Shown here: positions 1-64,000 of the stretch, in pieces
Layout of the letters: the number at the start of each line of letters is the position of its first letter
Numbering within the stretch: the stretch's first letter is position 1
Assembly (NCBI RefSeq): GCF_004364585.1
Contig: NZ_SOAN01000008.1
Location: forward strand, 62,001-126,000
Length of the DNA: 64,000 bases
Direction of reading: 5' to 3'
Source of the DNA: Nesterenkonia aurantiaca
GTDB taxonomy: Bacteria > Actinomycetota > Actinomycetes > Actinomycetales > Micrococcaceae
Notes under the pieces: model-generated
Told to the model about the DNA's origin: nothing
The model's database searches: none
What the model saw: the letters and a program-made list of their open reading frames with translations, nothing else
Program-made: the position numbers and the translations under genes

Positions 1-730
1 CCGAGCCGAGCAGCTCGGAGAAGTTGAAGCCGTAGAGCGCCAGGACCCAGATGGTCATGACGGCGGAACCGGCGATCAGCAGCGTGGCCTTGATGATCTG
101 GACCCAGGTGGTGCCCTTCATGCCGCCGATGAAGACGTAGAAGATCATCAGTGAGCCGACCACCGCGATGATCAGCGACTGTCCGAGCCCGCTCTCGATG
201 CCGAGCAGCAGCGCGACCAGTGCGCCCGCACCGGCCATCTGGGCCAGCAGGTAGAACAGGCAGACCGCGAGGGTGGAGATGGCCGCGGCGATGCGCACCG
301 GCTGCTGGCGCAGGCGGAAGCTGAGCACGTCGGCCATGGTGAACTTGCCGGTGTTGCGCATCAGCTCGGCGACCAGAAGCAGCGCGATCAGCCAGGCGAC
401 CAGGAAGCCGATGGAGTACAGGAACCCGTCGTAGCCGTAGATCGCGATGGCGCCCACGATGCCGAGGAAGGATGCCGCGGAGAGGTAGTCCCCGGCGATG
501 GCGGTGCCGTTCTGCGTGCCGGAGAAGGAACGTCCGCCGGCGTAGTAGTCCGCGGCGGTGCTGGTGTTCTTCGACGCCCGGATCACGAAGAACAGCGTGA
601 CGCCCACGAAGACCAGGAAGATGGAGATGTTCGCCAGCGGGCTGCCGACGTCGGAGCCTGCCTCGGCGGCGGCCGTGGCCAGCGGCGCAAAGCCTGCCTC
701 GATGGTGGATGCGTTGATCAGGGAGTTCAT
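1..730 (-). CDS. actP: Cation/acetate symporter, ActP-like (partial, C-terminus off the left edge)
   Basis: This is the N-terminal 243 residues or so of a sodium:solute symporter of the ActP/MctC type, which imports short monocarboxylates such as acetate or pyruvate with Na+ or H+. My translation shows a periplasmic start, a first membrane segment, then the family motif around YYAGGRSFSG followed by GDYLSAASFLG, then further hydrophobic helices. The ATG at 728-730 is preceded by a GAGGAGG ribosome binding site and overlaps the stop of the upstream DUF485 gene (ATGA). That pairing with DUF485 is the classic yjcH-actP arrangement. The gene runs off the window, so its length and C-terminus cannot be judged. 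The substrate is inferred from family membership. Confidence 0.9.
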   Translation of the reverse strand, partial: MNSLINASTIEAGFAPLATAAAEAGSDVGSPLANISIFLVFVGVTLFFVIRASKNTSTAADYYAGGRSFSGTQNGTAIAGDYLSAASFLGIVGAIAIYGYDGFLYSIGFLVAWLIALLLVAELMRNTGKFTMADVLSFRLRQQPVRIAAAISTLAVCLFYLLAQMAGAGALVALLLGIESGLGQSLIIAVVGSLMIFYVFIGGMKGTTWVQIIKATLLIAGSAVMTIWVLALYGFNFSELLGS

Positions 731-1092
731 CAGTGCTTGTCCTCCTCAGGAAGGCCCGCGCCTCGGGCCTCGAGCTCGAGTCGGATGGCGGTGGATTTCG
801 GGTCCATCTTCGAGTTGCTGAACCAGACATAGAGTCCGGTGATCACGAAGGTGGTGACGAACTGCGCGAGCCCCAGCACTAGGCCGAGGTTGATGTTGCC
901 CCAGACCGGAATCGCCATGACGTCCGGGAAGAACGCGGCGGTGATCACGAAGGCGATGTACCAGATGAGGAAGAAAGCGGTCATCGGGAAGACGAAGCTC
1001 CGGTGCGTCCTACGAAGCTCTTGGAAGTCTTCGCGCGCCTGCACCTCCTGGTAGTCAACGGGCCCCGCGTTGGGGGTATTGACCTGGGTCAT
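730..1092 (-). CDS. DUF485 membrane protein, small partner of the symporter
   Basis: A 120-residue protein with two membrane segments (about residues 36-57 and 68-92) and the DUF485 pattern RTHRSFVFPMTAFFLIWY. DUF485 proteins (YjcH type) are cotranscribed with acetate symporters; their molecular role is not settled. ATG at 1090-1092 has a GGAG seven bases upstream. The stop overlaps the start of the symporter, so translation is probably coupled. The 5' leader (1093-1269) carries a GGCCCGC-GGAT-GCGGGCC hairpin at 1117-1134 and a CRP-like palindrome at 1166-1181. Confidence 0.9.
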   Translation of the reverse strand: MTQVNTPNAGPVDYQEVQAREDFQELRRTHRSFVFPMTAFFLIWYIAFVITAAFFPDVMAIPVWGNINLGLVLGLAQFVTTFVITGLYVWFSNSKMDPKSTAIRLELEARGAGLPEEDKH

Positions 1093-1165
1093 GTCGGCTC
1101 CTTCATCAGTAGCGTCGGCCCGCGGATGCGGGCCTCGGTCACGTGTGTGTACTTCAAGAGTGCAG

Positions 1166-1181
1166 TGTGATCCGGGTCACG
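1166..1181. promoter_or_regulatory. Candidate CRP/GlxR-family operator
   Basis: TGTGA-TCCGGG-TCACG matches the CRP-family consensus TGTGA-N6-TCACA at nine of ten half-site positions. In actinobacteria GlxR, a CRP homologue, binds this type of site, including upstream of acetate metabolism genes. The site lies in the divergent space between the DUF485-actP operon and the LytS-type kinase operon, so it could serve either. Binding is inferred, not shown. Confidence 0.5.
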
Positions 1182-1269
1182 ATCGACTTGAGGGCATGCT
1201 CATGCGACGAGCGGCACCAGATTAGCGACGAGTGGTCGCTCGGGCGCTCGCGAGGAGGAATGGTGAGCT

Positions 1270-2199
1270 GTGCAACAGATCGGCCCGCGCCCTCATAGGA
1301 TGAACACGATGGACTTCCTGACCGAGCTCGCCCCCCTGGTGCTCGCCCTGGCCCTGGTGGTCGGGGTGATCCTGGCTGCCGTCCTGCTCTACCGCACCCA
1401 CGACGACGCCGGGCCCGCCGGCGCTCGGGAGGCTGTGATCAGTCCGGAGGTCCGGGCGCAGCTGAGTGAGGCGCCCGTGGAGGAGGCGCTGCGGCGCCAG
1501 CTCGTGGAGGCGGAGCTGCGCTCGCTGCGCGCGCAGATCTCCCCGCATTTCATCTACAACAGCCTCAACGCCATCGCCGCGACGATCCCCACCGACCCGG
1601 TTCGAGCGCGAGAGCTGGTGCTCGACTTCGCGGACTTCACCCGCTACAGCCTGCGCGCCGAAGGCGAGTTCACCACGCTGCGCGAGGAGCTGGCCGCCGT
1701 CGAGAGCTATGTGCTCTTGGAGAAGGCGCGCTTCGGTGATCGCATCCAGGTGAAGCTGCAGATCGCCCCGGAGGTGCTCGGCGTGCGGATCCCCTTCCTT
1801 GCGGTGCAGCCCCTGGTGGAGAATGCGGTGCGCCATGGGATGGATTCCGAGGCCGGCTCCGGCACGGTCTGGCTGCGCGCCGCGGACACCGCGACCCACG
1901 CGGAGATCAGCGTGGAGGACGATGGTCAGGGCGCCGATCCGGAAGCTATGCGGCAGGTGCTCCACGGGGAGGCCGGCAACGCCCACATCGGGGTGCGCAA
2001 CGTGGACCTGCGGCTTCGCCAGGCCTACGGCGGAGCCGCCGGGCTCGTGGTGGAGACCGCTCCCGGAGCCGGGATGAAGGTCTCCATGCGGATCCCGAAG
2101 TTCCAGCCCGACCCGTTCCAGCCGGACCCGTTCCGACCCGACCCGTCCAGGCAAGAACTGCCCCAGCACGAACCGACCCGGCCCCAGGAAGGAACCTGA
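1270..2199 (+). CDS. LytS-type sensor histidine kinase
   Basis: A 309-residue kinase of the LytS/YehU class. It has one N-terminal membrane segment (about 19-41), then the His_kinase domain with phosphoacceptor H93 in ISPHFIYNSLN, then an HATPase region with the N-box LVENAVRHG and a G-box near DDGQGAD. The large multi-helix sensor domain of LytS or BtsS is absent, so the sensing input is not obvious. The C-terminus carries a short repeat of QPDPF/RPDPF units. GTG at 1270 has an AGGAGG eleven bases upstream; ATGs at 1300 and 1309 are alternatives. It overlaps the response regulator by one base and forms an operon with it, a small membrane protein and a symporter. Confidence 0.85.
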   Translation: MQQIGPRPHRMNTMDFLTELAPLVLALALVVGVILAAVLLYRTHDDAGPAGAREAVISPEVRAQLSEAPVEEALRRQLVEAELRSLRAQISPHFIYNSLNAIAATIPTDPVRARELVLDFADFTRYSLRAEGEFTTLREELAAVESYVLLEKARFGDRIQVKLQIAPEVLGVRIPFLAVQPLVENAVRHGMDSEAGSGTVWLRAADTATHAEISVEDDGQGADPEAMRQVLHGEAGNAHIGVRNVDLRLRQAYGGAAGLVVETAPGAGMKVSMRIPKFQPDPFQPDPFRPDPSRQELPQHEPTRPQEGT

Positions 2200-2957
2200 T
2201 GGAAGCGAATACGGCTTCGCAGGGACTGAGTGTCCTGGTGGTCGACGACGAGCCGCTGGCGCTGTCTCAGATGAAGTGGCTGCTCGACGCCGAGCCCCAG
2301 GCCGGCGAGGTCTTCACGGCAGCGGATGCACGCAGCGCGGAACAGGTGCTGCAACGGCAGCGCATCGACGTGGTGCTGCTCGACATCCATATGCCCGGCA
2401 TGAGCGGACTGGCGCTGGCCCGCAGGCTGCGAGATCTTCCGGCGGCCGAACCGCAGGCCGAGGCCGGACCCCAGGTGATCTTCGTGACCGCGGACGCCCA
2501 TCCCGCGGTGGAGGCGTTCGAGCTCGAGGCTCGGGACTATCTGCTCAAGCCGGTGCGCGCCGCGCGGCTCGCCGCGGCGCTGCGGCGGGCCACGGCGGCT
2601 CGAGAGGCCGCCGCGCAGGATCGCCCCGAACCGGTCCGGGTCTCGGTGCTTCAGGGTGACTCCACGGTGCTGGTGAAGCTGCAGGACATCCGCTGGGTCC
2701 AGGCACATGGTGACTACGCCCGGCTCCATACCCAGGCCGGCACCTACCTGCTGCGCACCCCGCTGGCGGAGCTGGCGGAGGAGTGGCAGGAGCACGGGTT
2801 CATCCGGACCCACCGTTCCTCGCTGGTCAACGTCATCCACGTGCAGCGGGTGACCCGCCGGCAGGGACGGATGCTGATCGAAGTTCCCGGCGCCGAGCTC
2901 GAGGTCAGCCGGCGGCTGATGCCCCAGGCGCGCGAGCGCCTGGAGGCCGGCCGCTGA
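2199..2957 (+). CDS. LytTR-family response regulator
   Basis: A 252-residue regulator with a receiver domain (about 10-125) and a LytTR DNA-binding domain (about 148-248). The acidic pocket is DD at residues 16-17 and the phosphoacceptor is D62 in LLDIHMPGMSG. The LytTR part shows the expected pattern ending RTHRSSLVNVIHVQRV. It is translationally coupled to the kinase upstream. Regulators of this type (BtsR, YpdB, LytR) commonly control one or a few transporters of pyruvate or similar acids, which matches the symporter two genes downstream. The target is inferred from position. Confidence 0.9.
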   Translation: MEANTASQGLSVLVVDDEPLALSQMKWLLDAEPQAGEVFTAADARSAEQVLQRQRIDVVLLDIHMPGMSGLALARRLRDLPAAEPQAEAGPQVIFVTADAHPAVEAFELEARDYLLKPVRAARLAAALRRATAAREAAAQDRPEPVRVSVLQGDSTVLVKLQDIRWVQAHGDYARLHTQAGTYLLRTPLAELAEEWQEHGFIRTHRSSLVNVIHVQRVTRRQGRMLIEVPGAELEVSRRLMPQARERLEAGR

Positions 2958-3439
2958 TGAGCGACGCCGACCCAGCCGCCGACCCGGCCGCGCAGCCGTC
3001 CCCGCCGCGGACTTCAGTGCGCGGGCCCCAGGCGGAGCCCACCGTGCGCGAGGCGCTGCTGAGCCGCAGTCAGGCGGCCGATCACGCACGGACCGCCGGT
3101 GCAGACTCCGACCAGCGGGACCAGGCGGTGCGGGGCCTGATGCGCGCCCAGCTGCGGCTCGCGCTGATCCTCGGCGTCGGGTTCTTCTGCGCCGTGGTGC
3201 TGATCAGCCTGCTGCTCGTCACCACCGGGTTCGGGGCGCTCACGCTCTGGGGCGTGCCGCTGGCCTGGGCCGTGCCCGGCCTCGGGTTCTTCCCGGTGCT
3301 GCTGGTCCTGGCCGGGTACTTCCGTCGACACTCTGAGGCCAACGAGCAGCGATGGGCTGAGGTCCTGGGACTCAGTCTGCAGAGCTCCGATTCAACGGCC
3401 ACCCCGACGGCCCGTCCCGGATCAGGGGCCCCACGGTGA
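2957..3439 (+). CDS. Small two-helix membrane protein, DUF485-like, symporter-associated
   Basis: A 160-residue protein with a Pro/Ala-rich soluble N-terminal half (1-70) and two membrane segments (about 75-97 and 104-126) separated by a short loop with LWGVPLAWAVPG. The two-helix layout and position before a symporter resemble the small partner proteins found with ActP/MctC-type transporters; membership of DUF485 itself is uncertain. ATG at 2957 overlaps the regulator stop (TGATG). Its own stop overlaps the GTG of the symporter. Confidence 0.75.
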   Translation: MSDADPAADPAAQPSPPRTSVRGPQAEPTVREALLSRSQAADHARTAGADSDQRDQAVRGLMRAQLRLALILGVGFFCAVVLISLLLVTTGFGALTLWGVPLAWAVPGLGFFPVLLVLAGYFRRHSEANEQRWAEVLGLSLQSSDSTATPTARPGSGAPR

Positions 3440-4968
3440 CCGGGGAGCAGATCGCCGTCCTGGCCGCCGTCGCGCTGGTGTGCGCGGTGACCCTGCTGCT
3501 GGGTGGTCCTGGCTTCTCGCGCAGCACCGGCGACTTCTTCGTGGCCTCCCGCCGTGTCCCGCCCTGGATGAATGCCTCCGCGATCGCCGGGGAGTTCCTC
3601 TCCGCGGCCAGCTTCCTCGGCGTGGCCGGGCTGATCCTTGCCCACGGGACCTATGGGCTGTGGTTCCCGGTGGGCTATACCGCGGGCTTCCTGATCGTGC
3701 TGCTCTTCATGGCCGCCCCGCTGCGCCGGTCCGGGGCCTATACGATCCCGGACTTCGTGGTGCTGCGCTTCCGTTCCGCGATGATGCGCCGGATGACGGT
3801 CCTCGTGGTGGTCGCCGCCGGCTGGCTCTACATCGTCCCGCAGCTGCACGGCGCCTCGATCGCGCTCTCGGCCACCGGCGGCGCGCCCGGCTGGGTGGGG
3901 CCGCTGCTGGTGGCCCTGGTGGTGCTCTTCGTGGTGCTCACCGGCGGCATGCGGTCGGTGACCCTGGCCCAGGCGGTCCAGTACTGGGTGAAGCTGACCG
4001 CGCTGCTGGTGCCCACGGTGTTCATCCTGCTCCAGGTCGGCTTCTGGGAGCGGCTGGAACTGCCCGAGTTCCACGGCACCTGGTCTGCCGGGCTGGCCAC
4101 GCTGAGCGGATCCGGGGACCAGTTGGGGGACTTCTCCCGAAGCCTCTCGGTGCTCGTGGCGCTGATGATGGGCACCCTCGGGCTGCCCCATGTCTTGGTC
4201 CGCTTCTACACCAACCCCGACGGCGCCGCCGCCCGCCGCACCACCACCTTCCTGCTGGGGCTGCTCGTGCTGTTCTACCTGCTGCCGGTGCTGCTCGGAG
4301 TCATCGCCCGGATGGTCTGGGGAACGACGACGGCGGCGAGCGAGCTGGCGGGCACCGGCGGGCTCAGCCACGACACCGCCATCCTGCGCCTGCCGGCCGC
4401 GGTGTTCGACGGCCTGGCCAGCGATCTGCTGACCGCGCTGATCGCCGGGGGAGCCTTCGCGGCCTTCCTCTCGACCACCTCGGGGCTGGTGGTCTCGGTC
4501 TCCGGGGTGCTCTCCCAGGAGTTCTTCTCCGGCACGGTGCGCGGATTCCGGCTCGGCGCGCTGCTGGCGATCGCGGTCCCGCTGGTGGTGGGATCTGCGA
4601 CCTCGGAGCTCGCGCTGGCCGGTGCGGTGGCGATGGTGTTCACCTTCACCGCCTCCGCGCTCGCCCCGGTGATGCTGCTCGGGGTGTGGTGGCGCGGGCT
4701 CACCGCCCAGGGTGCGTTCTGGGGGATGGCCTTGGGAGCTGTGAGCTCATTGGCCGCGCAGGTGTTGGGCCTGAGTCTGGGGGAGGGACCGGTCCAGGAC
4801 GGCCCGCTGCAGCTGCTGGTGTCCCCGGCGCTGTGGTGCGTCCCGCTGGCCTTCGCGGTGACGGTGCTGGTGAGCCGGTTCGGAGCTGGGCAGCCGCCGA
4901 GCCACACCGAGGCCGTGATGGCTCGGCTGCACACCCCGGAGATCGCGGCGGCGCGGCAGAACCTGTGA
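3436..4968 (+). CDS. Sodium:solute symporter, ActP/MctC-like
   Basis: A 510-residue transporter of the solute:sodium symporter family with about thirteen hydrophobic helices. Family signatures are present: FFVASRRVPPWMNASAIAGE near residue 35 followed by LSAASFLGVAG, and GAYTIPDFVVLRF near residue 100. It probably imports a monocarboxylate such as acetate, pyruvate or propionate. The GTG start overlaps the upstream stop (GTGA), making it the last gene of a four-gene unit with the LytS/LytTR pair. It is a second, separately regulated relative of the symporter at the left edge. The 88 bases after it, before the convergent oxidoreductase, show no clear terminator. Confidence 0.88.
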   Translation: MTGEQIAVLAAVALVCAVTLLLGGPGFSRSTGDFFVASRRVPPWMNASAIAGEFLSAASFLGVAGLILAHGTYGLWFPVGYTAGFLIVLLFMAAPLRRSGAYTIPDFVVLRFRSAMMRRMTVLVVVAAGWLYIVPQLHGASIALSATGGAPGWVGPLLVALVVLFVVLTGGMRSVTLAQAVQYWVKLTALLVPTVFILLQVGFWERLELPEFHGTWSAGLATLSGSGDQLGDFSRSLSVLVALMMGTLGLPHVLVRFYTNPDGAAARRTTTFLLGLLVLFYLLPVLLGVIARMVWGTTTAASELAGTGGLSHDTAILRLPAAVFDGLASDLLTALIAGGAFAAFLSTTSGLVVSVSGVLSQEFFSGTVRGFRLGALLAIAVPLVVGSATSELALAGAVAMVFTFTASALAPVMLLGVWWRGLTAQGAFWGMALGAVSSLAAQVLGLSLGEGPVQDGPLQLLVSPALWCVPLAFAVTVLVSRFGAGQPPSHTEAVMARLHTPEIAAARQNL

Positions 4969-5056
4969 GGTCAGCCCGCACCGAACCCCGCCTCGAGCCC
5001 CGCCCCGCGCCTCGGCCTGCGCGAGATGCGGCGCCTAACCTCAGGCCCGGCGAACC

Positions 5057-6187
5057 TCAGCGCCGTCGCGGCTCGCCGGGGTAGCGCAGCCCGATCTGCG
5101 CGCGAATCTCGTCCAGGGTGCCCATGATCCGCACCGAGTCATCCACGCTGAGCAGCTCCGAGGTGAGCAGCCCGCGGGCCACATAGTCCTGCGCCGCGAG
5201 CGCCTGATGCTGCATGCCCACCCCGTGACGGGCGGACTCATAGCGCTCCAGCAGCGTGCCGTCTGCGGCGCGGTGGCTGAAGTCCGCGGAGGTGTACCAG
5301 ACCCCGTCGATGTCGATCCGGCCCTCGGTCCCGACGATATGGGCGGTGTTGGGACCCTTGGCGCGCGATGAGGTCGTCGTCGTCGAGAGCGCCCCGGAGA
5401 GGTGGGTCATCAAGGTGGCGACCTCGGTGTCCACGCCGGTGGCGCCGAAGTGGGCCGCGGCCTGGATGCTGATCGGTTCACCCAGGATGTCCCAGGCGAA
5501 GGAGATCGGGTAGATGCCCAGGTCCAGCAGGGCGCCTCCGCCCAGACCCGGCGCATTGATCCGGTGCTCCGGGTCGGTGGGCAGGGACTGGGTGTGATCG
5601 GCGAAGACCGTGCGGACCTCGCCGATGCCGCCGGCCGCGATGATCTCGCGGATCCGGCGGATATGTGGCAGGTATCGGGTCCACATGGCCTCCATGACCA
5701 GCAGCCCGTGGCGCGCGGCGATCTCACGCAGCTCCACGGCCTCGGCCCGGTTGAGTGTGAACGGCTTCTCCACGAGCACATGCTTGCCCGCCTCCAGCGC
5801 CATCCCCGCGGTCTCGCGGTGCATCGGATGCGGTGTGGCCACATAGATGATGTCGACCTCAGGATCGGCCACGAGCGCCTCGTAGGAGCCGTGGGCATGC
5901 GGGATCCCATAGGTATCGGCGAAGCGCTGCGCGGACTCCTCGGAGCGGGAGCCCACGGCGCGTACGTCGAGTCCGGCGATCAGGGCGTCGGCGGTGAACT
6001 GTCCGGCGATGAACCCGGTGGCCAGGATGCCCCAGCGCAGACCATGGCGTCGCGGAGTCGGAGCCGGGGTCACCGGATCTGCCTCGTGCTGGGTCCCGCC
6101 GGGGGTCCCGCCGGGAGACTCGCGGGAGCGGGCTGGGTCGGTGGGGAAGTCTTCCGGGAACGCGGATGTTGCCTGGCTCACAGTCAT
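5057..6187 (-). CDS. Gfo/Idh/MocA-family oxidoreductase
   Basis: A 376-residue NAD(P)-dependent sugar or cyclitol dehydrogenase-like protein. The Rossmann fold begins at RWGILATGFIAGQF (about residue 52), followed by VDIIYVATPHPMH and the signature EKPFTLNRAEA that holds the catalytic Lys. The C-terminal half is the alpha/beta substrate domain with GGGALLDLGIYP. Residues 1-45 form a Pro/Thr-rich extension with no similarity I recognise. I chose ATG 6185-6187 over an upstream in-frame ATG at 6250, because the longer version would run toward the promoter element of the next gene. It is divergent from the glycosyltransferase. Substrate unknown. Confidence 0.88.
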   Translation of the reverse strand: MTVSQATSAFPEDFPTDPARSRESPGGTPGGTQHEADPVTPAPTPRRHGLRWGILATGFIAGQFTADALIAGLDVRAVGSRSEESAQRFADTYGIPHAHGSYEALVADPEVDIIYVATPHPMHRETAGMALEAGKHVLVEKPFTLNRAEAVELREIAARHGLLVMEAMWTRYLPHIRRIREIIAAGGIGEVRTVFADHTQSLPTDPEHRINAPGLGGGALLDLGIYPISFAWDILGEPISIQAAAHFGATGVDTEVATLMTHLSGALSTTTTSSRAKGPNTAHIVGTEGRIDIDGVWYTSADFSHRAADGTLLERYESARHGVGMQHQALAAQDYVARGLLTSELLSVDDSVRIMGTLDEIRAQIGLRYPGEPRRR

Positions 6188-6233
6188 GGGCCTGAGAATA
6201 CACCGAGGAGGGGTTTTCTTGAGCCGGTTGATC

Positions 6234-6350
6234 CGGACAGCGGTCCGCACAGCGGAGAAATCCTAGGGTGGCACCCCAGGGCGCCCTGGGGGTGTGGACT
6301 TTAGTCTATAGAGTGCACCAGGGTCCGCCGGCCCGTTCCCCGGCGGACCC
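6234..6350 (+). promoter_or_regulatory. Promoter/leader element, copy A (two GGAC-N4-GTCY boxes plus hairpin)
   Basis: A compact control region upstream of the glycosyltransferase that recurs as copy B at 10632-10748. In order: a distal box CGGACAGCGGTCCG (6234-6247); CCTAGGG (6262-6268) followed by GCACCCCAGGGC; a proximal box GGACTTTAGTCT (6296-6307); a -10-like TAGAGT (6309-6314); GCACCAGGG; and an 11-bp perfect hairpin (6321-6331 with 6340-6350, loop of 8). The proximal box matches the core of the mycobacterial DosR/DevR site (GGGACTWWAGTCCC), so a NarL/LuxR-type regulator is a reasonable binder. The two boxes are 61 bases apart, close to six helical turns. Similarity to copy B fades near 6378. 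Confidence 0.7.
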
Positions 6351-6391
6351 ACCCTCTGCAGATCTCCTGCCCGACCTCCGGGAAGCCCACC

Positions 6392-8911
6392 ATGACTGTT
6401 CCTCCCAGCTCCTCCGTGTCTGCCGACGGCCTGACCGCCGCCAGCTCCTCCACCTCCAGCTCGGCTGCCGAGTCCCGCACGCGGCCCTCGGCGAGCCCGC
6501 GACGTCGTCGTCAGCTCGGCGCCGAGCGGCGCACCGAACCCTTGTCGGTGGTGCATCCGCGGCCGAGCCTGCGCCGTATCGTGCTCAGCCGCTTGGCGAT
6601 CCTCGCCACCATGCTGGCCTGGGTCGGGTACGTGGTCAGCACCGTGCTCTGGCAGTTCCTGGAGTACGGCTCGCAGAACTTCCGCTTCACCATGGAGACC
6701 GTGGGCTACCTGCTGGTGGTGACCATGCTGACCTTCTCGGCCCTGATGTACCTCGTGGCCCGGCACGGCGCGCTGCTGCGCTTCCGCTCCCACCGCCGGG
6801 CCTCCCGGGTGGAGCTCGACGCGCACTTCAGCGGGCAGAGCGCGGTCTCGCAGCGTTCCGAGGTCGACTCCCCGATGGTCGTGCTGGTGCCCTCCTACGC
6901 AGAGGAGCCAGGCGTGGTGCGTCAGACCCTGTGGTCCGCGGCGCTGCAGGAATACCCCGAGATCCACGTGGTGCTGCTCATCGACGACGCCCCTGACTCG
7001 CAGAGTCCTGCGCTGGAGCGGACCAGAGGCCTGGCCGCAGAGATCGAGGCCGCCCTGAAGAAGCCCGGAACCAGGATGTCGGACGCCCAGGTCATCTACG
7101 AGATGGGACTCTCCCAGGGCCAGCCGGTGAACTCGCTGCAGGTGCTGACCCTTGCCGGGCACTACTCCTGGGGTGCGGACTGGCTGCGCCAGATGGCGGC
7201 TGAGGAGTCCCGCGTCGATCACGTGGACGACTTCTTCTGCAACCAGGTCCTGGGCGGCCTCTCCGCCGAGCTCGCGGCCACCGCAGAGGCCCTCGTGATG
7301 GCCGCCACGGCCCAGGAGCTGCCTTCCGCAGAGCGGATGCTGCAGCTGCACCGTCGGCTGGCCTGGATCTTCAACGCCGAGCTCAGCAACTTCGAGCGCA
7401 AGAGCTACACGAACCTCTCCCACGAGGCGAACAAGGCCATGAACCTCAACGCCTACCTCGGGCTCCTCGGCGGGGAGTACAAGGCGGAGCTGAGCTTCTC
7501 GGGGACCGCGCTGCGTCCGGTCCAGCCCGGAGAGACTGCGGATCTCAGCGTGGCCGACGCCGAGTTCGTGCTCACCCTCGACGCCGACTCGCTGCTGCTG
7601 CCGGAATACTGCCTGCGCCTGGTCCACCTGCTGGAACAGCCTGGCAACGAGCGGATCGCGGTCACCCAGACTCCGTACTCGTCCTTCCGGGGCGCCGGCA
7701 CACGGATCGAGCGCCTGGCCGGGGCGACCACCGACATCCAGCACCTGCTCCACCAGGGGATGAGCCACGCCGGGGCGACCTTCTGGGTGGGGGCCAATGC
7801 GGTCATCCGGACTGCGGCGCTGCAAGACATCGCCGAGACCAGCTGGGAGAACGGGGTGCTGGTCAAGCGCTTCGTGCAGGACCGCACGGTCATCGAGGAC
7901 ACCGAATCCAGCATCGACCTCGGAACCCACGGCTGGACCCTGATGAACTACCCCGAGCGGCTCTCCTACAGCGCCACCCCGCCGGATTTCGGCTCCCTCG
8001 TGGTTCAGCGGCGCCGCTGGGCCAACGGTGGACTGCTGATCCTGCCCAAGCTGGTGCGCGAGCTGCGCGCCCGCCGTCGTCGGGGGGAGCAGATCCGGCT
8101 GACCGAGGTGATGCTGCGGCTGAACTACATGGCCTCGATCGCCTGGGCCTCCCTGGGGCTGATCTTTCTGCTCGCCTACCCCTATGACTCTCGGCTGCTC
8201 AGCCCGCTGATCCTGCTGGCAGCGCTGCCCTACTTCCTGACCATGGGAGCCGACCTGCGGGAGTGCGGGTACCGGTTCTCTGACATCTTCCGGATCTATG
8301 GGTTCAACCTGATCCTGCTCCCGGTGAACCTGGCCGGGGTGATCAAATCCCTGCAGCAGGCGCTGACCGGAGAGAAGATCCCCTTCGCCCGCACCCCGAA
8401 GGTCAAGGATCGCACCGCTGCACCCTGGATCTACGCGGTCGCACCGGTGCTGATCGTGGGGTTCTCGCTTCTGACCCTTTGGCGCGACATCGGGCAGCAG
8501 AACTGGGGCAACGCCGCCTTCGCCGCCTTCAACGCCTTCTGGGGCACCTGGGCGTTCATCGCGTATATCGGACCCTGGAACGCGTTCATGGATGTGGTGC
8601 TCGCGATCCGCAGCTGGTTCTACGTCGAAGACGTCAAGACCTCCCGGCGACCAGCCAGGAGCTCCAAGAAGGCTCACGCCACGCCGCCCGTCCCTGGGCA
8701 GCTCGACTGGCGACTGGTCCTGGATGAAGGCATCCTCGGCGCGGGCTCAGCCCCTCGCGGGCCCCAGGCCGAGGGTCACCCGAAGCGCAACGGCTCCGCC
8801 TCGCTCGCGGTGCTGCGCCCGCTGACCAGCCAGAAGCTCACCTATCAGCCCCTGTCGCTCGCCCGGCCGTCGGCAGACCGATCCCGCAGCGCCCAGGAGG
8901 AAAACGCATGA
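6392..8911 (+). CDS. Processive family-2 glycosyltransferase (chitin/cellulose/hyaluronan synthase-like)
   Basis: An 839-residue membrane glycosyltransferase. Two N-terminal membrane helices (about 65-90 and 100-122) precede a GT2 catalytic domain with the processive-enzyme set: D198/D199 in LLIDDAP, DAD at 397-399, the ED pair at 502-503 and QRRRW at 539-543. Four or more C-terminal helices follow (about 570-735), as in synthases that extrude the polymer while making it. The last 100 residues are basic and probably cytoplasmic. ATG 6392 has GGAAG upstream. The stop overlaps the ATG of the GH18 gene, so the two are one operon transcribed from the promoter element at 6234-6350. The polymer is not known; the chitin-binding partner suggests an N-acetylglucosamine-containing one. 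Confidence 0.85.
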   Translation: MTVPPSSSVSADGLTAASSSTSSSAAESRTRPSASPRRRRQLGAERRTEPLSVVHPRPSLRRIVLSRLAILATMLAWVGYVVSTVLWQFLEYGSQNFRFTMETVGYLLVVTMLTFSALMYLVARHGALLRFRSHRRASRVELDAHFSGQSAVSQRSEVDSPMVVLVPSYAEEPGVVRQTLWSAALQEYPEIHVVLLIDDAPDSQSPALERTRGLAAEIEAALKKPGTRMSDAQVIYEMGLSQGQPVNSLQVLTLAGHYSWGADWLRQMAAEESRVDHVDDFFCNQVLGGLSAELAATAEALVMAATAQELPSAERMLQLHRRLAWIFNAELSNFERKSYTNLSHEANKAMNLNAYLGLLGGEYKAELSFSGTALRPVQPGETADLSVADAEFVLTLDADSLLLPEYCLRLVHLLEQPGNERIAVTQTPYSSFRGAGTRIERLAGATTDIQHLLHQGMSHAGATFWVGANAVIRTAALQDIAETSWENGVLVKRFVQDRTVIEDTESSIDLGTHGWTLMNYPERLSYSATPPDFGSLVVQRRRWANGGLLILPKLVRELRARRRRGEQIRLTEVMLRLNYMASIAWASLGLIFLLAYPYDSRLLSPLILLAALPYFLTMGADLRECGYRFSDIFRIYGFNLILLPVNLAGVIKSLQQALTGEKIPFARTPKVKDRTAAPWIYAVAPVLIVGFSLLTLWRDIGQQNWGNAAFAAFNAFWGTWAFIAYIGPWNAFMDVVLAIRSWFYVEDVKTSRRPARSSKKAHATPPVPGQLDWRLVLDEGILGAGSAPRGPQAEGHPKRNGSASLAVLRPLTSQKLTYQPLSLARPSADRSRSAQEENA

Positions 8912-10503
8912 GCAGCACCGCACGACTCTCACCGTGGCGAGTTACCCTCGCCGTCATCATTGTGCTCGCCACCGCGGTGGCCGGCGTTCTAGGAGTCCGC
9001 ATGTACGAAGCTCGAGCAGCACAGGAGCCGGCCTCCCACTGGTTCGCCGGCTATGTCGATGTCACCGCCACTCCGAGCTACGCGTTCGAGGAGGGGTCGG
9101 TGGACGCCGAGGGCCACGTGTCCGACGTCGTGCTCTCCTTCATCGTCGCCGATGAAGCCGGGAGCTGCACGCCCAGCTGGGGGACGTACTACGGCCTCGA
9201 GGAGGCCGGCGCGGAGCTCGACCTGGACCGTCGCATCCAGCGGCTGCGTGAACAGGGGGCCGGAGTCGTGGTCTCCTTCGGCGGCGCCATGAATCAGGAG
9301 CTGGCCACGGTCTGCGAGTCTCCGGAGGAGCTCGCCGAGGCCTACCTGGCGGTGATCGAGCGCTACGACCTGGACACCATCGATCTGGACATCGAAGGAC
9401 CCGCACTCGAGGACCCTGAGAGCAACGCGCTGCGCGCCGAAGCGGTGGCGCTGCTGCAGAAGAAGCTCGCTGCCGCGGGCAAGCCGCTCGCGGTGTGGCT
9501 CACGCTGCCGGTGATCCCCAGCGGGCTGACCGCCGACGGGCGCGACGTCGTGATCGGGATGCTCGACTCGGGCGCCGACCTGGCCGGGGTGAACCTGATG
9601 ACCATGAACTACGGCCAGGCGCGCGACTCACGCTCCATGTTCGACGCCTCCGCAGCGTCCCTGCACGCCACCCACCGCCAGCTGGGCATCATGTACGAGC
9701 AGGCCGGGATCCCGCTGAGCAGCGCCTCACTGTGGGGCAAGCTGGGCGCCACTCCCATGGTCGGGCAGAACGACGTGGTGGACGAGGTCTTCACGGTCGA
9801 TGATGCGCAACGTTTCAACGAGTTCGCCGTGGAGAACGGGGTCGGACGGATGTCCATGTGGTCGCTGAACCGGGATGCGACCTGCGGGCCGAACTATCCA
9901 GACACCTCACGGGTCTCTGACGCCTGCAGCGGGGTCGATCAGGGGGAGCTGCGCTTCGCGGAGGTGCTCAGCCAGAGCTACACCGGTCATGCTGCGGAGG
10001 CCGCCTCGGCCACCACCACGCCCGATCCGGCCGCCGCGGCCCCGGCCGAGGATGACCCGGAGACCAGTCCCTATCCCATCTGGACCGAAGAGGCGTCCTA
10101 TCTGGAAGGCACCAAGATCGTCTGGCACCGCAACGTCTACGAGGCGAAGTGGTGGACCCGCGGAGAGCTCCCGGACAACCCGGTGCTCGAAGCCTGGGAT
10201 ACCCCATGGGAGCTGATCGGACCGGTCCTGCCCGGGGAGACCCCGTTGCCGGTCTTCACCGTGGAGAAGGGCACCTACCCGGCCTGGAAGGGCTCGACCT
10301 CCTATGACAAGGGTGACCGGGTGCTCGCCGAGGGAACGCCGTATGAGGCGAAGTGGTGGACCGAGGGAGACAGTCCGGACGCCTCACAGGGCGACCCGGA
10401 CAGCTCGCCATGGGTGCCGCTGACCGCCGAAGACGTCACCGAAGATGCCGCGGAGGACTCGGAGGACTCGGAGGACTCGGAGGACGCAGAGGACGCCGAG
10501 TAG
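8908..10503 (+). CDS. Membrane-anchored GH18 glycosidase with two CBM5/12 chitin-binding modules
   Basis: A 531-residue extracytoplasmic enzyme. A signal peptide or anchor occupies about residues 8-32. The GH18 barrel follows, with strand motif VVSFGGAMN and the catalytic DxxDxDxE at 156-163 (D156, D159, D161, E163 as acid). Two CBM5/12-type modules start near Y389 and Y457, each with the aromatic pattern YEAKWW. The last 25 residues are an acidic Glu-Asp-Ser tail encoded by short GAGGACTCG repeats. It is coupled to the glycosyltransferase (ATGA, AGGAGG upstream). Synthase-hydrolase pairs are usual in exopolysaccharide systems, where the hydrolase trims or releases polymer. It could instead be a plain chitinase, but the overlap argues for a shared job. 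Confidence 0.87.
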   Translation: MSSTARLSPWRVTLAVIIVLATAVAGVLGVRMYEARAAQEPASHWFAGYVDVTATPSYAFEEGSVDAEGHVSDVVLSFIVADEAGSCTPSWGTYYGLEEAGAELDLDRRIQRLREQGAGVVVSFGGAMNQELATVCESPEELAEAYLAVIERYDLDTIDLDIEGPALEDPESNALRAEAVALLQKKLAAAGKPLAVWLTLPVIPSGLTADGRDVVIGMLDSGADLAGVNLMTMNYGQARDSRSMFDASAASLHATHRQLGIMYEQAGIPLSSASLWGKLGATPMVGQNDVVDEVFTVDDAQRFNEFAVENGVGRMSMWSLNRDATCGPNYPDTSRVSDACSGVDQGELRFAEVLSQSYTGHAAEAASATTTPDPAAAAPAEDDPETSPYPIWTEEASYLEGTKIVWHRNVYEAKWWTRGELPDNPVLEAWDTPWELIGPVLPGETPLPVFTVEKGTYPAWKGSTSYDKGDRVLAEGTPYEAKWWTEGDSPDASQGDPDSSPWVPLTAEDVTEDAAEDSEDSEDSEDAEDAE

Positions 10504-10520
10504 CAGTCTTGCCTCGGCGA

Positions 10521-10570
10521 CAGAAGCGGCCCCTGGAGGATCCTGCGGGATCACCCAGGGGCCGCTTCTG
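10521..10570 (+). terminator. Strong hairpin terminator after the GT2-GH18 operon
   Basis: A perfect 16-bp inverted repeat (10521-10536 with 10555-10570, arm CAGAAGCGGCCCCTGG) encloses a second 5-bp stem GATCC-TGCG-GGATC (10539-10552). There is only a weak T content afterwards, as is common for actinobacterial terminators. It begins 18 bases after the GH18 stop. Confidence 0.75.
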
Positions 10571-10631
10571 CTCGCGGACGCCCGGAATCGGCCCGACGGC
10601 CACGCCGCGCGGCTTGTCGAGCCACATGTGT

Positions 10632-10748
10632 CGGACAGAAGTCCGTGGACCCCGGAAAACCTAGGGCCGCACCCCAGGGCGTACGCACAGGTATGGACTT
10701 TAGTCTCTATGTAGCACCAGGGCCCGCCGGCCGTTCCCCGGCGGACCC
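10632..10748 (+). promoter_or_regulatory. Promoter/leader element, copy B (upstream of the sigma factor)
   Basis: The second copy of the element seen at 6234-6350. Distal box CGGACAGAAGTCCG (10632-10645), CCTAGGG (10660-10666), GCACCCCAGGGC, proximal box GGACTTTAGTCT (10695-10706), a -10-like TATGTA (10708-10713), GCACCAGGG, and an 11-bp hairpin with one C-A mismatch (10720-10730 with 10738-10748). Spacing between parts is the same as in copy A to within one base. Similarity continues weakly to about 10778. The 316 bases between the GH18 stop and the sigma start hold this element and the terminator at 10521; I see nothing else there. Confidence 0.7.
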
Positions 10749-10819
10749 GCCCCCCTGCAAGATCCCTCTGGTCCCGGCCCGTGTCAATAACGTCACGCCC
10801 TCTTACACCTAGCTACGGG

Positions 10820-11503
10820 ATGTCTCAAATGTCTATCTCTCCTCTCGCCACCCCTCCCGCCTTCAACCCGAAGCGCGCCCCCATTCTCAGCCAGATCATC
10901 GGCCGGCCCGCAGGTGCCCTGGGCACCAAGACTTCCCATGTCGCGGCGCCGCCGAAGCAGGCCGCCGAGGACGCGCCCTTCGACGTGCGCGAGGCCTACG
11001 CCGCCCACGGAGCCGCCCTCTTCGCGTTCGCGTTCAACGGACTGGGTGACCGGACCGACGCCGAAGACTGCGTCCAGGAGGCGTTCATCCGGGCCTGGAA
11101 GGGCAGGGAGCGCTACAGCAGCTCGCGGGGCTCGGTGCGCACCTGGCTCTTCGCCATCGAGCGGAACCTGATCATCGACGCGCTGCGGTCTCGTTCCCGG
11201 CGTCCGTCGCCCTCGGGAGAGCAGAAGATCGAATCGGCCAGCGAACCGGTGACCGAGGACCTGCTCATCGTGGAGCGGCTGGCCATCTACGAGGCCCTGG
11301 CCGGGCTCAGTGTTGAACACCGCGAGGTGATCGTGGCGGTCAAGCTGGACGGCATGGACTACCAGGAGCTCTCGGAGCGCACCGGCATTCCGATCGCGAC
11401 GCTGCGCACCCGGATGTACTACGGGCTGAGGTCACTGCGCAAGACGCTCGGTGATGGGGCTCGCGATGGCGCTGAGACCACCGCGCTGCAGTCGCTGCGC
11501 TAG
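10820..11503 (+). CDS. ECF-type RNA polymerase sigma factor (sigma-70 family)
   Basis: A 227-residue sigma factor. After a 50-residue Pro/Ala-rich N-terminus comes region 2 (AYAAHGAALFAFAF through DAEDCVQEAFIRAWKG and TWLFAIERNLIIDALR, about residues 55-125) and region 4 (LSVEHREVIVAVKLDGMDYQ then IPIATLRTRMYYGLRSLRK, about 155-205). No anti-sigma gene follows: the next gene is on the other strand and overlaps the stop by the four bases CTAG. The start is uncertain. GTG 10781 and ATG 10829 are in frame; 10829 has a GGGA eight bases upstream. The promoter element ahead of it is shared with the GT2-GH18 operon, so the three genes are probably co-expressed. Confidence 0.87.
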   Translation: MSQMSISPLATPPAFNPKRAPILSQIIGRPAGALGTKTSHVAAPPKQAAEDAPFDVREAYAAHGAALFAFAFNGLGDRTDAEDCVQEAFIRAWKGRERYSSSRGSVRTWLFAIERNLIIDALRSRSRRPSPSGEQKIESASEPVTEDLLIVERLAIYEALAGLSVEHREVIVAVKLDGMDYQELSERTGIPIATLRTRMYYGLRSLRKTLGDGARDGAETTALQSLR

Positions 11504-14259
11504 ATGCCGCGCACCCCGGGGGAGAACCCTGGCGCCTGCTCGGGCGGGGCGGTGCGCTGGGAGGCCACTGCCGCGGAGGTCCAGAGCTCCCGCCTGGAGG
11601 ACATCCCCAGCTTCGGCAGCAGGTTGGACACGTGATACTCCACGGTCTTCTTCGACACGAACAGGCTCTCGGAGATCTCACGATTGGTGCGTCCCTGGGA
11701 GATCAGGTGGGCGATGTCCCGCTCCCGGGGCGTCAACGAGGCGTAGCGGCCGGCCACGGAGAGCAGCCTGCTCTTCACCGCGCCCAGTTCCGGAGAAGCG
11801 CCGAGCTGGGCGAAGATGTCTCGCGCCGCCTCGAGCTGCTCGTCGGCCTCGGCATGCTCGCCGCATTCGCGGTGCGCGATCCCGAGGCTGTGGTGGAGCC
11901 GGGCCTTGGTGTGCGGGAAGTCTGTGGCGAGCCAGATCGCTGCCCGGTAGTCCGCCACCGCCGCCCTGAAGTCCCCGCGCTGTGCGGCGAGCTTCGCCCG
12001 CAGGGCCTGCGGATGGCCATAGGGGAGGGGCAGCGCAGGTTGCAGCGCAACCTGCTTCGAGAACACCTCCAGGAGTCGGCCAGCCTCGGCGATCCGGGCC
12101 CCGCTGGGGTTCTCGAGGTCCAACAGCGCCTCGATCTCCAGGGCACGCCAGCCGATGAGACCCACCTCCTCGGCCCAGGTGCTCAATCTGCTGCGCCTGA
12201 AGGCCGCGATCACGTCGAGGGCCCGCGCATGGTCATGGGACATTCGAGCCGTCCAGGCCATGGCGGTCATGACGTTGTAGAGCGGCAGAGAGCTCGAGGT
12301 CGTCACATGGTGGCTGAGCCAGTCGGTGTGTTCCGCGGCCGCCGTCTCATCGGCATGGGCGACGGCGGCCATGGCCAGCACCGCATGAGAACTGGCGAGG
12401 CCGCGCCAGTCGTAGCTGGCCCGGGCCATCGAGATCACCCGTTCCGCGCGCAGGATCGCATCGCTCCAGCGACCCAGTTGAAACTCGATCATGGCCTGCT
12501 CGGCCATTCCGCGCTGCGCCGCAGCTGGGACCACCCGGTGGTGCCTTCCCTCCTCGGCGCGCTCCAGATCGTCCAGGGCCGCGGCGGTATGACCGGCGTA
12601 GTAGTGCACCCTGGCGCGGAAATAGAGCGCGTCCGTGTGCTCGGCGGTACCAGCTGCCTGGATCAGGAAATCATCCAGGCGCGCGATGGACTCCTCGACC
12701 ACCCCCGAGTTCCACAGCGCGTAGATCTCATGCATGGCCAGCACGCGGCCCAGCACCTTGTCGATGGGAGTAGAGGGTGTGATCCCGAGGAGCCGCAGCT
12801 CGGCCACGGCGGCCTGTGCGGCCTGTGCATCGGCGGCGGCGATCTCCACGGTGCACAGCAGGATCAGCATCCGCCAATGGGTGAGGCTCTCGATGTGCTG
12901 CCCGGCCCCGGGCGCGCGCAGCTCGCTGTGCAGCAGCCGCCGGGCCTCGGCGAGCTGACCGGTGAAGAAGGCCAGACCCGCCTGGAACAGCGTCACCATG
13001 ACCGGGTCTTCGAGCAGGCCGATCTCCGTATGGAGGTCGAGCACGCCGTGCGGGTCCTCCGCTATAGCAACTGTGAGGCTCGCCGTCAGCATCCGGCGCG
13101 CACGTTCGGGCCCGCGACTGACGTTCATGGCCATGGAGAGGTACTCCGCACTGGTCAAATAGTCCCCAGCCTCCAGCGCCTTGAGCCCTTCGACCTCGAA
13201 CTCGTCACCCAGCCCTGGATCTCCGTCAGATGAGGAGGCGGCGCTGAGGTGGCGGGATCGAGCGAGACCGGTCGTGCGCTCAGCAAGCAGCTCGTGCAGC
13301 TGCTGGCGGCGGGCAGGCTCGATCAGTGCCTGGGCCGTCTGCCGCCATGCTTCGTCGGCCAGTCTCACCTCGCGTCCGTTGCCGCTCAGGATCGGGTGCA
13401 GCGCGTCGACCAGGTCATCGGCGTCCACCGGGGCGGCAAGGTCGGGACGAGCGGCCTTCAGCGCGAGGACGGCGGCCTCGGCCGCGACCTCGGCCCGGGA
13501 GTCGCCGGTGTCCAGAGCCAGGACCTCCAGGAATGTCCGCAGGCAGGGTTCCATCCGCTCGAGCTCGGGCCGCAGGAATGACCGCGAGATCGCGGATTGT
13601 TCCTCGGCCTCGGTGTGCACCCCGGCCTCGGCCAGTCGCAGGGCGACGCCGGGGTTGCCCGCCGCTCTCATGTGCACCGCTGCGACGGTCTCTTCGTTGA
13701 GCTGGTGGCCGTGCTGGCGCAGCAACCTGCTCAGCTCATGGCGCGTGATGCCGCGCAGCGTGACCCGAGTTCCGGTGTGCGCGGACATCCTCGCCAGCCT
13801 GCGGGTGAGCGGATCGACCGTGGGGGAGGAGGTCAGCAGGATCAGCACCGGGGAATCGGCGTTGCGGGTCAGCGACGCCTGATCCACCAGCTGTTCCAGA
13901 GCGTGCTTCGCCTCAGCCGAGGACCGGTGGAGGTCATCGACGACCAAGCAGTAGGGGCCGGTCCCGTGTGTCTGCAGGGACTCGCACATCCCCCGGAAAG
14001 GGGTCAGATCCGCGAGTGAGAGCACTGTCAGGCCAGCGCCGGCGGCGCGTTCCCGCGCCTCGGAGGCCAGTGCGGACTTCCCGGAGCCTACGGTTCCCTC
14101 GAGGAAGCAGACACCGCTGTGCCCGGCAAGGGTGCGATGGATCGCGCGCAGCGCCTTGGCGCGCTCCGAGTCCCGCCCAATCACGATTCTGGCAGCTGAT
14201 GCTTTCACATGCATGACCCCCGTCGGGTTCAACGCGCCACCTTCAGCGGCGTTGAACAC
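11500..14259 (-). CDS. Large LuxR-family ATPase transcriptional regulator (LAL type)
   Basis: A 919-residue regulator with an N-terminal AAA-like NTPase (P-loop GTVGSGKS at 55-62, a hydrophobic Walker B run ending LVVDDLHRS near 115), a long helical repeat region (about 340-840) and a C-terminal LuxR helix-turn-helix (LTPRERDIAHLISQGRTN onward, about 855-905). LAL proteins usually activate carbohydrate or secondary metabolism operons in response to ligand and ATP. Its stop shares CTAG with the convergent sigma gene. GTG 14259 has GGGGAT upstream; the in-frame ATG at 14214 is an alternative. Its helix-turn-helix is of the class that binds inverted sites like those at 6296 and 10695, but whether it does so here is unknown. 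Confidence 0.87.
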   Translation of the reverse strand: MFNAAEGGALNPTGVMHVKASAARIVIGRDSERAKALRAIHRTLAGHSGVCFLEGTVGSGKSALASEARERAAGAGLTVLSLADLTPFRGMCESLQTHGTGPYCLVVDDLHRSSAEAKHALEQLVDQASLTRNADSPVLILLTSSPTVDPLTRRLARMSAHTGTRVTLRGITRHELSRLLRQHGHQLNEETVAAVHMRAAGNPGVALRLAEAGVHTEAEEQSAISRSFLRPELERMEPCLRTFLEVLALDTGDSRAEVAAEAAVLALKAARPDLAAPVDADDLVDALHPILSGNGREVRLADEAWRQTAQALIEPARRQQLHELLAERTTGLARSRHLSAASSSDGDPGLGDEFEVEGLKALEAGDYLTSAEYLSMAMNVSRGPERARRMLTASLTVAIAEDPHGVLDLHTEIGLLEDPVMVTLFQAGLAFFTGQLAEARRLLHSELRAPGAGQHIESLTHWRMLILLCTVEIAAADAQAAQAAVAELRLLGITPSTPIDKVLGRVLAMHEIYALWNSGVVEESIARLDDFLIQAAGTAEHTDALYFRARVHYYAGHTAAALDDLERAEEGRHHRVVPAAAQRGMAEQAMIEFQLGRWSDAILRAERVISMARASYDWRGLASSHAVLAMAAVAHADETAAAEHTDWLSHHVTTSSSLPLYNVMTAMAWTARMSHDHARALDVIAAFRRSRLSTWAEEVGLIGWRALEIEALLDLENPSGARIAEAGRLLEVFSKQVALQPALPLPYGHPQALRAKLAAQRGDFRAAVADYRAAIWLATDFPHTKARLHHSLGIAHRECGEHAEADEQLEAARDIFAQLGASPELGAVKSRLLSVAGRYASLTPRERDIAHLISQGRTNREISESLFVSKKTVEYHVSNLLPKLGMSSRRELWTSAAVASQRTAPPEQAPGFSPGVRGI

Positions 14260-14344
14260 ATGGTATCCCCAGGTCAGGACAATGTCGTGCTCATGTCGCT
14301 GCTAGATGGCGTTCAGTGGTGCCGAGGCAGGGGCACCGCGGGGC

Positions 14345-14812
14345 TCAGCCCAGCTGCAGGATCTTCTCCTGCACGACCTTGGCGCGCACGTTGGAGAAGC
14401 TGGATTCCTCGCCGGTCTCGGTGAAGCCCAGCGACTCCAGGATCTTGAGCGTGCCGAGGTTGTCCACCACCACCCGTGCGGTGACCGGGCGTTCGGGAAA
14501 CTCGGTGAGGAACTTCTGCACGGCCTCGGTGGTGATGCCCTGGCCCCAGAAGCGCTTCTCGATCCAGAAGGTGATCTCCCGGCTGGCCTCGTCCTCGAAG
14601 GCGGCGATCGAGCCCACGGGCTGGCCGTCGCTCTCGATGGTGCGCACGATGATGTCATCGGAGTTCAGCAGCTCGCCCCAATGGTGATCGAAGACGCTGC
14701 GGTCCTTGGGGTTGGTCGAGGCGAAGGCGGCCATATGGGCGGCATCGGCATCCTGCTGGAACACGAAGAACTGTTCCAGGTCCTCGGTCTCCACTGCACG
14801 CAGTGTGATCAT
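14345..14812 (-). CDS. GNAT-family N-acetyltransferase (RimJ/RimL-like)
   Basis: A 155-residue acetyltransferase with the GNAT fold. The acetyl-CoA loop is seen as FWIEKRFWGQGITTEAVQ (about 90-107), followed by NLGTLKILESLGF near 128-140. This family modifies protein N-termini, amino acids or antibiotics; the substrate here is unknown. ATG 14810-14812 has GGAG nine bases upstream, better than the longer in-frame start at 14845. It is divergent from dxr. Confidence 0.82.
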   Translation of the reverse strand: MITLRAVETEDLEQFFVFQQDADAAHMAAFASTNPKDRSVFDHHWGELLNSDDIIVRTIESDGQPVGSIAAFEDEASREITFWIEKRFWGQGITTEAVQKFLTEFPERPVTARVVVDNLGTLKILESLGFTETGEESSFSNVRAKVVQEKILQLG

Positions 14813-14921
14813 CGGTGAGGCTCCTTCATCGGCTTGTGGCCGCATGGGTCTGCAACTGCTGTGTGACCAGCGTACTGTGCACGCCCATCACGGGCGACCT
14901 CGGTGCGCCATAATGGTGCCT

Positions 14922-16220
14922 ATGGCTTCCCCCAAGCGCCGCGTGGCGATCCTCGGTTCCACCGGTTCCATCGGAACCCAGGCGCTGCAGGTCATCGCCG
15001 CGCATCCGGACCGATTCGAGGTCGTCGCGCTCGCCGCCGGCTCCAACGCCGCACTGCTGGCCGAGCAGGCCACCGCCACCGGCGCGCGCCTGGTCGGGAT
15101 CGCCGAGCACGCCGCGGCCAGCGAGCTCCGCGCCGCGCTGACCGCCGGCGGATCGGGCTCAGCGGCGGATCCCGGCAGGGCCGACTCCTCACACCCGGCC
15201 GGCCGCCCCGAGATCCTCACCGGTGAAGAGGCCGCCGTGCAGATCGCCGCGGAGTCCGGTGCCGACGTCGTGCTCAACGGGATGACCGGGTCCATCGGTC
15301 TGCGCCCCACCCTCGCCGCGCTGCGCTCCGGCGCCACCCTCGCGCTGGCGAACAAGGAGTCCCTGGTGGTCGGCGGCGCGCTGGTCGCCGAGGCGCTGCA
15401 GCGTCCCGGGCAGCTGGTCCCGGTGGACTCCGAGCACTCGGCGCTGGCCCAGGCTCTGAGCTCCGGCCGGCATGAGCGCGGGCTCTGCTCCGTCCCCGCA
15501 GACGGCACCACCCGGCTCAGCGGGACCTCAGAGGTCTCCAGCCTGGTGGTCACCGCCTCCGGAGGGCCCTTCCGCGGCTGGGACGCCGCGGCGCTCGCCG
15601 AGGTCACTCCGGCCCAGGCGCTGAAGCACCCGAACTACGCGATGGGCCGAGTGGTCACCACCAACTCCGCCACCATGGTCAACAAGGCGCTTGAGGTGAT
15701 CGAGGCGCATCTGCTCTTCGACATCGCGCTGGAAGACATCCAGACCGTGGTGCACCCGCAGCAGTGGATCCACTCGATGGTCACGTTCCAGGACGGCTCC
15801 ACCATCGCCCAGGCCGGTCACCCTCGAATGTTGATCCCGATCGCGCTGGGCCTGTCCTGGCCCGAACGGCTCGAGCAGATCGACGCGCCCATCGACTGGA
15901 CCCAGGCCATGCAATGGGACTTCGAGCCGCTGGATGACCAGGCCTTCCCCGCCGTGGCCCTGGCCAAGGCCGCCTGCGCCGCCTCGCCGACCCATATGGC
16001 GGTCTACAACGCGGCCAACGAACAGGCCGTGGAGGCCTTCCACGCCGGACGGCTCGGCTTCCCGGGAATCGTGGCCACGGTGGAGGCGACCCTGGAGTGC
16101 TACCAGCCCGCCAGCAGTTCCGCCGCCCCCTCCCTCCAGGAGGTCCTCGACGCGGAACGCTGGGCGAGAGGCACCGCCGAGGAGCGCATCGCCGCCGGAT
16201 CGGTCCAGGTGCGCGCATGA
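14922..16220 (+). CDS. dxr: 1-deoxy-D-xylulose 5-phosphate reductoisomerase
   Basis: The second enzyme of the MEP isoprenoid pathway: it rearranges and reduces DXP to MEP with NADPH. The 432-residue protein has the NADPH-binding ILGSTGSIGTQALQVI at the start, LANKESLVVGG, the metal and substrate loop VDSEHSALAQA, TASGGPFRG, and ATMVNKALEVIEAH. Two short extra Ser/Gly-rich stretches (about residues 75-95 and 185-205) make it slightly longer than usual. ATG 14922 follows a second in-frame ATG at 14913; neither has a strong ribosome binding site. It overlaps rseP by ATGA and lies two genes from ispG, so two MEP-pathway steps are clustered. Confidence 0.95.
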   Translation: MASPKRRVAILGSTGSIGTQALQVIAAHPDRFEVVALAAGSNAALLAEQATATGARLVGIAEHAAASELRAALTAGGSGSAADPGRADSSHPAGRPEILTGEEAAVQIAAESGADVVLNGMTGSIGLRPTLAALRSGATLALANKESLVVGGALVAEALQRPGQLVPVDSEHSALAQALSSGRHERGLCSVPADGTTRLSGTSEVSSLVVTASGGPFRGWDAAALAEVTPAQALKHPNYAMGRVVTTNSATMVNKALEVIEAHLLFDIALEDIQTVVHPQQWIHSMVTFQDGSTIAQAGHPRMLIPIALGLSWPERLEQIDAPIDWTQAMQWDFEPLDDQAFPAVALAKAACAASPTHMAVYNAANEQAVEAFHAGRLGFPGIVATVEATLECYQPASSSAAPSLQEVLDAERWARGTAEERIAAGSVQVRA

Positions 16221-17785
16221 TCGCGCTGCTGATGATCGCTGGCATCGTGATCGTCGCCCTCGGGATCGCGCTGTCCATCGCGCTGCATGAGATCGGGCAT
16301 CTGCTGCCCGCCAAGCTCTTCAAGGTCCGTGTCACCCAGTACATGGTGGGCTTCGGCCCCACACTGTGGTCCCGGCGCCGCGGCGAGACCGAGTACGGGG
16401 TCAAGGCGATCCCGCTGGGCGGTTATGTCGCGATGATCGGGATGTACCCGCCGCCGGATGAGACCGGGACGCTGAACCACCCCGCCGAGGGTGAGCATGA
16501 ATCCTCGGAGACTCCTGCCGCCGAGGATCCCGCACGGAATGACCACTCCCCGCGGGATCCATACTTGCGCCAGGTCGGAGCCCAGTACGGCGCCCCCGCG
16601 GCGTCCTCCCCGGCCGCAGGAACCGCTGCCGGCGGGTTCACCGAAGGGGTTGAGGGCGGGACCGAGGGTGGGACTGCCGGAACCGGCACGGCGACCAAGA
16701 CGGTGCGCTCGCAGTCCACCGGAATCTTCCAGCAGCTCTCGACCGAAGCGCGCGAGGTGGCCGCCGAGGATCTGCAGCCCGGGGACGAGGACCGGATGTT
16801 CTACCGGCTGCCCATCTGGAAGCGGATCATCATCATGCTCGGCGGCCCGGCCATGAACGGTCTGATCGCGCTGGCGCTGACCGCCGGGATCATCTCCTTC
16901 CACGGCACCGCCGAGCCGAACACCACGGTCCGAGAGGTCTTTGAGTGCGTGGTCTCCGCCGAGGCCGCCGACGCCGGGCAGACCGAATGCACCACCGAGG
17001 ATCCCGCCGGACCCGCCTTTGAGGCAGGCCTGCGTCCGGGGGACCAGATCCTGGCCTTCAACGGTGAGCCGGTGGCGACCTGGGATGAGCTCACCGCGCT
17101 GATCCGGGAATCCGCCGATGAGTCCAGCGAGGTCAGCTACGTCCGCGACGGCGAAGAGACCACCACCACGCTGACCCCGATCCTCACCGAGCGCCCGATC
17201 AGCGACGGACTGGGCCGGGCGCAGCGCGACGACGACGGCGCGCTGATCACCGAACCGGTGGGCTTCATCGGGATGGGCGCCGATCAGGAGATCGTCCAGC
17301 AGCCGTTCTGGGAGGCCGGGCCGATGGTGTGGGAGCAGTCCAAGGCGGTGGGCGCCGTCGTCGCGAACCTGCCGGTGCGCCTCTACGACGTGGCGGTGTC
17401 CACCTTCACCTCCGCTGAGCGGGACCCCGACGGGCCGCTCTCGGTGGTCGGTGTGGGCCGGATCGCCGGGGAGCTCTCCGCGCAGGAGGAGATCCCGCTG
17501 GAGTCCCGCTTCGCCTCGCTGAGCTCCCTGGTGGCCGGGGTCAACGTCGCGCTGATGGTGTTCAACCTGATCCCGCTGCTGCCGCTCGACGGCGGCCACG
17601 TGGCCGGGGCGCTCTATGAGGGTCTGCGCCGGCGCCTGGCCAAGCTGCTGGGCCGTCCGGATCCGGGCCCCTTCGACATCTCCAAGCTGCTTCCGCTGAC
17701 CTATGTGGTCGCCGGAATGCTCCTGGTCATGGGCGTGTTGTTGATCTATGCGGACATTGTGAACCCGATCCGTCTCTTCGAGTAG
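16217..17785 (+). CDS. rseP: Site-2 intramembrane zinc protease, RseP/Rip1-like
   Basis: A 522-residue M50 metalloprotease that cuts membrane-bound anti-sigma factors or signal peptides within the bilayer. Helix 1 carries the zinc-binding HEIGH (about residues 23-27). A PDZ domain (about 270-340) contains PAFEAGLRPGDQILAFNGEP, and the third metal ligand is in NLIPLLPLDGGH near 450. A long low-complexity insert (about 80-190, rich in Gly, Ala, Thr and Glu) separates helix 1 from the LPIWKRIIIMLGGPAMN helix. It is translationally coupled to dxr. The dxr-rseP-ispG order is common in actinobacteria. Confidence 0.92.
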   Translation: MIALLMIAGIVIVALGIALSIALHEIGHLLPAKLFKVRVTQYMVGFGPTLWSRRRGETEYGVKAIPLGGYVAMIGMYPPPDETGTLNHPAEGEHESSETPAAEDPARNDHSPRDPYLRQVGAQYGAPAASSPAAGTAAGGFTEGVEGGTEGGTAGTGTATKTVRSQSTGIFQQLSTEAREVAAEDLQPGDEDRMFYRLPIWKRIIIMLGGPAMNGLIALALTAGIISFHGTAEPNTTVREVFECVVSAEAADAGQTECTTEDPAGPAFEAGLRPGDQILAFNGEPVATWDELTALIRESADESSEVSYVRDGEETTTTLTPILTERPISDGLGRAQRDDDGALITEPVGFIGMGADQEIVQQPFWEAGPMVWEQSKAVGAVVANLPVRLYDVAVSTFTSAERDPDGPLSVVGVGRIAGELSAQEEIPLESRFASLSSLVAGVNVALMVFNLIPLLPLDGGHVAGALYEGLRRRLAKLLGRPDPGPFDISKLLPLTYVVAGMLLVMGVLLIYADIVNPIRLFE

Positions 17786-17906
17786 CAGCGTCCACGCCGG
17801 GCGGTACCATGGAGTAGGCGGGTGACCCCCGCCGATGCGCCAAGAAGATGTACAAGAATCACGGCGTCTGACCGACGTCGAAGCCCAAGATCCATCAGGA
17901 GAGTCT

Positions 17907-19076
17907 GTGCCCGCGATCAACCTCGGAATGCCCTCCGCGCCGCCGCCAGTGCTGGCGCCGCGCCGGAAGACGCGCAACTTCCATGTCGGATCAGTAGGCG
18001 TGGGCAGTGATCACCGGGTCTCGGTGCAGTCGATGACCACCACCAAGACCCACGACATCAACGGCACCCTGCAGCAGATCGCCGAGCTGACCGCCTCCGG
18101 CTGTGACATCGTCCGCGTGGCCTGCCCCACGGACAAGGACGCCGAGGCGCTGAAGATCATCGCGATGAAGTCGCAGATCCCGGTCATCGCCGACATCCAC
18201 TTCCAGCCCAAATACGTGTTCGCCGCCATTGAGGCGGGCTGCGGGGCTGTGCGCGTGAACCCCGGCAACATCCGCCAGTTCGACGACAAGGTCGGCGAGA
18301 TCGCCAAGGCTGCCAGCGACGCCGGCGTCTCCATCCGCATCGGCGTCAACGCCGGGTCCCTGGACAAGCGGGTCATGGACAAGTACGGCAAGGCCACGCC
18401 CGAGGCGCTGGTCGAGTCCGCCGTCTGGGAGGCCTCGCTGTTCGAGGAGCACGGCTTCCATGACTTCAAGATCTCGGTCAAGCACAACGACCCGGTGATC
18501 ATGGTCCAGGCCTACCAGATGCTCGCCGAGCGCGGCGACTGGCCCCTGCACCTGGGCGTCACCGAGGCCGGACCGGCCTTCCAGGGCACGATCAAGTCCT
18601 CCGTGGCCTTCGGCGCGCTGCTCGCCCAGGGCATCGGCGACACCATCCGCGTCTCGCTCTCTGCACCGCCGGCCGAAGAGGTCAAGGTGGGCAACCAGCT
18701 GCTGGAATCGCTGAACCTGCGCCCGCGCAAGCTCGAGATCGTCTCCTGCCCCTCCTGCGGACGCGCTCAGGTCGATGTCTACACCCTCGCCGACGACGTC
18801 ACCGCCGGACTCGAAGGCATGACCGTGCCGCTGCGCGTGGCCGTCATGGGCTGCGTGGTCAACGGACCCGGTGAGGCCCGCGACGCGGACCTCGGCGTGG
18901 CCTCGGGCAACGGCAAGGGACAGATCTTCGTCAAGGGCGAGGTCATCAAGACCGTCCCCGAGGACCAGATCGTCGAGACCCTGATCGAAGAAGCCAACCG
19001 TCTGGCCGAAGAAATGGAACGCGAATCCGATGGAGATGCTCAGGCAGCGAGTGCCCCTGTGGTCTCCGTCAGCTGA
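17907..19076 (+). CDS. ispG: 4-hydroxy-3-methylbut-2-enyl diphosphate synthase (IspG/GcpE)
   Basis: An iron-sulfur enzyme that converts MEcPP to HMBPP in the MEP pathway. The 389-residue protein shows the TIM-barrel N-terminal half ([31 protein letters not shown]) and the 4Fe-4S C-terminal part with [10 protein letters not shown] and [18 protein letters not shown] chose GTG 17907, preceded by AGGAGAG, rather than the longer upstream frame. Its 3' end overlaps the following acetyltransferase by 47 bases. Confidence 0.95.
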
Positions 19077-19944
19077 CGCCGCAGCTGCTCGCGTGCACCG
19101 CGCCACCCGCGGCGGCGTCCGCGTGCTCGGACACGGAGACACTCCGGCGCTGGAGAAGCTGCTCGCAGCCGACCCGGTGGCCAACGTCTCCGTTGCTTCC
19201 ACCGTGCGTGCCCGCCGCTCTGCCGGCCCCGGGAAGGGACGCAACGGTGCCGTGGTGCTCGGCATCGACGGCGAGAACGGGCTGCTCGCGGCCTGCTGGA
19301 CCGGAAGCAACATCATCCCCGTCGGGGCCACCGCCGCCCAGGGGGTGCTCTTCGGCGAGGCCGTCGCCGCGATGCGCCGCCGGGTGGCGTCCATCTACGG
19401 CGAGGCCGAGGCCAGCCTGGCGCTCTTCGAGGCCACCGGCTGGACCGGCGCCCGCGACGTCAGGCCCGACCAGCCGCTGATGGCGATCACTGCGCCCTCT
19501 GCGGTGGAGCCGCTGGCAGGGGCCCGGCTCTCCGCATCCGGGGACTTCCCCCGGTTGGAGAAGGCCAGCGCGGCGATGTTCACCGAAGAGCTGGGATTCT
19601 CTCCCTACGCCCAGGGTGGAAGCCAGTACCGGGAGCGCGTGCGCGGACTCATCAACGCCGGGCACTCGATCATCGCGGTGGACCCTGGGACCTCCGAGCT
19701 CGTGTTCAAGGCCGAGTTCGGCGCGGTCAGCCCCGAAGTGGTCCAGGTCCAGGGCGTATGGGTGCGGCCGAGCCACCGCGGACGCGGCCTCGCCGGTCCT
19801 GGGATGGCCGCCGTCATCGAGCACGGACTCAGGCTGGCGCCCACGGTGAGCCTGTACGTGAACAGCTACAACACGGCGGCGATTCGGACCTATGAGCGTG
19901 TTGGATTCACCCAGGTGGGGACCTTCGCGACCATACTGTTCTAG
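19030..19944 (+). CDS. DUF4081-GNAT two-domain acetyltransferase
   Basis: A 304-residue protein with an N-terminal DUF4081-like domain (about 20-150, including the NIIPVGAT stretch) and a C-terminal GNAT domain (about 195-304) with [21 protein letters not shown] and the [13 protein letters not shown] helix. This architecture is typically found next to ispG in actinobacteria; its substrate is not established. ATG 19030 lies inside ispG. A GTG at 19093 would avoid the overlap but has no ribosome binding site. The stop abuts the next ATG directly. Confidence 0.87.
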
Positions 19945-21057
19945 ATGACTTTCTTCCCCTCCTCTCCTGCTGCGCGCCGCCGAGCCGGCGCCTCGCTCGG
20001 ACTCCTCGGGGCGCTGCTGCTCACCGGCTGTGACGCCACGCCCGCGGAGCAGCCGGGCACGCCTGCGGCCGAGCCGGGCACCAGCAGCGGCGGCGTCGGC
20101 CAGCAGGTCCCGGAGCCCTCCGGCAACCAGCTCTCCCACGAGGAGATGCGTGAGCAGCTGGAAGCCCGTTACCCGGATGCCGCGCTGAGCGACACCACGG
20201 ACTATTGGGCGGGGCTGCGGGATGTCGAGACCGAGCTCCAGCGACTGGTGGTGGACCCTCCGGAGTGCAAGCAGTTCGTCGTGCGCTCTGCGGTCCCGGT
20301 GCCGGCGGGCGCGCTGGTGGCCTTTGCCGATGGGACGACCGCAGCGGCCGAGGACCAGGGCGAGGAGCAGCAGTCCGAGGAGCAGGGCGAGGGTCAGGGC
20401 GAGGAGCCCGGTGGGTCCGAGGGTGATCCCGAGGCCGGAGCGCACCAGCCCGGGGGAGACGACCCCGAAGCGCAGATCCAGCTGGCCAGCACCGAGGAGG
20501 ACGACTCCACAGACGGTGAGTCTGCGGAAGACGACCCCGAGAACGGCGACTCTGAGAACGGCGACTCTGAGGACGGCGACTCTGAGAACAGTGAACCCGA
20601 GAACAGTGACTCTGAGAACGGCGACTCCGAGAACGGTGACTCCGATGATGAGGAGGAGCCCGAGCCGGTCACCGTGGACCTGCCGGAGCAGCGCCAGGCC
20701 CTGATCCTGAGCTTCCGGGACTGGCGCGCCGCCGACGCGCACCTCGCCGCGGAGCAGGACGGACTGGAGTCCTGCGACTCCTACACCGCCAGCCGCGGGG
20801 GAGAGGACTCCGTGGAGACCTCGACCTCGGTGGACCTGGTGGAGGTCTCCTCCGAGGCCGACGCCGCACTGGGCACCACCACGCGGATCAGCTCGGAGGG
20901 CGACCGTGAGGACAGCGCCGCGGTCACCCTGCGCGGCGGCTCACATATCGTCACGGTGACGGTACCGCTGAGCGAAGGGCTCTCCGAGGACGAGGCTGAG
21001 GTCGCCGTTGAAGAGCTTGAGGCCGAGGCCGTCGATCTGCTCGAGAGCCTGGACTGA
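19945..21057 (+). CDS. Predicted secreted lipoprotein with acidic repeat region
   Basis: A 370-residue protein of unknown function. It starts with basic residues, a hydrophobic stretch and the lipobox LLTGC (Cys near residue 30), so it should be lipid-anchored outside the membrane. Residues 133-235 are very acidic, with tandem ENGDS-type pentapeptides near 198-232. The last 130 residues look globular, with two Cys-containing stretches before and after the repeats (PPECKQF and LESCDSY) that could pair. ATG begins immediately after the stop of the acetyltransferase. Confidence 0.75.
   Translation: MTFFPSSPAARRRAGASLGLLGALLLTGCDATPAEQPGTPAAEPGTSSGGVGQQVPEPSGNQLSHEEMREQLEARYPDAALSDTTDYWAGLRDVETELQRLVVDPPECKQFVVRSAVPVPAGALVAFADGTTAAAEDQGEEQQSEEQGEGQGEEPGGSEGDPEAGAHQPGGDDPEAQIQLASTEEDDSTDGESAEDDPENGDSENGDSEDGDSENSEPENSDSENGDSENGDSDDEEEPEPVTVDLPEQRQALILSFRDWRAADAHLAAEQDGLESCDSYTASRGGEDSVETSTSVDLVEVSSEADAALGTTTRISSEGDREDSAAVTLRGGSHIVTVTVPLSEGLSEDEAEVAVEELEAEAVDLLESLD
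20536..20640 (+). repeat. 15-bp tandem repeat coding ENGDS units
   Basis: Seven direct units of the form TCTGAGAACGGCGAC with a few substitutions run without gaps, in frame, through the lipoprotein gene. The repeat length is a multiple of three, so copy-number change would alter the length of the acidic spacer without breaking the frame. Confidence 0.85.
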
Positions 21058-21058
21058 G

Positions 21059-21109
21059 CTTCGGCGCAGGGCCCCCGGACCCAGATCTGGGCGTCCTGCT
21101 CAGCCGAAG
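21059..21109. terminator. Hairpin between convergent genes
   Basis: CTTCGGC-GCAGG (21059-21070) pairs with CCTGC (21095-21099) and GCCGAAG (21103-21109), with a three-base bulge that is the stop codon of the permease. The apical part contains the palindrome CCCAGATCTGGG (21080-21091). It sits between the ends of the lipoprotein and the TSUP permease and could terminate both. Confidence 0.55.
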
Positions 21110-21894
21110 AGGTCCATGGCCACGTCGTAGCCCAGCTTGATCACCAGGGCGAAGACCACCACCAGGAACACCACCCGGATGAACTTCGAACCCTTGGCGA
21201 TGGCCATCCGCGCGCCCAGGTAGCCTCCGGCCATATTCGCCGCACCCAGCACCAGCCCCAGGCCGATGAACACATGTCCGGCCGGGAAGAAGTACAGCAG
21301 CGCGCCGAGGTTCGTGGCCACATTGACCACCTTCGCCTGAGCCGAGGAGTTCAGGAAGTTGTAGCCCAGCACCGTCACCAGGGCGATGACCAGGAACGTG
21401 CCGGTGCCGGGACCGAGCACCCCGTCGTAGAAGCCCACGATCAGCCCGATGCTCACCGCGCGCGCGAGGTGGCCCATCCCGACATGGCGAAGCCTCTCCA
21501 GCTGGCCGACGTGCGGCTTCAACGCGGTGAACACCCCCACGCCGATCAGCGCCAGCAGGATCAGCGGCAGGATGATCCGCTCCGGCAGCGAGGCGGCGAC
21601 CACCGCGCCGCCGTAGCTGGCCAGCAGGGCGGCTGCGGCCATGGGCAGGGCCGTGGTCATGGAGGGCTTGACCCGCCGCGCGTAGGTGATCGCCGACGTC
21701 GTCGTGCCGAAGATGGAGCCGAGCTTATTGGTGGCCAGCGCCTGGACCGGGGTGATCCCCGGGACCATCAGCAGCGCCGGCAGCTGCAGCAGCCCGCCGC
21801 CGCCGACGACGGCGTCCACCCACCCGGCCGCGAAGCCTGCCAGAATCAGCAGCAGCAGCGTCACCCAGGTGATCTCGAGGCCGCCACCGATCAC
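21100..21894 (-). CDS. TSUP-family (TauE/SafE) membrane permease
   Basis: A 264-residue protein with about eight membrane helices and the family pattern GWVDAVVGGGGLLQLPALL near the N-terminus. TSUP proteins export or import sulfite, sulfonates or other small sulfur and organic anions; the substrate here is unknown. GTG start at 21894. It lies 29 bases downstream of proS on the same strand and is probably cotranscribed. A second TSUP protein occurs at 44752 in a sulfur operon; the two are not close copies. Confidence 0.85.
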   Translation of the reverse strand: MIGGGLEITWVTLLLLILAGFAAGWVDAVVGGGGLLQLPALLMVPGITPVQALATNKLGSIFGTTTSAITYARRVKPSMTTALPMAAAALLASYGGAVVAASLPERIILPLILLALIGVGVFTALKPHVGQLERLRHVGMGHLARAVSIGLIVGFYDGVLGPGTGTFLVIALVTVLGYNFLNSSAQAKVVNVATNLGALLYFFPAGHVFIGLGLVLGAANMAGGYLGARMAIAKGSKFIRVVFLVVVFALVIKLGYDVAMDLFG

Positions 21895-21923
21895 GAGATC
21901 AGCAGCGGCCTCGAGGGCTTCGT

Positions 21924-23729
21924 TCAGCGCAGGCCCTTGACGTGTTCGAGCACCGCCGCCGCGGCTTCGGCCACCGGGACCTCACGGGATTCACCGGAGC
22001 GGCGATCCTTGAGCTCGATGGTGCCGTTCTTCAGACCGCGGCCCACGGTGACCAGCATCGGGACTCCGAGCAGCTCGGCGTCACCGAACTTCACTCCCGG
22101 GGAGACCTTGGGGCGGTCGTCATAGATCGCGCTCAGGCCGGCCGCCTCGAGCTCGCTGATCAGCGCCTCGGCCGCGGCGTAGACCTCTTCGCCCTTGCCG
22201 GTGGCGACCAGGTGCACGTCGGCCGGGGCGATGGCGGCGGGCCAGATCAGGCCCTTGTCATCGTGGGTGGCCTCGGCGATCGCAGCCAGGGCGCGGGTCA
22301 CGCCGAAGCCGTAGGAGCCCATCGTCACCGTGGCGAGCTTGCCGTTGACGTCGAGGACCTGCAGGCCCAGCGCCTCGGCATAGCGGGTGCCGAGGTGGAA
22401 GATGTGGCCCATCTCGATGCCGCGGCGAGTGCGCAACGGACCGGAACCGTCCGGAGCCGGGTCACCGGATTCCACGACCACCGATTCGATGACGCCGTCC
22501 CAGCCGAAGTCACGCCCGGCGACCAGGCCGAACACGTGCTGATCGGCTTCGTTCGCGCCGGTGATCCAGCTGGTGCCCGAGACCACGCGCGGGTCCACCA
22601 GGTAGCTGACGCCGGCGCTGCCAGCGTCGCCGAGGACCGGGGCGTCCAGGGAGAGACCGGGGCCGATGTAGCCGCGCACGAGTCCTGGGTGCTTCTTCAG
22701 GTCCGCCTCGTTCGCGGCCTCCAGGGCGACCTCGCCGCCGACGCCGAGCAGTCCGCCGATGGTGGCCTCGGCCCGTTTCAGGTCCACCTCGCGGTTTCCG
22801 GGCACGCCGAGCACCACGATCCGGCGGGTGCCGTCGGGCAGCACGGCCGCGACCACCACGTTCTTCAGCGTGTCTGCTGCGGTCCAGGCGCGGTCGGCCC
22901 GGGGCTGGTGGGTGTTCGCGGCCTCGACCAGGGTGGCGATGGTGTCGGTGCCGGGGGTGTGGTGCACCTGGGCGGCTGGCAGCTCGGAGAAGTCCAGCGG
23001 CTCCGGGGCAGGGGTGGTGACGGCCTCGACGTTGGCGCGGAAGCCGCCCTCGGACTCCACGAAGGTGTCCTCGCCGATGTCACACGGGAAGAGGAACTCC
23101 TCCGAGGCGGAGCCGCCCATAGCACCCGACTGCGCGTTGACCGGGACCACCGGCAGGCCCAGGCGGTCGAAGATGCGCAGGTAGGCCTCGCGGTGCGCGG
23201 CGTAGGCGGCGCTCTGGTCCTCCTCGGTGAGCGCGAAGGAGTAGGAGTCCTTCATGATGAACTCGCGACCGCGCAGCAGCCCGGCCCGGGGGCGTGCTTC
23301 GTCGCGGTACTTGGTCTGGATCTGGTAGATCGAGAGCGGCAGGTCCTTATAGGAGCTGTAGAGGTCCTTCACCAGCAGGGTGAAGACCTCCTCGTGGGTG
23401 GGCGCCAGCAGGTAGTCCGCCTCCTTGCGGTCCTTGAGCCGGAAGATCCCGTCGCCGTAGTCGTCCCAGCGGCCGGTGGCCTCATAGGGCTCCTTGGGCA
23501 GCAGGGCGGGGAAGTGCACCTCCTGGGCGCCGATCCGGTTCATCTCCTCGCGGACGATCGCCTCGATCTTCCGCAGCACGGTCAGCCCCAGCGGCAGCCA
23601 GGTGTAGACGCCCGGGGCGGCGCGGCGGATGTAGCCGGCGCGGACCAGCAGCTGGTGGCTGGCGACCTCGGCGTCGGCCGGATTGTCGCGCAGCGTGCGG
23701 AGGAACAGGTGAGACAGGCGGAGCGGCAC
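21924..23729 (-). CDS. proS: Prolyl-tRNA synthetase
   Basis: A class II aminoacyl-tRNA synthetase that charges tRNA-Pro. The 601-residue form is the bacterial type with an editing (INS/YbaK-like) insertion between motifs 2 and 3. Visible are [21 protein letters not shown] (motif 1 area), FIMKDSYSF near motif 2, the editing region about 235-385, and [14 protein letters not shown] (motif 3), then an anticodon-binding domain. I chose GTG 23727-23729; the frame is open further upstream into the divergent regulator but those residues do not resemble ProS. Confidence 0.94.
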
Positions 23730-23854
23730 AGGTGAACTCGTTTCCGGTGAGGGATCTTCTACCGGCCCAAGTCTAAGGGGCGCTCGCAGCTGGACTTCCA
23801 CCGGTCGTCGGGCAACCCTGCCGTGCCGCCGCGCGGCGTCGATATACTCCGAGC

Positions 23855-26428
23855 GTGGCCGTCTCGAGGCCAGCGCATCCGACTGTGCCATGGGCCCGCT
23901 ATCGCATTCCGGCGAGTCGACCGGATGCACTGCCACGTCCCCGCGTGAGCGCGGCCATCGAAGCGGCGGTCTCAGGCCACCGGATCAGCGTGATCAGCGC
24001 CCCCAGCGGTCACGGCAAGACCCGGGCGGCGGCCGAATGGGCAGCGCTGCAGCCGCGCCCCGTCGCCTGGCTCTGCCTGGGCCCGACCGACGACGACCCG
24101 GCCGTGCTCACCTCGGGCGTGGTCACCGCGCTGCGCGGACTGCTGCCCGCCCAGCAGGAACTGGGCGAGGCACTGGGCCGATTGGATCCCGGCGCCGAGG
24201 TGAACAGGCTCTATAACCAGATCTGCCGGACCTTCGAGCAGGCCCGAGCGGTCTGCGTCCTGGTGGTCGACGACGCTCAGCGAGCCGCAGGCCAGCTCGG
24301 GGCGGGACTGCTGGGCATGCTCCTCGACGAGGCACCAGAGAGCCTGCGACTGGTGTTCCTGGGAACCACTCCGATCGAGGGCTGGTTGGCGAAGCAGCTT
24401 CTGGAGGGCTCGGCCGTCCAGCTCTCGGCGCAGGATCTGGCCTTCGACCGCTCCGAGACCGAGGGTCTGCTGAAGCGATTCGGCGGTCGCCTGGACGCGC
24501 GCGAGGTGCTCGAGGACACGCAGGGCTGGCCGATAGCCGTGCAGGTGGCAGCGCTGGCCAGCCAGCGGCCCCCGGGAGCGCAGGACAGTCTCGAGGACCT
24601 GTTGCGCAGCTACGATCAGACCCAGATCCTGGATGGGCTCGGCGACTCGCTCGCCGTCTTCGTGCTCACCACGACCGCCTGCACCGAGCTGACGGCCGGG
24701 CTCGCCACCGCCATGTCCGGTCGGCAGGAGGCGGCTGCGGTGCTGGAGGAACTCGTCGACCGCGGCATCTTTCTGAGCCGGCACTGCGGATCGGATGAGA
24801 CCCCGGTCTACCGGTGGCACCCGATCTTCGCTCGGCAGTGCACCCAGATCCTGCTCCGCCAGGATCCGACGGCGCTGAACCTCATCCACCGCAGGGCCGG
24901 GGAGTATCTGTGCTCCACCGAACCCATGAGGGCGCTGCGCCACTTCGAGGCCGCTCATGACCACGATCGTGCCATGGAGGTCCTGGTCGAGAATTGGTTG
25001 GAGCTGATCATCGGGGATCACGCCGCTCAGGTCGCCACGTTCTGCGCGGTCCTCCCGCGGCGGCTCTCCGGCGCCGCCGCGGCGCAGCTCATTCTGGCCT
25101 GCGCCGAAGAGGCCATCGGTGAACACCAGGAGGCACGCGCCCGGTTCCACCGGGTGCTGGACTCGCTGCCCGATCACCCGAGGGGTCAGGAGGTCGGATC
25201 CATCCTCCGGGTGGCGCGGCTTCTGCTCACCGATGACCCGAAGGCGGCGCTGGAGGCGACCAGGGATGTCCACGCGCGGCTGGCGGTGGCGGGGGAGTAC
25301 GAGGGGCGGGAGCGGGTCGCGGTGCTGTTCCTGCTGACCTGGACCGAGCTGCGGCTCCGGCTGCACCCCGCCTCTGCCCCCGAGATCATGTCTGCCGCCG
25401 CTCGCGAGTGGGCAGCGATGCACGAGACCCACCTGGAGCGCAGCGCGCTGGGCAGTCTCGCCATGATTCATCTGTGCGACGGGAGAAACTCCCGGGCCCG
25501 GCGCATTCTGCGGGAGGTCGACGCGCCGCTTCAGGCCTCGGCCGCGACATTGACCGCCTACGCGGGCAGTGCGCTGGGCACCGCATCGGGACTGCTGGCC
25601 TACTGGTCCGCGGACTTCGAGAACGCGGCTGCCTGGTTCGGTCGGATCCTTGAGGCGGGAGACCTCCCGGTTCCGCTGGGTGGTGCGGTGCGCGCATTCC
25701 TGGCCTTCAGCGCGGCCGGCGCCCGAGATCCGGCCCTGTGCCGACGCGCCGCCACCGAGCTCGAGGCGGTGTCCCCGGAGGAGGTCCAGGGAGCCCAGTG
25801 GCCGATCTTCCGGGATGCGGCGCATGCCGTGTTGGCGGAAGCCGCTGGTCACCGGCCGAGGGCGCTGGCGCTGGTGGCGCGACACTCGGAGTCGGCGGAC
25901 CTTCCGATGATCGGGGTCGTGCTGGCCGGGATTCTTCGTCGAGCCGGGGATCCTGCGGGCGCCTTCCGCCTGTTGTCGCGGCATCGCGCGTTCATGGGGG
26001 TCTCCTATGTGGCGATCTCCGCGAGAATCTCGGCCGCCCTGGTCCACAGGATGCATGGAGAGCCCGAGGTGGCCCACGAATATTGTGAGTACGCCCTGGA
26101 CATCGCGGAGCGTGAAGACATGCGAGCGCCATTCTGTGACGGGGACCTGAAGCTCCGCCTGCTGCTCACGGAGCACCTGACCCGACGCACGTCGCACGAG
26201 GCCTTCATCGCCGGCGCCCTGACCGCCGAACAGAGCAGTCAAGGGCTTCTCGCCGCCCTGTCCGGCCGGGAGGTCGAGGTCTACCGCCTGCTGCAGACCT
26301 CCATGACCATCCAGGAGATCGCAGAGGCGCTGACGGTCTCGGTGAACACGGTCAAGACCCACCAGCGAGCGATCCATCGCAAGCTGGGGGTCCGGACCCG
26401 CCGGGAGGCTCAGCAGCTCGCACCCTAG
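23855..26428 (+). CDS. MalT-like LuxR-family ATPase regulator
   Basis: An 857-residue regulator related to MalT. N-terminal NTPase with P-loop APSGHGKT (49-56), Walker [11 protein letters not shown] (about 130-139), a tetratricopeptide-like middle (about 340-780) and a C-terminal LuxR helix-turn-helix starting [18 protein letters not shown] (about 800-855). The HTH recognition helix is [21 protein letters not shown] start at 23855. It is divergent from proS and has no clear target beside it. It is a different subfamily from the regulator at 11500-14259 (different P-loop and middle region). Confidence 0.87.
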
Positions 26429-26481
26429 CTCAGGCCCTGAACGCGCCAGCCCTGACGGCGGGGCTTGCGATCGCGCCAGGA

Positions 26482-26868
26482 TCAGGCGAGGGCCCGGGTC
26501 TTCAAGGATTGGAACTCATCCTCGGTGATGGTGCCCTGTTCGCGCATCTGAGCCGCCTTCTCGATCTCGACGCTGGGACTGCTCACGCCCACCTCCCGCA
26601 GCCGAGCCAGCAGCGCCTCATGATGCTGCTGATCCGCGGCGGCTCCACGCTCGGCCATGCCGCTGCCACGAGCGATGAGATAGACCAGTGCCGTGATGAA
26701 GGGGAAGAAGATCAGACAGAACACCCAGACGGCTTTCGAGAATCCGCCGAGCTTCCGATCCCGGAAGATGTCTCCGATGATGCTGAACAGGACCATCAGA
26801 TAGGCCACAAAGACGAAGGCCCATACGAACCACCAGATGATGGACCAGAACGATTCCCAGAATTCCAT
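26482..26868 (-). CDS. Small membrane protein with PLDc_N-like region and C-terminal SHOCT domain
   Basis: A 128-residue protein with two membrane helices (about 10-33 and 46-67) matching the PLDc_N pattern (KAVWVFCLIFFPFITALVYL), then a short helical linker and a SHOCT-like C-terminus with QMREQGTITEDEFQSLKTRAL. SHOCT is a short oligomerisation motif at protein ends. Function unknown. It is divergent from two more small genes, one of which also ends in a SHOCT domain. Confidence 0.8.
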   Translation of the reverse strand: MEFWESFWSIIWWFVWAFVFVAYLMVLFSIIGDIFRDRKLGGFSKAVWVFCLIFFPFITALVYLIARGSGMAERGAAADQQHHEALLARLREVGVSSPSVEIEKAAQMREQGTITEDEFQSLKTRALA

Positions 26869-26951
26869 GACACTGCCCTTCTGTGCGGTATGCCGTTCTC
26901 GTCAGGATTGACACTCTGAGGGTCACACAGACCGAGGACGAGCGGGCCCAC

Positions 26952-26977
26952 GCTCACCCGTTCTGGGTGAGCAGAAC
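26952..26977. promoter_or_regulatory. Overlapping palindromes in a divergent intergenic region
   Basis: GCTCACCC-GTTCT-GGGTGAGC (26952-26972) is a perfect 8-bp inverted repeat. It overlaps a second one, GTTCTG-GGTGAG-CAGAAC (26960-26977). The pair lies in the 205-base space between the SHOCT gene at 26482-26868 and the DUF6325 gene at 27074. It could be an operator or alternative RNA hairpins. A perfect -35-like TTGACA sits at 26908-26913 but has no convincing -10 at the usual distance. Confidence 0.4.
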
Positions 26978-27073
26978 CCAGCCGCGTCTTCGGCTCTGCG
27001 AGCATCGGGTCAGACGCTTGATGCGTTGCAGGACTCTGCCAGAACGAAGGAGACCACCGAAGAGGATGAGGTC

Positions 27074-27622
27074 ATGTCCGACTTCCGATATGGACCAGTG
27101 GAGCTCTATCTGATCGTCTTCGACACCGAGCAGCCCGCACCCGGCTGCCTGGCGCCGTTGGTGGAGATGCTCTCCTCCGGAACGGTCCGACTGCTGGATC
27201 TGGTCGCCGTGAGCAAGAACGACAGCGGCGAGGTGATGATGCTCGATCTCCCCAGCCGGGACCTCCTGGGTCTGGCTCGACTGGGCAAGGATCGGCTGGG
27301 TCCGGCTCGACTGGGCCCGGATCGGCTGGGCCCGGCTCGACCGGGCCTGGATCGGCCGGGCCTGGATCCGCTGGACCCGACAGTGGGGCCCGACCCCGTG
27401 ACCGAGGGGCTGATCGGTGAGGAGGACCTCGCCGACCTTGCCGCGCCGCTGGATCACGGATCCTGCGCGGCAGTGCTGGCACTGGAGCTCAGAGTCGAGC
27501 TTGCCCTGGCGGAGCGGCTCGCCCCGAGCCGGGCACAGGTGCTGCGCAGCGCGCACATACCTGCTCCGGTGGTCAATGCACTCATCGATCTCTATGACCC
27601 GGTGGAAGGAACCTCGCCATGA
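27074..27622 (+). CDS. DUF6325-like protein with internal 10-residue repeats
   Basis: A 182-residue soluble protein. The start (YGPVELYLIVFDTEQPAPG) and the end (a helix with ALELRVELALAERLAP followed by IPAPVVNALIDLY) resemble the DUF6325/DUF1269 family often found beside SHOCT proteins. Between them (about residues 66-100) lies a run of imperfect decapeptides of the form PARLGPDRLG that the family does not normally need. ATG 27074 has GATGAGG upstream. The stop overlaps the next ATG. Function unknown. Confidence 0.7.
   Translation: MSDFRYGPVELYLIVFDTEQPAPGCLAPLVEMLSSGTVRLLDLVAVSKNDSGEVMMLDLPSRDLLGLARLGKDRLGPARLGPDRLGPARPGLDRPGLDPLDPTVGPDPVTEGLIGEEDLADLAAPLDHGSCAAVLALELRVELALAERLAPSRAQVLRSAHIPAPVVNALIDLYDPVEGTSP
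27271..27360 (+). repeat. 30-bp tandem repeat inside the DUF6325-like gene
   Basis: Three consecutive 30-base units (27271, 27301 and 27331) with few differences, plus a degraded fourth after 27360. Each unit codes ten residues, rich in Leu, Gly, Arg, Asp and Pro. Being in frame, changes in copy number would lengthen or shorten a flexible loop. Confidence 0.8.
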
Positions 27623-27975
27623 CGATGGACCGCGTAGGACGCCCGGGCCTGATCGGACTGGCTGCGCGCACGTCGGCGCTGGCTGGAGCCACGCCGGCCC
27701 TGGCCGGCCAGGTCGACGTCTACGAACAGCGCCGGGCCCAGGACCGTGAGGAGCAGGAGCAGTACTCTGCCGCCCACCAGCAGGCGCGCATCGAGACGGC
27801 CGCGCTGGCGGCGCTGGCCCATGCCGCTGCGCCCGCCCCCGCAACACCGGCACCGCTCGTTGCCTCGGGCGGCACCAGCTTGCTCGATGACCTGCAGCGG
27901 CTGGCCGAGCTGCGACGATCCGGACTTCTCAGCGAGGAAGAGTTCGCGGCCGGCAAGGCCAAGCTGCTGCGCTGA
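27619..27975 (+). CDS. Small protein with C-terminal SHOCT domain
   Basis: A 118-residue protein. The first 40 residues include an Ala-rich stretch (LIGLAARTSALAGATPALAG) that is weakly hydrophobic; then comes a charged helix, an Ala/Pro linker and a SHOCT motif LDDLQRLAELRRSGLLSEEE (about 90-118). ATG overlaps the upstream stop (ATGA), so it is coupled to the DUF6325-like gene. SHOCT proteins often pair with DUF6325 proteins; no function is established. Confidence 0.78.
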   Translation: MTMDRVGRPGLIGLAARTSALAGATPALAGQVDVYEQRRAQDREEQEQYSAAHQQARIETAALAALAHAAAPAPATPAPLVASGGTSLLDDLQRLAELRRSGLLSEEEFAAGKAKLLR

Positions 27976-28014
27976 GCCGCTGAGCCGCTGAGCCGCTGAG
28001 CCGCTGAGCCGCTG
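27971..28014. repeat. 8-bp direct repeat array (GCTGAGCC)
   Basis: Five perfect head-to-tail copies of GCTGAGCC, plus a half copy, start at the stop codon of the SHOCT gene and end before the rimP leader. Because it lies after the stop, changes in copy number would not alter the protein. Confidence 0.9.
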
Positions 28015-28126
28015 GTACCACCCCACCACCCGGCCCACTGCCGCCTCAGCACATCGGCCGGTAGGCGGTGCGTTGAGTCTCAGGCACAATAGAGACGCAC
28101 CGCAGACCACCACTGATAGGACCGTC

Positions 28127-28672
28127 ATGGCCACCGCCCCCCGCCCCACCGGCGATCAGCGCTTCAAGGACGCCCGCACCGCAAAGATCGCCGAGCTGAT
28201 CACTGACACGATCACCGCCCAGGGGCTGTACCTCGAAGAGATCGAGCTCGTCGCCAACGGGTCCACCACCACGCTGAAGCTCTCGGTGGATCTGCTCACC
28301 GGCACCGAACAGGTGGATCTGGACACCATCGCCGAACTCTCCCAGGCGATCTCCGCCCGCTTCGACGAGGACGACGTCCTTCCCGAGTTGGAGCGCTACG
28401 ACTTGGAGGTCTCCACCCCCGGTGCGACCCGCCCGCTCACCACACAGCGGCACTTCGAGCGCAATCTGGGGCGGCTGCTGGAGATCACCCAGACTGGGCA
28501 CAGCCCGATCCTGGCCCGGCTCCAGTCGATCGAGGACGGCGCCATCACCGTGGTCGAGCAGAAGCCGAGCCCCAAGAAGGGGATGCCGGTGAAGTACGGA
28601 GACCCCGCACGGATCAATCTCTCGGCCATCGACCAGGCACGAGTGCAGGTAGAGTTTTCCCATACGCAGTAG
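28127..28672 (+). CDS. rimP: Ribosome maturation factor RimP
   Basis: A 181-residue assembly factor for the 30S subunit. N-terminal domain with GLYLEEIELV and a C-terminal SH3-like domain; the signature YDLEVSTPGATRPL is present near residue 90. ATG 28127 has AGGA six bases upstream. It is first in the conserved rimP-nusA-ylxR-infB order. Confidence 0.92.
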   Translation: MATAPRPTGDQRFKDARTAKIAELITDTITAQGLYLEEIELVANGSTTTLKLSVDLLTGTEQVDLDTIAELSQAISARFDEDDVLPELERYDLEVSTPGATRPLTTQRHFERNLGRLLEITQTGHSPILARLQSIEDGAITVVEQKPSPKKGMPVKYGDPARINLSAIDQARVQVEFSHTQ

Positions 28673-28696
28673 ATACTGGCTTAACCGGAGGCACAA

Positions 28697-29674
28697 GTGG
28701 ATATCGATATGAGCGCACTGCGCATGCTTGTCAAAGAGCGCGAGATCCCGCTGCAGCGGCTGATCCCCGCCATCGAACAGGCGCTGGTGCTGGCTTACCA
28801 CAAATCGCCCGGAGCACTGCAGCACGCCCGTGCCGAGATCGATCAGTCCACGGGACACGTCACGGTCTGGGCCAAGGAGCAGGACGAGGACGGCACCTTC
28901 ATCGGGGAGTTCGACGACACCCCCAGAGACTTCGGCCGGGTCGCGGCCTCCACCGCCCGCCAGGTGATCATGCAGCGGATCCGCGACGCCGAGGACGATC
29001 AGGTCCTGGGCCAGTTCAAGGGCCGCGAGGGCGAGCTGATCTCCGGCACCATCCAGCAGGGCCGCAACCCCAAGATGATCCAGGTGGATCTGGGCAGCGT
29101 CGAGGCGCTGCTGCCCCCACAGGAGCATGTGCCCGGTGAGGAGTACGTCCACGGTCACCGGATCCGAGCCTTCGTCGTCGACGTCCACCGCGGCATGCGC
29201 GGGCCCTCGATCACGCTCTCCCGCTCACACCCGGGCCTGGTGAAGAAGCTCTTCGAGCACGAGGTCCCAGAGATCGCCGACGGTTCCGTGGAGATCACCG
29301 CCATCGCCCGTGAGGCCGGGCACCGCACGAAGATCGCGGTGCGCGCCCACCAGTCGGGGATCAACGCCAAGGGAGCCTGCATCGGCTCCATGGGCTCCCG
29401 CGTCCGGGCGGTCATGAACGAGCTCAACGACGAGAAGATCGACATCATCGATCACTCCGACGACGCGGCCGAGTTCATCGCCCACGCGCTCTCACCTTCG
29501 AAGGTGAAGTCGGTGACCATCCTGGATGAGGCCACGCGCAGCGCACGGGTCGTGGTCCCGGACTATCAGCTCTCCCTGGCCATCGGCAAGGAGGGTCAGA
29601 ACGCGCGGCTCGCCGCGAAGCTCACCGGCTGGCGGATCGACATCGTCTCCGACGCGACCCTCGCGGCGCCCTGA
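28697..29674 (+). CDS. nusA: Transcription termination/antitermination factor NusA
   Basis: A 325-residue NusA of the short actinobacterial form: N-terminal RNA-polymerase-binding domain (1-105), S1 domain (about 110-180), then two KH domains with [18 protein letters not shown] and [20 protein letters not shown]. The C-terminal acidic repeats of the E. coli protein are absent, as expected. GTG 28697 follows CGGAGG. Confidence 0.95.
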
Positions 29675-29727
29675 GCGCCGCCGACTCCGACGTTTCTGCT
29701 CGACGCCGCCGGAAGGGGTAGACTGTC

Positions 29728-30003
29728 ATGGTTCCAGTGCGTACCTGTATCGGCTGTCGTCGTGAGGTCGCGCAGGACAAGGCAATAAGGCTCGCACTCG
29801 ACGTGGCCCAGACCGCCGATCCAGCACCGCCTCTGGTGGTGGCGGACACCGCCCGGGTTCTTCCCGGACGAGGCGCCTGGCTGCACCCGCAGCGCGAGTG
29901 CTTCGAGACCGCGATCAAGCGCAAGGCCTTCAACCGGGCCTTCCGCCGGACCGTGGATTCGAGGACGCTCGATCTGCACGACATTATCGGCACTAACGGC
30001 TGA
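29728..30003 (+). CDS. ylxR: YlxR (DUF448) RNA-binding protein
   Basis: A 91-residue protein with the family start VRTCIGCRREVAQDKAIRL and the GRGAWLHP motif. YlxR proteins lie between nusA and infB and are thought to bind RNA; in some bacteria they influence expression widely. ATG 29728 is preceded by GGAAGGGG. Confidence 0.92.
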   Translation: MVPVRTCIGCRREVAQDKAIRLALDVAQTADPAPPLVVADTARVLPGRGAWLHPQRECFETAIKRKAFNRAFRRTVDSRTLDLHDIIGTNG

Positions 30004-30228
30004 CATCGCCCCTCCTCGCAGCAATGCGGCGGATCAGGTGGAGGAAGCCAGAAAGCGGGTTCAGAGAGATGGATCCCCGATGAAGACTGACGCATGAGTT
30101 CGCAGCGATGACCCATCACGGCAACTCCGTCACGGTTTCAGAACAGTTCAAACGGCCTGCGCCGATGAACCGCTGACATCAGCCCCGCTGGTGCCAGTGG
30201 GAATGCGCGGGCCAGATTAAGGAGAAAT

Positions 30229-33096
30229 GTGGCCAAGGCCCGCGTACACGAGCTCGCCAAAGAGCTCGGCATCACCTCGAAAGAAGCCCTCGCGAAACTG
30301 CAGGGCATGGGCGAATTTGTGAAGTCGCCCTCCTCCACCGTGGAGCCCCCGGTGGCGAAGAAGCTGCGTCAGGCCTTCCCTGACGCCAAGCCAGCCTCCG
30401 ACGCCTCCGCGTCCAACGGCGCCGCTCGTCCCGGTCCGAAGCAGTCCGACGCGGCCTCCGAGCCCGCCGCTGACAGCTCGGCCCCGGCCCGCCCGGCCGC
30501 GACAGGTTCCTCCGCGCCTCGGCCCGGCGGATTCAAGCCCGGGCCCCGGCCCGGACCGAAGCCTGCTGCCGCCCCCGAGCCCGAAGCTCCGGCCGCCGCT
30601 GCCCCCAAGGCGCCGAAGGCCGAAGCTCCCAAGGCTGAGACGCCGAAGGCCGAGCAGAAGCCCGCTGCGAGCACCGAGGCACCGTCTGAGAAGCCGGCAT
30701 CCAAGCCCGCCGGATCAGCATCCAAGCCCGGCGGTCCCCGCCCGGGCAACAACCCCTACGCACCGAGCCAGGGCATGGGCGCCGAGCGCCAGGCCCCACG
30801 TCCCGGCGGCACCGGAGGCCCCCGCCCCGGACCCAAGCCGGCCGGTCCGCGCCCGGGCAACAACCCGTTCGCACCCCAGCAGGGCATGCGCACCGAGCGC
30901 GGCGGCGGCCCCCGCCCCCGCGGCGGTCAGGGTGCCCCCGGTGGCGCACCGCGTCCGGGCGCACCCCGCCCAGCAGGTGCGGCCGGGTCACGCCCAGGTG
31001 CTCCCGCAGCAGGCGGCGCAGCCCGCCCCGCACCGGCACGTCCGGGCGGTCCCAAGCCCTCGATGATGCCCAGCCAGGCCCCGGCGCCCGCCGGTGGTCG
31101 TCCGGGTGCGCCTGCCGGTGGTCCGCCACGCGGCGGTCGCGGCGGCGGTCCTCGTCGTGGCGGCGCAGCAGGCGCCTTCGGTCGCGGCGGCTCCAAGGCC
31201 AAGGCTCGCAAGTCCAAGCGCGCAAAGCGCCAGGAGATGGAGCAGCGCCAGTCCCGCGAGATCGGCGGTGTGCGCGTTCCCAAGGGAGACGGCACCACCG
31301 TCGTGCGGCTGCGTCGCGGCTCCTCGCTGGGCGACTTCGCCGAGAAGATCAATGCCGAGCCGGCAGCGATGGTCACCGTGCTGATGAAGCTCGGTGAGAT
31401 GGCCACCGCCAACCAGTCCCTCGACGAAGAGACCTTCCACCTGCTGGGTGAGGAGCTGGGCTACCCGGTCCAGATCGTCTCCCCGGAGGACGAGGACCGC
31501 GAGCTGCTGAACACCTTCGACATCAACATCGAAGATGAGCTGGCAGCCGAGAGCTCCGAGGAGCTGTTCGCACGTGCCGCCGTCGTGACCGTCATGGGTC
31601 ACGTCGACCACGGCAAGACCCGACTCCTGGACTCCATCCGAAGCGCGAAGGTCACCGAAGGCGAAGCCGGCGGCATCACCCAGCACATCGGTGCCTACCA
31701 GGTCCACGTCGAGCACGAGGGCGTCGAGCGCGGCCTGACCTTCATCGATACTCCCGGTCACGAGGCGTTCACCGCCATGCGTGCCCGTGGTGCGAAGGTC
31801 ACCGACATCGCGGTGCTGGTCGTGGCCGCCGATGACGGCGTCATGCCCCAGACCATCGAAGCGCTGAACCACGCGAAGGCCGCCAACGTGCCGGTCGTCG
31901 TCGCGGTCAACAAGATGGACAAGGAAGGCGCCTCCCCGGACAAGGTCCGCGGTCAGCTGGCCGAATACGGTCTGGTTCCCGAGGAGTACGGCGGCGACAC
32001 CATGTTCGTCAACGTCTCCGCGCTGAAGCACCTGCACATCGACGAGCTCCTCGAGGCCGTGCTGCTCACCGCAGACGCAGCCCTGGAGCTCACCGCGAAC
32101 CCGAACAAGGCAGCTCGCGGCGTGGCCATCGAAGCGAACCTGGACAAGGGTCGCGGCGCCGTGGCCACTGTGCTGGTTCAGTCGGGCACGCTGCGGGTCG
32201 GTGACAACATGGTCGCCGGCACCGCCCACGGACGAGTCCGCGCCATGTTCGACGAGCACGGCGAGACCGTCAAGGAGGCCGTGCCCTCTCGGCCGGTGCA
32301 GGTTCTGGGTCTGTCCTCGGTGCCTCGCGCCGGTGACACCTTCCTGTCCACCTCCGATGACCGCACCGCTCGCCAGATCGCTGAGAAGCGTGAGGCGGTG
32401 GAGCGCAACGCTCAGCTGGCCAAGCGCCGCAAGCGGATCAGCCTGGAAGATTTCGACCAGGCTGTGGCCGACGGCAAGATCGACACGCTCAACCTCATCC
32501 TCAAGGGCGACGTCTCCGGTGCCGTGGAGGCCCTGGAAGATGCGCTGCTCAAGATCGATGTGGGTGCCGATGTGCAGCTGCGCGTCATCCACCGCGGCGT
32601 CGGTGCGATCACGCAGAACGACGTGAACCTGGCCACTGTGGACAACGCAGTGATCATCGGCTTCAACGTCCGTCCTGCGGAGCGCGTCAATGACCTGGCC
32701 GAGCGTGAAGGCGTGGACATGCGCTTCTACTCGGTCATCTACGCGGCGATCGACGACATCGAGGCAGCCCTGAAGGGCATGCTGAAGCCCGAGTACGAAG
32801 AGGCTTCACTGGGCACCGCGGAGGTCCGCGAGGTCTTCCGCTCCTCGAAGTTCGGCAGCATCGCCGGTTCGATCGTCCGCTCCGGTCTCATCCGCCGCAA
32901 CGCCAAGGCGCGCCTGGTGCGCGATGGCAACGTGGTGGCAGAGAACCTCACCATCGAGTCGCTCAAGCGGTTCAAGGACGACGCCACCGAGGTCCGCGAC
33001 GGCTTCGAGTGCGGCATCGGCCTCGGATCCTTCAACGACATCCGCGAAGGTGACAGCATCGAGACCTGGGAGATGCGCGAGATCCCGCGCTCCTGA
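30229..33096 (+). CDS. infB: Translation initiation factor IF-2
   Basis: A 955-residue GTPase that brings initiator tRNA to the 30S subunit. The N-terminal IF2N domain (1-50) is followed by a long Pro/Ala/Gly/Arg-rich linker (about 55-320), a second IF2N domain and the G domain with GHVDHGKT (457-464), DTPGHEAF and NKMD. Domains II-IV follow to the end. The linker is longer than in E. coli, usual for actinobacteria. GTG 30229 has AAGGAG upstream. The 225 bases before it (30004-30228) show no clear element. Confidence 0.96.
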
Positions 33097-33124
33097 CCAG
33101 GCCCGCCGGTTCTACCGGTGAGCG

Positions 33125-33159
33125 CTCCGGGGACCCTGCCACAGGCGGGGTCCCCGGAG
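33125..33159 (+). terminator. Hairpin after infB
   Basis: A perfect 12-bp inverted repeat, CTCCGGGGACCC (33125-33136) with GGGTCCCCGGAG (33148-33159), loop of 11. There is no run of T, so it may be an inefficient or Rho-assisted terminator, or an mRNA 3' end stabiliser, between infB and rbfA. Confidence 0.6.
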
Positions 33160-33242
33160 TTGTCCGCAGACCATACCCACCCGGTGACGCCGCAGCGCGA
33201 GACCGGGTCCGGGACCCAGAAGTTTTTTGAAAGGAGCGCATC

Positions 33243-33743
33243 ATGGCAGATCCAGCACGCGCCGCACGACTGGCGCAGCGCATCAAGGTGATCGTGGCCG
33301 AGGCGCTGCGTCGCCGGGTCAAGGATGAGCGCGCAGAGCTGATCACGGTCACCGACGCCCGAGTGACCAATGATCTCCAGCACTCCACGGTGTACTACAC
33401 CGTCATGGCCCCGGACGAGGAGTCCCGAGCCGGAGCCGAGGCGGTCCTGGCCGCCAACCAGGGCACGCTGCGCTACGAGCTCGGCCGGCAGCTGAACATA
33501 CGGCTGACCCCGACCCTGGAGTTCGTCGCCGACGAGATCCCAGAGTCGGCCGCACACATGGAGGACCTGCTGCGCAAGGCCCGGGAGCAGGACGAACAGG
33601 TCGCAGCCCTGCGCAAGGACGCCCAGCCCGCCTCGGAGGAGAAGCCCTACCGCTGGCAGGTCGAGGAGGAGCCGGCCGCATCCGAGGACGCCGGACGCTC
33701 CAGCTCCGAGGACGCCGGCCGGTCCAGCTCCGCGGATCGCTGA
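33243..33743 (+). CDS. rbfA: Ribosome-binding factor A
   Basis: A 166-residue 30S maturation factor with a KH-like fold. The N-terminal RAARLAQRIKVIVAEALRR and central LQHSTVYYTVM are typical. The last 30 residues are an acidic/Ser-rich tail with a direct repeat of EDAGRSSS. ATG 33243 has AAAGGAG upstream. Confidence 0.93.
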   Translation: MADPARAARLAQRIKVIVAEALRRRVKDERAELITVTDARVTNDLQHSTVYYTVMAPDEESRAGAEAVLAANQGTLRYELGRQLNIRLTPTLEFVADEIPESAAHMEDLLRKAREQDEQVAALRKDAQPASEEKPYRWQVEEEPAASEDAGRSSSEDAGRSSSADR

Positions 33744-33770
33744 GCGCACGGAAGCTGAGGCGGAACACCC

Positions 33771-34883
33771 ATGGGCAAGAAGCAGAAGCCTGAAGAGCTG
33801 GAGGTCGGCTCCGGACTTGTCCTGGTGGACAAGCCGGCCGGCCTGACCAGCCATGACGTGGTCGGACGGATCCGCAAGCTCGCCGGGACCCGCAAAGTGG
33901 GCCACGCCGGCACCCTGGATCCGATGGCCACCGGGGTCCTGGTGGTCGGGATCAACCGTGCCACCAGGCTGCTCACCCATATCGTCGGGGTGGACAAGAC
34001 CTACACCGCCACCGTGCGGCTGGGCCAGTCCACCTCCACCGACGACGCCGAGGGCGAGGTCCTGCAGAGCAGGTTCGCCAATGCGGTGACCCCGGCGGCC
34101 ATCATGGCCGAGGTCGCAGAGCTCACCGGTGCGATCCAGCAGGTCCCCGCCACGGTCTCGGCGATCAAGGTGGACGGCCAGCGCGCCCATGCCCGGGTCC
34201 GCGCCGGCGAGGAGGTCGCGCTGAAGTCGCGCAGCGTCACCGTGCACCACTTCGAGGTCTTCGACGTCCGGCGGATCGACGGCGGCAAGCTGGTCGACGT
34301 CGACATCGAGGTCCGGGTCTCCTCCGGCACCTACGTGCGCGCCCTGGCCCGGGACCTGGGTGAGGCGCTCGGCGTCGGAGGTCACCTCACCGCGCTGCGC
34401 CGCACCGCGGTGGGCTCCTACAGCATCGACCAGACCCTGACCCTGGACCAGCTGGGGGAGGACTTCGGCTATATCGGCCTGGCTGAGGCCGCCGAGCAGC
34501 TCTTCCCGAAACGTCAGCTCACGCTCCAAGAGGTGGAGAACCTCGGCTATGGCCGGCGGATCACCGCCTCCGGCACCGGCGTGGACCCGCAGCTCACCGC
34601 CGCCTTCGCCCCCGATGGGAAGCTGGTCGCGCTGCTGGCCGACGTGCCCGCCAAGAAGGGCGCCTCGGCCTCCCCGGACGCCGCCCACGCGGCGGATTCT
34701 GGATCCACCGACTACCAGGCCAAGCCCGAGCTGGTCTTCCTGATCACCACCGGCGGCGGATCGGCTGACTCCGGAGCCCGGGCCTCCGGAGGCCAGGCCT
34801 CTGGGTCCGGTGCTCCGGCTGCCGGAACCAGCACCCGAGGTCCCGAAGCTGAGGGCACACAGGCGGGGGGAACCGCCGGATGA
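33771..34883 (+). CDS. truB: tRNA pseudouridine-55 synthase
   Basis: A 370-residue enzyme that makes pseudouridine 55 in the T loop of tRNAs. The catalytic Asp is in GHAGTLDPMATGVL (about residues 45-58), and the binding motif SGTYVRALARDLGEALG follows near 185. The C-terminal 65 residues are a Gly/Ala/Ser-rich extension. ATGA overlap with the next gene. Confidence 0.94.
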   Translation: MGKKQKPEELEVGSGLVLVDKPAGLTSHDVVGRIRKLAGTRKVGHAGTLDPMATGVLVVGINRATRLLTHIVGVDKTYTATVRLGQSTSTDDAEGEVLQSRFANAVTPAAIMAEVAELTGAIQQVPATVSAIKVDGQRAHARVRAGEEVALKSRSVTVHHFEVFDVRRIDGGKLVDVDIEVRVSSGTYVRALARDLGEALGVGGHLTALRRTAVGSYSIDQTLTLDQLGEDFGYIGLAEAAEQLFPKRQLTLQEVENLGYGRRITASGTGVDPQLTAAFAPDGKLVALLADVPAKKGASASPDAAHAADSGSTDYQAKPELVFLITTGGGSADSGARASGGQASGSGAPAAGTSTRGPEAEGTQAGGTAG

Positions 34884-35245
34884 CGGTGATGTTCCTCATA
34901 GGCGCCTTCGTCTGCGGGCTCTCCGTGCTGGTCTGCTGGGTGATGACCGCCGCCCGGGATCACCCCGCGGACTCCTCGATCATCTCGCTGGCCGCCATCG
35001 AGCTCTACCTGATCGCCTACGGCATCTACGCCGGGATCCGGCAGCTCGGCGGCGCCTCGGTCTCCGGCGAGGCCTGGGAGTTCTGGGGTTATATTCTCAC
35101 TGCACTCCTGTTGCCGGTCGGAGTGTTCATCTGGGCCATGATCGACAAGACCCGCTGGTCCAACCTGGTGATGAGCTTCGTCGGGCTCGTCGTATTCGTG
35201 ATGGTCTACCGCTTGGAGGAGATCTGGTGGGGAAGCGCGCTATGA
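34880..35245 (+). CDS. Small integral membrane protein, unknown
   Basis: A 121-residue protein with four predicted membrane segments (about 3-23, 36-52, 67-87 and 94-112). I do not recognise a family. It overlaps truB at its start and the next gene at its end (ATGA each time), so it belongs to the truB-ribF transcription unit. Confidence 0.75.
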   Translation: MTVMFLIGAFVCGLSVLVCWVMTAARDHPADSSIISLAAIELYLIAYGIYAGIRQLGGASVSGEAWEFWGYILTALLLPVGVFIWAMIDKTRWSNLVMSFVGLVVFVMVYRLEEIWWGSAL

Positions 35246-35697
35246 CCGAATCGCCGCAGGAGACGCCGGGCAACGCCTCACCGACCCCGCGCAACCGCGG
35301 AGTCGGGATGCTGATCATCACCGCCTACGGCATCTTCGCGGTCTCCTCCTTCGCCCGGGCGCTGTATCAGATCCTCACCGACTTCGACGCCTCCCCGGTG
35401 TCCTACTCACTCAGCGCCTTCGCCGCGACGGTCTACATCGTCGCCAGCCTGGCCCTGGCCAAGATCGGGCCCCGCGCCTGGCTGGTGGCGCTGATCGCGG
35501 TGCTGCTGGAGCTCACCGGCGTGCTCGCCGTCGGCCTCTGGACCTACCTGGATCCGGAGCTGTTCAACGAGGCCACCGTGTGGTCCCACTTCGGTGAGGG
35601 CTACGGATTCGTGCCGCTGCTGCTGCCGTTCATCGGCCTGTTCTGGCTGCTGCGGCACCGTCCCGGCACCGAGGCCGCGCGGGACACCGCAGGATGA
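35242..35697 (+). CDS. Small integral membrane protein, unknown
   Basis: A 151-residue protein with a polar N-terminus (1-20) and about four membrane segments, ending in GLFWLLRHRPG. The arrangement resembles small actinobacterial membrane proteins that sit before ribF, but I cannot name a function. Start and stop overlap its neighbours by four bases each. Confidence 0.75.
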   Translation: MTESPQETPGNASPTPRNRGVGMLIITAYGIFAVSSFARALYQILTDFDASPVSYSLSAFAATVYIVASLALAKIGPRAWLVALIAVLLELTGVLAVGLWTYLDPELFNEATVWSHFGEGYGFVPLLLPFIGLFWLLRHRPGTEAARDTAG

Positions 35698-36716
35698 GCG
35701 ATAAACTGACTGACGTGCAGTTCTGGAATGGTCTTGAAGAAGTCCCCCGCGGGCTCGGACCCACCGCAGTGACCATCGGCAACTTCGACGGCGTCCACCT
35801 GGGCCACCAGGAGGTCCTCACCCGCCTGGTCGCCGCCGCCCACGAGCAGGCCGAGCCCGGCCAGCATCCGCACCCTCAGGCCGTGGCGATCACCTTCGAC
35901 CCGCACCCGCTGCAGGTCCACCGCCCCGAGGAGTCCCCGGTGATGCTCACCGGCACCGCGGAGAAGCTTCAGCGCCTGGCCGAGACCGGCATCGACGCGC
36001 TGCTGGTGCTGCACTACAACCTCGACCTCGCCGGGTTGACGCCTGAGGAGTTCGTCAAGACCTATTTCGTGGACACGCTGAACGCCGCCGTGGTGGTCAT
36101 CGGCCACGACGTGCGCTTCGGCCGCGGAAACTCCGGGAACTTCGAGACCATGGTCGAACTCGGCCGTCGCTACGGCTTCGCGGTGCTCGGCGTGGACGAC
36201 TTTGCGCTGACCGGACATTCAGTGGCCGAGACCGAGCGCCGCTGCTCCTCGACCTGGGTGCGAGAGGCCCTCGACGCCGGGGACGTCGCGGCCGCCGCCG
36301 AGGTGCTCGGCCGCCCCCACGCGGTGCTCGGCGAAGTGGTCCACGGGGCAGCCCGCGGACGTGACCTGGGCTTCCCGACCGCGAACCTGGGCCGTGACTC
36401 CGAGGGCATGATCCCCGCCGACGGCATCTACGCCGGCTGGCTGGTCGACGCGGCCGGCGCCCGCTGGCCCGCCGCGATCTCCGTGGGTTCGAATCCCACG
36501 TTCCATGGCGTGGAGCGCGTGGTGGAATCCCACGTGATCGACCGTCCCACCGAGGCGGTGGAGGACTTCGACCTCTACGGCCAGCACGTGCGGGTGGAGT
36601 TCGTCGAACGGCTGCGCGGAATGGTCGCCTACAAGGGTGTGGCCAAGCTGGTGGAACAGATGTACCTGGACGTGGAGCAGACCCGCGAGGTCCTCGCCCG
36701 GCTCCGCGCCGAGTAG
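35694..36716 (+). CDS. ribF: Bifunctional riboflavin kinase / FAD synthetase
   Basis: A 340-residue enzyme that makes FMN and then FAD. N-terminal FAD synthetase with TIGNFDGVHLGHQ (about 28-40), C-terminal riboflavin kinase with ISVGSNPTFHG near 265. ATG overlaps the upstream stop. Confidence 0.94.
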   Translation: MSDKLTDVQFWNGLEEVPRGLGPTAVTIGNFDGVHLGHQEVLTRLVAAAHEQAEPGQHPHPQAVAITFDPHPLQVHRPEESPVMLTGTAEKLQRLAETGIDALLVLHYNLDLAGLTPEEFVKTYFVDTLNAAVVVIGHDVRFGRGNSGNFETMVELGRRYGFAVLGVDDFALTGHSVAETERRCSSTWVREALDAGDVAAAAEVLGRPHAVLGEVVHGAARGRDLGFPTANLGRDSEGMIPADGIYAGWLVDAAGARWPAAISVGSNPTFHGVERVVESHVIDRPTEAVEDFDLYGQHVRVEFVERLRGMVAYKGVAKLVEQMYLDVEQTREVLARLRAE

Positions 36717-36731
36717 CTCCGGGTCCCACCG

Positions 36732-37685
36732 GTGCCCTCCCGCCCCAAGCCCCGCCCCGCTCAGCAGGCGCTGATCACCGACCCTGAGCGCCGCCGCCGG
36801 CTCGGCGCCGCCTTCACCGATGACACCTCGCTCGAGGAGGCCTGGCGCTATGACGCGCTGCGCCCGCGCTACCCGCAGGCGCTGCTGGATCAGCTGCTCG
36901 AGACGGCGGGGCACTCCGGTTCCCCCGCGGAGCCGGTGATCGCCGAGCTCGGAGCCGGCACCGGGATCCTCACCCGGGAGCTGCTGGCCCGCGGAGCCCG
37001 GGTGCATGCGGTGGAACCCTCAGCGGCGATGACCGAGGTGCTGCGCGCCCGCAGCGCCGATCAGCAGCAGCGCAATCAGCCTGGCCGCGAGCTTGGCCTC
37101 GAGCCCGGGCAAGAGCCCGACCCCGAGCCTCGCCACGAACCTGGCAAAGAGCCCGGCCACGAGGACCCCCGGCTGCAGGTCCACCTGAGCACGGCGGAGG
37201 CGACCGGACTCAGCCAGGCGAGCTGCGACGTCGTCGTCGCCGCCCAGGCCTGGCACTGGTTCGATGACGACCTGGTCCAGGAGGAGGTGCGCCGGATCCT
37301 GCGCCCGCACGGAGTGCTCGCCGTGCTGGCCAACTACCTGGACACCTCTGTGCCCTGGGTGCACCGGCTGACCAGGATCATGCGCGCCGGGGACGTCTAC
37401 CGGCCCGGCTGGACCCCGTTGGTGGACCCCGCCCACTTCAGCGCCTGGGAGACCACGCTGACGCGTTGGGAGCGGGGGATCACGCCGGAGCAGATCCGCG
37501 AGCTCGGGACCACGCTGAGCTCCTGGCTCTCCGCCGATGAGTCCGCACGGGCCCGGCGCCGGAGCAACCTGGACTGGTACCTGGACGAGCACCTCGCCCT
37601 GACCCCGGGGGAGCCGGTGGCGCTGCCGTACCTCACCGTGCTGCACACCAGCGTTTCACGTGTGCCGGGGGCTCCTGTATCGTAG
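36732..37685 (+). CDS. SAM-dependent methyltransferase, class I
   Basis: A 317-residue protein with the SAM-binding motif VIAELGAGTGILTREL (about 70-85) and the motif IV/V region VVVAAQAWHWFDDD, resembling type 11 methyltransferases. Between motifs II and III there is a low-complexity insert of EPG/EPD-type units (about 117-140) that is probably a surface loop. GTG 36732. Substrate unknown. The likely rpsO promoter lies within its last codons. Confidence 0.83.
   Translation: MPSRPKPRPAQQALITDPERRRRLGAAFTDDTSLEEAWRYDALRPRYPQALLDQLLETAGHSGSPAEPVIAELGAGTGILTRELLARGARVHAVEPSAAMTEVLRARSADQQQRNQPGRELGLEPGQEPDPEPRHEPGKEPGHEDPRLQVHLSTAEATGLSQASCDVVVAAQAWHWFDDDLVQEEVRRILRPHGVLAVLANYLDTSVPWVHRLTRIMRAGDVYRPGWTPLVDPAHFSAWETTLTRWERGITPEQIRELGTTLSSWLSADESARARRRSNLDWYLDEHLALTPGEPVALPYLTVLHTSVSRVPGAPVS
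37654..37683 (+). promoter_or_regulatory. Possible rpsO promoter
   Basis: TTTCAC (37654-37659), an 18-base spacer and TATCGT (37678-37683), which fits the actinobacterial -10 pattern TAnnnT, lie at the end of the methyltransferase gene. The resulting rpsO leader of roughly 110 bases (to 37801) contains short G/C stems around CCCTTTTGGGGC and could hold an S15 autoregulatory structure, though I cannot assign a known class. Confidence 0.35.
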
Positions 37686-37801
37686 AAAGGTCGCTTCGGC
37701 GACATCGTCATGCTGCAGTCCGCGGTGGCTGACACTGGTCCCTGGCCCTTTTGGGGCAAAGCCCGGTCCTGTTCGCGGTACAACAATGAAGGAGCTCTTC
37801 C

Positions 37802-38071
37802 ATGGCTTTAGATCCCGTTGTCAAACAGGAGATCATCAAGGAGTACGCAACTTCCGAGGGTGACACTGGTTCACCCGAGGTTCAGGTTGCGGTTCTGACG
37901 CGTCGGATCTCCGACCTCACCGAGCACCTGAAGGTGCACAAGCATGATCACCACACCCGTCGTGGTCTGATGATCCTGGTGGGTCGCCGTCGTCGTCTGC
38001 TGAAGTACCTTGCTGCTACGGACATCGAGCGCTACCGTTCGCTGATCAAGCGTCTCGGTATTCGCCGATGA
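37802..38071 (+). CDS. rpsO: 30S ribosomal protein S15
   Basis: An 89-residue protein with the full S15 pattern, including [17 protein letters not shown] and [19 protein letters not shown]. It binds the central domain of 16S rRNA. ATG 37802 is preceded by AAGGAG. It lies upstream of pnp, as in many bacteria. Confidence 0.97.
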
Positions 38072-38107
38072 GCTTCAGCGTCAAACGCTGATCACCAAGC
38101 AACGAAA

Positions 38108-38151
38108 CAGGCGGCTCCTCACACGGTCTTCACGGCCGTAGGAGCCGCCTG
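38108..38151 (+). terminator. Rho-independent-type terminator after rpsO
   Basis: A perfect 12-bp stem, CAGGCGGCTCCT (38108-38119) with AGGAGCCGCCTG (38140-38151), extended by an inner ACGG/CCGT pair and followed by CTTTGT. It separates rpsO from the pnp leader. Confidence 0.8.
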
Positions 38152-38183
38152 CTTTGTATGCGAGGATAGTGGGTGGCGCTCCC

Positions 38184-38341
38184 GCCAGTGAGAGGGATCG
38201 AACTCATATGTTCCGGTCCTCGGTAGTAGCCTCCGGGAGGCACGAGACGTGCCAGGCCCGTGGGCTTCGATCGATGACCGACCATATGTACGCAGATCCT
38301 TTCCTCTCACTGGCTCGCCAGTAATGCACGCAACTGAGAGG
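38184..38341 (+). promoter_or_regulatory. pnp 5' leader with mutually exclusive stems
   Basis: The segment CCTCTCACTGGC (38303-38314) can pair perfectly with GCCAGTGAGAGG (38184-38195) far upstream, a stem that extends to 14 pairs with one G-U. Alternatively CCTCTCA (38303-38309) pairs with TGAGAGG (38335-38341), which is the Shine-Dalgarno region of pnp, while CTGG/CCAG (38310-38313 and 38318-38321) form a small hairpin in between. A further stem GGCACG-AGA-CGTGCC lies at 38239-38253. The two states would expose or hide the ribosome binding site. This is a structural inference; pnp leaders are known to mediate autoregulation in other bacteria. Confidence 0.5.
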
Positions 38342-38352
38342 AGACACCTGTA

Positions 38353-40590
38353 ATGCAGGGTCCCGAGATTCACTACACCGAAGCCGTGATCGACAACGGA
38401 TCATTCGGTACACGCACGATTTCCTTCGAGACCGGCCGCCTCGCCAAGCAGGCCGCCGGTTCCGTCCTGGTCACCATGGACGAAGACACCACGCTGCTCT
38501 CGGCCACCACGGTGGGCAAGTCCCCCCGTGAGGGCTTCGACTTCTTCCCGCTGACGGTCGACGTCGAAGAGCGCATGTACGCCGCAGGTCGCATCCCCGG
38601 CAGCTTCTTCCGTCGCGAGGGTCGCCCCTCCACCGACGCGATCCTGGCCTGCCGCCTGATCGACCGCCCGCTGCGCCCCGCGTTCAAGAAGGGCATCCGC
38701 AACGAGGTCCAGGTCGTGGAGACCGTGCTCTCGATCAACCCGGATGACCTCTACGACGTGGTCGCCATCAACGGCGCCTCGATGTCCACCCAGCTCTCCG
38801 GTCTGCCGTTCTCCGGCCCGATCGGTGCAGTGCGCGTGGCGCTCATCGACAACGGATCCGGCGCCCAGTGGGTGGCCTTCCCGAAGCACTCGCAGCTCAA
38901 GGACGCCGTGTTCAACATGGTCGTCGCCGGTCGGGTCGTCAATGACGACATCGCCGTGCTGATGGTCGAGGCCGAAGCCACCGATGACTCCTGGAAGCTG
39001 ATCAAGGAGCAGGGCCGCACCGCCCCGACCGAGGACATCGTCTCCGAGGGTCTGGAAGCGGCAAAGCCGTTCATCAAGGTCCTCTGCGACGCGCAGGCAG
39101 ACCTGGCAGCTCGCGCCGCCAAGCCTGCCATCGACGTCCCGACCTTCGTGGACTACGAGGACGACGTGCTGGCAGCGGTGGAGTCCTCCGCCTCCGAGCG
39201 TCTGAGCAAGGTCTACCAGATCGCCGACAAGCAGGAGCGCGACGCGGCGGACTCCGAGCTCAAGGCCGAGGTCCGCGAGGATCTCGCCGGCGAGGGCAAG
39301 CAGTTCGAGGGTCGCGGCGGCGAGGTCGCCAAGGCCTTCGGCGCAGTGACCAAGCAGGTCATCCGCCAGCGGATCCTGCGCGATCAGGTCCGCATCGACG
39401 GACGCGGTCTGACGGACATCCGCCAGCTCACCGCCGAGGTCGAGGTCCTTCCCCGCGTGCACGGCTCGGCCATCTTCGAGCGCGGCGAGACCCAGATCAT
39501 GGGTGTCACCACGCTGAACATGCTTAAGCTCGAGCAGAACATCGACTCGCTGTCGCCGGTGAAGACCAAGCGCTACATGCACAACTACAACTTCCCGCCG
39601 TACTCGGTCGGTGAGACCGGCCGCGTGGGTTCGCCCAAGCGCCGCGAAATCGGACATGGTGCTCTCGCAGAGCGCGCCATCACCCCGGTGCTGCCCTCCC
39701 GCGAGGAGTTCCCCTACGCGATCCGCCAGGTCTCTGAGGCCCTGGGCTCCAACGGCTCCACCTCGATGGGTTCGGTCTGCGCCTCGACGCTGTCCATGCT
39801 CAACGCCGGTGTGCCGTTGAAGGCTCCGGTGGCAGGCATCGCCATGGGCCTGGTCTCCGACCAGGTCGACGGTGAGACCCGCTACGCCGCCCTGACCGAC
39901 ATCCTCGGCGCCGAAGATGCTTTCGGCGACATGGACTTCAAGGTCGCCGGCACCTCCGAGTTCGTCACAGCCATCCAGCTGGACACCAAGCTCGACGGCA
40001 TCCCGGCCTCGGTGCTCTCCGCAGCGCTGAAGCAGGCCCGCGAGGCTCGCCTGCACATCCTGAGCGTCATGGCCGCTGCCATCGACACCCCGGATGAGAT
40101 GTCCGAGTTCGCACCGCGCATCATCTCGGTGATGGTCCCCGTGGACAAGATCGGCGAGGTCATCGGCCCGAAGGGCAAGATGATCAACCAGATCCAGGAG
40201 GACACCGGCACCGACATCTCGATCGAGGATGACGGCACCGTGCTGATCGGCGCGACCAACGGCGAAGCTGCTGAGGCAGCCCGCGCCGCGGTCAACGCGA
40301 TCGCCAACCCGCAGGTCCCTGAGATCGGCGAGCGGTACCTGGGCACCGTGGTCAAGCTGACCACGTTCGGCGCGTTCATCTCGCTGACCCCGGGCAAGGA
40401 TGGCCTGCTGCACATCTCCGAGCTGCGCAAGCTCAACGAGGGCAAGCGCGTGGACGACGTCGAAGACGTTGTCAGCGTCGGCCAGCGCATCCAGGTCGAG
40501 ATCTCCAAGGTCGATGACCGCGGAAAGCTCAGCCTGGCCCCCGTCGTCGAAGGTGATGGCTCCTCGGAGTCCAGCAACGACGACGCGTGA
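38353..40590 (+). CDS. pnp: Polyribonucleotide nucleotidyltransferase (PNPase)
   Basis: A 745-residue 3'-5' exoribonuclease and polymerase, active as a trimer. Two RNase PH domains (the first with [20 protein letters not shown], the second with [12 protein letters not shown] and [17 protein letters not shown]), then KH (about 590-645, with [16 protein letters not shown]) and S1 (about 655-725, with [20 protein letters not shown]). ATG 38353 with GAGGAG ten bases upstream. It ends in a strong terminator. Confidence 0.97.
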
Positions 40591-40637
40591 TCGGTTTTCT
40601 GCTGATCGGTTCCAGCTGAGAAGCTGAGCCACCAGGA

Positions 40638-40679
40638 CGGCCGGTGAGGTTCCCTTTCGGGGCCTCGCCGGCCGTTTTT
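40638..40679 (+). terminator. Rho-independent terminator after pnp
   Basis: CGGCCGGTGAGG (40638-40649) pairs with CCTCGCCGGCCG (40663-40674) with one G-U pair. The stem is closed by a CCC/GGG top and followed by TTTTT (40675-40679). This is the most canonical terminator in the window. Confidence 0.9.
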
Positions 40680-40749
40680 GTGCGCCGGGCCTTCTTCCGA
40701 GGGCCTCCTGCCGCTTGGTCCCGCCGTGGGAGCCGCCCGTTGCATCGAG

Positions 40750-40808
40750 TGGTCGATTCAAGGGACTTTCGGGCCTCGAAAGCGCCTCAGAATCCCCTGG
40801 ATCGACCA
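40750..40808. other. Large composite hairpin in the pnp-MFS intergenic region
   Basis: TGGTCGATTCAAGGGA (40750-40765) pairs with TCCCCTGGATCGACCA (40793-40808) with one wobble and one mismatch. Directly inside it, CTTTCG (40766-40771) pairs with CGAAAG (40777-40782). No T run follows, and the pnp terminator is already upstream. It may be a terminator for the convergent MFS gene, a small RNA or a repeat element. The rest of the 303-base gap (40591-40893) shows only the pnp terminator. Confidence 0.5.
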
Positions 40809-40893
40809 ATGGATGAGCGAGCTTCGGTTCCAGCGGCGCACACCCCGGCCCGCGCCCGCTGCCCGCGCCCGCTGGTGCTGTCCCGGCCGAGGA

Positions 40894-42303
40894 TCAGTGG
40901 CCTGAGTAGTCTCCCGAGTAGTCCCGCGCGTTGCTCACGCCCAGCGCGTTGCCCACTGCGGCCAGAATGATCAGCAGCGCTGCGACCAGCGGGACCAGGG
41001 CCGCGGTCTGGGTGCCGAAGCTCTCAGCCAGGTACCCGGTGATCGCCGAGGAGGAGGACTGTCCGATCACGATCGCCGTGGTCAGCAGGGACATCACCGT
41101 GGTGGAGCGACCGCGCGGACTGCGTTCGGCCACCAGGCTGAACTGGGTGACCAGGGTCGGGCCGATGCCGACCCCCATCACCAGCAGCACCAGCAGCAGA
41201 ACCGGCAGGGCGGAGGCGAACTGCAGCCCGATGGTGCCCAGCAGCAGCACCCCGCCGAAGCTCAGCCAGCGCGCCTGAAGGCTGAAGCTGGCCGGGAACA
41301 GGGCCGCGGCGAGGGCGAAGACCGCCGAGCCGATGCCCATGGCGCCATAGACCAGTCCGGCGCGTTCGGCGTAGCCGAGGTCGGCCATGAAGGAGGTCAG
41401 CGTGGTCAGCGTGGAACCGAAGATCAGCCCGATGCCCAGTGCCCCGGCCATCAGCACAAGCAGCCGCGGCGCGAACAGGGCCCTCACCGGCGCGGGTTCC
41501 TGGTGGGTGGCGGCGTTCTTGGGCACCGCCTCGGCCGTGCGGTGCAGCGCGAAGGTGATCAGGAAGCACAGGGTCAGGATCGCGGCGCCGATCATCGGAG
41601 CCGCCCCACCCAGGGTCGCGGCGAGCAGACCGACGATGACCGGGCCGAACACGAAGGTGATCTCATCGGCCGCGGACTCATACGCCATGGTCGAGTTCAT
41701 CGTCTTCTGCTGGCGCGCCGGAGGCAGCTCGCGGAAGATCACGCCTACCAGGCGGCTGCGCGACATCGGCGGGACCTGCGGAGCGGTGGCGCCCACCAGG
41801 AAGGCCGAGATCAGCACGGCCCAGGTGCCGAGGGGGCTGTACACCACCCAGGCCATGGCGAGCAGCGAAAGGCTGCTGGCGGATCCGGCGATCAGCAGCA
41901 CCCGGCGCTGCCCCCAGCGGTCTGCCGCGGCCCCGATCAGCGGGCCGAAGATCGCTGTGCCCAGACCCACCATGGCTGAGGTCAGTCCGCCCAGGCTGAT
42001 CGAGTCCCGAGCGGCCACCACCAAGGTGAGCACCCCGACCACCATCATCGCGTAGGGGAAGCGGGCGAGCAGGGCCACCGGGAAGTAGGCGGGACCGACG
42101 ACGCCGCGCAGCGTCGGCTGCGGGTCGGCGCCGGGGAAGCTGGAGGCAGTCTCGCGGGCCGTCGCGGGAGCCGGCGACCCTGCCGCCGGGATCTCCGCTG
42201 CCGCATACCCTGCGGCCGGCGACCCCGCCGCGGAGGGGCTCTCAGGCTGGGCGTCGGTCTGGGCGGCGCGCGGCTGCTCGGCGTCGTGCTTCTTCGCGGG
42301 CAT
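40894..42303 (-). CDS. MFS transporter, drug/metabolite exporter-like
   Basis: A 469-residue major facilitator with about twelve helices. Between helices 2 and 3 the MFS loop motif appears as GPLIGAAADRWGQRRVLLIAG. The first 70 residues are an Ala/Pro/Glu-rich cytoplasmic extension containing repeated AAGSPAAG-like units. ATG 42301-42303 has GGAGGAT upstream. It is divergent from the persulfide operon. Substrate unknown. Confidence 0.85.
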   Translation of the reverse strand: MPAKKHDAEQPRAAQTDAQPESPSAAGSPAAGYAAAEIPAAGSPAPATARETASSFPGADPQPTLRGVVGPAYFPVALLARFPYAMMVVGVLTLVVAARDSISLGGLTSAMVGLGTAIFGPLIGAAADRWGQRRVLLIAGSASSLSLLAMAWVVYSPLGTWAVLISAFLVGATAPQVPPMSRSRLVGVIFRELPPARQQKTMNSTMAYESAADEITFVFGPVIVGLLAATLGGAAPMIGAAILTLCFLITFALHRTAEAVPKNAATHQEPAPVRALFAPRLLVLMAGALGIGLIFGSTLTTLTSFMADLGYAERAGLVYGAMGIGSAVFALAAALFPASFSLQARWLSFGGVLLLGTIGLQFASALPVLLLVLLVMGVGIGPTLVTQFSLVAERSPRGRSTTVMSLLTTAIVIGQSSSSAITGYLAESFGTQTAALVPLVAALLIILAAVGNALGVSNARDYSGDYSGH

Positions 42304-42593
42304 GTGGGGATCCTCCGGTGTCGGCTCTGGCGTGCTCAGTGCCGCCTTGACCCCGCCGACGTGCCCGAGGGCTGTCGCTGGAATCAGGTAGATACACAAG
42401 ATTGCTGCGTCCGCGCGCAGGTCGCCGCTTCGGCGGTCCCGGGGGAGGGCAGATCACCAGCGTACCGGCTCATGTTTCCTCCGTGTGAACTTCGTCTCTC
42501 AGATCACACGCGACCGCGCACACGACCGCACATGCGGCGCACACACGGCACACCGGGGCCGACCAGAAATCGGGTTGACCCACGCAGATTTGT

Positions 42594-42609
42594 ATACCCC
42601 AGGGGGTAT
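42594..42609. promoter_or_regulatory. CsoR/CstR-type operator 1
   Basis: ATACCCC-AG-GGGGTAT is a perfect 7-2-7 palindrome of the G/C-rich type bound by CsoR-family repressors. The 365-base gap 42304-42668 otherwise shows a TTGACC at 42575 without a matching -10, and nothing else I can name. Confidence 0.75.
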
Positions 42610-42625
42610 GTGTCAGAGTGGGAAC

Positions 42626-42641
42626 ATACCCCCCGGGGTAT
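42626..42641. promoter_or_regulatory. CsoR/CstR-type operator 2
   Basis: ATACCCC-CC-GGGGTAT, the same half-sites as operator 1 with a different central pair, lies 32 bases downstream (about three helical turns) and 27 bases before the start codon. Two operators in phase ahead of the operon that encodes a CstR-like repressor point to autorepression. Confidence 0.75.
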
Positions 42642-42668
42642 CCATTGACTTTCACAGGAAGGGATCTC

Positions 42669-44060
42669 ATGCTTCTCGAACGGATCTACGACGAGGACCT
42701 CGCCCAGGCCAGCTACTTCATCGGCTGCCAGTCCAAGGGTGAGGCCATCGTCATCGACGCCCGCCGCGACAACAGCGAATACTTCGAGCTCGCCGAGCGC
42801 CACGGCATGCGCATCACCGCCGTGGCCGAGACCCACATTCACGCCGACTACCTCTCCGGCACCCGCGAGCTGGCAGCCGCGGCTGACGCGGAAGCCTACG
42901 TCTCCGGCGAAGGCGGCGAGGACTGGCAGTACGGCTTCGACGCCACCCGACTGAACCACGGGGACAAGATCACCCTGGGCAACATCACCATCGAGGCCCG
43001 CCACACTCCCGGTCACACCCCCGAACACCTGGTGTTCCTGGTGACCGACGGCGCCTTCAGCAACGATCCCGGCTACATGATCTCGGGAGACTTCGTCTTC
43101 GCCGGAGATCTCGGCCGCCCCGACCTGCTCGATGAGGCAGCCGGGGGAGTGGACACCCGCTTCGAGGGGGCCAAGCAGCTCTTCCGCAGCCTGAAGGAAC
43201 AGTTCCTCACCCTGCCCGATCACGTGCTGGTCTACCCCGGCCACGGCTCCGGCAGCGCCTGCGGCAAGGCGCTGGGCGCGCTGCCTGCCACCACGGTCGG
43301 CTACGAGCGCACCAACGCCTGGTGGGGCAAGCACCTGCGCAACGACGACGAGCAGGGCTTCATCGATGAGCTCCTCGACGGCCAGCCAGACGCGCACGCC
43401 TACTTCGGTCGGATGAAGCGCGAGAACAAGGAAGGCCCCGCAGTGCTCGGCCCGCTGAGCCCGCTGCAGGCCTTCACCTCGGACCAGGTGCGCAGCGCAC
43501 TGGAAGAGGACCGTGCGATCTTCGTGGACACCCGCACCAACGACGAGGTCAAGAAGGGCACCGTCCTCGCCGCACTGAACATCCCCGCCGGCGGCAAGTT
43601 CGCCAGCTACGGCGCCTGGGCCTACGACCCGGAGAAGGAGCAGCAGCCCCTGATCCTCCTGGCCGAGGATCAGGATCAGGCCGAGGACATGCGCAACCAC
43701 CTGATGCGAGTCGGCATCGATGCGGTCAAGGGCTACACGATCAGCCTCGCTGACCTGCCGCAGACCCAGCCCGCCACCATCACCCCCGCAGAGCTGGAAG
43801 ACTTCGAGCCGGCACTGCTGCTGGATGTGCGCAACAAGTCCGAGCACTCCGCAGGCCACGTCCCCGGCTCCAAGCAGCTCAGCGCCGGACGCGTGCTGTG
43901 GCACCAGGATCAGCTGCCTGCCAGCGGCCCGATCGTCACATACTGCCAGTCCGGTGTCCGGAACTCCGTGGCAGCCAGCGCGCTGCGCCGGGCCGGCCAC
44001 GACGTTCGCGAACTCGTCGGCAGCTACGCCGGCTGGTCGGACTGGAACACATCGCACTGA
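42669..44060 (+). CDS. MBL-fold persulfide dioxygenase-rhodanese fusion (CstB-like)
   Basis: A 463-residue enzyme that likely oxidises low-molecular-weight persulfides to thiosulfate or sulfite in the cytoplasm. The N-terminal metallo-beta-lactamase fold carries H56, H58 and D60 in ETHIHADYLSG, H116 in HTPGH, D141/D147 in GDFVFAGDLG, and H192. The middle (about 275-360) resembles a rhodanese domain without an active-site Cys. The C-terminal rhodanese (about 375-463) has C426 in YCQSGVRN. This matches the CstB layout of the staphylococcal cst operon. ATG 42669 follows AGGAAGGGA, with two operators just upstream. Confidence 0.88.
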   Translation: MLLERIYDEDLAQASYFIGCQSKGEAIVIDARRDNSEYFELAERHGMRITAVAETHIHADYLSGTRELAAAADAEAYVSGEGGEDWQYGFDATRLNHGDKITLGNITIEARHTPGHTPEHLVFLVTDGAFSNDPGYMISGDFVFAGDLGRPDLLDEAAGGVDTRFEGAKQLFRSLKEQFLTLPDHVLVYPGHGSGSACGKALGALPATTVGYERTNAWWGKHLRNDDEQGFIDELLDGQPDAHAYFGRMKRENKEGPAVLGPLSPLQAFTSDQVRSALEEDRAIFVDTRTNDEVKKGTVLAALNIPAGGKFASYGAWAYDPEKEQQPLILLAEDQDQAEDMRNHLMRVGIDAVKGYTISLADLPQTQPATITPAELEDFEPALLLDVRNKSEHSAGHVPGSKQLSAGRVLWHQDQLPASGPIVTYCQSGVRNSVAASALRRAGHDVRELVGSYAGWSDWNTSH

Positions 44061-44116
44061 CCAGCTGTTCTGGTCTGACAAGAAACGCACACTTCTCGAG
44101 AGGAACCACCAGCCCT

Positions 44117-44755
44117 ATGGCTAACACCACCACGACCACCACCCCGACGACGACGGCGGCCGCATCCCCGATGAGCCCCACCGAACTTGCCGAGAAGCTC
44201 CGCTCACAGGACGCCCCGCTGCTCGTCGACGTCCGCACCCCCGCGGAGCATGAGTCGCTGCGGGTCCCCGGGTCCCACAACGTCCCGCTGGATCTGCTGC
44301 AGAAGAACAAGGAGACCCTGGCCGAGCAGTTCAACTGCGAGGTGGTGCTGATCTGCCAGACCGGCAACCGCGCCAACCAGGCCCTGCAGCACCTGCGCGC
44401 CGCAGGAGTGGACTCCGCACGGGTGCTCGAGGGCGGCGTCGTCGCTATGGAAGCACAGCACAGCCAGCACACGCACCGTGGTCAGCAGCGCTGGGCCATG
44501 GACCGTCAGGTCCGGATGGTCGCAGGGTCGCTGGTGCTCACCGGGTTCCTGGGCGGGAAGCTGATCTCACCGAAGGTCGGCTACCTGGCCGGCGCGATCG
44601 GTGCCGGGCTGACCTTCTCCGCGCTCACCGATTCCTGTGCGATGGCCGCGGCGCTGAACAAGATGCCGTGGAACAAGGTGGAAGCTGACCCGACCGTCGA
44701 GAAGTTCCTGGCGGGGATCCCACGCTCCACCCAGATCCAGGCGCCGCGGGGGTGA
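44117..44755 (+). CDS. Rhodanese with C-terminal DUF2892-like membrane region
   Basis: A 212-residue sulfurtransferase. After a Thr-rich start it has a rhodanese domain (about 18-115) with active-site C80 in ICQTGNRANQ, then about two membrane helices (about 134-175) of the DUF2892 type. It probably moves sulfane sulfur at the membrane between thiols and the dioxygenase. The stop overlaps the GTG of the permease. Confidence 0.85.
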   Translation: MANTTTTTTPTTTAAASPMSPTELAEKLRSQDAPLLVDVRTPAEHESLRVPGSHNVPLDLLQKNKETLAEQFNCEVVLICQTGNRANQALQHLRAAGVDSARVLEGGVVAMEAQHSQHTHRGQQRWAMDRQVRMVAGSLVLTGFLGGKLISPKVGYLAGAIGAGLTFSALTDSCAMAAALNKMPWNKVEADPTVEKFLAGIPRSTQIQAPRG

Positions 44756-45594
44756 GCACCGGCCTCATCCTGGCGATGATCCTCGCCGTCGGGATCGGCA
44801 TATCGCTGGGCCTGCTCGGCGGCGGGGGCACCATCCTGGCGGTCCCGCTGCTGACGTATGTGGCCGGGATGCCGCCGAAGGAAGCGATCGCCGCTTCGAT
44901 GTTCATCATCGGAGTCACTTCGGCGGTCAGCGTGGTCGCTCACGCCAAGCGGGGCAACGTCCAGTGGCGCACCGGATTCATCTTCGGCGGAGCCGCAATG
45001 GCGGGAGCCTTCGGCGGCGGACTGCTGGGGAGCCGGCTGCCCGGCGTCGTGCTGATGGTGGCCTTCGGCATCATGATGGTCGCCACCGCGCTGGCCATGA
45101 TCCTGGACCGCCGGGCCAAGCCGGCCGGGGCGCCGCGGAAGAAGCTGCCGCTGGGAAAGATCATCATCGAAGGACTCGTGGTCGGGCTGGTGACTGGCAT
45201 GGTCGGCGCCGGGGGAGGTTTCCTGGTGGTCCCGGCGCTGGTGCTGCTGGGTGGGCTCTCGATGCCCGCCGCGGTGGGCACCTCGCTGCTGATCATCTCG
45301 ATGAAGTCCTTCACCGGACTCGCCGGTTATCTGACCTCGGTGAGCATCGACTGGGGTCCGGTGCTGATCATCACGGTGATCACCGTGATCGGCGCCCTGA
45401 TCGGGACCGCGATCGGCAAGCACGTTCCGGAGAAGGCGCTGAAGAAGGCCTTCGGGTATCTGGTGCTGGCCATGGGCGTGGTGGTGTTCCTTCAGGAGCT
45501 GCCGCTCGCCTACGGCGTGGGTGCAGCAGTGGCCATCGTGGCGCTGCTCGGGACCTTGTTCTACCGCCGGCGCGGCGATCAGCTGGCATCATAG
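44752..45594 (+). CDS. TSUP-family sulfite/sulfur-anion exporter
   Basis: A 280-residue TauE/SafE-type permease with about eight helices and two copies of the family's glycine-rich motif (SLGLLGGGGTILAVPLL and MVGAGGGFLVVPALVLLGG). In a cst-like operon it most likely exports sulfite or thiosulfate. GTG start overlaps the rhodanese gene. Confidence 0.85.
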   Translation: MSTGLILAMILAVGIGISLGLLGGGGTILAVPLLTYVAGMPPKEAIAASMFIIGVTSAVSVVAHAKRGNVQWRTGFIFGGAAMAGAFGGGLLGSRLPGVVLMVAFGIMMVATALAMILDRRAKPAGAPRKKLPLGKIIIEGLVVGLVTGMVGAGGGFLVVPALVLLGGLSMPAAVGTSLLIISMKSFTGLAGYLTSVSIDWGPVLIITVITVIGALIGTAIGKHVPEKALKKAFGYLVLAMGVVVFLQELPLAYGVGAAVAIVALLGTLFYRRRGDQLAS

Positions 45595-45627
45595 AGACCA
45601 ATCAGTGCGAGGAGCAGGGAGAGAACC

Positions 45628-45906
45628 ATGAGAGAAGCCGATCCGGAGACTCAGCGCAAGATCGTGAACCGTCTGAAGCGGGCCCGCGGTCAGTTGGACT
45701 CGGTGATCAACGCCGTGGAGAACGGCGGCAGCTGCCGCGATGTGGTCACCCAGCTCGCGGCGGTGTCCACCGCCCTGGACCGGGCTGGGTTCAGCGTGGT
45801 CTCCTCGGCGATGCAGTTCTGCGTCACCGACCCTGAGCGTGCCGCAGAGACCGAGGACGGGCTGACCGTGGAGGAGCTCGAGAAGCTCTTCCTCTCGCTC
45901 TCCTGA
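45628..45906 (+). CDS. CsoR-family repressor, CstR-like persulfide sensor
   Basis: A 92-residue, all-helical repressor of the CsoR/FrmR family. It has C36 (GGSCRDVV) and C65 (MQFCVTDP), but the copper-ligand histidine expected at position 61 is Ala. Two cysteines without the histidine is the signature of CstR, which senses persulfides by forming a di- or trisulfide between the Cys pair. It is the last gene of the sulfur operon and probably represses it through the operators at 42594 and 42626. ATG 45628 follows GGGAGAG. Confidence 0.85.
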   Translation: MREADPETQRKIVNRLKRARGQLDSVINAVENGGSCRDVVTQLAAVSTALDRAGFSVVSSAMQFCVTDPERAAETEDGLTVEELEKLFLSLS

Positions 45907-45964
45907 GCAGCGTGGCCGCCGCCCCCGTTCTCCACGAACTGGCTGCGGCCCTGAGAGGACAGAG

Positions 45965-46882
45965 ATGACGCTGTTGGTCATGGGGTCGGTGAACCGGGAC
46001 ATCACCGCGCAGCTTCCGGAGTTCCCGCAGCCTGGAGAGACGCTGCTGGCCACCGGCTCGGAGACCGCCACCGGCGGCAAGAGCGCGAACCAGGCCGTGG
46101 CCGCCGCGATGGTCGGCGCCCGGGCGCATCTGATCGCGCGCTGCGGGTCCGACGCCGCCGGCGCCGAGGCGGTGCGCTCGCTGCGCGAGGTCGGGGTGCA
46201 CGTCGACGCCGTCACCCCGGGCCGCGCGGCTCAGGGGACGGCGTTCATCGCCGTGCGCACCGACGGGGAGAACACCATCGTGGTGGTCCCCGGCGCGAAC
46301 GCGGAACTCCGGGCGCAGGACTGCCCGCAGCACCTGCTGGAGAAGGCGGAGTGGATCCTGCTCAGCCTGGAGGTCCCGCTGGCCACCGTCCTGGAGACCG
46401 CCGCGCGGGCCCGCGCTGCGGGGGTCAAGGTCGCGCTGAACGCGTCCCCGTCACCGGGGCAGCCGCTGGATCTGCGCGATGTGGACCTGGTGATCGTCAA
46501 CGAGGGTGAAGCCGCCGCGCTGTTGGCCGGTGCCGGCGCGGCGGAGCCTGGTTCTCAGCCTGAGGACCTCGCAGCCGCGCTGGGCCTGGAGACCCTGATC
46601 GTCACCCGCGGGGCGGCCGGGGCGAGCATCCACGCTTGCGGCCACGCGACGGTCCAGGTGCCCAGCGTGGAGGTCCAGGCAGTCGACACCAGCGGCGCGG
46701 GTGACGCGTTCACCGGCGCCCTGCTCGGGCGGATCACCTGCGGGGACAGCCTGGAGACGGCATCAGCCATCGCCGCCCGGTTTGCTGCCTCGGCAACCAC
46801 TCGCGTGGGCGCCCAGGCCTCCTACCCGCGGGACTTCCAGGTCGATGAACCCTCGGTCTTCACCGTCGCGAGAGATTCGTGA
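45965..46882 (+). CDS. PfkB-family carbohydrate kinase, ribokinase-like
   Basis: A 305-residue sugar kinase with the ribokinase signatures GGKSANQAVAAAM (about 38-50) and VDTSGAGDAFTGALLG (about 240-255, with the catalytic Asp). Ribose is the likeliest substrate, but no ribose transporter is nearby. Its 3' end overlaps the convergent oxidoreductase by 23 bases. Confidence 0.86.
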   Translation: MTLLVMGSVNRDITAQLPEFPQPGETLLATGSETATGGKSANQAVAAAMVGARAHLIARCGSDAAGAEAVRSLREVGVHVDAVTPGRAAQGTAFIAVRTDGENTIVVVPGANAELRAQDCPQHLLEKAEWILLSLEVPLATVLETAARARAAGVKVALNASPSPGQPLDLRDVDLVIVNEGEAAALLAGAGAAEPGSQPEDLAAALGLETLIVTRGAAGASIHACGHATVQVPSVEVQAVDTSGAGDAFTGALLGRITCGDSLETASAIAARFAASATTRVGAQASYPRDFQVDEPSVFTVARDS

Positions 46883-48515
46883 CCGCAGGTCCTTCCAGCA
46901 GCTCCCCGTCGGCGGCGAAGCGCGAGCCGTGCAGCGGGCAGTCCCAGGACAGGGCCGCGTCGTTCCACTTCAGCACCCCACCCAGGTGGGGGCAGACGGC
47001 GGAGACCTTGCAGGTCTGACCGTCCACGGTGGAGACCCCGACCGGTTTCCCGTGATCGCGGCCCACCTGGCCCTCGCCCTCGGCAGGGAGATCCTCGGGC
47101 AGGGCGTGAAGCTCGGCGCCGACCCAGCCGGCCACCAGGGTTCCGCCGACCTCGAGGTTGTCCTTGATCCCGGTGAACACATCGGAGGGTGTGACCGCAC
47201 GTGCGCTCAGCGTCTCGGCCCAGGCCATATGCCCGCCGAGGATCTGCGCAGAGATGGCCAGGGCGGCGGCCACCGCGTTGGACATGCCCCACTTGTTGTA
47301 TCCGGTGGCCAGGTAGATCTTACCGCCGCCGCGGGGCAGTGTGCCGAAGAACGGGATGTACTGCGCCGTGCGGTAGTCCTGGGCGGACCAGACGTGGGTG
47401 CGCTGGGCGCCGGGGAAATGCTCCTGCGTCCAGGCCTCGAGGTCATCCACGGCGGCGCGCTCTGAGGGTGACCGGCCGACTCCGTGGTCGTTGCCGCCGA
47501 TCAGCAGCAGCTCCTCGCCATGGACCGGGACGGTGCGCAGGGTCCGGCCTGGGGTGTCGGCGCTGAGGTACATGCCCTTCGGGATGCTGACCGGAGCCCC
47601 GGGCACCCGGTATGTCATCGCGTAGGAGCGGTGGGGCTTGAGCTTGGCGAAGTAGCCGCCGCGATCGAGCACCGGGACCCCGGTGGCGAGCATCAGTCGA
47701 CCCGCGGTCACCGGTCCCTGTGAGGTCTCGATGGTCAGCGGCGCCTCATCCACCGCCGGGTCCAGCGGGGAGCCCTCGGTGTCGTCCTCGGCAGAGGCCC
47801 GCGGAGTTCCCGAGTGGGATCCTGCTGCGGCACCTGTGCCTGCTGAGTCACCGTCAGGTCCGTTCGAGGTTGCCCCGGTCACCCGCACGCCATCGATGAG
47901 TTCCCCGCCGCGTTCGCGCAGCTCGGCGGCCAGAGCGGCCAGCACCTCCATGGGGTGGAACTGGGTCTGCTTTGCCAGGGCCACGGCCCCGCTGACCTCG
48001 AACGGCAGATCGGTCTGATCGGTCCAGGTCACCGGCAGCCCAGCCTCTTGGCAGGCGGCGAACTCCGCGTCCACGGCGGAGAGGCCGGATTCGGTGGTGG
48101 CATAGGTGTAGGCCGTGCGCTGCTGATACGGCACCCCGTGTTCCTGCATGTAGCGCACCAACCAGGAAACACCCTCATGGTTGCCGTCCACATAGGCCTG
48201 GAGCACCTCAGCCGAGTGGTGCTTGCGGATGTCGGAGAGGGTGGTGCCCTGGAGCAGCGAGAGCTTCGCGGTGGTGTTGCCGGTGGCGACGACGCCGACC
48301 GCCCGGGCCTCGAGCACCGCGACCTTGTGCCCGGCTCGGGCCAGGAGCACCGCCGTGGTCAACCCGGTCAGCCCGGCTCCGGCGACGACGGTGTCATAGT
48401 GCGCACCCTCGGTGAAGGAGTCGGTCGGGATGGACTCGGGGGAGTAGCTGTCCAGCCAGACCGAGCGGTGCGTGTTTGAGGGCTCGTGGGCGGTGTGCGG
48501 GGTCTGCGAGTTCAC
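46860..48515 (-). CDS. FAD-dependent oxidoreductase with C-terminal Rieske domain
   Basis: A 551-residue protein of the DAO fold with the dinucleotide motif VVAGAGLTGLTTAVLLARAG (about 43-62) and a C-terminal Rieske 2Fe-2S domain (about 455-550) with CPHLGG and CPLHGSRF. Proteins of this build are widespread in soil actinobacteria; the substrate is unknown. A Gly/Ser-rich acidic insert occurs near 230-255. I chose GTG 48515 with GAGGAAGGA upstream over a longer frame. Confidence 0.86.
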   Translation of the reverse strand: MNSQTPHTAHEPSNTHRSVWLDSYSPESIPTDSFTEGAHYDTVVAGAGLTGLTTAVLLARAGHKVAVLEARAVGVVATGNTTAKLSLLQGTTLSDIRKHHSAEVLQAYVDGNHEGVSWLVRYMQEHGVPYQQRTAYTYATTESGLSAVDAEFAACQEAGLPVTWTDQTDLPFEVSGAVALAKQTQFHPMEVLAALAAELRERGGELIDGVRVTGATSNGPDGDSAGTGAAAGSHSGTPRASAEDDTEGSPLDPAVDEAPLTIETSQGPVTAGRLMLATGVPVLDRGGYFAKLKPHRSYAMTYRVPGAPVSIPKGMYLSADTPGRTLRTVPVHGEELLLIGGNDHGVGRSPSERAAVDDLEAWTQEHFPGAQRTHVWSAQDYRTAQYIPFFGTLPRGGGKIYLATGYNKWGMSNAVAAALAISAQILGGHMAWAETLSARAVTPSDVFTGIKDNLEVGGTLVAGWVGAELHALPEDLPAEGEGQVGRDHGKPVGVSTVDGQTCKVSAVCPHLGGVLKWNDAALSWDCPLHGSRFAADGELLEGPAVTNLSRR

Positions 48516-48653
48516 AGGTGGTCCTTCCTCAGGGGCTGCCGGTGGCCGGTAGCTGACCTCCGGCAATGGTCCTCATCCTGGTGGCTGGACCTGGGAGTAT
48601 CCAGGATCACCGCCCGCGCAGCAGCACGCGGAGGCGGCTCGGATCAGCCCGGA

Positions 48654-50843
48654 TCAGCCACGCATGCCCAGTGCGAAGGGCAACACCTCGGCCGCCCCCG
48701 CGCCGCGCAGCTCCCGGGCGGCCACGGTGAGCGTCCAGCGCGAGACGACCTCGTCATCGACCAGCAGCACCGAGGCGCCGTCGATCTGCTCGGCAAGCGC
48801 CGAGGGCACCGCGAACTTCCCCAGCAGTCCGGCCAGCCGGAAGGCGCTGTTGGTGTCCGGAGTGCTCGTGGGGCCACCCTCGGCCCACTCCAGTGCCCCC
48901 GCGTAGGGCAGCCGTCCGACCTGGGCCAGCGCCCGGGCGATGGAGTCCACCAGCACCGGATGCCTCCGTGAGGGCATCGAGACGACGACGTCGGGTCGCC
49001 GCGCCCAGCCCCATTCAGCCAGGACCCGGATCGCTCCGCGCACCAGCTGCTCGGAGACCTCGGCGTCGGCGCCCTGGAGCGCCTCGCGCACCGGGGTGCC
49101 CCAGCCGAGGTCGCTCAGCCGGGCGAGGGCCCGTCCGGGCTGGGCCTGCGCCTCCGCCGGCAGCTTGCCCTTGAGTCCGATGCCCAGGGCGTTGAGCCCG
49201 GTGGGCCACTGCTTGCGTGGGGCGATCTCCAGACCGACCCGGTCCAGGCTGTCCTTGGCCTCGGACAGCGCGGACTGGGAGACGTCGTGCGGGAACCAGG
49301 TGTCTGCGCAGGTGTCGCAGCGACCGCAGGGCTGGGCCTCCTCGTCGTCGAGGGCATGGGCCAGGAAGACCATCCGGCAGACCCCGGCGGGGAGCCGCTC
49401 GTAGTCGAGCATGAGCTGCTGCTCGGCCCGGCGCATCGCCAGGATGGTGTCATAGCGTTCGGCGTCGTAGGTCCAGGGGCGCCCGGTGGAGAGCCAGCCG
49501 CCGGAGACCCGGCGGACGCTGCCGTCGACCTCTAAGACCTTGAGCAGCAGCTCCAGCGGGGAGCGGCGGATCTCCACCATGGCCTCGAGCTTGGCGACCG
49601 AGAGCGTGGTCTCCGGGGAGAGGGCTCCGAGCACGGCGTCGGCGCGCTCCTGGGTGGGCATCGAGGCCTGGGCGAAGTACTCCCAGATCCGGATGTCCTC
49701 CTTGCCGGGCATCAGCAGCACGTCGGCGCTGTCCACGGCGCGTCCGGCACGGCCGATCTGCTGGTAATAGGAGACCGGGGAGGAGGGGGCGCCGAGGTGG
49801 ACCACGAAACCGAGGTCGGGTTTGTCGAATCCCATGCCCAGCGCGCTGGTCGCGATCAGGGCCTTCACGGTGTTGTCCTTCAACGCCTGCTCCAGCTGCT
49901 GGCGCTCATCCGGGTCGGTCTGCCCGGTGTAGGCCGCGACCTGATAGCCGTGGGCATTGAGGTGCGCGGCGAGATCGGTGGCCTGGGAGATGGTCAGCGC
50001 GTAGACGATCCCGCTGCCGGTGAGGTCCTTCAGGTGCTGGGTCAGCCAGGCGATGCGCTGCTCGGAATCCGGCAGCGAGAGCACGCCGAGGCGCAGGGAT
50101 TCGCGGCTGAGCGTGCCGCGCAGCACCATGACCTCCTGATCAGGCTCCTGAGCTGCGGCGGCTTCGCCCGAGGCTTCCCCCGCAGGGGTGAGCTGGGCAG
50201 CGATGTCATCGACCACCCGGGAGTTCGCAGTGGCGGTGGTGGCCAGCACCGGGACCTCGGCGGGGAGGTTGCGCACGATCTCCCCGATCCGCCGGTAGTC
50301 CGGCCGGAAGTCGTGACCCCAGTCGGAGATGCAGTGCGCCTCATCGACCACGAGCATGCCCATGCGCTGCAGCAGCCCGGGGAGCACCTCGTCGCGGAAG
50401 CGCGGGTTGGCCAGGCGTTCTGGGGAGATCAGCAGCACGTCGAGCTCGTCGTTGCGCAGGGATTCCATGATGGAGTCCCACTCGTGGGCGTTCGCCGAGC
50501 TGACCGCCTGGGCGCGCACCCCGGCGCGAGTGGCGGCGGCGATCTGGTCACGCATCAGCGCGATCAGCGGGGAGACGATCAGGCTGACCCCGCGTCCGCG
50601 GCTGCGCAGCAGGTGCGCGGCGAGGAAGTAGACCGCTGACTTTCCCCAGCCGGTCTTCTGTACCACCAGCACCCGGCGTCGATCCTGGACCAGCGCGGAG
50701 ATCGCCTCGAACTGGCCGTCCCGGAAGTCCACCTCGGCTCCGGCGAGGGCGGCCAGGCGCTCGCGGGCCTCGGTGTAGAAGGCCGGATCACGCTCGGCGG
50801 CGGAGGAGTCAGGGCGGGCTGTGTTCGTGCTGGAGATGCTCAC
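48654..50843 (-). CDS. RecQ-family DNA helicase with C-terminal phosphoribosyltransferase-like domain
   Basis: A 729-residue superfamily 2 helicase that unwinds DNA 3'-5'. P-loop TGWGKSAV (64-71), DEAH at 167-170, motif VI QQIGRAGRA, then the RecQ zinc region with CGRCDTCAD and a winged helix. The last 60 residues (SVLLVDDEVVSRWTLTVAARE) read like the PRPP-binding loop of a type I phosphoribosyltransferase, so the protein appears to be a fusion. GTG start. Whether the PRT-like part is catalytic is unknown. Confidence 0.88.
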   Translation of the reverse strand: MSISSTNTARPDSSAAERDPAFYTEARERLAALAGAEVDFRDGQFEAISALVQDRRRVLVVQKTGWGKSAVYFLAAHLLRSRGRGVSLIVSPLIALMRDQIAAATRAGVRAQAVSSANAHEWDSIMESLRNDELDVLLISPERLANPRFRDEVLPGLLQRMGMLVVDEAHCISDWGHDFRPDYRRIGEIVRNLPAEVPVLATTATANSRVVDDIAAQLTPAGEASGEAAAAQEPDQEVMVLRGTLSRESLRLGVLSLPDSEQRIAWLTQHLKDLTGSGIVYALTISQATDLAAHLNAHGYQVAAYTGQTDPDERQQLEQALKDNTVKALIATSALGMGFDKPDLGFVVHLGAPSSPVSYYQQIGRAGRAVDSADVLLMPGKEDIRIWEYFAQASMPTQERADAVLGALSPETTLSVAKLEAMVEIRRSPLELLLKVLEVDGSVRRVSGGWLSTGRPWTYDAERYDTILAMRRAEQQLMLDYERLPAGVCRMVFLAHALDDEEAQPCGRCDTCADTWFPHDVSQSALSEAKDSLDRVGLEIAPRKQWPTGLNALGIGLKGKLPAEAQAQPGRALARLSDLGWGTPVREALQGADAEVSEQLVRGAIRVLAEWGWARRPDVVVSMPSRRHPVLVDSIARALAQVGRLPYAGALEWAEGGPTSTPDTNSAFRLAGLLGKFAVPSALAEQIDGASVLLVDDEVVSRWTLTVAARELRGAGAAEVLPFALGMRG

Positions 50844-50937
50844 GTGACCACTCTGTCACAGGGGTGGGACACGGGCGCGAGCCTTCGAGCACGCCGACCT
50901 CAGCGCCCCATGACATGGGTTCGGGGACGCGACGTGA

Positions 50938-51294
50938 TCAGCTCGGCGCGTCCTGCGCGCGCAGCGCGCGGGTGATCTCGACCCACCGTCGCAGGAACGC
51001 CGGCTCGTCGAGCCGTCGTCGTCGTATCCAGGAGGTGACCTCGTCGTTGGACTTGCTCGCATTGCAGGACGCGCAGGCCGGCACGACGTTCTCCAGCGTG
51101 TAGCGGCCACCCCGCGAGATGGGGGAGACACAGTCCTTCTGGAGCGGAGCGCCCTCGGTGCCGCAGTAGGCACAGCATGCCCAGGCCTCAAGGATGCGGA
51201 ACCACTGCTCCTGAGTCAGGTCGCTGCCCGAGGCGGCGACGCGTCTGCTCCGCCGGCGCGCAGCGCGGGCGCGGCGAGTGTGACGAACCGGCAT
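50938..51294 (-). CDS. HNH endonuclease-domain protein
   Basis: A 118-residue protein with an HNH nuclease fold: CAYCG and CASCN zinc pairs flank SPISRGGRYTLENVVPAC. The N-terminus is strongly basic. It may be a standalone repair, restriction or homing-type nuclease. ATG 51292-51294. The 269 bases to the deacetylase show no clear element. Confidence 0.8.
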   Translation of the reverse strand: MPVRHTRRARAARRRSRRVAASGSDLTQEQWFRILEAWACCAYCGTEGAPLQKDCVSPISRGGRYTLENVVPACASCNASKSNDEVTSWIRRRRLDEPAFLRRWVEITRALRAQDAPS

Positions 51295-51563
51295 GGCCCG
51301 AGATTAGCATCGCGCGGTCAGCACGCTGGGGACCCCATGACCCACAAATCGCTGCGCGCTCAGGCGCACGTGGCGGACGAGCGGCGTTCCAAGACACCCA
51401 CTCTGAGGCCTGATTGCGCTGAGTCCTCGAAGGCCCAGCATCACCGTGTCCTGTGAAAGAGCTCACTCAAATCAGTAGAACTGCCGATGCCTTCGCCGCA
51501 GCGCGGCCGGATGCTGAGACCAGCCGAACACCGGCGCTCAGGCCAGAAGAGAGGAACGACCTC

Positions 51564-52682
51564 ATGACGTCAACCATGGGGTACATATGGAACACGCTCT
51601 ATGGCTGGACCGACACCGGGAGTGGAGGGCTGCTCCCGCCCAGCACCGACTCCCTGACCCAGCCGATCGGGCACCATGTGGCACACCCAGATACCAAACG
51701 CCGGATGCATGAGCTGATCTCAGCGTCGGGACTCATCGACTCCCTGAAGCAGATCGATGCTGCGCCGGCTGCAGAAGCGGACATCCTGCGGGTCCATGAC
51801 CAGTCTCACTATGACCGAATCCTTGCAGAGAGTGCTCTTCCTAAAGGCGGAGACGCCGGAGACGGGGTGTCCCCGTTCGGACATGGCGGACATCGGATCG
51901 CCATGTTGGCGGCCGGTGGAGCCATCGAAGCCGTCCGTACGGTCGTTGAGGGACAGGTCAGCAACGCATACGCTCTCATCAATCCCCCCGGGCATCACGC
52001 GGAGCGCAGCACCGGCAGGGGGTTCTGCACCTTCAACAACGGCGCCGTCGCCGCGGCCTACGCGCGCGATGTGCTGGGGCTGAAGCGGGTCGCCATCGTG
52101 GACTGGGACGTCCACCACGGCAACGGAGCTCAGGACATCTTTGGTGGGACCGCCGAAGTCTTGAACATCTCAGTCCATCAGGACCGTTGTTTCCCGTCCG
52201 ACTCTGGTTTTCGAGAGGAGCGAGGCCACGGGGAGGGGTTCGGGTACACGCTGAATGTCCCGCTGCCTCCCGGGGGAGGCAGCGGGGCCTACGAATACGC
52301 ATTCGACACGGTCGTGCTGCCTGCCGTCAGGGCCTATAAGCCGGACCTCATCATCGTCGCCAGCGGTTTCGACGCCTCCATCATGGACCCATTGGCGCGC
52401 ATGATGATGCGCAGCGAAGGATTTCGCAGTCTGGTGCGAAAGCTGGTGGATCTCGCCGCGGAGGTGTCCCAAGGAAGACTGGTCTGCCTGCAGGAGGGTG
52501 GCTACAGCCCCATCTACGTCCCGTTCTGTGGACTCGCGGTAATTGAAGAGATGGCTGGGGTGAGCACCGGCACCCAGGATGCCTATACACCGATCCTTGG
52601 CGCGATGGGCGGTGACAAGCTGCTCGAACATGAGCGCGAGGCCATCGATCTGGCGAGTGTCCTGGTCTCGGACATCCACTAG
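51564..52682 (+). CDS. Class II histone deacetylase-like amidohydrolase
   Basis: A 372-residue zinc hydrolase of the arginase/deacetylase fold. The N-terminus (GYIWNTLYGWTDTGSGG) is the bacterial class II pattern. The catalytic His pair lies in NPPGHHAE, and zinc ligands are in VDWDVHHGNGAQDIF and SGFDAS. Substrates in bacteria may be acetylpolyamines or acetylated proteins. ATG 51564 has GAGAGGAA upstream, chosen over ATG 51453. Its stop shares CTAG with the convergent LuxR gene. Confidence 0.87.
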   Translation: MTSTMGYIWNTLYGWTDTGSGGLLPPSTDSLTQPIGHHVAHPDTKRRMHELISASGLIDSLKQIDAAPAAEADILRVHDQSHYDRILAESALPKGGDAGDGVSPFGHGGHRIAMLAAGGAIEAVRTVVEGQVSNAYALINPPGHHAERSTGRGFCTFNNGAVAAAYARDVLGLKRVAIVDWDVHHGNGAQDIFGGTAEVLNISVHQDRCFPSDSGFREERGHGEGFGYTLNVPLPPGGGSGAYEYAFDTVVLPAVRAYKPDLIIVASGFDASIMDPLARMMMRSEGFRSLVRKLVDLAAEVSQGRLVCLQEGGYSPIYVPFCGLAVIEEMAGVSTGTQDAYTPILGAMGGDKLLEHEREAIDLASVLVSDIH

Positions 52683-53665
52683 CGCGCGCCGCCGAAGATC
52701 CGGGTGAGGTCCTTCATCGGCGCGGTGCGCGGACCCGGAAGATAGATGGAGGCCGTCGCGGCTCTCGCGGCGGCCTCCGCGCGTCTCGCGACGCCCATCT
52801 TCCGCCGGATGCTGGACATATGAGAGTTGACGGTGCGCTCACTCAACGTGAGTGCCATCGCTATCTCAGCGTCGGTCCGGCCGATGACCAGGCCGCTGAG
52901 AACGCGAAGCTCCTGCAGGCTGAGCTGCCAGAGATCCTCTCGAGTCAACTCCTGGACGCTCACCGCGAGGTCGTCGAAGGCTCCGAGCCGGGACAAGGTC
53001 ACATGAATCCAGCTGCCGTCGAATCGCCACAGATGGCGGAGGGTGTCCAGTGAGCTCTCCATGAACTCGGCCACCACCCGGACGAAGTCCGAGTCCCTGA
53101 GCAGGGGGACGCTCTCCCGCTCCGCTGCGCCAAGTGCGTCTGGAGTCCACCGCAGATGCACGGTTTCGGTCGTGGAATGAAGCGCAGCATCAGCCCGCAG
53201 TCCGAGCGCGAGGAGACCCGACAGGCTCTGTGCCAGGGCCCGCTGTGTGGGTTGGAACGTATCGGGCTGCCGCGCGGAGAAGTGGACCAGTCCCAGATAC
53301 CCGGTCTCATCGAAGAGCTCCAGGCTCATTCCGTCGCGATAGCCTTCAGTGCTCAGGTAGCGGCGGAACAGAGTTGTCCGAACGAACTCTTCGCGCAGGT
53401 CTGCCCCGCTGTCACTGATCGATGGAGGTAGGTGATCGACCGGGTCAAGGCGGTCGGTGAAACCGATCTCGTAGTTCAAGGGGAACAGATTCTGCAGGGC
53501 CCACGCCGTTCCATCGCTGTAACCGAGCCGCGTGACGACTCGGGATCTGCCATTGGCGGGCTGATGGATCACCAGTGCGGAGTCGAACAGCACGTGACGC
53601 TGCAGGTGACCAAGCGCCAGTGTCAGTCCGTGTCTCTGCGGAGGATCACTCGGTAGACCTCTCAT
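52679..53665 (-). CDS. LuxR-family regulator with GAF-like sensory domain
   Basis: A 328-residue regulator. Residues 1-160 look like a GAF or autoinducer-type sensor, and the C-terminus (about 245-300) is a LuxR helix-turn-helix with LQELRVLSGLVIGRTDAEIA and LSERTVNSHMSSIRRKMGV. ATG 53663-53665 has no strong ribosome binding site. It converges on the deacetylase and may regulate it, though there is no direct evidence. Confidence 0.8.
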   Translation of the reverse strand: MRGLPSDPPQRHGLTLALGHLQRHVLFDSALVIHQPANGRSRVVTRLGYSDGTAWALQNLFPLNYEIGFTDRLDPVDHLPPSISDSGADLREEFVRTTLFRRYLSTEGYRDGMSLELFDETGYLGLVHFSARQPDTFQPTQRALAQSLSGLLALGLRADAALHSTTETVHLRWTPDALGAAERESVPLLRDSDFVRVVAEFMESSLDTLRHLWRFDGSWIHVTLSRLGAFDDLAVSVQELTREDLWQLSLQELRVLSGLVIGRTDAEIAMALTLSERTVNSHMSSIRRKMGVARRAEAAARAATASIYLPGPRTAPMKDLTRIFGGAR

Positions 53666-53782
53666 AGGTAGAGGCTAAGTCCGCACCGTTGACTTGCCAA
53701 GCAACTCAACACCCAGCCACGGGGCAGTGAGGCCTGGTAGCGTTCCGGCTAAGCTGCCGCGCCAGGTCTACCAGGAGGCATT

Positions 53783-55309
53783 ATGCCGATCTTCGAGTAC
53801 GAGACCCACCTGCCCTTCTCCCGTGAAGACGTCTTCGACTGGTACGCCCGTCCGGGCGCGCTGGTCCGGCTGCATCCGCCCTTCGCCGGCCGGGTGATCG
53901 AGGAGCCCAGCAACGGTCTGCAGGACGGTTCGGAGTCGGTGCTCGGGATCAACATGCCCAGCCTCTTCGGCACCACGCTCGCCGGGCTGATGGACATGGC
54001 CGGCTCGGCCAGCTCGCTGCCGATGCGCGGCTACACCAAGTGGCGCTCGCGGCACACCAACTTCAAGGCCGGCCACAGCTTCTCCGATGAGATGATCTCC
54101 GGCCCCGCGAAGTCCTGGCGGCATGACCGCAGCTTCGAGGACGACGGCGCCGGGATGGTGCTGCGCGAGAAGGTCACCTATGAGCTGCCCGTGGTGGACA
54201 GGCTCCCCGCCGCGGTCCAGAAGGTGGTCGCCCGCCAGTTCGAGACCGAGCTCAACCGGATCTTCGCCTACCGCGGCCGGCAGAGCAGCGATGACCTCGC
54301 CTTCCACCAGTCCCATGGCCGTCTGGCCTCACAGCTGAACCAGGATTCGCACCACCGGCCCGAGGCCGCCCCGATCAAGGTCGTGGCCGTGAGCGGCGCC
54401 TCCGGGTTGATCGGACGTCAGGTCTGCGCGCTGCTCGGCGGTGCCGGCATCGAGGTCCGCCGGATGGTCCGCGGCAGCGGGAGCTCCTCGAGCGGCAGCG
54501 ACGGGGAGATCCTCTGGGATCCCGAGGCCGGCACCCTGGACCCCGAGTCGCTGCGTGATGTGGACGCCGTGATCCACCTCGCCGGGCACCCGCTGGCCGC
54601 CCGCTTCACCGAGGAGCACAAGAAAAAGGTCCTGGACTCCCGCGTGGAGGGCACCTCACTGATCGCCACCACGCTCGCGCACCTGGAGGAAGCTGATCAG
54701 CGTGGCCGGGTGCTGATCAGCAGCTCCGCCATCGGCTACTACGGTGCGACGCCGGAGGATCGGTCCCTGCGCAGCGCCATCCTGACCGAGGACTCACCGG
54801 CCGGCACGGACTACCTCGCCGAGGTCTGCAAGAAGTGGGAGGAGAGCACCGCACCCGCGAAGAAGGCGGGCGTCCGGGTCGGGATGGTCCGCACCGGGAT
54901 CGTGCAGACGCCCGCCGGCGGCGCCCTGTCCCAGCTGCTCCCGCTTTACACCGTCGGCGCCGGCGGACCGCTGGGAGACAAGGAATGGCAGAGCTGGATC
55001 AGCATCGATGACATCGCCTCGCTCTTCGTGCACCTGGCGCTGAACCCGCACGCCGAAGGCCCGGTCAACGGAGTCGGCCCCGAGCCCGTCACCGCCAAGC
55101 AGTACTCCAAGACGCTGGCCGCGGTCATGCGTCGCCCCTCGGCGATCCCGGTGCCTGCCTTCGGTCCGAAGCTGGTCCTCGGTGAGCAGGGCGCCAAGGA
55201 GATCGTCGGCGCGGATCAGCAGGTGACCTCGGTGAAGGCTCAAGCCCTGGGCTACGCGTTCCGGCACCACACATTGCAGGAAGCCCTCGAACACGTCCTG
55301 GGCAGCTGA
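53783..55309 (+). CDS. TIGR01777-family epimerase with N-terminal SRPBCC-like domain
   Basis: A 508-residue two-domain protein. Residues 1-165 resemble a START/SRPBCC lipid-binding domain. Residues 195-505 are an NAD(P)-dependent epimerase (VVAVSGASGLIGRQVCALLG, then ISSSAIGYYG) ending in the DUF1731 tail. Family members are often annotated as epimerase or cell-division inhibitor SulA-like; the reaction is unknown. ATG 53783 follows CAGGAGG. Confidence 0.87.
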   Translation: MPIFEYETHLPFSREDVFDWYARPGALVRLHPPFAGRVIEEPSNGLQDGSESVLGINMPSLFGTTLAGLMDMAGSASSLPMRGYTKWRSRHTNFKAGHSFSDEMISGPAKSWRHDRSFEDDGAGMVLREKVTYELPVVDRLPAAVQKVVARQFETELNRIFAYRGRQSSDDLAFHQSHGRLASQLNQDSHHRPEAAPIKVVAVSGASGLIGRQVCALLGGAGIEVRRMVRGSGSSSSGSDGEILWDPEAGTLDPESLRDVDAVIHLAGHPLAARFTEEHKKKVLDSRVEGTSLIATTLAHLEEADQRGRVLISSSAIGYYGATPEDRSLRSAILTEDSPAGTDYLAEVCKKWEESTAPAKKAGVRVGMVRTGIVQTPAGGALSQLLPLYTVGAGGPLGDKEWQSWISIDDIASLFVHLALNPHAEGPVNGVGPEPVTAKQYSKTLAAVMRRPSAIPVPAFGPKLVLGEQGAKEIVGADQQVTSVKAQALGYAFRHHTLQEALEHVLGS

Positions 55310-55323
55310 AGGAGACAGCACCG

Positions 55324-55584
55324 ATGGCAGCAGAGACCAAGATCCGGATGTTCGGCGCGCAGTGGTGCGGGGACTGCCGGCGGACCAAGGCCCAGCTCGA
55401 CGCGCTGGAGCTGGACTACGACTACATCGACCTGGAGCAGGACGTGGCCGCCGCGAAGGTGGCCGAGGAGATCTCCGGGCGCAAACGGATCCCGGTGGTC
55501 GTCTACCCGGACGGCTCCCACCAGGTGGAGCCCTCCAACGCGGACGTCGAGGCCAAGCTGCAGGAGCTGGAGCTCCAGCCCTAG
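55324..55584 (+). CDS. Mycoredoxin/glutaredoxin-family protein
   Basis: An 86-residue thioredoxin-fold redox protein with active site CGDC in MFGAQWCGDCRRTKAQLD and the cis-Pro motif RIPVVVYPDG. In actinobacteria such proteins reduce mycothiol mixed disulfides; the GD between the cysteines differs from the usual mycoredoxin pair. Its stop shares CTAG with the convergent tspO-like gene. Confidence 0.86.
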   Translation: MAAETKIRMFGAQWCGDCRRTKAQLDALELDYDYIDLEQDVAAAKVAEEISGRKRIPVVVYPDGSHQVEPSNADVEAKLQELELQP

Positions 55585-56126
55585 TTCATCAGGGCGATGT
55601 AGAAGTTCAGCGTGGAGGCGTACAGCGTCCAGGCGAGGTAGGGCAGCAGCAGGTAGGCCCCGATTCGGGAGATCGGCCAGAACCGCCAGATGGTCAGCGC
55701 GATCGCGGCGATCAGCACCACGATGAGCACCATCGCCGCCCAGAGCGCCGCGGTCCCGAAGACCGGGTAGCCGCCGAAGAACAGCGGGGACCAGATGCTG
55801 TTGAGCACGAGTTGTCCCACGAAGAGCGCCAGGGCCGGGGTGGCGTTGACGCTGTGCCGACGTCGCCAGACCAACCAGGCGCCGACGCCCATCAGCAGAT
55901 ACAGCACGGTCCAGACCGGGCCGAAGACCGCATCCGGCGGAGTCCAGGCCGCCTTGTCCGCCGCGGCGTACCAGCCGTCGGTCTCCTCAGCGGTGAGCAT
56001 GCTTCCCAGGAATCCCACGGCCTGGGGGATCCCGACGAAGAGGATCAGCACGATGAGCTGCTTCACCGTAGAGTCCGGGGAGCCATGTGGTTCGAGCCAA
56101 GTTTCGGTGCGTGCCTGCGGTGTCAT
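55581..56126 (-). CDS. TspO/MBR-family membrane protein
   Basis: A 181-residue protein with five helices and the family features WYAAADKAAWTPPDAVFGPVW and NSIWSPLFFG. TspO proteins bind porphyrins and related ligands and affect tetrapyrrole and stress responses. I chose ATG 56124-56126 with GGAAGGA upstream. It is divergent from the TIGR03085-family gene. Confidence 0.87.
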   Translation of the reverse strand: MTPQARTETWLEPHGSPDSTVKQLIVLILFVGIPQAVGFLGSMLTAEETDGWYAAADKAAWTPPDAVFGPVWTVLYLLMGVGAWLVWRRRHSVNATPALALFVGQLVLNSIWSPLFFGGYPVFGTAALWAAMVLIVVLIAAIALTIWRFWPISRIGAYLLLPYLAWTLYASTLNFYIALMN

Positions 56127-56178
56127 GTCATGGTCCTTCCCGTACCCAATCGATGCACCCGACCATACACTTGGGCCT

Positions 56179-56781
56179 ATGACTTCCACAGCTTCCGAGC
56201 AACGCCAAGCCCTGGTCACTGCCCTGCGCAGCGTCTCCGCCGATGCCCCCACGCTGTGTGAAGGATGGGCCGCGGAGGATCTCGCGCTGCACATCGTGAT
56301 CCGGGACTCCCACCCGCACCTGCTCATCGGACCGAGCCTCCCCCTGGTCGGAGACCGGGCGAGCAAGGCCCTGAAGAACCTGCGCAGCACCGGGTACGAG
56401 TCGTTGGTGGAGCGGGTGCAGGCCGGGCCGCCGTCGTACTTCCCGCAGAGCTTCCCGCCGCTGAATGACCTGATGAACACCGCAGAGTTCTACATCCACA
56501 CCGAAGACGTGCTGCGCGCACAGCCTGACTTCGACCCGAAGCATCCGCGCAGCATCTCCGAGAAGCTGCGCCGACGACTGTGGAAGCAGGGGTCGATGAT
56601 GTTCCCCATGGCCGCCCGCTCCGCGAAGCAGCGCATCACCTTCGTCAGCCCCGGCTACGGTTCGACGACGTCCGGCCCGGCCTCTGCCCCGATGCGCAAG
56701 ATCACCGGGGCACCCGAGGAGCTGCTGCTCTGGGCCTTCGGCCGCAAGGAGAAGGCCCAGGTCAGCATCGGCGAGGCCTGA
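56179..56781 (+). CDS. TIGR03085-family protein (DinB/MDMPI-like)
   Basis: A 200-residue, mainly helical protein of the mycothiol-dependent maleylpyruvate isomerase/DinB fold. CEGWAAEDLALHIVIRD near residue 27 and NTAEFYIHTEDVLRAQP near 100 place the His residues that bind metal in this fold. The reaction is unknown. It ends three bases before the convergent aldehyde dehydrogenase. Confidence 0.84.
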   Translation: MTSTASEQRQALVTALRSVSADAPTLCEGWAAEDLALHIVIRDSHPHLLIGPSLPLVGDRASKALKNLRSTGYESLVERVQAGPPSYFPQSFPPLNDLMNTAEFYIHTEDVLRAQPDFDPKHPRSISEKLRRRLWKQGSMMFPMAARSAKQRITFVSPGYGSTTSGPASAPMRKITGAPEELLLWAFGRKEKAQVSIGEA

Positions 56782-56784
56782 GGC

Positions 56785-58269
56785 TTAGAACGGGTAGGGC
56801 GCGATCTCCGAGCGCACGGTCAGCCACTGGGTCTCGGTGAAGGACTCGATGTTCGCGCTGGCCCCACCGACCCGGGAGCCGGTGCCGGAATCGCCGACCC
56901 CGCCGAAGGGCGCATTGGCCTCATCGCCTACGGTCTGTTCGTTGATGTGGACCTTGCCGGAGTCGACCTGGTCGGCGATCTTCATCGCCAGACCCACATC
57001 ACCGAGCACACCGACCGAGAGTCCGTATTCGCTGCCGTTGATGATCTCCACGGCTTCTTCGATGGTGGAGAAGGAGATCACCGGGGCCACCGGGCCGAAG
57101 ATCTCCTCGGCCCAGGCCGGGTTGTCGATGCTGATCCCGGAGATCACGGTGGGGGAGTAGAACAGGTCGGTGAACTCGCCGCCGGCCTCCACGGTGCCAC
57201 CCTGCGCGGTGGAATCTTGGACGATCGAGTGGATCCGGTCGCGCTGCTTGGCGTCGATGATCGGGCCGATCGCGATGCCGTCCTCGGCGGGGTTGCCCAC
57301 GGGCAGGTGCTTCGCCTTCTGACTCAGCTTCGCGATGTACTCCTCCTTCAGGGACTCATGCACCAGGTGCCGTCCGGTGGTCATGCAGACCTGCCCCTGG
57401 TGCAGGAAGGAGCCGAAGGCCCCGGCGGAGGCGGCCTTGTCCAGGTCGGCGCCGGGGAGGATGACCAGGGCGTTGTTGCCGCCAAGTTCCAGGTGGGCGC
57501 GCTTGAGCAGCCTGCCAGCGGTCTCACCGACCAGGCGGCCTGCCGCGGTGGAGCCGGTGAAGGAGATGATGCGCACCTCAGGGGCCTCGGTGAGTGCCTT
57601 GCCGACCTCGCCGCCGCCCGGCAGCAGGTGCAGCACGCCGGCGGGGAGCCCGGCTTCTTCGAAGATCCGTGTGATGACCACGCCGCCGGAGACGCTGGTG
57701 CGTGGATCCGGCTTCAGCAGCACCGCGTTGCCCAGCGCGAGAGCCGGGGCCACGGAGCGGATGGAGAGGATCAGCGGGAAGTTGAACGGAGAGATCACCG
57801 AGACGACGCCGGCCGGGCGGCGCCGCGCGAAGGACCAGCGCGGCTGTTCGGTGCTGAGCACCTCGCCGGCCGGGGCAGAGGGCAGCGCCGCCGCCTCGAA
57901 GCACTCGGCCGCGGCGACGTGCGTCTCCAGCGCGGCCTTGGTGGGCACGCCACCGGTCTCACGCACGATCCAGGTCTCGATCTCCTGGGCGTGGGCCTCG
58001 AAGAGATCCCCTGCGCGGCGCAGCACGGCGGCGCGCTCGGAGGGCTTCATGGCAGCCCACTGCTTCTGCGCGGCGGCTGCGGCGGTGGCCGAGCGGTCGA
58101 CGTCCTCGACCGAGGCGCCGCCGGCGGTGCCGAGGCTCTCACCGGTGGCGGGCTCGGTGATCGGGATCAGCTCACCGCCGCCGGTCTGCCACTGCCCGGT
58201 GAAGATGTTGCTTTCCCAGCGGGCGTCATCGAGGAGACCGGTCTTGTTCAGGGTGGAGGTGGTGGACAT
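56785..58269 (-). CDS. Aldehyde dehydrogenase, benzaldehyde/vanillin dehydrogenase-like
   Basis: A 494-residue NAD(P)-dependent dehydrogenase. Catalytic Glu is in LELGGNNALVI (about residues 268-278) and catalytic Cys in QGQVCMTTGRH near 300; FTGSTAAGR marks the cofactor loop. The N-terminal NIFTGQW start and overall sequence suggest the aromatic-aldehyde branch. ATG 58269 follows GAGAGG. Substrate inferred only. Confidence 0.87.
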   Translation of the reverse strand: MSTTSTLNKTGLLDDARWESNIFTGQWQTGGGELIPITEPATGESLGTAGGASVEDVDRSATAAAAAQKQWAAMKPSERAAVLRRAGDLFEAHAQEIETWIVRETGGVPTKAALETHVAAAECFEAAALPSAPAGEVLSTEQPRWSFARRRPAGVVSVISPFNFPLILSIRSVAPALALGNAVLLKPDPRTSVSGGVVITRIFEEAGLPAGVLHLLPGGGEVGKALTEAPEVRIISFTGSTAAGRLVGETAGRLLKRAHLELGGNNALVILPGADLDKAASAGAFGSFLHQGQVCMTTGRHLVHESLKEEYIAKLSQKAKHLPVGNPAEDGIAIGPIIDAKQRDRIHSIVQDSTAQGGTVEAGGEFTDLFYSPTVISGISIDNPAWAEEIFGPVAPVISFSTIEEAVEIINGSEYGLSVGVLGDVGLAMKIADQVDSGKVHINEQTVGDEANAPFGGVGDSGTGSRVGGASANIESFTETQWLTVRSEIAPYPF

Positions 58270-58431
58270 GGTGGGGTGACCTCTCGGGAGGGGAAGACTG
58301 CATGTCAGTGTTGACTATCTCCATAGTGATCCGTGACACAGATCTATTCAAGTGCCAGGTGTGTATATGTCGACTTCCACGGAAGGTCGTTTGGCATGGG
58401 CTTGGGATCCTGCGACGCGCCTTCTCGGGTG

Positions 58432-59658
58432 CTATTGGACGAAGGCGACCGGTTCGACCGTTGCTGTGGTCCGTTGTTTGACGTGCACCCGTTCCGCAAT
58501 CAGTCGTATCTGATCAAGCAGGCCCGCAGGCTCGACAGTGACATTGAGACCTGAGAGTTGGATCGTGATGCTCGAGCCGGTGATGTGGATGCGCCGTGGC
58601 CCTTCAACTTCGTTGGACTTCGCGACATGGATCAGGTGCCCCGTGTGCAGACCCAGCGCGGTGCAATAGGCCAGCACCTGGTAGACATCCTCGGCAGGTA
58701 CGCCCGAGCTTTCTCCGAGTACCTTGTACTTCACATCCGCCACGGCGACTGGTCGGCCATCCAGCGTGTGTACGATGTCAGGTCGGATCGGGACTGTTCG
58801 GTCAGTGTCTAGAACGGTCCGGTACTGGTCCCTGGTGCTTCCCGGGCCGAGTCCCCGCAGCGACTCTCTTATGGCGACGAAGAGGAAGTTCTCAAACACG
58901 TCAGCCATGTTGTAGGTCATCGATGCGACGTTCTGGTGTCCCCCGTTCAGGCTCAGTCCGGTGGACTGAAGGATGGTTTCCGCCAGGTCCAGCGCGGGAA
59001 GGTACCTACGGTTTTTTCGTGAGGCCGTCCACGGCGGCAGCGGGGCCGCCGGGTGAATCATTTCGATTCCATGCAAGCGTCGAATCAGCTGGCTGAGCTC
59101 TGCCCGAACGCTGGGAGAGAGTCTTGGGACACGCACCATGCGCTGAAGTGCCGCAAGCAGAATCTGGTTCTCAGCGATGTCTGTCGTGAACTCGTCGTAG
59201 CTAACTTCCAAAGGCACTGGCATGCCGCCGTGCCGAGCAAGCTGATCGGACAGGCGCAGACGCCCCTTGACGGTCATCAGTGAATCGTCGCGAGATACAT
59301 ATCCGTGTAGCAGGCCACGGTCCAACGCGCGTCGGCTCAGCAGTACCAGTGTTTTGGCCACCGAGGACCAGAGATCATCATCAGCGGACCCAGAGACGAC
59401 GTCGGCGGGCTCGCTCGGGTGCCGGGCGTAGCTGATCATGAAGAAAAGTGAATGGAACGGCGCCTTGGGGTGGACGACGACGTCCATCTGACCGGCCCGC
59501 AGTGCGCCCACTCGATTGAGTTTTGGCTTCAGCAGCCATTGCCCATGACGTTCCGGCCAAACATCGATGAGGTCTGAAACCGTAAGCGCCTCGACGAGGT
59601 CCTCAGACAGGGCGAGGACCACACCCTTCCCGTTCTCCGTGAGGTCGAGCCGGTTCAC
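58432..59658 (-). CDS. mcrC: McrC nuclease subunit of a type IV restriction system
   Basis: A 408-residue McrC-type protein. The N-terminal half contacts McrB; the C-terminal PD-(D/E)xK nuclease has D294 in IRPDIV and D308-x-K310 in VADVKYK, with E256 in MADVFENF. It cuts DNA next to modified cytosines recognised by McrB. GTG start overlaps the McrB stop (GTGA). Base composition is visibly lower in GC than the flanking core genes, which suggests acquisition. Confidence 0.9.
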   Translation of the reverse strand: MNRLDLTENGKGVVLALSEDLVEALTVSDLIDVWPERHGQWLLKPKLNRVGALRAGQMDVVVHPKAPFHSLFFMISYARHPSEPADVVSGSADDDLWSSVAKTLVLLSRRALDRGLLHGYVSRDDSLMTVKGRLRLSDQLARHGGMPVPLEVSYDEFTTDIAENQILLAALQRMVRVPRLSPSVRAELSQLIRRLHGIEMIHPAAPLPPWTASRKNRRYLPALDLAETILQSTGLSLNGGHQNVASMTYNMADVFENFLFVAIRESLRGLGPGSTRDQYRTVLDTDRTVPIRPDIVHTLDGRPVAVADVKYKVLGESSGVPAEDVYQVLAYCTALGLHTGHLIHVAKSNEVEGPRRIHITGSSITIQLSGLNVTVEPAGLLDQIRLIAERVHVKQRTTATVEPVAFVQ

Positions 59659-62177
59659 AATACGGAGTCCGTGGCTTCGGAGGCTCCTTCTCCACGGAGA
59701 AGCTGCCTTCTGATCTGTCGGTAGCTGAAGCGCTCAGCCACCTCGGCTGGAGAATGAATACCGTAGAAGTGTTCTTCCAAGAGCGGCAGAAGATCGTACT
59801 TCCAGATCCGTTCGAGACCGACTTCGGTCGCGGCCTGGGTGCGCATGAAATAAGAAGGCCCGATGTGCTGGTCTCGGCTCTCCTCTCCAAGCTCGTCGTT
59901 GAGCGCCTCAAGGAGACGTGCGCGCGTCGCGGAGAATCCTCGAGCACGAAGCCAACGGTCGAGCAGCCCAGCGACGGGGGTGCTGTCTGGGTGCATCTCT
60001 AGAAACGCGAACCGGCGACGGATTGCGGTGTCAACCATTGCGATGGAGCGGTCCGCCGTGTTCATCGTGCCGATGATGTAGAGGTTCGGAGGGAGCCGGA
60101 ACTTCTCTCCCGAGGAGTACTGCAGTCGGATGTGCTCGTCCCGATACTCAAGTAGGAAGTACATCTCGCCGAAAATCTTGGCGAGGTTCCCTCGGTTGAT
60201 CTCGTCGATGAGGAGGACGTATGGCCGCTGTGGATCGTTGGTCGCTTTGGCAGCGAGGCGTCGCAGGGGTCCAGGCTTGAGGTCAAAGCCGAGTCCACCG
60301 GAATCCGTCGGGCTCGGGCGGTACCCCTCGAAGAAATCCTCGTATGCATAGGAGGGGTGGAACTGCACGATCTCAGGTTCTTGGTTGGTCACGTGCCGGG
60401 CGATGGCGCGCGCCAGGAAGGTCTTGCCGGTGCCAGGAGGTCCGTACAGGATGATCTGGCGGCGTTCCTCGAGCACGGAGATCATCTCATCGAGCCAGAT
60501 CTGGTCCATGTGGAGCTGATCGGCCAGAGCGGGGCCAGCTGGTCGAAATTCACCGCTGTGGGCGATGTCATTGAGATTGGGTGTTGAGTCAGAGGTCTGG
60601 ACATCTTCACGGAAGGTTGAGTCATCTTCGAGCATGTCTTGCAGGTAAGGCAGCGACCCGGGAAGTTCGACGACGCCGGGAGACTCATCAATCTCTGAGG
60701 ACACATGTTCGGGGAGCGCGTCAATTGACACAGGCTCTTCGTTCCATGTCACTTCTCGACGGATTTCGTGGAGGTCAGGGTCGAAGTTGCCTTCTCCTGA
60801 GATTCGACCCACCCATATGGCTGATCCGTCTCGCACCGCTACGGCGTCGCCTTCCTCCATTCGGGAAATGAAGGTGTGGATTTCTTCGGCGAGGATCAGG
60901 CGGCGGGCCGAGTCGAGGTGCCGGTATGCGTCGAAGACTCGATTTCTGACCGTCACGAAGTCTGATCCGGGCTCAAGCGATCTCAGGTAAGAGGCGTTGT
61001 AACTCATGGCTGCTTCCTTGAGCCACTTGGACGTGGCACCGGCGTCTTCGGTCCGTGGTTGCACCGCCCAGGCGTGGGTGCCTTCCCAGGTCCGTTTTTG
61101 CCATGTTGAGTACCAGGGCTCGGCAAACCAATCGATTCTGGTCTCTGCGTCTTCCTCGAGATGCTTTCGCAAGAGGTACAGGTCGTGGTCGAGGTCAGAG
61201 GAGAGCTGAAGATCCGGGGCGAGACCACTAAGTCCGTCGAACAACGCGCGTTTGTGTTTCTCGCTGATCAGGTGCTCGAAGACGAAAGGGAACGCCAGGA
61301 ATCTGAGTGTGTTCCTCATGGAAGGCTGCTCGTATGGGACAGCGTCTGTGATGTCCCTAAATCGCCAGGGGTCCTCTCGCGCTTCATGTTGGGCTGGCCT
61401 TGAGAGTGTTGTCCAGGACTTGGCAAACAGAGCCATCCAGATCATCTGCTTCCAGAACTGCTGGTTGTACCCCTGCCCTCCATGGAAGATGCCGGGCAAA
61501 TTCAGGCAGAGTCTCATCAGCTCGGGGACAGCGGGCTTGTCTGGAAGCCAGGCCAACAGGGTCTCGATGTACCCCAATTTCGTGTCCGGTCGAAGGTTCA
61601 TCAACGGGAGGCTGCGGAGGTAGATGGACTCAGCTGCTAGCAGCACCACATCTCGGGGAGCATTCTTCAGTTGGAGTTCGAGTTTCTCCATGAAACTTCC
61701 GGGACCCTCATTTGGATCATCCTGGATGGCACTTCGAAGATACTCAGCATTCTCGGGCGTCCAGATCTTGCGGCTGGGGTCGATGACGGAGAGCCCGTCG
61801 CCGAAGAGATGCCCCAGTACGAACCGTGCAGCGTCGCCCATCGCCGATACGTGGGCGGGATAACTTTCGCCTGGTCCAACGTAGACGGTCGCGTCCTCAG
61901 GTCCGATCAGACAACTGAGACAGAAGCGGGAGTCGACACCGACGGTGACCGCCTCAGCGGATTGCTCTCGCCAGGCTTGCTGAACTTCATCGAGCGCCAC
62001 CATGACGGCCGAGTCAGGAGCTGCGGAGCAATCGCGAACATGGTACGTGCCAGACGGGGTGTCCCATAGGTAGCCCTCCTGAGACCAGACCAGGTCGAAC
62101 CTGCGTCCAGCGAATCGTCGGGAGGGCAAATGAGTCGCCGACGTACTTCGCGCCGCGCGCTGCGCATCTGTATCCAT
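59655..62177 (-). CDS. mcrB: McrB-like GTPase/AAA+ subunit with a large N-terminal region
   Basis: An 840-residue AAA+ protein that powers DNA translocation for McrC. The motor lies in about residues 560-800 with Walker A GPPGTGKT (579-586), a Walker B stretch ending VLLIDEINRGNLAKIFGE, and the sensor region IIGTMNTADRSIAMVD. About residues 450-500 (MEEGDAVAVRDGSAIWVG) resemble the small EVE-like modified-base reader of some McrB proteins. The first 400 residues match no domain I know; a CLSC and an HVRDCS motif lie near the start. ATG 62175-62177 follows GAGGGG. Confidence 0.87.
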   Translation of the reverse strand: MDTDAQRAARSTSATHLPSRRFAGRRFDLVWSQEGYLWDTPSGTYHVRDCSAAPDSAVMVALDEVQQAWREQSAEAVTVGVDSRFCLSCLIGPEDATVYVGPGESYPAHVSAMGDAARFVLGHLFGDGLSVIDPSRKIWTPENAEYLRSAIQDDPNEGPGSFMEKLELQLKNAPRDVVLLAAESIYLRSLPLMNLRPDTKLGYIETLLAWLPDKPAVPELMRLCLNLPGIFHGGQGYNQQFWKQMIWMALFAKSWTTLSRPAQHEAREDPWRFRDITDAVPYEQPSMRNTLRFLAFPFVFEHLISEKHKRALFDGLSGLAPDLQLSSDLDHDLYLLRKHLEEDAETRIDWFAEPWYSTWQKRTWEGTHAWAVQPRTEDAGATSKWLKEAAMSYNASYLRSLEPGSDFVTVRNRVFDAYRHLDSARRLILAEEIHTFISRMEEGDAVAVRDGSAIWVGRISGEGNFDPDLHEIRREVTWNEEPVSIDALPEHVSSEIDESPGVVELPGSLPYLQDMLEDDSTFREDVQTSDSTPNLNDIAHSGEFRPAGPALADQLHMDQIWLDEMISVLEERRQIILYGPPGTGKTFLARAIARHVTNQEPEIVQFHPSYAYEDFFEGYRPSPTDSGGLGFDLKPGPLRRLAAKATNDPQRPYVLLIDEINRGNLAKIFGEMYFLLEYRDEHIRLQYSSGEKFRLPPNLYIIGTMNTADRSIAMVDTAIRRRFAFLEMHPDSTPVAGLLDRWLRARGFSATRARLLEALNDELGEESRDQHIGPSYFMRTQAATEVGLERIWKYDLLPLLEEHFYGIHSPAEVAERFSYRQIRRQLLRGEGASEATDSVL

Positions 62178-62312
62178 TGAGAAATCCCCTCATCAGCGTG
62201 CCGTTAGGTCCAGGCTAGCCTGTGAGGCCGGGGGTTGAGTCGGCATCACATAGTGGGATTGCCACGATGGTGATGGTTAGTCGCCGAGTCTTCACTCTCA
62301 AAGTGTGGAACC

Positions 62313-62342
62313 GGGTGAGTCCGGGGGACCCCGGACTCACCC
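62313..62342 (-). terminator. Hairpin after the coiled-coil membrane protein gene
   Basis: A perfect 12-bp stem, GGGTGAGTCCGG (62313-62324) with CCGGACTCACCC (62331-62342), loop of six. It lies 20 bases past the end of the gene at 62362-63048 on the minus strand and separates it from mcrB. The rest of this 184-base gap shows nothing clear. Confidence 0.7.
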
Positions 62343-62361
62343 GGCGTTATCGGGGGAACGC

Positions 62362-63048
62362 TTACTGCGCGACCCACTCGCCGCAGTCGCTGGTCTCGAA
62401 GGCGACATCGGTTTCGGCGATGGTGACGAATCCTTGTCCCTCAGGCAGGCCGTTGGTGATGATGTCGTCGAACTCGCCGCTGAGGCCGGAGAGTCGAGCC
62501 CAGTAGCAGAACCCTGAGGTGTCCTCGGTGCGGTAGGTGCCTGGCTGGATCTCCTCGCCGATGAGGAAGGTTCCTGAGCCCGGGATGGAGCCGGAATCCG
62601 AGACCGACGTCTCTTCCTGATCAGCTTCCTCGGTCTCGACCTCTTCCTCCGCCTGGGATGCCAGTTCTTGCTCACGGGAGTCGAGCGCGCTTTCCCGATC
62701 ATCTAGCTCAGCGGTTCTGGCTTCAAGGGATTCTTCGTCCTCCGCGATCACCTCGCGGCGCTCCTCAAGATCCGCCGGTTCGACTTCGACTTCTACCTCC
62801 ACCTCTTCGGTGATGGTCTCCGTCTCAGTTTCCGTGACGATCTCCGGTTCGGCCTCTCCGCTGTTGCCGATCCCAACCCCAGCAAGCAGCGCGACGATGA
62901 TCCCAGCGATCCACGGCCAGCGCCGCCGCTTCTTGGCTGGTGCTTCCGCCCCGCCCGCAGCGGGCGGGTAAGGCTGATACTGATCGTTGGAATACTGCGT
63001 ACTCGGATACTGGTCTGTCGGGTGCTGATCATGGTGTGAGTGATTCAT
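62362..63048 (-). CDS. Single-pass membrane protein with coiled coil, unknown
   Basis: A 228-residue protein: a Gln/Tyr/Pro-rich cytoplasmic start (about 1-36), a basic patch and one membrane helix (about 44-62), a Thr/Glu/Val-rich segment, a coiled coil (about 90-142) and a small C-terminal globular part with two Cys (FCYWARL and SDCGEW) that could form a disulfide outside. The globular part resembles ligand-binding tails of actinobacterial lipoproteins, but I cannot name it. ATG 63046-63048 with AAAGGGA upstream. Confidence 0.75.
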   Translation of the reverse strand: MNHSHHDQHPTDQYPSTQYSNDQYQPYPPAAGGAEAPAKKRRRWPWIAGIIVALLAGVGIGNSGEAEPEIVTETETETITEEVEVEVEVEPADLEERREVIAEDEESLEARTAELDDRESALDSREQELASQAEEEVETEEADQEETSVSDSGSIPGSGTFLIGEEIQPGTYRTEDTSGFCYWARLSGLSGEFDDIITNGLPEGQGFVTIAETDVAFETSDCGEWVAQ

Positions 63049-63180
63049 GGTGTCCCTTTCCCTCGGGCGATCCACTGGAGATCCAGTGGGCTGACGCAGA
63101 GAACAATGCGTGTTCTGCATCAGTGAAAATCACCCTAGATGTGACCACGGACATGAATCGCAACCCGCCAAGAAAACCCT

Positions 63181-64000
63181 CTACTCCAGCTCGTCCTCCG
63201 AATACCGCCGCTGGGACTCACGCTGGCCGTGGGTGATGCGGCGGATATCCATGCTGGAGTCGAAGGTGGAGCCCACGGCTCCGGCCACGACCCCCATCGC
63301 GGCACTGAGCCAGGCGATGTCGAGGTAGTTGAAGAAGCTGATCTCGCTGCCGATGAGATCTGCCAGGAAGTCTGGATCGATGACCACGAGTGCGCCGATG
63401 AGAATGGTCACCACCAACGCCACGTAGAGCATCGACACCGCGATCAGCAGAGTCAGCACAGTGGACCCGTTGTAGAGCCAGAAGACCCGTGCCAGATCCT
63501 TGTTCGTGGGTTTGTCCCAGAGTCGGTTGGTGAAGATCAGCCAGGCCACCATGCTCAGAATCACCGCACCCCCGATGGAGAGCAGCCGCGCCGTGCTCAG
63601 GGCGTCAGCCATCTCCCAGATCGAGTAGTAGAAGATGCCGAAGGCGCCTACCGCAGCTGCGCCGGCGAGAGCGCCGGAGAGCTTCGGGGCGGTCCGGAAG
63701 GGGTCGTTGGCGACCGTCATGCCCAAGAGCGTGCGCACTTCGCCGGTGCCCGGGTGGGCGAACAGGCGGTGCCGACCGCTGGGCTCGACCGGCTGCCAAC
63801 GGGTCCATCGCTGTCGGTATTCCTTCTGCAGCGGCCCGTGACAATCCGGCAGCAACCGGAGGAGGCAGTCCATGAAGATCTCACGGATCCTTCGCTTGGT
63901 CGAGCGCACTCCCAGCGTCGGGTAGGAGACGACTGCGGTCCGATTCTTGGCGAGTATCTCCGCCACCAGAGGTCGTCCTTCGACGTGTCGCGGGACTTCG
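63181..64000 (-). CDS. Unknown membrane protein (probably incomplete at the right edge)
   Basis: At least 261 residues from GTG 63966, but the frame stays open to the window end with coding-like sequence, so the true start may be beyond it. The N-terminal 90 residues are soluble and basic with paired Cys near 34-42; four membrane helices follow (about 100-215), and the C-terminus is charged. No family recognised. It is upstream of the coiled-coil membrane protein gene in the same direction, with 132 bases between them. Confidence 0.65.
   Translation of the reverse strand, partial: EVPRHVEGRPLVAEILAKNRTAVVSYPTLGVRSTKRRIREIFMDCLLRLLPDCHGPLQKEYRQRWTRWQPVEPSGRHRLFAHPGTGEVRTLLGMTVANDPFRTAPKLSGALAGAAAVGAFGIFYYSIWEMADALSTARLLSIGGAVILSMVAWLIFTNRLWDKPTNKDLARVFWLYNGSTVLTLLIAVSMLYVALVVTILIGALVVIDPDFLADLIGSEISFFNYLDIAWLSAAMGVVAGAVGSTFDSSMDIRRITHGQRESQRRYSEDELE

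Follow-up and report, generated by a model that had tools for sequence, protein, structure and literature searches.

A putative shared promoter and leader element of a polysaccharide operon and a sigma factor gene in Nesterenkonia

Why should a polysaccharide synthase operon and a sigma factor gene in Nesterenkonia aurantiaca be preceded by the same stretch of DNA, and which protein might read it? The question arises from a window of 64,000 nucleotides (the whole stretch of DNA that was analysed), in which a sequence-only reading had described a duplicated promoter and leader module. Both copies are present, with the parts that it described. The features of the locus, in window positions, are as follows.

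6235..6246, + strand: distal dyad D of copy 1, CGGAC-N4-GTCCG with its edges (conserved arm bases)
6263..6279, + strand: middle dyad M of copy 1, CTAGGGTGGCACCCCAG
6296..6307, + strand: proximal box P of copy 1, its 3' half TAGTCT (6302-6307) being the proposed -10 (conservation)
6315..6320, + strand: GCACCA, just past the predicted transcription start (~6314) (mean pairwise identity 0.89, nine elements)
6321..6350, + strand: 11-bp hairpin at the 5' end of the predicted GT2 mRNA (pairing conservation, minimum-energy fold)
6392..8911, + strand: GT2 polysaccharide synthase, 839 aa (Pfam PF13632, 2.3e-35)
8908..10503, + strand: GH18-type glycosidase with CBM5/12, 531 aa (PF02839, 3.7e-8; PF00704, 1.4e-6)
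10521..10570, + strand: long intergenic hairpin, after GH18 and before copy 2 (23-nt arms, 91% complementary, 4 nt between)
10633..10644, + strand: distal dyad D of copy 2 (box scan, cross-element comparison)
10661..10677, + strand: middle dyad M of copy 2, CTAGGGCCGCACCCCAG (site scan, cross-element comparison)
10695..10706, + strand: proximal box P of copy 2 with the proposed -10 TAGTCT (box scan, cross-element comparison)
10720..10748, + strand: leader hairpin of copy 2, 10 of 11 pairs standard (alignment, pairing count)
10820..11503, + strand: ECF-like sigma factor (PF04542, 2e-20; PF08281, 6.6e-10; TIGR02937, 1.5e-26)
11500..14259, - strand: large LuxR-type regulator of 919 aa, the candidate binder of the element (PF00196, 1.2e-17; PF13191; PF10923)

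The two copies and their genes

The copies are 71% identical over the ungapped stretch 6216-6283/10614-10681 and 74% identical over a second, 6291-6360/10690-10759. A DNA search of the N. aurantiaca genome recovers copy 2 at E=1e-18. The remaining 21 of the 23 matches listed, which include the query itself, are short (E >= 0.038), and no third copy was found in this genome by DNA, box or 12-copy-model searches.

The distal and proximal boxes had been placed 61-62 bases apart and measure 61 in copy 1 and 62 in copy 2. The hairpin of copy 1 has its 11 bp and begins 13 bases past the proximal box, again as claimed, but one of the 11 pairs in copy 2 is a C-A mismatch. The earlier list of parts, sound for the boxes and the hairpin, overlooked the middle dyad. 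Its CCTAGGG is present, but belongs to a larger dyad, CTAGGGYNNNRCCCYAG, as the left part; CACCCCAG contains the right part. This dyad spans 17 bp (CTAGGGY-N3-RCCCYAG), with roughly 30 bp to the dyad on each side. The pattern GGAC-N4-GTCY is unremarkable by itself: the window contains 10 matches where 8.9 would be expected, each palindrome being counted on both strands. The element is non-random through its joint conservation across species, not through this pattern alone.

Within the operon, the start of the GH18 gene overlaps the GT2 stop. NCBIfam matches of the synthase to cellulose synthase and PgaC/IcaA fall far under their cut-offs, and the PF00704 score of the glycosidase is just below its own. 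The long hairpin that follows appears terminator-like. The listed open reading frame of the sigma factor begins at GTG 10781.

Conservation and distribution of the element

Counts of the parts are based on a final alignment of 12 copies (A2). The middle dyad CTAGGGYNNNRCCCYAG is matched in all 12, and its region (6260-6282) has the highest mean pairwise identity among the segments measured (0.91, nine elements). Across the same nine elements, M, P, GCACCA and the 5' arm of the hairpin range from 0.86 to 0.91, against 0.60-0.68 for the gaps between parts and 0.56 for the start of the open reading frame. In the proximal box, TAGTCT is invariant, while GAC is kept in 11 copies and GGAC in six; its core reads AATA in 6/12, and a TTTA form occurs in four of the nine element genomes. 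The distal dyad keeps 8/8 arm bases in nine copies, seven in G089 and six in the sigma-type copy of G213 (G213_sig), and is lost in that of G042 (G042_sig); its N4 centre is variable. Spacing is tightly held: the centres of D and M are 29.5-31.5 apart in all 11 elements that have D, those of M and P 30.5-31.5 apart in 12/12, and the hairpin follows the start of P by 26 nt in every copy. Since the three centres are thus about 30 bp, or three helical turns, apart across the 12 copies, D, M and P would lie roughly on one face of the DNA.

The 12-copy model was scanned on 30 Nesterenkonia genomes and a 295-genome family sample. It recovers its 12 copies at 113-149 bits in nine of the 30, all at one locus; the best other match in either sample reaches at most 27.2 bits. 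The idea of a shared promoter with a structured leader, conserved in relatives, is supported. The suggested regulon is not: the genome holds two copies, and none was found beyond this locus in the 30 genus and 295 family genomes. The element looks like a local switch, not a sign of a genome-wide regulon.

The element precedes the GT2 synthase in all eight genus genomes found with that gene, and the sigma gene in four genomes, as a second copy in three and as the sole copy in the fourth. In G089, the GT2-GH18 operon is gone, the element, sigma gene and regulator are kept, and the sigma gene stands directly behind an operon-type promoter. At five of the nine loci, the sigma gene is absent yet the element is kept. 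In the element tree, the sigma-type copy of N. aurantiaca groups with G213_sig (95/96) and the three sigma-type copies separate from the rest (76/81), although these trees are weak; the sigma protein tree does not show a single insertion at this locus.

Weak model matches occur in 29 of the 30 genus genomes at E<=1 (the nine element genomes included) and in 60 of the 295 family genomes at E<=0.01 (a count that includes the element genomes). Outside the genus, they reach a nominal 1.2e-5, and most cover the hairpin part only. Of these, the two best, in G181 and G252, were rejected: both have the same GC-rich hairpin, with neither M nor P. M-like sites outside the element number three in the 30 genomes, against 21 for a reversed control; one M-like dyad without D or P lies in the N. 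aurantiaca genome (G000:C1:288294) and also in the matching region of G089.

A search of another collection for GT2 relatives from other genera found 186, of which 80 were kept and 79 scanned with the model (L201 left out). Only two Nesterenkonia loci matched (113-144 bits), the best of the other 77 scoring 16.7. CCTAGG is absent from 76 GT2 upstream regions of other genera, which carries little weight alone as only about three were expected, and an Rfam search of seven other-genus loci returned tRNAs only. GGAC-N4-GTCC occurs in four of those 76 upstream regions (about one expected in all 78).

A candidate regulator and its competitors

A NarL/LuxR-type helix-turn-helix protein had been thought the likeliest binder, which still seems so, but the LuxR-type gene beside the sigma gene had been overlooked. 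Judged from sequence, the element most likely answers to this neighbouring regulator (11500-14259). As expected of a STAND/LAL regulator, it is a large protein with an N-terminal P-loop ATPase-like part, a TPR-like middle and a C-terminal GerE helix-turn-helix. The ATPase part is weak: AAA_16 (PF13191; 1.7e-6, 29.1 bits) falls below its cut-off of 32.6, and PF10923 (5.1e-6, 26.1 bits) lies above its cut-off of 22.2. Against solved structures, the helix-turn-helix matches DevR best (E=2e-9), barely ahead of others.

As would also be expected, the regulator co-occurs with its proposed target, being found in exactly the nine element genomes (9/395; two first-look candidates scored per genome). 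This co-occurrence is not independent, because the genes are neighbours, and could simply reflect linkage following a single gain. Among the 80 GT2 loci, full-length relatives occur only in the two Nesterenkonia loci, and one further locus matches the helix-turn-helix alone. In eight of nine genomes, the P core (TTTA or AATA) agrees with the type of helix in the regulator (SKK/SQK or SVK/SIK), G042 having both forms and both types and G107 breaking the match, but this is confounded by descent. G042, N. sandarakina, carries the regulator gene as two tandem copies. Within the window, the start of the regulator gene itself has no nearby M site, allowing up to two mismatches.

On balance, we consider it probable that the element is an activator-dependent promoter and 5' leader dedicated to the GT2-GH18 polysaccharide operon of one Nesterenkonia group, bound by the LuxR-type regulator and copied to an inserted sigma gene. 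The supposed proximal 'DosR box' is more likely to contain the -10, TAGTCT. Transcription would then start near 6314 in copy 1 and near 10713 in copy 2, and the centre of M would fall around -43, within the -35 region. By analogy with MalT or IniR, the regulator might assemble with ATP in response to a signal, perhaps a polymer-related sugar fragment; the assembly would bind the phased dyads together and recruit RNA polymerase. The hairpin, preceded by about 7 nt in the mRNA, may protect or insulate the 5' end. In the common ancestor of N. aurantiaca, G213 and G042, a sigma gene with a copy of the element would have been inserted between GH18 and the regulator; with its copy, it would be activated jointly with the operon.

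A bolder version remains tentative: three phased dyads, a -10, a 5' hairpin and one STAND-type LuxR regulator could form a portable cassette, whose copying from the operon to the inserted sigma gene wired a multi-copy sigma family into the local circuit. Against the preferred reading stand the missing D of G042_sig and the weak D of G213_sig.

The same dyads could serve repression, one repressor bridging D and P (P lying over the -10) to shut the promoter, with M as an activator site between them. GAC-N4-GTC, whose centre varies, is common to D and P; the invariant TAGTCT falls within P; and the 61-62 bp spacing of the two is near six helical turns. Such looping is nevertheless unlikely, as D is lost or weak in two of the three sigma-type second copies, a span of 61 bp would be short for looping unless a protein bends the DNA, and no candidate repressor was identified.

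A DosR/DevR-type regulator, the option raised by the sequence-only reading, could bind D and P and switch on both genes when oxygen is low or under stress. That reading saw none in the window, and DosR orthologs do exist outside it. The N. aurantiaca genome encodes 16 GerE proteins; two DosR-like regulators lie at G000:C2:229-233 kb, accompanied by universal stress proteins and kinases of GAF type, and the best match to solved structures is DevR (3c3w, E=1.1e-60). The core GACTTTAGTC occurs in six of the 12 copies, GGACTTTAGTCT is close to the DosR core, and all four genomes with the TTTA form of P have DosR. However, DosR was found in only six of the nine element genomes. G203, G214 and G066 retain both D and P yet yielded no DosR at E<=1e-45, whereas four of 21 genomes lacking the element did. 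GGGAC occurs in 0/12 P and 0/11 D boxes, and half of the P boxes have the AATA centre. The full form GGGAC-N4-GTCCC stands instead upstream of three of seven sigma paralogs examined, 98-100 nt before a leader motif. Neither an ortholog wherever boxes occur nor the full box, the marks of a DosR regulon, was therefore found, and after this survey DosR was rejected as the main binder, despite two orthologs in the same genome; we consider the reading very unlikely.

Control mainly at the RNA level, with the 5' hairpin as a cis-regulatory RNA or protein-binding leader, would fit a nearly invariant stem: 94.7% of cells are paired across the 12 copies, seven of 11 pairs are invariant, and one switches in compensated fashion from U-A to C-G in four copies. 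Few shuffles reach the paired percentage (8/500) or the covariation score (10/500). All four GT2-type leaders that were folded form the hairpin in their minimum-energy structure (z -1.6 to -2.6). Yet two other covariation measures are ordinary (reached by 442 and 366 of 500 shuffles), the loop is variable, and the one sigma-type leader folded does no better than shuffles (z 0.18). At gathering score, Rfam finds only Actino-pnp in the window (38212-38282), away from the element, and no alternative leader fold was noticed, without systematic search. The leader has no terminator hairpin followed by a T-run, as an attenuator would: the longest T-run in the ~30 nt after the hairpin is at most three in 11 copies, and five in G205. 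Control mainly at the RNA level is judged highly improbable.

That the ECF-like sigma factor reads the element itself, P and its surroundings being its own promoter, was rejected as scarcely credible: the second copy does precede the sigma gene, and another sigma relative (G042, contig C17) has a P-like stretch, TCGACTTTAGTTACTAT, upstream, but five of nine loci keep the element without the gene, and G066 has the element with no sigma relative at E<=1e-20 (in this search the sigma-less G107 has relatives elsewhere; G203, G205 and G214 were not included).

Known systems and meaning

For the preferred LuxR-type regulator, the nearest comparisons are with other large ATPase regulators. In MalT of Escherichia coli, a STAND protein, ATPase-like part, TPR-like middle and GerE stand in the same order as here. 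The PRK04841 match, however, is in the helix-turn-helix only (24.9 bits against 537), and MalT boxes are not dyads, unlike the sites of the Nesterenkonia element. MalT/STAND-type proteins are described as assembling upon inducer binding (PMC4381067).

IniR of mycobacteria is likewise a large ATPase with a C-terminal LuxR-like helix-turn-helix, encoded beside its one target, iniBAC, and reported to regulate only that operon (PMC5760070); here too, searches for more copies of the full element gave none. Only the helix-turn-helix scores against IniR, however (NF038181; 34.8 bits, cut-off 750), and the target genes appear unrelated. According to the same report, trehalose induces IniR-iniBAC, but purified IniR multimerised without it (PMC5760070), so that inducer-driven assembly rests on MalT.

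The PimM-type PAS-LuxR operator, given as CTVGGGAWWTCCCBAG and placed in the -35 region by the source cited (PMC9774167), shares with M the arms CTAGGG and CCCYAG and the position proposed for it. M differs in its centre, which has five bases (YNNNR) in place of AWWT, making 17 bp instead of 16, and the candidate binder has no PAS match. No published description of the present element was found in the open-licence literature.

Large ATP-binding LuxR regulators have been called 'a poorly studied family' (PMC3282765). The locus pairs a compact, conserved operator with an adjacent candidate regulator, in testable organisms. If the proposal is true, it would be a case of promoter capture, in which an inserted sigma gene acquired a copy of a control region that three genomes have kept.

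A conserved three-dyad element linked to GT2 and sigma genes

The proposed promoter/leader element has a defined anatomy, is conserved among relatives and is linked to particular genes. The sequence-only reading had claimed a duplicated module here, and both copies were found in the window (on contig C8 of the 2.95 Mb source genome), 71–74% identical over two ungapped blocks.

6234–6350: copy 1, between a divergent Gfo/Idh/MocA oxidoreductase (Gfo) gene and the GT2 polysaccharide synthase gene
10521–10570: long hairpin after the GH18 glycosidase gene
10632–10748: copy 2, between that hairpin and an ECF-like sigma gene
11500–14259 (−): gene for a 919-aa regulator carrying a LuxR-type helix-turn-helix (PF00196, 1.2e-17), after the sigma gene and convergent with it

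Searches of 197 family genomes with DNA and of 30 genus genomes with the GT2 protein, plus inspection of loci, together yielded 12 elements in nine Nesterenkonia genomes; conservation in relatives was a check that the sequence-only reading had proposed. Eight precede GT2, three are second copies before the sigma gene (source genome, G213 and G042), and one is in G089, where the GT2–GH18 pair is absent and the sigma gene directly follows the element.

Aligned, the 12 copies contain three dyads: distal (D), middle (M) and proximal (P). M, CTAGGGY-N3-RCCCYAG, is present in all 12. D is GGAC-N4-GTCC, with a preceding C and a following G in most rows; all eight arm bases are kept in nine copies, seven in G089 and six in the sigma-type copy of G213, and D is lost in that of G042. 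P, GAC-N4-GTCT, keeps GAC in 11 of 12 copies and TAGTCT in all, and varies at its start (GGAC in six, AGAC in three, CGAC in two, GAAC in one) and centre (TTTA in six, AATA in six). Spacing is tightly held: D and M centres lie 29.5–31.5 bp apart (11/11), M and P centres are 30.5 or 31.5 bp apart (12/12), and 26 nt separate the start of P from that of the hairpin (12/12). Pairwise identity, computed over the eight GT2-type elements and that of G089, is 0.91 for M, 0.86 for P, 0.89 for the GCACCA that follows P, 0.86 and 0.81 for the hairpin arms; the gaps reach 0.68, 0.62 and 0.60. The whole of D scores 0.76 and the adjoining stretch from the Gfo start 0.78, so what sets D apart is its dyad pattern rather than its mean identity.

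A covariance model built from these 12 elements recovers them at 113.2–149.2 bits, scores that are high by construction; the informative part is the gap beneath. Below them, the top score drops to 24.6 bits across the 30 genus genomes, where it comes from the opposite strand of a known copy, and to 27.2 bits across 295 family genomes, where it covers the hairpin part. Weak matches are frequent, some with small nominal E-values (down to 1.2e-5), the E-values of this model being rough. The two best foreign ones, in another genus (L271 in G181 and L272 in G252), have in common a GC-rich hairpin without M, P or other element parts. Among 79 GT2 loci of another collection, the model found only three elements, in two Nesterenkonia loci already among those that supplied the 12; the best of the other 77 reached 16.7 bits. 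This makes the case stronger that the element is lacking outside the genus. A search of open-licence papers found no description of the element.

In the hairpin, seven of 11 pairs are invariant and one switches from U-A to C-G in four of 12 copies. Among 500 shuffle controls, eight reached the paired percentage and 10 the covariation score, both unusual, while 442 reached the doubly changed pair count and 366 the pair-type count, neither unusual. With two measures unusual and two ordinary, support for RNA structure is modest.

Sigma-type copies, sigma paralogs and other loci

Four of the nine genomes carry the sigma gene at this locus. AGCACC precedes the hairpin in all three sigma-type copies, which group apart from the other nine in the tree, with weak support (76/81). 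The duplication therefore probably predates the split of the source genome, G213 and G042, and is not the recent local event that the sequence-only reading had considered. Several members of this sigma family occur per genome (five matches at E≤1e-20 in the source genome).

Seven sigma paralogs in the source genome, G042, G089 and G107 (L052, L053, L057, L063, L064, L067, L069) carry another leader, with an invariant TTGCACCGGA in common. Stems flank this motif, their sequence differing between two types, and by eye the loop could pair with the Shine-Dalgarno. An upstream ORF of 34–89 codons begins M-[PSL]-[VI] and, by eye, overlaps the sigma start in own_C2. The leader had no Rfam match; folding of four gave z of -0.43, -1.83, 0.61 and -0.89. 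In three of the seven (own_C2, G089_C4, G107_c), GGGAC-N4-GTCCC stands 98–100 nt ahead of this motif. The N-terminal peptides of GT2 and the locus sigma look alike by eye. L059 (upstream of G042:C17:46001-46519) has a P-like stretch, TCGACTTTAGTTACTATG, ahead of a distant sigma relative whose search match contains one stop.

The window also holds an Actino-pnp RNA (38212–38282, 57.3 bits). In seven Microbacteriaceae GT2 leaders (L148, L157, L159, L160, L162, L166, L175), recurring CCCGA motifs and possible hairpins can be made out by eye before the start; an Rfam search of these loci found only tRNAs, elsewhere in three. GT2 of G213 (L107) reads as two overlapping pieces, through either a gene break or a sequencing error. 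L201 is a contig titled Vibrio cholerae, probably mislabelled or contaminating; its GT2 (60% identity) and GH18 (53% identity) resemble those of the Micrococcales loci.

Regulon and candidate readers

The wider regulon proposed from the sequence gained no backing. On its own, GGAC-N4-GTCY occurs in the window about as often as chance predicts (10 matches vs 8.9 expected). Across the 30 genus genomes, seven sites match the exact P box vs 11 for the reversed control, and M has 12 element sites and three others vs 21 control matches. Since neither shows a surplus outside the element, nothing points to a scattered regulon; weaker sites may escape these patterns. An M-like dyad, CTAGGGYGAAGCCCCAG, occurs without D or P at 1501–1517 of both L226 (G000:C1:288294) and L234 (G089:C1:179888), matching regions of two genomes (86.5% identity over 3 kb). 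In L226 it lies ~145 nt ahead of an ORF whose start resembles that of an alanine dehydrogenase.

GerE matches at E≤1e-5 number 16 in the source genome, three of them inside the window (starting at 11578, 26255 and 52766). Two GerE proteins outside it are DosR orthologs (recognition helix EKTVKNYVS; one matches DevR 3c3w at E=1.1e-60), amid genes that we take, from sequence, to be GAF-type kinases and universal stress proteins. This Dos-type locus (G000:C2:225000-240000, L114) comprises the two DosR-like regulators, two such kinases, a sigma paralog and the universal stress proteins. As readers of the element, DosR orthologs fare badly: at E≤1e-45 they were not found in G203, G214 and G066, which retain it, and were found in G178, G188, G207 and G210, which lack it. 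The element failed two tests of DosR regulon membership, and the DosR/DevR-type binder suggested earlier is disfavoured.

The large LuxR-type regulator fares better. At E≤1e-80, with two candidates scored per genome, it occurs in exactly the nine element genomes and in none of 386 other family genomes searched. This co-occurrence is suggestive and not independent proof, because the locus is passed on as a single block. In other Micrococcales the GT2–GH18 pair is common: 79 of 80 loci have GH18 close to GT2 (in the exception, L168, the contig ends just after GT2), and outside Nesterenkonia the loci have neither the element nor a full-length relative of the regulator. The arms of M are those of a LuxR-family operator reported to lie in the -35 region, which agrees with TAGTCT, the 3' half of P, as the -10. 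Both points would help the large regulator as candidate reader. The centre of P tracks the regulator's helix type in eight of nine genomes, but descent confounds this lead, which is weak. In G042 the regulator gene is present twice in tandem (L110, 3260–8905), and the recognition helices of the two copies differ.

Predicted mechanism

Transcription would start near 6314, with M centred near -43 and the hairpin at about +8 to +37 of the transcript. 5' stem-loops are known to act as 5'-end protectors, and by likeness the hairpin might do so too. Judging from known families, a regulator of STAND ATPase type could bind several phased sites. MalT, a STAND ATPase, assembles on inducer, according to PMC4381067; for IniR, PMC5760070 reports that trehalose induces the operon and that the purified protein multimerised without trehalose. 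The element is predicted to work like a promoter under a pathway-specific LuxR-type regulator.
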